A stretch of 32,796 nucleotides of DNA from Methanobacteriota archaeon. Its GTDB lineage: Archaea > Thermoplasmatota > Thermoplasmata > RBG-16-68-12. Below are positions 1 through 32,796 of the stretch, piece after piece. The stretch covers positions 1 to 32,796 of the forward strand of contig VBMB01000139.1 in assembly GCA_005878525.1 (NCBI GenBank). Reading direction: 5' to 3'. Position numbers and translations under genes: made by a program. Within the stretch, counting starts at the first letter, position 1. Each line of letters opens with the position of its first letter. The notes below the pieces were generated by a model, which searched no databases, was not told the origin of the DNA, and saw only the letters and a program-made list of their open reading frames with translations.

Positions 1-871
1 TCCGCGCATCCCCGCGGAGGTTGTAAATCTCCGAGGGCCGGAAGTGCTTCTCGTCAATCTTCACGTGCGCCTCCCAATCCGAGATGCCGGCGACGCGGAA
101 CGCCTCCTCCACGAACTCGCGAACGGAATGGGCCTCGCCCGTCGATCCGACGAAGTCATCCGGTTGCCGGTGCTGGAGGATCCGCCACATCAGGTCGACG
201 AACTCCGGCGCGTACCCCCAGTCGCGCCTCGCATCCAGGTTCCCGAGGGTGATCGTTTTCGCGAGGCCGTGATGGATTTTCGCCACGCCGTTGCTCACCT
301 TGCGTGTCAAGAATTCGAGACCGCGTCTCTCGGATTCGTGATTGAACAGGATGCCGTTGGAAACGGACAGGCCGTGGGCCTCCCGGTAGTTCACACAGGC
401 CCAGTACGCGTAGACCTTGGCGACGCCGTACGGACTCCGGGGATGGAACGGCGTGCTCTCGTCCTGCGGCTCCCGATCGACCTTTCCGAACATCTCGCTG
501 GACGAGGCCTGATACACCCGTGCGTCGGGCGCATAGGCACGGATCGCCTCCAGGACGCGCACCGCGCCGAGGCCGGTGATCTCGCCCGTGAGCACGGGTT
601 GCACGAACGACGTTCCGACGAATGATTGGGCGGCGAGATTGTACACTTCGTCGGGCTCGGATTCCTTCACGGCGGCGTTCAATGAGGACTGGTCAATCAG
701 GTCGCCGTCCAAGAGGGCCACACGGTCCACGAGGTGCTGGATGTTGCCGATGTTGGGGATGCTCAAGCGGCGGACGAGTCCATGTACCTCGTACCCTTTC
801 TTCAAGAGAAGTTCCATCAGGAACGAGCCGTCTTGGCCCGTGGCGCCCGTCACCAGGGCGGATTTCGTCAT
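1..871 (-). CDS. gmd: GDP-mannose 4,6-dehydratase, C-terminus cut by window edge
   Basis: This enzyme converts GDP-mannose to GDP-4-keto-6-deoxymannose, the first step to GDP-fucose, GDP-rhamnose or GDP-perosamine for surface glycans. About 290 codons are visible. The N-terminus reads TKSALVTGATGQDGSFL, with the GxxGxxG NAD(P)-binding loop of extended SDR enzymes. The catalytic SPYGVAKVYAYW segment supplies Tyr and Lys, and NHESERRG matches the NHESPRRG hallmark of Gmd. The family is usually 320-350 residues, so roughly 30-60 C-terminal residues lie outside the window. The ATG at 871 is supported by a TATA-like TTAAAG exactly 30 nt upstream, which predicts a leaderless mRNA. The next gene upstream on this strand, a GT4 glycosyltransferase, ends 39 nt away, so the two belong to one glycan locus even though gmd appears to have its own promoter. 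Confidence 0.95.
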   Translation of the reverse strand, partial: MTKSALVTGATGQDGSFLMELLLKKGYEVHGLVRRLSIPNIGNIQHLVDRVALLDGDLIDQSSLNAAVKESEPDEVYNLAAQSFVGTSFVQPVLTGEITGLGAVRVLEAIRAYAPDARVYQASSSEMFGKVDREPQDESTPFHPRSPYGVAKVYAYWACVNYREAHGLSVSNGILFNHESERRGLEFLTRKVSNGVAKIHHGLAKTITLGNLDARRDWGYAPEFVDLMWRILQHRQPDDFVGSTGEAHSVREFVEEAFRVAGISDWEAHVKIDEKHFRPSEIYNLRGDAR

Positions 872-895
872 CGCCGCAGGAACCCGTTCGCGGTC

Positions 896-901
896 CTTTA
901 A
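896..901 (-). promoter_or_regulatory. TATA-like box of gmd
   Basis: On the minus strand the hexamer TTAAAG begins 30 nt before the gmd ATG. This spacing recurs at many genes in the window and predicts transcription starting at or next to the start codon. Confidence 0.5.
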
Positions 902-910
902 CGGTATCGA

Positions 911-1978
911 CTATCCGGACAGGGCCCGCATCTTTTTGATGAAGTCGGATTCGTCGAACTCGCTCGCCCTCGCCGCGCAATCGTTCTTCATCGCGCGCAG
1001 GGTTGAGTCATCCAGTTCACGGATCTTCGCCGCAAACCGGTCGGGATCCGGCGGCAACAGGAAGCCGGTCTTCCCGTCGACGACCGTCTCTCGATACCCG
1101 CCCTCGTCGGTTGCGAGGACGCATTTCCCCGCCGCCATCGCTTCGACCGGCGTGATCCCGAAGTCCTCGTCGACCGCGGTCGTCAAGAACCCCCGGCAAC
1201 GGGCATACAAGTCTGCGAGGCGTTCGTCCGGAATCTCTCCGAGCAAAGTCACGTTCGGCGGCGGTTTGAGGCGGGCAACGTATCGCTCTGCCATATCCCC
1301 CGGGGCGTGCCCGCCCACCAGGACGAGTCGTTCGGCGGGAAGCCGACGGAAGACCTCGAGCTGGAGTTCGATTCTCTTCTCCGGGTACAAGCGGCTCACT
1401 GCGAGCCAGAAGTCGCCGAGTTCCTTGAACCGGAATCGGCGCGTTGCGACGGGCGGATGGATCACCTTCGCGTCGCGCCCGTAAAAGCGGCGGATGCGAG
1501 CGCGCACGGTTTCGCTAATCGCGATGACATCGTCGCAATGCCGAATCGATTGACGCTCCAGTCGGCTCTGCACCCCGATCCACGCCCGAGCCACCAAACG
1601 GCCCGTCCACGAGAACCGGGAAAGCATCGCCTGTCTCTGATCGAAGAACGCGCGGGTGGGCGTGAGGCAATAGTACACGTTCGGATGATGGCGCTTGGCG
1701 GCGTAGTGCGCCCAGTTCCCGACGAGGAAGTGGAAGTCATAATCGTCCAAGCGAGCACGTGCGAACTTCCAGCTCGCATCGACTTGCTTGAAGGGTGGCC
1801 GTCGCACGAGAGGACCGAGGGAGATGACGTTGACGCCGGCCATGTCGAGTCGCCGGAGGATCGCGGGATCGAAGTCCGTGGTGATGAGGTCCGCGCCGAG
1901 GTGTTTCGCCAGGGTCAAGGCGACACGTTCCCCGCCTCCGATCGTCTCGAGGAAATCGTGCAGGACTGCGAGCTTCAC
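911..1978 (-). CDS. GT4-family glycosyltransferase (paralogue 1)
   Basis: This 355-residue GT-B glycosyltransferase probably transfers a sugar from a nucleotide donor to a lipid- or protein-linked glycan at the cytoplasmic face of the membrane. The N-terminus MKLAVLHDFLETIGGGER holds the acceptor-side Rossmann start and the glycine-rich loop. The C-terminal donor domain carries the EX7E motif in DEDFGITPVEAMAAG, with Glu271 and Glu279. The protein is closely related to the product at 4327-5421: same length class, the same IGGGERV loop and the same position of the EX7E glutamates. It lies 39 nt upstream of gmd on the same strand and 117 nt after the GT2 gene. Donor and acceptor cannot be read from the sequence. 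Confidence 0.92.
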   Translation of the reverse strand: MKLAVLHDFLETIGGGERVALTLAKHLGADLITTDFDPAILRRLDMAGVNVISLGPLVRRPPFKQVDASWKFARARLDDYDFHFLVGNWAHYAAKRHHPNVYYCLTPTRAFFDQRQAMLSRFSWTGRLVARAWIGVQSRLERQSIRHCDDVIAISETVRARIRRFYGRDAKVIHPPVATRRFRFKELGDFWLAVSRLYPEKRIELQLEVFRRLPAERLVLVGGHAPGDMAERYVARLKPPPNVTLLGEIPDERLADLYARCRGFLTTAVDEDFGITPVEAMAAGKCVLATDEGGYRETVVDGKTGFLLPPDPDRFAAKIRELDDSTLRAMKNDCAARASEFDESDFIKKMRALSG

Positions 1979-2095
1979 GACCGCTTCGACCTCATTGTCG
2001 CGGACAAACTTCCGTCGCGAGATGAATCCTTCGTTGCGGGAGCCAGATGGGAGGGGCTGTGGGGCCTCCGGGGGCGACCCCGCCGGAACGCGGAA

Positions 2096-3115
2096 TCACG
2101 CGAGGACCGCATCTTTCATCGAAACACGGTAGGTGCGAATCCAGCGCCCGATCGTCTGGACATCCACGCGGCTCGTCGCTTCCCGTCCCCGTCGCTTCGC
2201 GAGGGCGCGCGGCAGTCCGGCGTACGCATCGAGGCGGCCTCGAGCCATTGCGGCCGCCGTCTTGCCGAATCGGCCTCGGGTCGGCCTTCCCGCGGTCACT
2301 TGCGAGCCGTTCCAGGGCAGGGGGCCCGCCATAACGCGGACCAAATTCCAGGGGATTCCCGTCGTCACGTACCGCCATGGATAGTTCTGGACGAGGTTCC
2401 ACACGCGATTCCGTTCGCAGAGGTACGTCTTCATCGGATTCCCCGATCCGTAGGAGGCCGAGTATTTGTGGTGTACGATCGCCCGCGGGGCGAAGCGCGC
2501 CTCCCAGCCGGCCAGGCGGGTCCTCCAGGCGAGGTCCAAGTCCTCGTAATAGGCGAGGAAGTCCTCGTCGAGCAGGCCGACGGACTCCAAGACGTCCCTC
2601 CGGTACAGCGCGGCTCCCGCAGAGGGCCCGAACACGTCCAACGCCTGATCGAACTGACCCTCATCGACGGAATTCCAACCGCGGTCCATGGCGCTCCCGT
2701 CGGGACCGATGCATACCCCGGTCGAGTTCAAGACGTTCGGGCGGTCGAAGAACACCATCTTCGATGCGACCATGCCGACACGGGGGCCCGCCATCCGGAC
2801 AAGTTCCGCGAGCCACTCCGGATCGACGCGCGTGTCGTTGTTCAGCGTCGCGATGAACCCGCACTCCGGATCTCGGAGCGCTTCGCGCAGCCCGGCGTTC
2901 GTGCCGCGGGCGAAGTGGAGGTTCTCCGGAAGGGGGACGAAGATGACCTCCGGAAACTCGTCCCGAACGACGTCGCGCGAACCGTCCGTGCTCGCGTTGT
3001 CGACGACGACGACCCGATATGAGGGGTACGTTTGGTGCAGGACCGACTGGAGGCACGGCCGGATAGAGTCGCGTCCGTTCCAATTCAGGACGACGACGTG
3101 GCAGCGGCCCGCCAT
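2096..3115 (-). CDS. GT2-family glycosyltransferase
   Basis: This 339-residue GT-A glycosyltransferase resembles the rhamnosyl- and mannosyltransferase group of family 2. The start CHVVVLNWNGRDSI is the classic first strand, VVVVDNASTDGS is the nucleotide-binding second motif, and NNDT at 92-95 stands at the usual DxD metal site. EDFLAYYEDLDLAWR is the C-terminal ED catalytic region. No membrane helix is evident. I chose the ATG at 3115 although the frame stays open upstream, because homologues start just before the LNWNG strand and a TATA-like TTCTAA lies about 30 nt before it. The gene diverges from the methyltransferase gene and probably acts on the same glycan as its neighbours. Confidence 0.92.
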   Translation of the reverse strand: MAGRCHVVVLNWNGRDSIRPCLQSVLHQTYPSYRVVVVDNASTDGSRDVVRDEFPEVIFVPLPENLHFARGTNAGLREALRDPECGFIATLNNDTRVDPEWLAELVRMAGPRVGMVASKMVFFDRPNVLNSTGVCIGPDGSAMDRGWNSVDEGQFDQALDVFGPSAGAALYRRDVLESVGLLDEDFLAYYEDLDLAWRTRLAGWEARFAPRAIVHHKYSASYGSGNPMKTYLCERNRVWNLVQNYPWRYVTTGIPWNLVRVMAGPLPWNGSQVTAGRPTRGRFGKTAAAMARGRLDAYAGLPRALAKRRGREATSRVDVQTIGRWIRTYRVSMKDAVLA

Positions 3116-3269
3116 GCCGCCGCGGTACGCGCCCTGACGATTAGAAGGTGATGTGGATCCGAGAAGGGCCAATCGTCTCCTCATGCACGATATCTTTTTT
3201 GCATCCGGCGGAATCCCCGGAAGAGGGGACGGCCGTAGTAGGATCAACGGGCCTTCGGAGACCAAGGTC

Positions 3270-4316
3270 GTGAATTCGCCGGTCGTGGACAACGGCGGCA
3301 TCCGCGTTGTGGAGGCGGCGGCGTGTCCCCTGTGCGGGGCCTCCGGTCGGGTCCGATACAGCCAGCTTCGAGATCGGTCCTGGAGCGCGCCGGGCACCTG
3401 GTCGTTTCGCGAGTGTGTCGCATGCGGCCACCTGTGGTTGGATCCGTGCCCCGTCGCCGAGGAGATCGGGCGGCTGTACGCGTCGTATTACACGCACGGC
3501 GTGGAGCGCGGGTCACCCCTCCAGGGAGACGGGTTCTGGCCTCGGTGCCGGAGGGGCGTGCTCGAAGCGTACGGCTACCGGGGACTCGCGCACGATTCGA
3601 CGGAGCGGTTCCTCGGCCAGGCGTTGCGGTTCGTCCCGCCGGTATGGGAGGAGTGCGAAGAGATCGTCCATTCCGTGACGGGTCCGCCTCGCGGTCGCCT
3701 CCTCGATATCGGATGCGGGGACGGTTACTTCCTGAGAATCATGCGAGACTTGGGCTGGACGGTGCAAGGTCTCGAGCCCGATCCGAAAGCCGCGGCCTTC
3801 GCCCGCGCGCGCGGCCTCGACATCATCCAGAGCCCGATCGAGGCCGCGTCTCTGGCCCCCAACGCGTTCGATGTCATCACGACGAGCCACGTCATCGAGC
3901 ACGTCCTCGAGCCGGTCACGTTCCTCTCCGTCGCCCGTCGCGCGCTGAAACCGAATGGGATCCTGTACGTCTTCACGCCGAATGCGGGGAGCTGGGGGCA
4001 TGCGATGTTCGGCCCGTCATGGTACCCGCTCGAACCGCCCCGCCATCTCCATATTTTCCGTCCAAGGAATCTCGTCGCGTGCGCGGAGCGCGCTCGCCTT
4101 CAGGTCGTAGACGTTCGTACGACCGGTCGGCTCCATCTTTTCTTCGACGCAAGCGTGTCGATCCACAAGACCGGCCGGTATCGCTTCGATGATCCGATGA
4201 TCCAAGCGTCTGTCTTCGACCGACTGTTTCGGGTGACCGAAAACCTCCTGGTCCGCGTGCATCCCTACGCCGGCGAGGAAATCGTGATGCGGTGCACGAA
4301 GCCGGCGACGGACTAG
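3270..4316 (+). CDS. Zinc-ribbon class I SAM-dependent methyltransferase
   Basis: This 348-residue methyltransferase has an N-terminal zinc-binding region, with CPLCG at about residues 19-23 and a second CVACG some 30 residues later. A Rossmann SAM domain follows, with motif I LLDIGCGDGYFL near residues 145-156 and the post-I acidic LEPDP. The HVIEHV and LKPNG motifs are typical of the Methyltransf_23 group found in glycan clusters, so it may methylate a sugar. The frame is open back to a GTG at 3153 and an ATG at 3183, but that stretch uses AGA, AGG and TTT codons that are rare here and contains an AT-rich TATA-like run at 3187-3200. I therefore prefer the GTG at 3270, which has a GGAG upstream. 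The start is the least certain part. The gene converges on the next one with only 10 nt between stops. Confidence 0.87.
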   Translation: MNSPVVDNGGIRVVEAAACPLCGASGRVRYSQLRDRSWSAPGTWSFRECVACGHLWLDPCPVAEEIGRLYASYYTHGVERGSPLQGDGFWPRCRRGVLEAYGYRGLAHDSTERFLGQALRFVPPVWEECEEIVHSVTGPPRGRLLDIGCGDGYFLRIMRDLGWTVQGLEPDPKAAAFARARGLDIIQSPIEAASLAPNAFDVITTSHVIEHVLEPVTFLSVARRALKPNGILYVFTPNAGSWGHAMFGPSWYPLEPPRHLHIFRPRNLVACAERARLQVVDVRTTGRLHLFFDASVSIHKTGRYRFDDPMIQASVFDRLFRVTENLLVRVHPYAGEEIVMRCTKPATD

Positions 4317-4326
4317 CCGAAGCGGA

Positions 4327-5421
4327 TCAGCGGGCGCGCGCCTTTCCAGCCACGGGTTCGAGCAACTCGCGCATGCGGTCGACGAATACGCGGACATCGA
4401 ACTGGCGCGCCCTCGCCTCGCAGGCTCCCCGCATTGCCGCGAGGGCGTCCGGTGTCGCTTCCGCCACGCAGGCCGCCAGGCGTTCGGGGGTTGCGGGCCG
4501 CAACCATCCTGTCTTTCGATGGACCACGCTCTCCCGGTATCCGCCTTCATCGACCGCGACGACCGCCTTCCCGGACGCCATCGCCTCCACAGGTCCGAGC
4601 CCAAAGTCTTCGTCTTGGGACGTCGCGATGAGTCCGCGGCACGTGGCGTACAGGTCGCGCAGCTTCGAGTCATCGACTTCTCCGAGGAATTCCACGTTCC
4701 GCGGCGGGTCGAGGGATCGGACGAACCGTTCCATGCGCACGCCCATCTGTGGACCCCCCGCGACCACCAACCGCTCGCGGGGGAGCCGACGGAACACCTC
4801 CAGCTGGAGGTCGATGCGCTTCTCATGAGAGAGCCGGTTCACGGACAACCAGAAGTCGCCGACGCGGTCGAATCGGTAGCGTGCCGTGTCGACGGGCGGA
4901 TAGACGACCTCGGACGTTCGCCCGAGGAACCGTCGGATTCGGCCCGACACATTTCGGCTGTTGGCGACGATTGTGTCGACCCCCTCGACGGCGGCTTCGT
5001 ACTCCGGCCGTCGCCGTTCGATCCATCGGCGGGCGGCCGCGCGCCGGACGGGCGAGAGCGACTTGAGAACGGGGTCGCGCAAGTCGTAAAACACTCGGAC
5101 AGGCGTGTGGCAATACCACAGGTTCGGCCGGAGTCGAGGTGCCGCAAAGACGGCCCAATTCCCCGAAAGGACGTAGACGTCATGGTCGGGGATCGAGGCG
5201 TCGCGGAAGGCGCGCGCTTGCGCGTTCTGTCGCATCGGTGCCTTCTGGGACACGCGCGCGATTTCGGTCGCCCGGACGGCGGGCATGCCGGCTCGCGGGG
5301 GGAGGCTTGGATCGAGATCCGTTACGTAGAGATCCGCGTCGAAGGCCGACGCCAGGGTCAGCACCACCCGCTCGCCCCCGCCGATGAAGCTCATGTGGTC
5401 GTGGAGGACCGCGATCCGCAT
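4327..5421 (-). CDS. GT4-family glycosyltransferase (paralogue 2)
   Basis: This 364-residue GT-B glycosyltransferase is paralogous to the one at 911-1978. It starts MRIAVLHDHMSFIGGGER and has the EX7E motif in DEDFGLGPVEAMASG, with Glu271 and Glu279 at the same residue numbers as the paralogue. The sequences diverge most in the N-terminal acceptor half, which fits a duplication followed by a change of acceptor. The frame is open far upstream, but the ATG at 5421 starts exactly at the first beta strand and has TTTATG 31 nt upstream, so the longer reading is unlikely. It lies 41 nt downstream of the GT-C-like gene on the same strand. Confidence 0.93.
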   Translation of the reverse strand: MRIAVLHDHMSFIGGGERVVLTLASAFDADLYVTDLDPSLPPRAGMPAVRATEIARVSQKAPMRQNAQARAFRDASIPDHDVYVLSGNWAVFAAPRLRPNLWYCHTPVRVFYDLRDPVLKSLSPVRRAAARRWIERRRPEYEAAVEGVDTIVANSRNVSGRIRRFLGRTSEVVYPPVDTARYRFDRVGDFWLSVNRLSHEKRIDLQLEVFRRLPRERLVVAGGPQMGVRMERFVRSLDPPRNVEFLGEVDDSKLRDLYATCRGLIATSQDEDFGLGPVEAMASGKAVVAVDEGGYRESVVHRKTGWLRPATPERLAACVAEATPDALAAMRGACEARARQFDVRVFVDRMRELLEPVAGKARAR

Positions 5422-5446
5422 GGACCGGCGGGATGCGATCGCCGGC

Positions 5447-5452
5447 CATAAA
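5447..5452 (-). promoter_or_regulatory. TATA-like box of GT4 paralogue 2
   Basis: Minus-strand TTTATG begins 31 nt before the ATG at 5421. It sits inside the 41-nt gap after the GT-C-like gene and argues for a separate leaderless transcript. Confidence 0.5.
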
Positions 5453-5462
5453 TGCGTGCGGC

Positions 5463-7157
5463 TCAACACGTCGGCGCGCTGCCCCACCCGATCCAATAGA
5501 GCCGCGCGTACCCGTTGTCGAAGACCTTGATGAACGGCGCCTCGTCGAACTTTGCGATCACGGCGGGATCCATCGGGGCGGCCGTTTCCCAGGGCGTGAG
5601 CCGTACGCCCGCTTCCATGTCTCGGTCGATCCAAACATACGTCCCGTTTTTCACCCCGGATGGCGAAACGATGTCCGAGAGGCCTGCACACGGGACGTTC
5701 GCGAATTCCGGCAAGAATGGATCCCGTGTCCGGTCCCACGTCGCATTGACGCCACCGAATCCGAAGACCGTCGTGGACCCCTGGTGGTCCGACACGACAA
5801 GTCCGCTCGCATGGTCCCTCGCCCAATACGCAGGGTCCAACGCCGCGGGGATCGTCCCTTCCCTCCAGCCCGCGAGCGTGGAGGGGGGCGGGATGCCGGC
5901 GACCGCGTTAGCGGCGAGGAGGACGCCGCAGAGGCCGAGGGCGAAGGTCCGCTTCCCACCGCGAAGGCCCGCGAGGTCCAAGAGTCGGAAGAACCCCATC
6001 CCCGCGAAGATTGCGAGAGGGATCATCAGGTATTCCGCGTGTCGGTACGGAATCAGGACGCGCGGGGCCACGGCGATTCCCACAACGGCGGAAGCGAGGA
6101 GGGCGACGAACCAGCCGTTCACCGCAAGCCCGTCCGCGAGGAAATCGACGAAACGGCGGCCCGACGCCGCGAACGACAACAGGAGGACGAGCGGGACGAA
6201 GTAGAGTAGCCCGGTCGCGGGGACCCGAAACGTCGTTCCCGGGACCCCGATGACGACCGAGACCACGCCGATCACGAAGATGGTTCCCACGGCCGCCAGG
6301 TACGCGGTCGCGGGGCGGCGGAGCGCCGGATAGGTCGTCCGATACCTCCAGGCAACGCGGCTGCGTGCGAAGATGATCCCTCCGAGGAGAATGAGGCCCG
6401 CAGGAAACAAGGCGAGCAAGGCCCACCAAGGCTGGATGTTCACGTCCGGCAGGATCGATTCTCGAAACGTCGTCGCGTACCCGAGCCAGTACACAAACGT
6501 GCCGCCGAGGAGGGCGCTCGCGAACATCACCTCGCGTTTCGCACCCGCGGTCCATCGCCACGGACGGGCGAGGCCCTCGAGGACGATCGCCCCGAAGACC
6601 ATGATGAGGAAGAAGTATAGGGACAGGTGATGCGTCGCGATGAGCGTCGCGGTCACGAGGAGAAGCGGCACCATTGCCCGACCGTCCGTTCGAAGCCGCA
6701 CGAAGCATAGGAGCCCCGCGAGGGCGAGGAGCTCCCCGACGGTTGCAGGCGCCGTGTGCGCCGCCGTGTATGCCACCGGAATGGCACCGGCCGGGAACGA
6801 GGCCGCGAACAGGGCGAAACGGTCGTCGCCGGTCATCCGGTGAGCGACCAGGAACATCGGCAGGACTGCCAGGGCACCGAGGATGGGGACGAGCAGGTTG
6901 ATCGTCGTCGGCACGTCGAGGCCGCCGAGGTCAACGAATCCCCCCTGGGCGAAGAACATGCCCGGGAAATACGGATAGGTGACGCCCCATCCGTAGTACG
7001 TCGTCGAGAGATGACCGTTTCGGACGAGCGCTCGCAAGATCGAAAAGTACTCGCCCGTGTCGGAGCCCCAGTAGAGGAACGACCAAAGGGGCGAGAGCCG
7101 AACCGCGATCGAGACGAGCACGACCGCGGCCAGGGCGACGGCGCTCGACTTCCTCAT
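5463..7157 (-). CDS. Polytopic membrane protein, GT-C-like glycosyltransferase
   Basis: This 564-residue integral membrane protein has roughly a dozen hydrophobic helices and a soluble C-terminal domain of about 120 residues. Just after the first helix lies WGSDTGEYF, with Asp33 and Glu36, matching the acidic motif in the first extracytoplasmic loop of GT-C enzymes that use polyprenyl-phosphate sugars. I see no WWDYG motif, so it is not the AglB/Stt3 oligosaccharyltransferase itself. A related role, such as transfer of a lipid-linked sugar to a surface glycan or protein, is inferred from fold and neighbourhood. The ATG at 7157 is preceded by a TATA-like TTTAGT 29 nt upstream. It diverges from the gene at 7263. 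Confidence 0.82.
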   Translation of the reverse strand: MRKSSAVALAAVVLVSIAVRLSPLWSFLYWGSDTGEYFSILRALVRNGHLSTTYYGWGVTYPYFPGMFFAQGGFVDLGGLDVPTTINLLVPILGALAVLPMFLVAHRMTGDDRFALFAASFPAGAIPVAYTAAHTAPATVGELLALAGLLCFVRLRTDGRAMVPLLLVTATLIATHHLSLYFFLIMVFGAIVLEGLARPWRWTAGAKREVMFASALLGGTFVYWLGYATTFRESILPDVNIQPWWALLALFPAGLILLGGIIFARSRVAWRYRTTYPALRRPATAYLAAVGTIFVIGVVSVVIGVPGTTFRVPATGLLYFVPLVLLLSFAASGRRFVDFLADGLAVNGWFVALLASAVVGIAVAPRVLIPYRHAEYLMIPLAIFAGMGFFRLLDLAGLRGGKRTFALGLCGVLLAANAVAGIPPPSTLAGWREGTIPAALDPAYWARDHASGLVVSDHQGSTTVFGFGGVNATWDRTRDPFLPEFANVPCAGLSDIVSPSGVKNGTYVWIDRDMEAGVRLTPWETAAPMDPAVIAKFDEAPFIKVFDNGYARLYWIGWGSAPTC

Positions 7158-7180
7158 TCGCTCGCGAACCGGCCCCCGCT

Positions 7181-7186
7181 ACTAAA
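7181..7186 (-). promoter_or_regulatory. TATA-like box of the GT-C-like gene
   Basis: Minus-strand TTTAGT begins 29 nt before the ATG at 7157, within a 105-nt divergent promoter region that also serves the gene at 7263. Confidence 0.5.
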
Positions 7187-7231
7187 TGGTTATCCGCGGT
7201 TCGTCGCGCGTCCGGCAAACATTGGCGCAAA

Positions 7232-7237
7232 CTATTT
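7232..7237 (+). promoter_or_regulatory. TATA-like box of the zinc-ribbon membrane protein gene
   Basis: CTATTT, preceded by purine-rich GCGCAAA that could act as a BRE, begins 31 nt before the ATG at 7263. The same CGCAAAC context precedes the tRNA-Lys promoter at 22528. Confidence 0.5.
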
Positions 7238-7262
7238 CTCCGCGGCGTTTCTGTCCCGCGCG

Positions 7263-7589
7263 ATGGCGCGCCGCTGCCCCGAGTGTTACGCAGAGCTACC
7301 CGAGGATGCGGTATGGGTGTGCCCGACGTGCGGCTACACCCTCCGGACTCCTGGGGCCGCGAAGGTGGGCATCGTGTTCATGGTCCTCGGCTTAGTCCTG
7401 TTGGGGGCCTTCGTGTACGGCCCGGAACGGATCGGCCTGACCTCGGGTCTCGTGCCGACGGACCTCGCACGCTTGATGATCGTGAACTTCCCGCTCCTGG
7501 TCCTGGGCACGTTCGGGATCGGCGCGTTCCTCGTCGCAGCCGCCGCGCTGAAACTCCGATCGGAGCACGCCCGGGTCGCGGCCGCCTAG
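7263..7589 (+). CDS. Small zinc-ribbon protein with two membrane helices
   Basis: This 108-residue protein is of unknown function. It opens with a zinc ribbon (CPECYAELPEDAVWVCPTCG, two CxxC pairs) and continues with two hydrophobic segments, around VGIVFMVLGLVLLGAFVY and LLVLGTFGIGAFLVAAAALK, separated by a short loop. The layout predicts a cytoplasmic ribbon followed by a helical hairpin in the membrane. The frame is open upstream, but the ATG at 7263 begins directly at the ribbon and has a TATA-like box 31 nt before it. Its stop overlaps the end of the convergent DP2 gene by a few bases. I do not assign a role; archaea have many such ribbon-plus-TM proteins. Confidence 0.8.
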   Translation: MARRCPECYAELPEDAVWVCPTCGYTLRTPGAAKVGIVFMVLGLVLLGAFVYGPERIGLTSGLVPTDLARLMIVNFPLLVLGTFGIGAFLVAAAALKLRSEHARVAAA

Positions 7590-10500
7590 AAGAAATCGTC
7601 GAGCTTCAGATCCTGCGTCTTGTCGTTCGTGAACAACGACGTGATTGCGTCCTCGATCAGGTCGATCCGCTGGCGGAGATAGTTCGACACCTCGAACTGC
7701 TGACTGATCCGCTTTGAGATCTCGAGGTACTTCTTCACGGAGCTCTCGTGGACCGTCAGCGTGAGGTTCCCGCCGCAGGCGAGGCACTTCCCACGGAGCG
7801 GGATCCGGCGGTACTTCTCCCCGCACTTCGTGCAGCGGACCTGTTGGCTCGAGAACGCCTTCAGATTTCCGATTAGGTCGGGCAAGAAGTGATGGACGAC
7901 GATCCGCGCGACGACATCGTTCGGGTCGACCGCCCGGATGCGCAGGGCGAGCTCGAGCTGCTTGTCGATCTTCTCGGCCATCGAGCCCTCTCCGTACGCC
8001 GACGCGAGCGGACCTTGCGCGACATCGGACGTCTCGTGGGTATACATGAACCCTTCATACTGCAAGACGCTCCCGATCCGCTTGCTCACCGTGTCGATCT
8101 GCGGCTCGATCTCTTTTGGGTGCGCGAATCGCTCCGCGGCCTCGTAGAGGGACGTCGGGTACGCCGGCATAACGTCGAGGTTGTGGGCCTCCTTGTCGAT
8201 CTCGTTCGGGTCGATGCGCGTGGTGAGGACGAGCGGCGCGTCCATGAGCCCTCCGCGTTTGTCCGGGAGGAAGGCCCGCGAGAAGTTGACCAAGCAGTCC
8301 AAGAGCAGGATGACCGAGTCCTCGTCGCCGTCGCAGTTGCGTCGGCGGGCCGCGATCAGGTACGGATGGGCGAAGCACGCGTTCGCGTCGGTGAACCCGA
8401 CGATGCGCGCGAGGACGCCTCCGCTGGTGTGCGGCGCGAGCGTCACGACGAGGTGGCCCAGCAGGTCCTCGGGCGACTTCGCCTCGTAGAACCGGCCGAG
8501 CCCGTAGAGCCGCTCCAGGAGGTCGTCGATGAAACCCGCCACGCGGACCAGGTACTCGCCGCACGACCGTGCGACCACGATGTCCTGCGGCCGGAGCTCG
8601 ACGGTCTGGTCCTCCCGCTCCAAGGGACGGCCGCTTCGGTCCCGCGCATACCCAAGGCGTCGGGCGGTCTCGACGGAGATTCCTACTTCCTCCGGCGTGA
8701 AGTGCGTCAAGGGCAGGTTCGTCATGTCGAACCGCGTGGTGCCGTCCTTGAACACGTAGACGTCGTGCTTCGCGCGGAGGACGCCTTTCTCGATCGGCTC
8801 CGGGGTCTTCGTTCTCGAGATCATTCCCTGGACGGCTTTGATGTCCGCCGGCTTCGACTCGCCCGTTCGGTCGAGCGCGGTCCGGAGGACGTCGGCCAGG
8901 GGGATGCGCTGCCGCGTCGGCCCGTTTCGGGACACCGTGTGTCCCCCGCACGAGCACTTGGGGAGGAACCACCGCTTCCCGCACGAAGAGCAGATCCGCA
9001 GGCCGACCTCGACTTCGATTGTTTCTTTCGAGGCCGCCTCGAGCAGGAGACGCTGGGCGCCTCCCTCGTGGCCGATCGGGAAGAGCGAGTGGGGCGCGGG
9101 CTGCATCTTTCGGGGAGCCGATTTCTCCGGGCGAGCCATGCGGGCGCCGATTCGAGTCGGGCCGCGGGCCTTCACGGGGAAGCCGGCAAGCTCCGACACA
9201 AACGTCAGGGGATCCGTGTTCGCCGGAGCGGGGGCGAGCCGCATCGGCGGTCCAGACTCGATGCCCAGCGCCGCGAGGAGGGCCGCGGTGTGCCGGTCCA
9301 CGACGACGTGATCGCCTTGGACCCGGTAGGTCGCCCCGAGCCGCACGAGCCACTCCCGCGGCTCCTCGTCACCCGGCACGACGAGGTGCCCGTCCTCGAT
9401 CCGTCCCTGCGCCGCGATGAGTTCGCGGACGCGGGTCAATTCCTCCACGGTGAAATCGTGGAAGAACAGGTTGTGCCGCGGGTGGAGGGGAATGCCGAGG
9501 TCCCGCGACCAGGCGACCGCTTGAGGGCCGTCAACGTCCTCCCATCCGTCCGGCAGGGGGCCGAGCTTCGCGCGGAGGAGCGCGCCGTACCACTCGAGGG
9601 AGAACGCGCCCGGCATCAGCACGTGGTTGTTCTCGAGGAACTCTCCGAACGGAACGAGGATCTCTCCCAGGTCCGCGATGACCCGAACCCGGGGCGTGAG
9701 ACGTTTCGCGGTTTCGGCGTCGGTGACCTCGACGAAATCTCCCGAATCGAGGACGACCAGCGGTCCCTCGATCCGGTCGCACGGCGTGACGGCTCCTGCC
9801 TTCCCCGGACGTTCCGTCTTGATCTGTGTGCCGACCGCGATGAAGTCGTCCAGGATGTGCATCGTTGCCGGATGCAGAGCGAGCGCGGCGAGTCCGGTCG
9901 CGCGGGTCCGACCGTATCGGAGGCGAAGGCCGCCGGGCCGACTCGGATGGCACAGGACCGGCCGACCCGCGACGATGTTCTGAATGAACACCTCGCTCGG
10001 CTCGACACCCAATTCGTCTTTCATGTCCTCGGGCCGCGATTCTTTCCGGGCGAGGTATTCGTCGATGAACTCCCAGCCGTCTATGTGGAGTTTCTTCACA
10101 TGCTTCTGGATCTTCGGCGCTTTCAGGCACATGCCGTCCGCAATGACGAGGCACGCGCCGCCGCGGATCCGGTTCGTCTCGACCCGCGGGAGGTCGCGAT
10201 GCCCGCTGATCTCCGCATCCTCGGTTCCTTCTCCGTCGATCGCGACGGGACAATTTGACACGATCAGCGAGATTTCCTCGTCGGAGGGCGTGTATTGGAG
10301 ATGTTGGGCCTGGCGGTACAGCGGGATTTCCTCCTTGAATCGCTCGACCTCTTCTCGTGTCGGAACGTACCGTCCAAGGCCGAGCTCCCGCCGCACGATG
10401 TCCGCGATCAGGACGCTTAGGGCCTGTCCGGTCCCGCCGGCCGAGCGGATCGGACCTGCGTAGGAGAGGTCGACGTACGACGAGCCGTCGCGGTTCCGCT

Positions 10501-10891
10501 TGATCTTCACCCCGGCGAGTCCTTCGAGCGGCGCGACCAGAATCCCTTCGGTCAAGATGGCGAGGCCCACCCGCACGGCCCGCTCGACCGCTTTCTCCTT
10601 ACTCGTCGCGGGTCGCACCGCCATCTCCTTCGCCACGAGAATCGCAAGCTCCTCGCGATCGTGGGTCTTCGCGAGCTCGCGGATCCGACGCGCCACGCCC
10701 TCGACCTCGTAGTTCTCGAGGAGCCGTTCCACCCGGGACGCGAGGTCGTCCGTCAGCGGGATTTCGACGTCCAATTCCGGATCGAAACCCCGTGTGCGCG
10801 CGGCCCGGGCGATTGCGTAGGTGGCTTGGACTTGCTTCAGAAGGCCGGCGAAGTAGGCGCGGATCTCTTCTGAAACGACAGGCGTACCCAT
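7586..10891 (-). CDS. polC: DNA polymerase D large subunit DP2
   Basis: This is the 1101-residue catalytic subunit of family D DNA polymerase, the main euryarchaeal replicase. The two-barrel active site is marked by NCDGDEDSV, with the catalytic pair Asp854 and Asp856. A zinc-binding segment lies near residues 632-650 (CSSCGKRW and CSCGG) and a C-terminal one near 1020-1040 (CTKCGEKY and CLACGG). The final DLKLDDFF resembles a PCNA-binding tail. No intein interrupts the active-site region, unlike several euryarchaeal DP2 genes. The protein is somewhat shorter than Pyrococcus DP2 (about 1270). DP1, the exonuclease subunit, is not in the window. A TATA-like ATATAC lies about 53 nt upstream, so this mRNA should have a leader of some 20 nt, unlike its neighbours. 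Confidence 0.97.
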   Translation of the reverse strand: MGTPVVSEEIRAYFAGLLKQVQATYAIARAARTRGFDPELDVEIPLTDDLASRVERLLENYEVEGVARRIRELAKTHDREELAILVAKEMAVRPATSKEKAVERAVRVGLAILTEGILVAPLEGLAGVKIKRNRDGSSYVDLSYAGPIRSAGGTGQALSVLIADIVRRELGLGRYVPTREEVERFKEEIPLYRQAQHLQYTPSDEEISLIVSNCPVAIDGEGTEDAEISGHRDLPRVETNRIRGGACLVIADGMCLKAPKIQKHVKKLHIDGWEFIDEYLARKESRPEDMKDELGVEPSEVFIQNIVAGRPVLCHPSRPGGLRLRYGRTRATGLAALALHPATMHILDDFIAVGTQIKTERPGKAGAVTPCDRIEGPLVVLDSGDFVEVTDAETAKRLTPRVRVIADLGEILVPFGEFLENNHVLMPGAFSLEWYGALLRAKLGPLPDGWEDVDGPQAVAWSRDLGIPLHPRHNLFFHDFTVEELTRVRELIAAQGRIEDGHLVVPGDEEPREWLVRLGATYRVQGDHVVVDRHTAALLAALGIESGPPMRLAPAPANTDPLTFVSELAGFPVKARGPTRIGARMARPEKSAPRKMQPAPHSLFPIGHEGGAQRLLLEAASKETIEVEVGLRICSSCGKRWFLPKCSCGGHTVSRNGPTRQRIPLADVLRTALDRTGESKPADIKAVQGMISRTKTPEPIEKGVLRAKHDVYVFKDGTTRFDMTNLPLTHFTPEEVGISVETARRLGYARDRSGRPLEREDQTVELRPQDIVVARSCGEYLVRVAGFIDDLLERLYGLGRFYEAKSPEDLLGHLVVTLAPHTSGGVLARIVGFTDANACFAHPYLIAARRRNCDGDEDSVILLLDCLVNFSRAFLPDKRGGLMDAPLVLTTRIDPNEIDKEAHNLDVMPAYPTSLYEAAERFAHPKEIEPQIDTVSKRIGSVLQYEGFMYTHETSDVAQGPLASAYGEGSMAEKIDKQLELALRIRAVDPNDVVARIVVHHFLPDLIGNLKAFSSQQVRCTKCGEKYRRIPLRGKCLACGGNLTLTVHESSVKKYLEISKRISQQFEVSNYLRQRIDLIEDAITSLFTNDKTQDLKLDDFF

Positions 10892-10937
10892 TCCATCCCT
10901 TCGAGAACGAGAGCGGCGGGCCGTATCCGGCGTACCT

Positions 10938-10945
10938 CGTATATG
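10938..10945 (-). promoter_or_regulatory. Probable TATA box of polC
   Basis: The minus-strand stretch CATATACG is the most AT-rich element in the divergent region between polC and the thioredoxin gene, about 50 nt before the polC start. Confidence 0.4.
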
Positions 10946-10993
10946 CCTTTGTGTGGCATCTTACGCAGATACGCAAATCTTCACGTGTGAAGC

Positions 10994-10999
10994 TTTATC
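10994..10999 (+). promoter_or_regulatory. TATA-like box of the thioredoxin-like gene
   Basis: TTTATC begins 34 nt before the ATG at 11028. The same TTTATCG sequence lies before the KaiC-like gene. It lies inside the longer frame that would start at the GTG at 10953, which argues against that start. Confidence 0.5.
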
Positions 11000-11027
11000 G
11001 CCCTCGGATGTCGTGAACGCGTCGGCG

Positions 11028-11366
11028 ATGTTGCAGGTCAAAAGTCCGGACGCGTTCCAGGAGTCGGTCGTACAGGCGAAGGACCCGACCGTCGTCATGT
11101 TTTGGGCGACCTGGTGTCCGTTCTGCCGCCGTTTCAAACAGGAGTTCGAGAAGCTCGCCGCATCGCGCCCCTGGCACTTCGCGGCCGTGTATCTCGACGA
11201 CGAGGAGAATCCGCTGTGGGAAGATTACGCGGTCGAGGTCGTCCCGACCCTCGCGCTGTTCCGGGGGGGCAAGCTCGTCGACCGCCTCGACGGAATCCTC
11301 GGCTACGGGATCGACCGAAAGATGGTCGACGAGTTCGTCAACCGTCTGCAACCCGAGCTCGCTTAG
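11028..11366 (+). CDS. Thioredoxin-like protein with CPFC active site
   Basis: This 112-residue single-domain thioredoxin fold acts in cytoplasmic thiol-disulfide exchange. The active site is FWATWCPFCRRF; the CPFC dipeptide differs from the CGPC of classical thioredoxin and probably shifts the redox potential. The cis-proline stands in VEVVPTLALFRGG, the normal third-strand signature. No signal peptide is present. A longer reading from the GTG at 10953 adds 25 residues unlike any thioredoxin N-terminus and would include the likely promoter; the ATG at 11028 gives the usual family length. It could equally be a protein-disulfide reductase of unknown partner. Confidence 0.9.
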   Translation: MLQVKSPDAFQESVVQAKDPTVVMFWATWCPFCRRFKQEFEKLAASRPWHFAAVYLDDEENPLWEDYAVEVVPTLALFRGGKLVDRLDGILGYGIDRKMVDEFVNRLQPELA

Positions 11367-11403
11367 GCGATTCGATTTCGGGCCTGATTCTCAGGTCGGC
11401 ACG

Positions 11404-11409
11404 TTTATC
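11404..11409 (+). promoter_or_regulatory. TATA-like box of the KaiC-like gene
   Basis: TTTATC begins exactly 30 nt before the GTG at 11434, predicting a leaderless mRNA and supporting that GTG as the start. Confidence 0.55.
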
Positions 11410-11433
11410 GGGCTCCCGTCAGGATGAAATCAC

Positions 11434-12300
11434 GTGCGAAAGATTCGTAGCGGAATCTACGGACTCAACCCGCTGTTGGACGGCGGTGTCAACGAGAACA
11501 GCACGACCGTCGTGATCGGCCGATCCGGTGCGGGCAAGACGACCCTCGCCACACAGTTCATCCGCCGCGGCTTGCAGGACGGCCAGGAAGGCGTCTTCGT
11601 CTCGCTCGACGAGAACAAAGAACAGATTATCCGCGAGGCGGTCGAGATGGGATGGTCCGACATCCTCGACTATCTCGACAACGAGCTCCTCGTCTTCATC
11701 GATGCGTCCGGCCGAGAGTTTTCGAACTTCATCCGGAAAGAATTGCCGGCGTTCGTGGCGGACTGGAAGGGGAGCAACGCTCGGATCGTCGTCGACCCGC
11801 TCACACCGGTCCTCTGGTCCACGAAGGATCTGTACGAGCAACGGGACTTGATCGGCTACATGTTCAAACAGACCCGGAAGGTCGGGACGGTTCTCTGTAC
11901 GCTCGAGGAACATGGCCCCGGGGATCTCGCGGGTCCGGAGACCGTGATCCCGATGTACCTGGCGGACTGCGTCGTCCACTTGAAGTTCAACAGCGACCAC
12001 GCGAGCCCGTCGCGGCTCCTGAACATCGTCAAATGCAGAAACAGCCGCCACAGTCCGTCGGCGCACGCCTTCCAGATTGTCCGCGGCCTCGGGATTGTGA
12101 TCGAAGGGGTCGACGGCCGAAAGGCGGTCTCGGCGAAGGCTCCGTCCCAGCTTCGTCAGCTCCTGCTCACGCACTCGATGCCGAAGAACGTGCGGGACGC
12201 ACTCGAGAAATCCCTCGACGGGCTCACGGACGAGGACTTCCGCAACCTGAAGCCGGAGCAAGTCCTCGAGCTGATCATCCAGGAGTACCAGGGGGCGTGA
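11434..12300 (+). CDS. KaiC/RAD55-like RecA-superfamily ATPase
   Basis: This 288-residue protein is a single-domain ATPase of the KaiC/GvpD/RAD55 group, which in archaea usually acts in signalling or motility control rather than in a clock. It opens RSGIYGLNPLLDGGV, the typical KaiC-fold entry. Walker A is GRSGAGKTT at about 29-37 and the Walker B strand is RIVVDPLTPVLW near 118-129. A helical C-terminal tail of about 50 residues (SMPKNVRDALEKSL onward) follows the core. The start is GTG, supported by a TATA-like box at -30. The winged-helix gene begins 1 nt after the stop, so the two are cotranscribed. It has one ATPase domain, not two as in cyanobacterial KaiC. Its partner is not known. Confidence 0.88.
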   Translation: MRKIRSGIYGLNPLLDGGVNENSTTVVIGRSGAGKTTLATQFIRRGLQDGQEGVFVSLDENKEQIIREAVEMGWSDILDYLDNELLVFIDASGREFSNFIRKELPAFVADWKGSNARIVVDPLTPVLWSTKDLYEQRDLIGYMFKQTRKVGTVLCTLEEHGPGDLAGPETVIPMYLADCVVHLKFNSDHASPSRLLNIVKCRNSRHSPSAHAFQIVRGLGIVIEGVDGRKAVSAKAPSQLRQLLLTHSMPKNVRDALEKSLDGLTDEDFRNLKPEQVLELIIQEYQGA

Positions 12301-12301
12301 G

Positions 12302-12997
12302 GTGGCCCGCGGGCTGGGGCGTGCCCTGCAACGGGCCGTGTCCCGCGAAGGCGCCGAGATCGACTTGGAAGGAGAGGGCCGTAGCCTGGCGAACGCGCGA
12401 CGGCGTCAGGTCTTCCGGTACCTGTGCCTTCGACCGTGCGCGCGGATTGGCGAGATCAGTCGAGAGCTGAAGATGTCCCAGGCGACGGTGCGTTGGCACA
12501 CGTGGGACCTGACGGAGAACCGGTACCTCCAGTCGGAGGGCGTGAGCCTCTTTCCTGCAGGGCTCATCGATTCCGCGGACGTGTCGATGTTCGCGGCGCT
12601 CGCGTCGACGGGTCGCGCAGCGGTCCTGGCAAGCGTCTTCGACGTTCCCGGCATCTCGTTTCAGGAGATCGCATCGCGGGTGGGACTCACCCGCCAGTCG
12701 GTGAGCAAGGTTGCTTCGGAACTCGCTGAATTCGGTCTCGCACGGCTCGTCGACGACGGCCGCTTCCGTCGCGTGTATTCGACGGACCTGCTTTCACGCA
12801 AGCGAGAAGCAAATCGTGGTCGTACCCGCGCATTCGAGGAGGCCGTCCTCCGCCGCCTCATGGAAGAGGGCCTCGCTCCCGAGCTCGTACGACGGGAAGA
12901 AACAAGGTTGCTCGTCCGGTTCGGTACGGGCGCGACGCGAGTCCTCTTGGAGATTCCCGTAGACCCGTACGCGACGGCGTGGAAGACGACGGCCTAG
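12302..12997 (+). CDS. Tandem winged-helix DNA-binding regulator
   Basis: This 231-residue protein has two winged-helix modules. The first spans roughly residues 35-85, with recognition helix around MSQATVRWHTWDL. The second spans roughly 105-160, with ISFQEIASRVGLTRQSVSKVASEL, a MarR/ArsR-like helix-turn-helix, followed by a wing near LVDDGRFRRVYS. The C-terminal ~60 residues (ANRGRTRAFEEAVLRRLM onward) are predicted alpha/beta and may mediate dimerisation or effector binding. It starts at a GTG 1 nt after the KaiC-like stop, so translation is probably coupled. Co-encoding with a KaiC-like ATPase suggests that the ATPase modulates, or is regulated with, this factor. Targets are unknown; the promoter of the adjacent large surface protein is a reasonable candidate. 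Confidence 0.83.
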   Translation: MARGLGRALQRAVSREGAEIDLEGEGRSLANARRRQVFRYLCLRPCARIGEISRELKMSQATVRWHTWDLTENRYLQSEGVSLFPAGLIDSADVSMFAALASTGRAAVLASVFDVPGISFQEIASRVGLTRQSVSKVASELAEFGLARLVDDGRFRRVYSTDLLSRKREANRGRTRAFEEAVLRRLMEEGLAPELVRREETRLLVRFGTGATRVLLEIPVDPYATAWKTTA

Positions 12998-13050
12998 GTG
13001 GCCATGTTAACCGATTGAATAGACGGCGTGATATCGACGTTATAAGGCCC

Positions 13051-13056
13051 TTTAAG
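13051..13056 (+). promoter_or_regulatory. TATA-like box of the 1515-residue surface protein gene
   Basis: TTTAAG begins exactly 30 nt before the ATG at 13081. A second TATA-like TATAAG lies 10 nt further up at 13041, so two stacked promoters or a regulator site may exist in this 83-nt gap. Confidence 0.5.
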
Positions 13057-13080
13057 TAGCAGACGGACCCCAGCTCGACG

Positions 13081-16000
13081 ATGGACGAAAGCTATCTCGA
13101 GTGGCTGATCGGACTTCCGGGATTCGGCGAGGAGAAGGCCCGCCGCGTCGCCGAGCGATTCCTCTCGTTCGAGCAGCTACGCGCCGCGACCCGCGAGCAA
13201 CTGGCCGCGGTCCCGGGCGTGACATCCGCGGACCTCGAGACGCTCCTCGGGCTTCTTTCGGACGGGTCCGGACAGGACGCGTCGGGCGAGCTCTTCCTCT
13301 GCCCCGAATGCGGGTCGTTCGTCGGGACCGCCGCGAATTCGTGTCCATTCTGCGGCGTGGAATTCGATGCCTCCGCCGACTCGGGATTGTCGGAAGAGAT
13401 CGAAGACTTCGTCGCCGAGGAAGACGCCCCCGCTCGGATTTGTCTCACATGTGGTGCGGGGATGGGCGTCGACGCGATGAAGTGCGGCGTCTGCGGTCGT
13501 CAATACACCCGCGAAGAATTCGCGCTGCTCCCCGGATTCCAGCCGAGCCTCGACGAGAGCTCGCCCTTCTGTGCGCGGTGCGGCGGATATCTCTTCTCCG
13601 ATGAAACGGAATGCGCGATCTGCGGGACGACGGTGACCTCGGCCAAGCCGGCCGCTCCGACCGCGAACGCGAAAGGCGTTGTGAAAGACTTCCTGACGCG
13701 CTGGCAGCGGGTGGCCCAGGCCGTCCCGGCCCTCTCGGAGACGGACCGGCTCCAGGAAGAGCTCGAGCACTACGACCGTCTCATCGAGGCCGACGCCACG
13801 TTGGAGCGGGCCTGGGTGAACCGGGCGAGGATCCTCGAGAAGCTGGGCCGTTCCGCGGAAGCCGCGGACTCTCTCTCGAAGGCCGCGGACCTGAACCCGG
13901 CGAAAGACGACGAGTATCGGCTAGAGGTCCAGAACATCCTTCGTTCCACCGCCGATGCGTCGGCTCTCCCCGCTCGCTGGCGGCAGCCGGCCGCAACCGC
14001 GGCGCCGAAGGCCGTCGACACGCGTCTCGTCGAGGCGCTCGGCCACTACGACTCCCTGCTCCGCGCGGACCCTTCCTTGATTGTGGCCTGGCGGACGAAA
14101 GGTGAGATCCTCGACCGACTCGGCCGTCCCGACGAGGCCCGAACTTGTTTCGAACGGGCGGACCGGCTCGAGCGGGCCGAGGGCCGCTCCCTCCAAGCCG
14201 CCGTCTCGGGCCTGCGGTCCAGCGGCCTCGCGACCTCCGGTCCCGCCGGCAGCGGCCACGTGAATGGGCGCGTGAATGGGACCCGCTCGGGTCGAACGAA
14301 CGGCCGCACGAATGGCCGGACAAACGGCCGAGTCAACGGCCTTGCGGAAGGCCGTGTGAACGGCCTGACGACCGGAGCCGTCAACGGCCTCACGTTCGGC
14401 AAGGGCGCGACTAACGGTCTCGTCAACGGAAACGGATTCACGAACGGCCGCCGGGGTCGTTATGGGCCCCCGCGGATTCCGGCGCAGCCGCACTGGTCTC
14501 GCTCGGTCGTCGGGATTGCCGCCGTCGTAGCCCTCATGGTCATCGTCCCGATCCTCGCGAGCATGCTTTCGCCGTCGCCCGGAGGCCCGTCCTCCATCAT
14601 CCGGATCGACGGGGACTTCAGCGACTGGGCGCCGTTCCCGGCGTACGCCGACTCGTCGACGGACCAAGTCCAGAACCCGGGCATAAACCTGCTCGACGTG
14701 AAAGTGGCGACGCAGAATCAGAACTTGTTCGTGAACGCGCGGGTGCAAGGCCTCCTGTTCCAGGGGTCCGGTTCGAACGAGACGGACAGCGTCTTCGTGT
14801 TCCTGGACGAGGATAACAACCGGAACACCGGCTATCCGATCGGCGACCTCGGTGCGGACGCGATGGTCGAAATCTACGGATGGCGAGACTATCAAGGCCT
14901 TCAGCACGGCGTCGACAGCTTCCGCTTCAACGAAACCGGGACGCCCCGGTCCAACGATTGGCGGCGGTTCGTGTCGGGCGGTTCCGCCGACGCCGCGGTG
15001 AGCGGCCAGCAACTCGAACTCCGCACGACCGTCGCCGATCCCGCGAAGACGCGAATCCTCGTGTACGCCGCAGACAACCTCGGAGACCGCGACTCGGCGG
15101 ATGGCTCCGTGGTGCCGAGCCGGCCGACGGTCGTGTTGGGTCAGCAGACCGTGGCGCCCGACGTGGTCGCTGGCCCGAGCGTCACGTTCCTTCGGGTCAC
15201 GATGAGTCCGATGGGCGGGGTGCCCCACCTGGCCGCGCTGAACGTGACTCGGCTTGGCACCTCGACCGATGCGGTCGACCTCTCCCTCTTCCGGGACGAT
15301 GGCAGCGGTGCACTCGATGCAGCGGATCCGTTCCTTTCGAACGTCTCGATGACCGGCGCAGCCGCGAGCCTCCCGATGAACGAGGTCGTCGCGGCGCCCG
15401 AAGTCCTCTGGATTCAAGCCCGGTGGGCCAATCTCACGCCGACTTCCACGTTCGGGCTGTCCGTCGCCGGGATCGTCTCGAACGGGACCGCGAGCTTCCG
15501 GCCGCCGGAGACGGGGCGCGTCTACCTCGGGGCGGCGCCGACGAACCTCCGGGTCGATGGCGCCTTCGGGGACTGGCGGGGCCGCCCGTACGGCCAGGAC
15601 GTCCTCGGAGACGTGACGAACCGGACCGGCGCACCCGAGTACGATGCGAACGTCGACCTCGTCGCGACGGCGGTCGACCTCGGGACGAACTTCACGGGAT
15701 ACGTCCGCGTGGACGGCCGCCTGCTCGGAGGGCAAGACATTCCGACGACGCGCAGCCGGACGTACCCGGTTGCCGTGGATACGGACCTCGACACTGTTCC
15801 GGACTCCGTCGAAAACCTCCTCGGTCCGAACCTGACTCGCGACTTCAACAACGACAACATCACGGACGACCGGACCAACGGCGATGTCGACGGCGACGGG
15901 ATCCCGGACTATCCGGCGGGACCGGACTGCTGGCTCAACACGACGATCCCCTCCTGGTATCCGCCCCCGTACGCGGGCCGGAGCGTGACCCGATACATTT

Positions 16001-17628
16001 GCCCGATTGGGTTGCCGCCCGAGGCAGGAGTGGACGTGGTGTACGCCTACATCGACGCGGACAACTCGAGCGCGACCGGCCTGTGGTCCGATGTCCAAGG
16101 TCGAATCTACGGATTCGATTATGCGATTGCGGTGATTGGCCGGAACGGAGCCGTGAACTCGAGCGGCCTGTACGCGTTCGTGCCGGCCCGCGCGAACCCG
16201 TGGAACTTCGTCCGACCGATCGATGTCGGCCTGGACGCTCACCGGATGGAATTCTCCGTGAATTCAAGCGCGCTCGCCTTGGCCGCCGGATACCAAGTCG
16301 TCTACTTCGCCTCGGACTGGCGCCTCGGGTACGATGTCGCCTTGCCCGACGCCGCCGTCGCTCGATTCCCGATCGCCGCTCAGGCCGCAACGAACGCCGT
16401 GATCAACGAGGTCTCGCCCCAGCCGAACCCGGAATGGGTGGAGCTGGCGAACCCCACCGCGACTCCGATTTCCTTGAACGGCTGGAACCTCGCGCTGAAC
16501 AAGGGGGGCAAAGTCACGGTCATCTTCACATTCACAACGCAGAACCTCGGTGCCTGGGGATCTGGGCTCGAGTACCTTTCGGTCGTCCTACCGAAGAACT
16601 CGCTTCCGAACGGGAACGTACAGCTCCAGCTGCTCCAAGGGACCACGGTCGTCGACCAGACGACGTACTCTCCGAATGTTGGCAGCAGCCAGACGTGGGC
16701 GCGATTCAAAGATCCGATCACCGGACGGCCGATGGACACGAACAACGACGCGGCCGACTTCTACGTCTCGCTGGCCCCATCTCCGGCTCGCGGAAATGAT
16801 CGCCACCGACCGACCATCTCAATCATCAAAACGCAGAACCGGGTCATCGCGGCGCCGGGCGAATTGATCACCTACACATTGTATTACAACAACACCGACA
16901 CCGGGATGGCGAAGACCGCCTGGATCAACGACACGCTGCCCTCCGGCGTCGTCTTCTCGTCCTCCAGCGTTCCGTACAGCTACATCATCGGGCCGATGTA
17001 CGGCTGGGCCTTCACGAACGTCATGCCAGGGGCGCATTCCTTCACGGTCACGGTCCAAGTCAGCGCGACGACGACGGACGGACAAGTGCTCCGGAACACG
17101 GTCACCCTGGATTACACCGATCAACTCTCCCGACCTCTGACTCGGACGCGCGGATGGGCGAACGCCACCGTGTCGCGACCCACCATCACGGTCGTGAAGA
17201 CGGCGAGCCCATCGAACGCGAAGGCGGGGGATCTCGTGACGTTCACGATCTACTACAATAACACGGGCTCCGTCGCGGCGGGCACGGTCACGATCAAGGA
17301 CAGCTTGCCGAACGGCTTCGACTACGTCGGAGCGACTCCGGTGCCGACGTGGATGAGCGGTCGGACGTTCTATTGGAACTTCACGACCGTCACACCGGGC
17401 GCGCACAGCCTGACGATGCGCGCTCGGGTGAACTCGACGTTTAGCGGGACACGGCTCGTGAACTGGGCGTTCCTGAACTACACGACAATCGGCGGCTACC
17501 CGCCCATCGGCAGCACGTCCTCCGTCACCGTCGCGATTCCCGAGCTGTCCGACATGATTTTCGTCGCCGTCGTTCCGGTGATCATCCTCGGATTGAAGCT
17601 CCGCGCGAAGCGCCGCGAAAAGGAATAG
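13081..17628 (+). CDS. 1515-residue mosaic membrane protein: HhH, zinc ribbons, TPRs, NG repeats, TM, extracellular adhesion modules
   Basis: I know no named family with this architecture. Residues 1-60 look like helix-hairpin-helix (GLPGFGEEKARRVAERF, then VPGVTSADLETLLGLL). Three zinc ribbons follow near 75-97, 120-145 and 160-185 (CPECG/CPFCG, CLTCG/CGVCG, CARCG/CAICG). TPR-like helices lie at about 217-285 and 310-370. An Asn-Gly-rich repeat linker covers about 393-460, and a membrane helix about 470-497. Outside, two related beta modules begin RIDGDFSDW and RVDGAFGDW. A calcium-type Asp repeat (DVDGDGIPDYP) lies near 935, a lamin-tail-like domain (NAVINEVSPQPNPEWVEL) at about 1104-1240, and two DUF11-like repeats (ISIIKTQN, ITVVKTAS) at about 1242-1480. 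The end is IPELSDM, a hydrophobic stretch and a basic tail. Many Asn-X-Ser/Thr sites occur outside. It could link a cytoplasmic sensor to a surface adhesin; that is inference. Confidence 0.9.
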   Translation: MDESYLEWLIGLPGFGEEKARRVAERFLSFEQLRAATREQLAAVPGVTSADLETLLGLLSDGSGQDASGELFLCPECGSFVGTAANSCPFCGVEFDASADSGLSEEIEDFVAEEDAPARICLTCGAGMGVDAMKCGVCGRQYTREEFALLPGFQPSLDESSPFCARCGGYLFSDETECAICGTTVTSAKPAAPTANAKGVVKDFLTRWQRVAQAVPALSETDRLQEELEHYDRLIEADATLERAWVNRARILEKLGRSAEAADSLSKAADLNPAKDDEYRLEVQNILRSTADASALPARWRQPAATAAPKAVDTRLVEALGHYDSLLRADPSLIVAWRTKGEILDRLGRPDEARTCFERADRLERAEGRSLQAAVSGLRSSGLATSGPAGSGHVNGRVNGTRSGRTNGRTNGRTNGRVNGLAEGRVNGLTTGAVNGLTFGKGATNGLVNGNGFTNGRRGRYGPPRIPAQPHWSRSVVGIAAVVALMVIVPILASMLSPSPGGPSSIIRIDGDFSDWAPFPAYADSSTDQVQNPGINLLDVKVATQNQNLFVNARVQGLLFQGSGSNETDSVFVFLDEDNNRNTGYPIGDLGADAMVEIYGWRDYQGLQHGVDSFRFNETGTPRSNDWRRFVSGGSADAAVSGQQLELRTTVADPAKTRILVYAADNLGDRDSADGSVVPSRPTVVLGQQTVAPDVVAGPSVTFLRVTMSPMGGVPHLAALNVTRLGTSTDAVDLSLFRDDGSGALDAADPFLSNVSMTGAAASLPMNEVVAAPEVLWIQARWANLTPTSTFGLSVAGIVSNGTASFRPPETGRVYLGAAPTNLRVDGAFGDWRGRPYGQDVLGDVTNRTGAPEYDANVDLVATAVDLGTNFTGYVRVDGRLLGGQDIPTTRSRTYPVAVDTDLDTVPDSVENLLGPNLTRDFNNDNITDDRTNGDVDGDGIPDYPAGPDCWLNTTIPSWYPPPYAGRSVTRYICPIGLPPEAGVDVVYAYIDADNSSATGLWSDVQGRIYGFDYAIAVIGRNGAVNSSGLYAFVPARANPWNFVRPIDVGLDAHRMEFSVNSSALALAAGYQVVYFASDWRLGYDVALPDAAVARFPIAAQAATNAVINEVSPQPNPEWVELANPTATPISLNGWNLALNKGGKVTVIFTFTTQNLGAWGSGLEYLSVVLPKNSLPNGNVQLQLLQGTTVVDQTTYSPNVGSSQTWARFKDPITGRPMDTNNDAADFYVSLAPSPARGNDRHRPTISIIKTQNRVIAAPGELITYTLYYNNTDTGMAKTAWINDTLPSGVVFSSSSVPYSYIIGPMYGWAFTNVMPGAHSFTVTVQVSATTTDGQVLRNTVTLDYTDQLSRPLTRTRGWANATVSRPTITVVKTASPSNAKAGDLVTFTIYYNNTGSVAAGTVTIKDSLPNGFDYVGATPVPTWMSGRTFYWNFTTVTPGAHSLTMRARVNSTFSGTRLVNWAFLNYTTIGGYPPIGSTSSVTVAIPELSDMIFVAVVPVIILGLKLRAKRREKE
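14251..14457 (+). repeat. Degenerate tandem repeat encoding an Asn-Gly linker
   Basis: Within the 1515-residue gene, about a dozen copies of a roughly 12-15-nt unit encode G-R/L-T/V-N-G. The core triplet pairs AACGGC and AATGGG recur. It joins the TPR region to the membrane helix. The repeat stays in frame and shows codon variation, which suggests selection on the peptide rather than fresh slippage. Confidence 0.85.
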
Positions 17629-17682
17629 AGAGTGGCTGACAGCGTTCCAAGGACCAACGGCCGTTAGAACGGCACGGTTCGT

Positions 17683-17703
17683 CGTCCACCACAAGGATGG
17701 ACG
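17683..17703. other. Short hairpin beyond the 3' ends of 5S and the surface protein gene
   Basis: CGTCCA at 17683-17688 pairs with TGGACG at 17698-17703 across a short loop. It lies 14 nt past the inferred 3' end of 5S and 55 nt past the stop of the convergent surface protein gene. It could help termination or processing on either strand, but there is no T-run beside it. Confidence 0.3.
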
Positions 17704-17716
17704 GCTAGCGTGCCTA

Positions 17717-17858
17717 GGTCGTCGGCCCAAGCCCTCCTCAAAGGAAGGCAGGCTTCGCGCAGGCTCGCGCACTGCACTACCGCAGGGAACGTGGGCGGGC
17801 TTAACTTCCGGGTTCGGGATGGGACCGGGTGTATCCCCGCCGCTTTGGCCGTCAAACC
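17717..17858 (-). rRNA. rrf: 5S ribosomal RNA, stand-alone gene
   Basis: The minus strand carries the conserved 5S core. GGGGATACACCCGGTCCCAT is followed by CCCGAACCCGGAAGTTAAG, which is loop B, helix III and loop C. Helix II pairs GGCGGG with CCCGCC, and loop E is marked by GGTAGTG and GCGAAG. The ends GGTTTGACGGCC and GGCCGACGACC form helix I with one bulge and one mismatch. The gene is about 142 nt, some 20 nt longer than usual, because of extra hairpin-forming sequence on the 3' side between loop E and helix I. A TATATA-type box about 30 nt upstream shows it has its own promoter. No 16S or 23S gene is near, as in known Thermoplasmata with unlinked rRNA genes. Both ends are uncertain by a few nucleotides. 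Confidence 0.92.
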
Positions 17859-17886
17859 ACTGCTGAGGCGGCTGAGAGAGTGCGCG

Positions 17887-17892
17887 ATATAT
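17887..17892 (-). promoter_or_regulatory. TATA box of the 5S rRNA gene
   Basis: Minus-strand GATATATC is the clearest TATA box in the window. It begins about 34 nt before the inferred 5' end of 5S and lies just past the stop of the prepilin peptidase gene. Confidence 0.65.
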
Positions 17893-17914
17893 CAGGATTT
17901 CGATGTCGCGACGC

Positions 17915-18829
17915 CTAGCGCCCAGCGCCCAGGACCGCGACGAGCAGGTTTCCCGCCAAGAAGGCAAGCAGGAAGCCCCCGAGGAGGGGGACCATGAACG
18001 GGACCCACGGGGTGACCCACGCTCGCTGGATTCCCGCTTCACGCAGCTTGAGGATCTCCGGTCTGGGGTCCAAATCGCGCTTCGGACGCAGGACGACCAC
18101 GTGTTCGCCTCGGTCCGTGATCCGCTCCATCAGCCTCACGTGTTTCGGAAACGGATCCAGCGCTGCACGATAGCCGAGAAACGACTGGATCCCGACGTCG
18201 CCGCGGGTGAGATTGTAGATGAACAGACCCAGGGGGACGACCAATTGGAGGACAGCGGCATCCACAAGGACGACGAACGAAAACGGAAACAACGCCTGGA
18301 ACGCGGGTTGGACTCTCGGGTCCGCGGCGAACACCGGGAACGGTGACGCGTGAGGATACGTCGGAACAAGCAACGTGAGCGCCATGAGGCACTTCGCATC
18401 CGCCCCGCCGGCGAGGAGCCGGGCTCGGAGCATCAGCTGGTAGACGACGAGCATCACGGGCATCGACGCCAGCTCAACGATGGGAACGGAACTGGCAACG
18501 ATTCCCGCGAACCCGAGCGGGGCGATCCACATCGCGGCGGCCGCAAAGAACAATCCCATCCGACCGGGTCGGGCGTGGAAACCGTCTTCATCGAAGAGCG
18601 GCCGGCCGAAGAAGACCGCGTAGAACAGCACCGCGGCGGAACCGGCGAGCGACCACGTCGGCCACGGCGCCGATTCGACCAGGAGTTCCGCGGCGAGGAT
18701 GACCAGTCCGAGCGTTCCCAAGCCGATCCACAGCGGGTTGCGGACGCCTCGCGTCCTCAGATCGGAGGCCGCCGCGACGACCAGAAAGGCGGTGCCGGCC
18801 GCGAGTCGCGTCGCCGCGAACGCGTCCAC
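17915..18829 (-). CDS. Archaeal prepilin/preflagellin peptidase (A24 family)
   Basis: This 304-residue polytopic aspartic protease would remove class III signal peptides from archaellins or type IV pilins at the cytoplasmic face of the membrane. The first catalytic aspartate is Asp23 in AAASDLRTRGVRNPLW, the usual SDLRxRxVPN context. The second is Asp144 in LLAGGADAKCLMAL, matching the archaeal GxHyD form of the motif. About six to eight hydrophobic helices are visible, plus an insert of about 100 residues (including DRGEHVVVLRPKRDLDPR) before the last helix. The frame opens at a TTG at 18871, but I prefer the GTG at 18829: a TATA-like AAATAA lies about 27 nt before it, and the extra 14 residues are not family-like. 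No pilin or archaellin genes are nearby. Confidence 0.88.
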   Translation of the reverse strand: MDAFAATRLAAGTAFLVVAAASDLRTRGVRNPLWIGLGTLGLVILAAELLVESAPWPTWSLAGSAAVLFYAVFFGRPLFDEDGFHARPGRMGLFFAAAAMWIAPLGFAGIVASSVPIVELASMPVMLVVYQLMLRARLLAGGADAKCLMALTLLVPTYPHASPFPVFAADPRVQPAFQALFPFSFVVLVDAAVLQLVVPLGLFIYNLTRGDVGIQSFLGYRAALDPFPKHVRLMERITDRGEHVVVLRPKRDLDPRPEILKLREAGIQRAWVTPWVPFMVPLLGGFLLAFLAGNLLVAVLGAGR

Positions 18830-18849
18830 GCCGCGGCATCCCTGCGTCG

Positions 18850-18855
18850 TTATTT
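18850..18855 (-). promoter_or_regulatory. TATA-like box of the prepilin peptidase gene
   Basis: Minus-strand AAATAA lies about 27 nt before the preferred GTG start at 18829 and inside the longer open frame. Confidence 0.45.
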
Positions 18856-18978
18856 CAAGGGTTGCGTGCAACGCGACATGGGTCGCAAGACTGCGTTTTT
18901 CTCGGTAACGACTAAATAGACCCTAACGAATAGCCGCAAATTGCCGGAGGATTTTGTCGAATCTCTCCGAGGACCGTC

Positions 18979-19533
18979 ATGATAGAACCACGGCGAATGA
19001 AGGTGAAAGTCTGCCTCGTCGGGGAGCACGCCGTGGGCAAGACCTCGCTCATCAAGCGCTACGTGCTGAACGAGTACGATGATCGATACATCGTGACGCT
19101 CGGCGCGAAAGTCTCCAAGAAAGAACTCGCTCTCAATCCGAAAGTTGGCGACGCAATCCAGATGGACATGACCATCTGGGACATCATGGGCTCGAAGGGA
19201 TTCCGCGAACTCCTCCGGGAGGCTTACTTCCATGGGGCGCAAGGCATCCTCGCGGTGGCCGACATCACTCGATACGACACGCTCGAGGACCTGGACTCGT
19301 GGGTCGAGTCCGTGTTCCGGACCGTGGGCGAGATCCCCGTCGCGTTCGCGATCAACAAAACGGACCTGAAGGACCAAGCCGCATTCGGCGAGGAACAGGT
19401 GAAACAAGCGACCGAGGCGTTTGAGGCCCCGTATTTCTTCAGTTCCGCGAAGACGGGCGAGAACGTCGAGCTCGTCTTCCGGACGCTTGGCGAAACGATC
19501 GCGAAGACGGCGGCGAAGTCCGCGTCGCCGTAG
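18979..19533 (+). CDS. Ras/Rab-like small GTPase
   Basis: This 184-residue GTPase of the Ras superfamily would be a cytoplasmic molecular switch. The P-loop is GEHAVGKTS at 15-23, preceded by the strand VKVCLV. A switch I threonine lies in YIVTLGAK. The G3 motif is WDIMGSKGF with Asp68 and Gly71, G4 is NKTD at 126-129 and G5 is SAK at 156-158. The Gln of the DTAGQE motif, needed for fast hydrolysis in Ras, is replaced by Ser, so intrinsic turnover may be slow or depend on a partner. There is no C-terminal prenylation Cys. ATG at 18979 has GAGG about 8 nt upstream; Met7 at 18997 is an alternative. No GAP or exchange factor is recognised nearby. Confidence 0.9.
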   Translation: MIEPRRMKVKVCLVGEHAVGKTSLIKRYVLNEYDDRYIVTLGAKVSKKELALNPKVGDAIQMDMTIWDIMGSKGFRELLREAYFHGAQGILAVADITRYDTLEDLDSWVESVFRTVGEIPVAFAINKTDLKDQAAFGEEQVKQATEAFEAPYFFSSAKTGENVELVFRTLGETIAKTAAKSASP

Positions 19534-19600
19534 CCCGCCGCTCTTCTCCTCGGTTGCGGTTGCAGCGGGAGTCCGCTTGTATCGGTCCACCGCCATAGCC

Positions 19601-19606
19601 TCAAGT
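19601..19606 (+). promoter_or_regulatory. TATA-like box of the permease gene
   Basis: TCAAGT, in the context CTCAAGTAGC, begins 30 nt before the GTG at 19631. It resembles the TTTAAGTAGC at the surface protein gene. It is the weakest of the series. Confidence 0.35.
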
Positions 19607-19630
19607 AGCCGACCCATTCTCCGCCCCTCC

Positions 19631-21925
19631 GTGTCCGGTCCCGGACCCGGGTCGGCTTCCGTTCGCGTGCGAGTCACCCGGGACCTCGGCCTGTTCGACA
19701 TCACGATGGCGGCCCTCGGAGCGATGGTCGGCGCCGCGATTTTCCTCCTGGTCGGCGCGGCATACTCGGTCGCCGGACCTCTCGTCTTGCTGAGCCTCGC
19801 CGTCGCCGCGCTCGTCGCGGCCCTCGCCGGCATGGCGTACGCCGAGCTCGCATCGGGCCGGCCCGACGCTTCGGGCGGCGCGTACGTCTGGGTGAGGAGC
19901 GCGTTGCCCGCGCCGAGCGGATTCGTGAGCGGCTGGCTCTCGTGGGGTGGCCACATGGCCGCATCCGCGCTCAGCGCCCTCGGTCTCGGCATCTTCCTCG
20001 TCGAACTCGTCCGCCCCTCCGACGAGTCGTCGTTCTTCGGCCCGAACCCGCTCGAGGTCAGCCTCGTCGCCCTCGCGGTCCTCGCCCTCTCCGCGATCGC
20101 GCACTTCGCGCGAGTCCACCTCCCCATCCGCGCGCTCGGTCGGTTGACGCTGGGTAAAATTCTGCTGATCGTCCTCGTCGCGGTCCTCGGGGTCATTTCC
20201 GTCTTCCAACCAGGTCCTCCACGCGGCTTCGCGGTCGGGGCCCCGGTCTCGTCGCTCGACTTGATGCTCGGGGCCGGGGTTCTCTTCATCGCCTTCCAGG
20301 GCTTCGAAGTCGTCGCGCAACTGTCCGACCAGGTGAAACACCCCGAGAGCAGCGTGCCGAGGGGCGTGTTCCTCGCGCTCTTGCTCGCGTTCCTCGTGTA
20401 CGGGGGCTTCTTCTTGGCGGTGCTCGGAAACGTGCCGAGCGACACACTGTCCGGATGGCCTGCGTGCGGGGGCTGCCTCGGCGGATCGGAAGACATGGTC
20501 CTCTCGGGCATCCGGCATTTCGTCGGAGGGCCGTACGTGAGGGCCGTCGTGTTGATCATCGGAATCGTCTCGATGTACGGCGCCTTGAACTCGAACCTGA
20601 CCGCGGCGATCAAGACCTCGTTCAGCATGGCCCGGGACCGTCTTCTTCCCGGGAGCTTCGCCCGCATCGGGGGACGGGAAGTGCCACCCGCCGCGGTCGC
20701 CCTCACGTTCGTCGGGGCGGGCTTCCTCGTCTTCCTGACGATCGAGACGATCGCGATCCTGGCGAGCCTTGCGTTCCTGGGCTTGTTCGCGTTCGTGCAC
20801 GCCTCCGTCGTCGCGTTGCGCCGCGGGGAGAGACGGAGCGCGCCGGGATTCCGGGTGCCGCTCGTGCCCGCGGTCCCCATGGCCGCCATCGCACTCAACC
20901 TCGCCGTCGGTGCTCTCCTGTGGAATTACCCGGCGAGGAGTGACGCGCCCATGCCCCCGGGGATGCTCGCCACGTTGCTCGGCGGCGTGTGGCTCGCGAT
21001 CGGGCTCGCGTACCACTGGGTCGGGGGCCGCCGCGCCGCCAGTGGTCCGGCTCCGCCTGCCTCAGCCGCGGAGGTGCGCGATATTCTCGCGACGTCGGAA
21101 GACCATGTGGAGCTCGAGCGGTACCGCGTCTTCCTTCCGCTCCGGGAGTTCGAGGACGAGGCGCTCGTGGAACTCGGCGCCCGGATCGCCCGCGCGAAGA
21201 ACGCGGAGCTGAGCCTTCTTCATGTCGTGGAAATTCCCCGGAACCTCCCTCCGAAGGCGATTCGGTTCCGGTACGTGGACGACCGGATTCGAGGGCTCCA
21301 ACGCCTCGCCCGGATCGGCGAGCACATGGGGGTCGACACCCGTCCGGTCGTCAAGATCGGCCACAAAGTCTACGAGATCATCTTGGACACGATCCGCGAG
21401 GAGGCGGTGAACCTCCTCGTCATGGGATGGCGGGGCGAGCGGATCGAAGGGGACCGTCGGGTGCTCGGGAGCAACATCGACTACCTGATCGAGAACGCGC
21501 CGTGCGATGTGATCGTCTTCAAGACCCAGGGATTCCGGAGGCCCCTCCGGCGGATCGTCGTCCTCACGAGCCCGATTTGGAGTCTCGAGGGGATCGACGA
21601 CCTCGCTTTGATCCTGGCCGCGGAGGACCACCCGGTCGTCGAGGTCGTCGCACTCGCGAGCGACCCCTCAGAAGCGGAGCGCCTCAAACAGGAGAGTACG
21701 CGGTTCGAAGGCCGCGCACACGAACGGGGCGTGACGGTCGAACCGAAGGTCATCTACTCGACCCAGTGGGAGTCGGAGGCGCTCCGCGAGAGCGCGGAAG
21801 CGTCGTTGCTCATGATCCGCGCGACGTCTCCGGGCGGCCTCCGGAAGTTCGCCCTCGGCCCCGTCGAGGACCGGATCGTCAAGCTGGCGAAGTGCTCTGT
21901 CCTCATCTTGCGGAAGGGGACCTGA
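19631..21925 (+). CDS. APC-superfamily amino-acid permease fused to two UspA domains
   Basis: This 764-residue protein has an N-terminal transporter of about 470 residues with some twelve membrane helices. GLFDITMAALGAMVGAAIFL is the classic first helix of amino-acid/polyamine/cation permeases, with the unwound glycine-rich substrate site. Two cytoplasmic universal-stress modules follow, at about 480-630 and 635-764. The first keeps an ATP-binding signature in GWRGERIEGDRRVLGS followed by NIDYLIENAPCDVIVF. The second ends VEDRIVKLAKCSVLILRK but has a weaker nucleotide motif. Such fusions suggest transport gated by nucleotide or energy state. The GTG at 19631 is chosen because the frame upstream is Arg/Ser-rich non-coding sequence and a TATA-like element lies at -30. 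Substrate is not deducible. Confidence 0.92.
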   Translation: MSGPGPGSASVRVRVTRDLGLFDITMAALGAMVGAAIFLLVGAAYSVAGPLVLLSLAVAALVAALAGMAYAELASGRPDASGGAYVWVRSALPAPSGFVSGWLSWGGHMAASALSALGLGIFLVELVRPSDESSFFGPNPLEVSLVALAVLALSAIAHFARVHLPIRALGRLTLGKILLIVLVAVLGVISVFQPGPPRGFAVGAPVSSLDLMLGAGVLFIAFQGFEVVAQLSDQVKHPESSVPRGVFLALLLAFLVYGGFFLAVLGNVPSDTLSGWPACGGCLGGSEDMVLSGIRHFVGGPYVRAVVLIIGIVSMYGALNSNLTAAIKTSFSMARDRLLPGSFARIGGREVPPAAVALTFVGAGFLVFLTIETIAILASLAFLGLFAFVHASVVALRRGERRSAPGFRVPLVPAVPMAAIALNLAVGALLWNYPARSDAPMPPGMLATLLGGVWLAIGLAYHWVGGRRAASGPAPPASAAEVRDILATSEDHVELERYRVFLPLREFEDEALVELGARIARAKNAELSLLHVVEIPRNLPPKAIRFRYVDDRIRGLQRLARIGEHMGVDTRPVVKIGHKVYEIILDTIREEAVNLLVMGWRGERIEGDRRVLGSNIDYLIENAPCDVIVFKTQGFRRPLRRIVVLTSPIWSLEGIDDLALILAAEDHPVVEVVALASDPSEAERLKQESTRFEGRAHERGVTVEPKVIYSTQWESEALRESAEASLLMIRATSPGGLRKFALGPVEDRIVKLAKCSVLILRKGT

Positions 21926-21972
21926 CCCGCCAGTAGACGGGTGTCTTGCTGGACGAACCAGTGGCGCACTGG

Positions 21973-22233
21973 TCAGACGAGCGTCACGTCAACGGTCTCG
22001 ACGCTGCCCACTCCGGGGATGGCGGCCAAGGACTGCTCGAACAGGTCGGAGCCTCCGGAGGCATCATTCACGATCGCCACCGCGAGGATCGCCTTCAGGC
22101 CGAAGGCCACGGGCTGTTCGCGCAGATCGCGAAGGGCGCTCCCGAGCGTTGAGCGGACGCGGGACCGAATCGACTCGAGGTCCGTATCGGCGTCCTCGGG
22201 CATGATCCGGAACGTGACGGCCACGGATCCCAT
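21973..22233 (-). CDS. ef1b: Translation elongation factor 1-beta (archaeal EF-1B)
   Basis: This 86-residue protein is the nucleotide-exchange factor that reloads EF-1alpha with GTP. VAVTFRIMPEDADTDLESI is the family start, followed by PVAFGLKAILAVAIVND, and it ends GVGSVETVDVTLV, the terminal strand of the ferredoxin-like fold. Length matches the archaeal family (85-91). The ATG at 22233 has GAGGTG just upstream; the GTG at 22245 is less likely. The gene sits 8 nt after the zinc micro-protein gene in the same transcript, an order common in archaea. Confidence 0.93.
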   Translation of the reverse strand: MGSVAVTFRIMPEDADTDLESIRSRVRSTLGSALRDLREQPVAFGLKAILAVAIVNDASGGSDLFEQSLAAIPGVGSVETVDVTLV

Positions 22234-22241
22234 CTCGCACC

Positions 22242-22412
22242 TCACGGGCCGGTGAACGAACAGGCCGGACAGCGATACGCCACGGATTGGTCACGGCACC
22301 GCGAGCACCGTCCGATCTTCGCGCGGCCACAACTTGGACACGGGAACACGGTCGTGCCTTTCCCGGAGAGGACGGCGCCGCACGAGGTGCAGCGGCTTTC
22401 CGCACGAATCAC
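22242..22412 (-). CDS. Zinc micro-protein upstream of EF-1beta (HVO_2753-like)
   Basis: This 56-residue protein is too short for many gene finders. It has four Cys pairs forming two zinc fingers: CTSCGAVLSG, FPCPSCGR, GRCSRCRDQ and YRCPACSFTGP. The spacing and the ending FTGP match the conserved archaeal zinc-finger micro-protein typically encoded directly before EF-1beta. The Haloferax relative HVO_2753 is linked to swarming and biofilm formation; the role here may be translational given the partner. It starts at a GTG with minus-strand TTTATA 28 nt upstream, so the mRNA should be leaderless, and it heads the ef1b transcript. Confidence 0.9.
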   Translation of the reverse strand: MIRAESRCTSCGAVLSGKGTTVFPCPSCGRAKIGRCSRCRDQSVAYRCPACSFTGP

Positions 22413-22434
22413 GGGCCGCGGGATGAAGTGGGTC

Positions 22435-22440
22435 TATAAA
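22435..22440 (-). promoter_or_regulatory. TATA box of the zinc micro-protein/ef1b transcript
   Basis: Minus-strand TTTATA, followed by GACC, begins 28 nt before the GTG at 22412. It diverges from the tRNA-Lys promoter about 95 nt away. Confidence 0.6.
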
Positions 22441-22532
22441 TCGTTGTGCTCCCGGCGAGTTATATCATGAGAAGCGGATAATTATTGTCCCTCCGATTCG
22501 ATTCGTCGGAGGCGGGTTCCATTCACCGCAAA

Positions 22533-22540
22533 CTTTATTA
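22533..22540 (+). promoter_or_regulatory. TATA box of the tRNA-Lys / RNA polymerase transcript
   Basis: CTTTATTA preceded by CCGCAAA (possible BRE) lies about 50 nt before the tRNA. Transcription should start near 22560-22565, leaving a 5' leader of about 25 nt for RNase P. No second TATA-like site is visible between the tRNA and rpoH, so this may be the main promoter of the operon. Confidence 0.6.
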
Positions 22541-22609
22541 CAAAGGCTCGTTTTGGCAAACGGTCGCATGTCGCCGCCGCTAGCCGGAGGGCCCGTAGCT
22601 CAGCTAGGT

Positions 22610-22638
22610 AGGATGGCGCACAAACACCGTCCCTAGAA
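22610..22638 (+). other. tRNA-Lys intron 1 (D-loop, 29 nt)
   Basis: The central helix pairs CTAG (22604-22607) with CTAG (22633-22636). The 5' bulge is GU|A (22608-22610) and the 3' bulge AA|A (22637-22639). The inner helix GGATGG (22611-22616) pairs with CCGTCC (22627-22632). Cutting after the second bulge nucleotide restores the D-loop AGCUAGGUA. The outer D stem is separated from the central helix by two unpaired bases, so this one is slightly relaxed. Confidence 0.88.
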
Positions 22639-22655
22639 AGAGCATCCGGCTTTTA

Positions 22656-22686
22656 GCCGCTTTCCTTCACCGGAGAGCGGAAAGAA
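22656..22686 (+). other. tRNA-Lys intron 2 (position 37/38, 31 nt)
   Basis: The central helix pairs CTTT (22650-22653) with AAAG (22681-22684). The 5' bulge is UA|G (22654-22656) and the 3' bulge AA|A (22685-22687). The inner helix CCGC (22657-22660) pairs with GCGG (22677-22680), and the anticodon stem is the outer helix. This is the canonical archaeal intron position and a fully regular hBHBh'. Confidence 0.93.
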
Positions 22687-22708
22687 ACCGGGTGGTCCGG
22701 GGTTCGAA

Positions 22709-22741
22709 CGGGCCCTGCGGAGCGCGCGGGGTCCCCGAAAG
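22709..22741 (+). other. tRNA-Lys intron 3 (T-loop, position 59/60, 33 nt)
   Basis: The central helix pairs TTCG (22703-22706) with CGAA (22736-22739). The 5' bulge is AA|C (22707-22709) and the 3' bulge AG|U (22740-22742). The T stem forms the outer helix, and GGG (22710-22712) pairs with CCC (22733-22735) inside. The intron begins with CGGGCCC, identical to the 3' acceptor strand, so it could pair with the acceptor before splicing. Confidence 0.9.
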
Positions 22742-22815
22742 TCCCCGCGGGCCCGTACGGCTCGCGCGCGCGTGGCATGCCAGGTGGAAAACGGTCGCCC
22801 AGGGAGGACCTCCCC

Positions 22816-23067
22816 TTGAGGTTTAACGTGTTGGAGCATCAGCTAGTTCCAGAGCATCGCCTCGTGCCGGAGGAAGAGGCGGAGCGGGTTTTGAAGGCGA
22901 TGAAGATCACGCGAGACCAGCTCCCGAAGATTCGGAAGAGCGATCCCGTGATCCAGGTCCTCGAGAAGATCGAGGGGCCCATCGAGGAAGGCCGGATCAT
23001 CCGCGTGACGCGGGTGAGCGGGACCGCGGGCGTGTCGGAGGCCTATCGCCTCGTCATCGGGAGGTAG
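22816..23067 (+). CDS. rpoH: RNA polymerase subunit H (Rpb5 C-terminal homologue)
   Basis: This 83-residue subunit H is the archaeal counterpart of the C-terminal domain of Rpb5 and contributes to the lower jaw of the enzyme. RFNVLEHQLVPEHRLVPEEE is the conserved start, and ITRDQLPKIRKSDPVIQVL and SEAYRLVI follow as in all archaeal H subunits. The family begins within one or two residues of FNV, which favours the TTG at 22816; GGGAGG lies 8 nt before it. The ATG at 22777 would add 13 residues not typical of the family and has no ribosome-binding site. rpoB follows 3 nt after the stop. Confidence 0.9.
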   Translation: MRFNVLEHQLVPEHRLVPEEEAERVLKAMKITRDQLPKIRKSDPVIQVLEKIEGPIEEGRIIRVTRVSGTAGVSEAYRLVIGR

Positions 23068-23070
23068 AGC

Positions 23071-26000
23071 ATGCGCGAACTCATCGATGCGTTCTTCCGA
23101 GAACGCTCCATCGTCAACCATCACATTGCCTCGTTCAACGACTTCCTTCCCACGATCGACAATCCGAACTCGCGGATGCAGCGGATCGTGGACAACCTTC
23201 GGTCGTCGCCCGAAGACGAACGCCGCGGCATCATCAAGCTCGACGAGGACCGGACCGAAGGCGACGTAATCGAAATCCGGATCGGCCGGAAGCGGGACGA
23301 TCGCGGGCGGATTGACCTCGAGGCGAAACCGACGATCACGCTGGGCCTGCCCATCGTCAAGGAGGCCAACGGCGCCACCCACCCGCTCAATCCGATGGAA
23401 GCGCGGCTGCGGAACCTGAACTACACCGCGCCGATCTACCTCGACTTCACGGTCATCGAGAACGGCATCGAACGGGAGCCGGAGCGGGTGCACATCGGCA
23501 ACTTCCCGATCATGGTCAAGTCGAAGCGGTGCCTCCTGTACAAGGAGAACATGGAGACGGAAGGGGAGCTCACCTCCGACGAGTACAAGCACAAGCTCAT
23601 CGAGATGGGCGAGGACCCGTACGACCCGGGCGGGTACTTCATCATCGGCGGGACGGAGCGGGCCCTGATCTCGCTCGAAGACCTCGCCCCGAACCGCGTC
23701 CTCGTCGAATTCAACGAACGTTACGGCCGGAAGGTCGAGGTCGCCAAGGTATTCTCGCAGAAAGAAGGGTACCGCGCCCTCACCTTGATGGAGAAGAAGA
23801 AGGACGGGCAGCTGATCGTCAGCGTCCCGACGGCCTCCGGGCAGATCCCGCTGATCATCCTCATGAAGGCCTTGGGCATGGAGAAGGACGAGGACATCTA
23901 CAACGCCGTCGTCTCGACGCCCGAGATGGCCAATATCGTCTACGCGAACATCGAGGAGTGCCAGAACAAGAAGATCTACCCTCCGAACGGGATCTTCACG
24001 CGAGACGACGCGATTAGTTACCTCGAGAAGAAGTTCGCGACGGGCCAGGCGAAAGAATACCGGATCAAGAAGGTCGAGTCGATCCTGGACCGGTCGCTCC
24101 TCCCGCACCTCGGCGACACCCGCGAGGACCGGATCAAGAAGGCGATCTTCCTCGGACGCGTCGCCCGGACGGTCCTCGAGTTGTCCCTTGGCATGCGCCG
24201 GGAGGACGACAAAGACCACTACGCGAACAAGCGGCTCAAGCTCGCGGGCGACCTCATGGAGGATCTGTTCCGGGTCGCCTTCGCGAACCTCGTGAAGGAC
24301 CTGAAATATCAGCTGGAGCGATCGTACGCCCGGCGCCGCGAGCTGAAAATCTCCTCGGCGATTCGGCCGGACCTGCTCACGCAACGCCTGCTCCATGCGC
24401 TCGCGACGGGCAACTGGGTCGGCGGCCGGGCCGGCGTCAGTCAGCTCCTCGACCGCACGTCCAACATGAGCGCCCTGAGCCACTTGCGGCGCGTGACGTC
24501 TCCGTTGACGCGGTCCCAGCCCCACTTCGAAGCGCGCGATCTCCATCCGACCCAGTGGGGCCGCCTGTGTCCGAACGAGACGCCGGAAGGCCAGAATTGC
24601 GGTTTGGTCAAGAACTGCGCCCTCGTGATCGACGTGTCCGAAGGGTTCCCGGAGGAAGAGGTCAAGCTCCTCCTCGCCGACCTCGGGACCAAGCAGGTCA
24701 AAGGTCAGCAGACCCAGCTCACCCGCGTCTACGTGAACGGAGACCTCGTCGGGCTCCACGAGGACCCGAGGAACCTCGTGGCCGAGATCCGCGAGCGTCG
24801 CCGCTCCGGGCTCCTGAGCCACGAGGTCAACGTCCGGTACGACGAGAACATGGGTGAGATCATCATCAACTGCGACGAGGGCCGCATCCGACGTCCGCTG
24901 CTCGTCGTCAAGGACGGCCACATCGTCTTCTCTCGTAAGCACGTCGACGAGCTGAAGATGGGCCGCCTCCGGTTCTCCGACCTCGTCCGGAACGGGATCG
25001 TCGAGTGGATCGACGCGGAAGAGGAGGAAGACACGTTCATCGCGATCTACCCGTACGACGTCCCGAGCCGCTGCAAGGAGTGCAAGCATCCGCTGAGCCG
25101 GAACGACGTCACGTGGGCGAACATGGGGAGCCGCGACGAGGAAGTGGAACTCCAGTGCGCGCACTGTCACAAGACGTTCAAGGTGAAAGCCTCGATCACG
25201 AAAGAGCACTCCCACATCGAGGTCGACCCGATGGTCATCCTGGGTGTCGCCTCGGGCGTGGTACCATATCCCGAGCACAATTCGTCTCCACGGGTCACGA
25301 TGGGGGCGGGGATGGCGAAGCAGTCCCTGGGCCTGGGGTCGAGCAACTACCGCCTCCGGCCGGATACGCGAAGCCACCTGCTCCACTACCCAGAGCAACC
25401 GCTGGTGCAGACGGACTCGATGAAGTACGTCTCGTTCAACGAGCGACCCGCGGGCCAGAATTTCGTCGTCGCGGTGATGTCCCACCACGGGTACAACATG
25501 GAAGACGCGATCGTCATGAACAAAGCCTCGATCGACCGAGGTCTCGGCCGGTCGTCGTTCATGCGGACGTACCGCGCGGAGGAGCGCCGCTACCCCGGCG
25601 GGCAGGAAGACCACTTCGAGATCCCGTCCCCGGACGTGCGCGGTGCGCGTGCCGACCTGTCGTACGCCAACCTGACGCCGGATGATGGGCTCATCTCGCC
25701 GGAGGTCCTCGTGACGGGCGGGGACGTCCTCATCGGGAAGACGAGCCCGCCGCGGTTCCTCGAGGAGGAAACGGACTTCCTGACGCCGCAGAAGCGCCGC
25801 GAGACACCTGCGGGTCCCGGAGCTCGGCGACAAGTTCGCGTCCCGTCACGGCCAGAAGGGCGTCATCGGCCTGATTGCACCGCAAGAGGACATGCCCTTC
25901 ACCGCGCAAGGCATCATCCCGGACCTGATCATCAACCCCCATGCGATTCCGTCGCGGATGACCGTGGCCCACGTCCTCGAGCAGATCGGCGGGAAGGTCG

Positions 26001-26562
26001 GTTGCCTCGAAGGACGGTTCATCGACGGCACACCCTTCTCCGGCGAAAGGGAGGACGCCATGCGGAAGGCCCTCGAGGAGAACGGCTTCCGGTCGAACGG
26101 AAAGGAGATCCTGTACGACGGCCGCACGGGCCGCATGATCCCGGCGGAGATCTTCGTCGGGGTGATCTATTACCAGAAGCTGCACCACATGGTCTCGGGC
26201 AAGTTGCACGTCCGCTCCCGCGGGCCGGTTCAGATTCTCACGCGGCAGCCCACCGAAGGGCGGTCCCGCCAAGGCGGTCTGCGGTTCGGCGAGATGGAGC
26301 GGGATTGCCTGATCGGCCACGGCGCCGCGATGGTGATCAAGGACCGCCTCCTCGACGAGTCCGACGGGACGATCCAGTACGTGTGCGGCAACCCGGATTG
26401 CGGGCACTTCGCGATCAAAGATCGGAAAGGGAACCTTCGCTGCCCCGTCTGCGAGAACACCTCGAAGATCTATCCCGTGCAGACCTCGTACGCGTTCAAG
26501 CTCCTGCTCGACGAACTCTTGTCCTTAGGGGTCGTCATGCGTCTACAGCTGGAGGACATGCG

Positions 26563-26566
<4 letters not shown>
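23071..26566 (+). CDS. rpoB: RNA polymerase subunit B, interrupted by a deletion and frameshift
   Basis: This is the second-largest RNA polymerase subunit, encoded as one unsplit B. The first frame runs from the ATG at 23071 to about 25805, with [16 protein letters not shown], the zinc pair CKECKH/CAHCHK and the [19 protein letters not shown] catalytic region. The reading then moves to another frame: [20 protein letters not shown] onward, through [20 protein letters not shown] and a CGNPDC/CPVC zinc site, to the TGA at 26564-26566. Between RRET and RVPELGDKF the family has about 32 further residues (a TVRHGE...VKVRVRD segment) that are absent here. The result is a net loss of about 100 nt that is not a multiple of three. 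The subunit is essential, so an assembly or read error is more likely than a real lesion. Restored length would be near 1195. Confidence 0.93.
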
Positions 26567-31210
<4,644 letters not shown>

Positions 31211-31217
31211 GATCCGC

Positions 31218-31643
31218 ATGACCGAGATCGTTTTTGACGAGCTGACGATCAGGTTCGTCGCGCTCTTCCAAGATCTCACTCGGACGACGGTCGTGGACTG
31301 CGTCGACGCGAGCGACAAGCTCATCTTCGTCGTCAAGGAAGGCGACATCGGGAAGGCGATCGGCAAGAAGGGCGAGAACATCGCGAAGCTGAAGCGCCTG
31401 ATCAACAAGGACATCCACGTCGTCGAGTATTCGGAGCAGCCGGACAAGTTCGTCGCGAACGTCTTCCGGAACTTCGACGTCAAGTCTGTCCAGATCGAAC
31501 AGCGAGGCGACGTCGTGCACGCGACCGTCACGGTCGAGTCGACGAAGAAGGGCCGTGCGATCGGAAAGGACGGAAAGAACCTGCGCGTCTCCAGGGACCT
31601 GATCGCCCGCCATCATCCGATCCAGAGCGTCAGCGTCGCCTGA
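31218..31643 (+). CDS. nusA: NusA-like transcription factor (two KH domains)
   Basis: This 141-residue archaeal NusA lacks the bacterial N-terminal and S1 domains and consists of two KH domains. The GxxG RNA-binding loops are GKAIGKKGENIAKL and GRAIGKDGKNLRVS. It probably binds nascent RNA or rRNA. It starts 8 nt after rpl30e. In most archaea the next genes are rps12 and rps7; here an MFS transporter follows instead. Confidence 0.95.
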   Translation: MTEIVFDELTIRFVALFQDLTRTTVVDCVDASDKLIFVVKEGDIGKAIGKKGENIAKLKRLINKDIHVVEYSEQPDKFVANVFRNFDVKSVQIEQRGDVVHATVTVESTKKGRAIGKDGKNLRVSRDLIARHHPIQSVSVA

Positions 31644-31670
31644 CCGCCGGCGGCCCGCTCGTCACCACGA

Positions 31671-32796
31671 GTGAGTAGGAACCTTAACGTATTCCTGCTG
31701 CTTCGTCGCGCGCCAAATCGGGTCGCTCTCGATGGGCGTCCCGCGCGTCCGCCGAGGGAGGCGAGCCGGATCCAATACAAGTGGACGGTCTTGACGGTCA
31801 CGACCGTGGGCGTGCTCATGGCCGGGATCGACTCCCGCATCGTCATCGTCGGCCTTCCGCAGGTCGCCTCGAGCCTCCGGGCGGACGCGGAGCAGGCGAT
31901 CTGGATCACCCAGGCGTACGTCCTCGGGAGCACGGTCGCGCTCCTCCTCGTCGGTCGCATCTCGGACATCGTCGGCCGCGTCAAGCTGTACACGAGCGGA
32001 TTCGCGGTCTTCACGGTCGGCTCCCTCCTGACGAGCCTGGCGCTCGACTCGGCCCAGGTGATCGCCTTCCGCGCGATCCAGGGCCTCGGCTCCGCGATTC
32101 TGTTCACGAACAGCGCGGCGATGATCGTCGACGCGACCCCGTCTCAGGAGCTCGGGCTTTCTCTCGGGATCAACCAGGTCGCGTTCCGAATGGGGTCCAT
32201 GGCAGGCCTGACGCTCAGCGGCATCATCCTCTCGTTCCTCGATTGGCGCGCCCTGTTCTACGTGAACGTGCCGATCGGGATCTTCGGCACCGCGTGGGCC
32301 CGCTTCCGGTTGCGGGAAATCGGGAAGCTCGAGCGAGGTGCGCCGATCGATTGGGGCGGGTTCGCCGCGTTCACCGTGTTCATCATGAGCCTCCTCCTCG
32401 CCCTCACCCTCGCGGCGTATGGGGTCGCCGAGACGAGGACCGTGGCGGTGTTGTTTGCCGTGTCCGTTGTCGGTCTCGGGCTTTTTGTGGTCCTCGAGCG
32501 GCGGCACCCCCATCCCCTGCTCGACCTCAAGCTCCTCCGGATCCGGGAGTTCACCGGCGGAGTTGTCGCTCAGCTCCTGAATGCGATCGCGTTCGGCGCG
32601 GTCCTGCTCCTCCTGAGCCTCTACTTCCAGCTCGTGTTGAGACAGAGCCCGCTGACGACCGGCCTTCTCATGATTCCGCTCGACATTGCAACGCTCGCGG
32701 CGGGGCCCTTGAGCGGGCGCTTGTCAGACAAGTACGGCCACCTCCCCTTCACGACCTCCGGCCTGGCGGTCATCAGCCTGTCTCTCTTCCTGTTCT
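31671..32796 (+). CDS. MFS exporter, DHA2 (EmrB/QacA) type, cut by window edge
   Basis: This membrane transporter of the drug:H+ antiporter-2 family would use the proton gradient to export small molecules. About 375 codons are visible, with roughly eleven membrane helices. WTVLTVTTVGVLMAGIDSRI is helix 1 with the DHA2-type Asp, VGRISDIVGR is the loop 2-3 motif A, and FRAIQGLGSAILFTNSAAMI includes motif B. The last visible part is helix 11 or 12 after GPLSGRLSDKYGH. The start is uncertain: the only near-canonical codon between the nusA stop and helix 1 is the GTG at 31671, a TATA-like CTTAAC lies just after it, and the family start would fall near 31770, where an ATC preceded by GGGAGG stands. 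An in-frame TTG at 31791 is another option. Confidence 0.88.
   Translation, partial: MSRNLNVFLLLRRAPNRVALDGRPARPPREASRIQYKWTVLTVTTVGVLMAGIDSRIVIVGLPQVASSLRADAEQAIWITQAYVLGSTVALLLVGRISDIVGRVKLYTSGFAVFTVGSLLTSLALDSAQVIAFRAIQGLGSAILFTNSAAMIVDATPSQELGLSLGINQVAFRMGSMAGLTLSGIILSFLDWRALFYVNVPIGIFGTAWARFRLREIGKLERGAPIDWGGFAAFTVFIMSLLLALTLAAYGVAETRTVAVLFAVSVVGLGLFVVLERRHPHPLLDLKLLRIREFTGGVVAQLLNAIAFGAVLLLLSLYFQLVLRQSPLTTGLLMIPLDIATLAAGPLSGRLSDKYGHLPFTTSGLAVISLSLFLF

Follow-up and report, generated by a model that had tools for sequence, protein, structure and literature searches.

Single-chain regulators of the ToxR/CadC type place a sensor outside the cell, cross the membrane once and carry their effector modules inside. 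Among archaeal proteins, KaiC-like ATPases have been proposed to act as signal hubs, a proposal that takes in fusions of inactivated KaiC (iKaiC/DUF835), as given in the passage of PMC5847659 that cites Makarova et al. 2017. Across 11 Thermoplasmata genomes, the same paper counts only 3 histidine kinases. Thermoplasmata are almost without two-component systems (PMC5847659), and their way of sensing the outside is therefore a standing question. Two other described systems, the surface proteins with DUF11 (B_ant_repeat) domains and the archaellum, with its ATPase ArlH and its prepilin peptidase, share individual elements with the locus described here.

The window, by which we mean the whole stretch of 32,796 nucleotides analysed, encodes on its forward strand three consecutive genes that we treat as a cassette. 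The first (11434-12300, +) specifies a KaiC-like ATPase (Pfam KaiC, PF06745; E=3e-36, 125 bits against a cut-off of 26.6) with an intact Walker A motif, GRSGAGKTT. The second (12302-12997, +), which starts 1 bp after kaiC, encodes a two-domain winged-helix regulator (wHTH) recognised by matches to HTH_24 and MarR_2 and by alignment of its family. The wHTH gene ends 83 bp before the third gene (13081-17628, +), which encodes, from an ATG start, a receptor-like protein of 1515 aa, here termed the NG-TM protein.

The presence of a KaiC-family ATPase beside a DNA-binding regulator recalls the proposed KaiC hubs, as does the fusion of inactivated KaiC-like domains into signalling proteins. Measured against the account of those hubs in the passage cited above, the cassette differs in its third partner, a long transmembrane protein whose single chain includes an NG-repeat linker. 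We class the cassette as a variant of KaiC-based signalling, not as a categorically new system. The NG-TM protein resembles the ToxR/CadC type in being a single chain with a presumed sensor outside and effector modules inside; in the cassette, however, the wHTH is a separate gene, the KaiC ATPase is interposed, and the NG-TM protein has a second, C-terminal anchor. Like the DUF11 surface proteins, the NG-TM protein has two C-terminal DUF11 repeats and a C-terminal transmembrane (TM) anchor. That family implies no cytoplasmic half, whereas the NG-TM protein adds a cytoplasmic head of 460 residues, a second TM helix and two modules marked by an IDGxFxDW motif. Neither the cassette nor the NG linker nor the receptor family was described in the literature searched, which is weak evidence, the 2017 paper on KaiC hubs lying outside that search.

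The frame, 1515 aa from its ATG, lies where the initial annotation placed it, and the gene is genuine. Eighteen full-length orthologs can be aligned from end to end, with identities of 37-88%; in this alignment, the cysteines of the first zinc ribbon, the N and G of the linker and residues of every ectodomain domain are invariant. Nearly every genome of the same order contains an ortholog, typically as a single full-length copy, and orthologs also occur beyond the order. For this reason, a chance ORF, an assembly chimaera and the joining of two genes by assembly error, the last of which had been raised at the outset, are all excluded by full-length orthologs in many independent genomes. The proposed order of modules is borne out as well, since Pfam HHH, DZR, TPR (in two blocks), LTD and two DUF11 domains follow one another in that sequence. 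The architecture, initially described as unrecognised, is indeed unusual, but it is not a one-off; transmembrane proteins with an NG linker form a large family, of which it is one branch. Named ortholog records derive from soil or sediment Thermoplasmatota MAGs (e.g., Euryarchaeota archaeon EA_*, RBG_16_67_27 and RBG_19FT_COMBO_69_17), and the soil and grassland source of the ortholog MAGs matches the RBG-16-68-12 / ‘Ca. Yaplasmales’ group (PMC9239135), to which they presumably belong. In loci L075 (genome G013) and L082 (genome G012), a frameshift or a sequencing error has split the ortholog in two, the ORFs measuring 1270+469 aa and 1052+620 aa, respectively.

Within the home order, almost every locus whose contig is long enough preserves the gene order DP2 (the large subunit of DNA polymerase D, upstream of the cassette), thioredoxin-like, KaiC, wHTH, NG-TM, with a convergent A24 prepilin peptidase gene downstream. 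The triplet KaiC-wHTH-NG-TM, on the same strand and in the same order, recurs in the majority of the families sampled from the class and also in other classes of the phylum; nearly all cassette KaiCs keep GAGKT, and the NG-TM heads in the class-wide triplets combine HhH with as many as about 15 zinc ribbons. Because the triplet loci outside the order had been found mostly through the NG or IDG motif, the test was repeated starting from KaiC alone. Among the 38 loci so obtained, the wHTH was adjacent in 33, and the cassette included an NG-TM gene in 16; several of the loci lacking an NG-TM gene stop at a contig edge, MAG contigs being short. By our own estimate, which is not a computed test, chance would supply NG-TM neighbours in well under one of 38 loci, given ~2-10 NG-TM genes per ~2000-gene genome. 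Two control KaiC homologs (L199 and L200) have neither a wHTH nor an NG-TM neighbour. It should be noted that the KaiC-wHTH pair also occurs without an adjacent NG-TM gene, namely in the Aciduliprofundum-like genome G049 (which has an NG-TM gene elsewhere), in family f27 and in several second-cassette loci; thus, the receptor is not an obligatory partner of the pair. Family f9 keeps KaiC with neither a wHTH nor an NG-TM gene adjacent.

The link to the KaiC-like ATPase and to the two-domain regulator, suspected in the initial annotation, is strongly supported by this phylum-wide conservation. The conserved association of three genes, which include a KaiC-type ATPase and a DNA-binding regulator, makes the NG-TM protein the probable receptor of an archaeal signalling system about which little is known. 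In one locus (L095:2153-9194, genome G035), the cassette KaiC is apparently split, with residues 1-224 in one ORF and residues 215-287 closing a 1473-aa ORF that lies just ahead of the wHTH, which suggests an insertion or rearrangement within the gene.

The archaellum provides a different model for such a locus. ArlH is itself a KaiC-like ATPase, and within the order the next gene downstream of the cassette, convergent with it, encodes an archaeal prepilin peptidase-like A24 protein (17915-18871, -; Pfam Arc_PepC_II and Peptidase_A24), so that in this order a KaiC-like ATPase and an A24 peptidase are neighbours as well. On this model, the cassette would be a surface-filament or secretion apparatus in which KaiC corresponds to ArlH, the A24 protein to ArlK/PibD and the NG-TM protein to an assembly platform or adhesin. 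We consider this very improbable: the A24 gene lies on the opposite strand and adjoins the cassette within the order only, standing outside it beyond the order; the cassette has no visible ArlI/ArlJ-like partner, the constant partner of KaiC being the wHTH instead; and in those window genes that the Pfam scans covered, neither a secretion ATPase nor a platform was seen. Elsewhere in the window (23071-29355), one ORF of 2094 aa is a fusion of RNA polymerase B (Rpb2 domains) and A′ (Rpb1 domains), with A″ next at 29352.

The feature common to the family is the NG-repeat juxtamembrane linker (14260-14451, +; residues ~394-457), whose repeat unit is N-G-[LRI]-[TV]. It is basic and highly constrained, and it is predicted to be disordered (pLDDT ~28, AlphaFold2). 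The 99 distinct linkers collected consist of 27% Gly, 19% Asn, 12% Leu, 11% Thr and 9% Arg, and together they contain 853 Arg and Lys residues vs 83 Asp and Glu residues. In 97 of these 99, a TM helix follows the linker within 70 residues; one of the other two has a TM helix further downstream, and one is N-masked in the data. When proteins were instead retrieved by the IDG module, mostly from other classes of the phylum, most of those with a TM helix before the module had the NG linker, while several lacked it. In the NG-TM protein of the window, the TM helix (14485-14556, +; residues ~469-492) is indicated by hydropathy and by a model helix at 470-496, and the asymmetry of glycosylation sequons described below supports an N-terminus inside the cell.

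The linker is not a DNA-level repeat artefact, because its Gly and Asn codons vary; its dN/dS of 0.01-0.02 in three close ortholog pairs (within a genus) likewise rules out such an origin. The folded domains in these pairs have dN/dS values of 0.04-0.46, and only the TM helix and the stretch preceding it are constrained as strongly as the linker. In two other ortholog pairs, linker dN/dS is 0.09-0.19, and the linker is not a clear outlier there. The NG repeat thus ranks with the most constrained segments of the protein in spite of its predicted disorder. Several NG-TM proteins (L055, L059, L061, L154 and L156) are nearly headless, with the linker close to the N-terminus, which implies that the linker may act without a head domain.

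Comparison of paralogs shows what varies around this constant element. The heads of NG-TM paralogs are exchangeable (HhH, TPR only, KaiC-like or none), while the linker and TM helix remain constant. Two paralogous cassettes occur, with NG-TM heads of the HhH/zinc/TPR type in one and of the TPR type in the other, the second having its own KaiC and wHTH. In other NG-TM proteins, an N-terminal KaiC-like domain (Pfam KaiC, E 1e-23 to 1e-28) precedes TPRs or zinc ribbons, which are followed by the linker; genes for such KaiC-fused proteins often lie directly behind a further KaiC gene. The one fused KaiC-like domain that was scored has the P-loop GPTGLEKE, and other fused P-loops, read by eye, look degenerate (GPSGVEKD, GPSSEERN and GPVGDEKD). 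The occurrence of KaiC both in cis and in trans before the same linker supports a functional partnership. A second NG-TM protein of the home genome (L050; G000:C18, 1-3904), 1301 aa long, has zinc ribbons before the linker and a same-genus counterpart, L051.

The cytoplasmic half begins with a helix-hairpin-helix domain (13087-13260, +; residues ~3-60), which scores above the Pfam HHH cut-off, matches HHH_5, carries the canonical PGxG hairpin and is modelled as helices with pLDDT ~85. Three zinc ribbons follow (13294-13626, +; residues ~72-93, 119-140 and 162-182; Pfam DZR above the cut-off). All three are present, as initially annotated, but the first alone, with C74, C77, C88 and C91, is invariant, the others being missing in some families; in class-wide orthologs, the number of ribbons ranges from about 1 to 15. 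Two TPR blocks (13729-14214, +; residues ~217-290 and 314-378; Pfam TPR_2, pLDDT >90) complete the head. AlphaFold2 models the HhH and TPR helices confidently; the pTM of the N-terminal half is 0.24, and the model is uninformative on how the parts are coupled. Most matches in PDB sequence searches were to TPRs, designed or natural; the remainder were a few weak hits of other kinds and a single DUF11-like chain (9ifr). Pfam scans of the NG-TM protein and of the scanned window genes detected no histidine kinase or receiver domain.

An HhH domain with a PGxG hairpin, zinc ribbons and a basic linker (853 vs 83 charged residues, as above) could also mean that the head binds DNA or RNA directly, in which case the protein would be a ToxR-like membrane regulator or a nucleoid tether, and KaiC and the wHTH would be regulators acting in parallel. 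Judging from domain content, however, the TPRs and zinc ribbons are as indicative of protein binding as of nucleic-acid binding, and HhH domains serve protein contacts too. The swapping of heads among paralogs around a constant linker and TM helix argues in the same direction, and we regard this nucleic-acid reading as improbable.

The ectodomain is modelled as a chain of all-beta domains (mean pLDDT 82.6). Its paired beta modules are two copies of one domain, each starting with [IV]DGxFxDW. The first (14596-15135, +) is defined by an alignment of 30 paralogs and by a beta model; an intervening beta-sandwich domain (15148-15540, +; all-beta model, pLDDT ~90) is conserved in orthologs; and the second IDGxFxDW domain (15544-16350, +), defined by ortholog alignment and a beta model, accommodates an Asp-rich insert at ~15802-16005. 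The Asp-rich calcium-type repeat of the initial annotation is thus present, but it is an insertion in the second beta module, not a module of its own, and it is absent from several orthologs of the same genus, including L036/L037. The 30 paralogous IDGxFxDW modules reach the cut-off of no Pfam family and have no sequence match in the PDB. Membership in CBM9 (PF06452, CBM9_1) was considered and rejected, as a single member of the 30 gave a match (E=0.025, 14.9 bits vs a cut-off of 23.4). A Foldseek search with the whole ectodomain was uninformative, returning generic multi-domain all-beta matches (integrins and complement proteins) with a query TM-score <=0.16. Further downstream are a lamin-tail domain (16378-16776, +; LTD, PF00932, 36.3 bits vs a cut-off of 34.3), present in 23 of 24 orthologs, and two DUF11 repeats (16810-17526, +; Pfam DUF11, 64 bits vs 24.6; NCBIfam B_ant_repeat, 71.4 bits vs 24).

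In the ectodomain, after the TM helix, N-x-S/T sequons are enriched, averaging 19.9 against an expectation of 9.7; in the cytoplasmic half, before the helix, they are depleted (0.94 observed, 1.74 expected). This contrast supports an orientation with the N-terminus inside. Together with the Pfam domains and the structure models, this asymmetry upholds the proposed division into a scaffold half inside and a surface half outside. Possible surface glycosylation genes lie near the DP2 gene (window 2096-5826, -): one, at 2096-3397, belongs to glycosyltransferase family 2, and the other, an ORF at 4327-5826, resembles a GT4-type glycosyltransferase by eye.

The protein ends in a PE[LF] motif, a TM helix and a basic tail (17536-17625, +), conserved in orthologs and present in nearly all NG-TM paralogs with an intact 3′ end. 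This anchor or sorting signal has the features of archaeosortase-type C-terminal signals (a PEF-like motif, TM helix and basic tail). The exosortase family PF09721 was detected in 11 of 12 genomes tested; it was not found in the home genome, which is 81% complete.

Given its DUF11, LTD and Ig-like folds, a role of the outer half as an adhesin is plausible. Taken further, this leads to the main rival of the receptor model, namely that the NG-TM protein serves chiefly as an envelope anchor or structural adhesin. Its head and linker would fasten the surface layer to the nucleoid or to a scaffold within the cell, and the part played by KaiC and the wHTH would be confined to controlling its synthesis or assembly. 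A second, C-terminal anchor and an ectodomain rich in sequons fit such a function, as does the finding that related Thermoplasmatales have an unordered glycoprotein coat in place of an S-layer (PMC12448462). The full-length ortholog, however, is usually single per genome, and the KaiC-like domains fused into paralogs suggest a direct role of KaiC, not the control of expression alone. In our opinion, the structural reading is unlikely, although the pilus-type machine and the nucleic-acid tether are weaker still.

We consider the chances about even that the cassette carries out KaiC-based transmembrane signalling, with the NG-TM protein as its membrane receptor, which signals via KaiC to the wHTH. 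From the observed architecture, the reality of the gene, its topology signature, the constraint on the linker and the conservation of the cassette, we infer as follows what the protein binds, which parts make contact and which way the signal runs. The glycosylated ectodomain, with its two IDGxFxDW modules, optional calcium repeat, LTD and DUF11 repeats, would bind a surface, a polymer or a neighbouring cell. Binding would alter clustering or tension across the first TM helix, and the basic NG linker, with the TPR/zinc-ribbon/HhH head, would in turn recruit or release the cassette KaiC-like ATPase. The nucleotide state of KaiC would then control the wHTH regulator and, through it, transcription. 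More tentatively, the family may represent a distinct type of archaeal transmembrane signalling in a lineage almost devoid of two-component systems: its single-chain receptors, whose heads and ectodomains can be exchanged, would have in common a basic, disordered and strongly constrained NG element that would dock or cluster a dedicated KaiC controlling a co-encoded wHTH.

A phylum-deep cassette of surface receptor, KaiC ATPase and transcription regulator would offer a concrete and testable answer to the question of how Thermoplasmata sense the outside. It would also supply a membrane input to the proposed archaeal KaiC ‘hub’.
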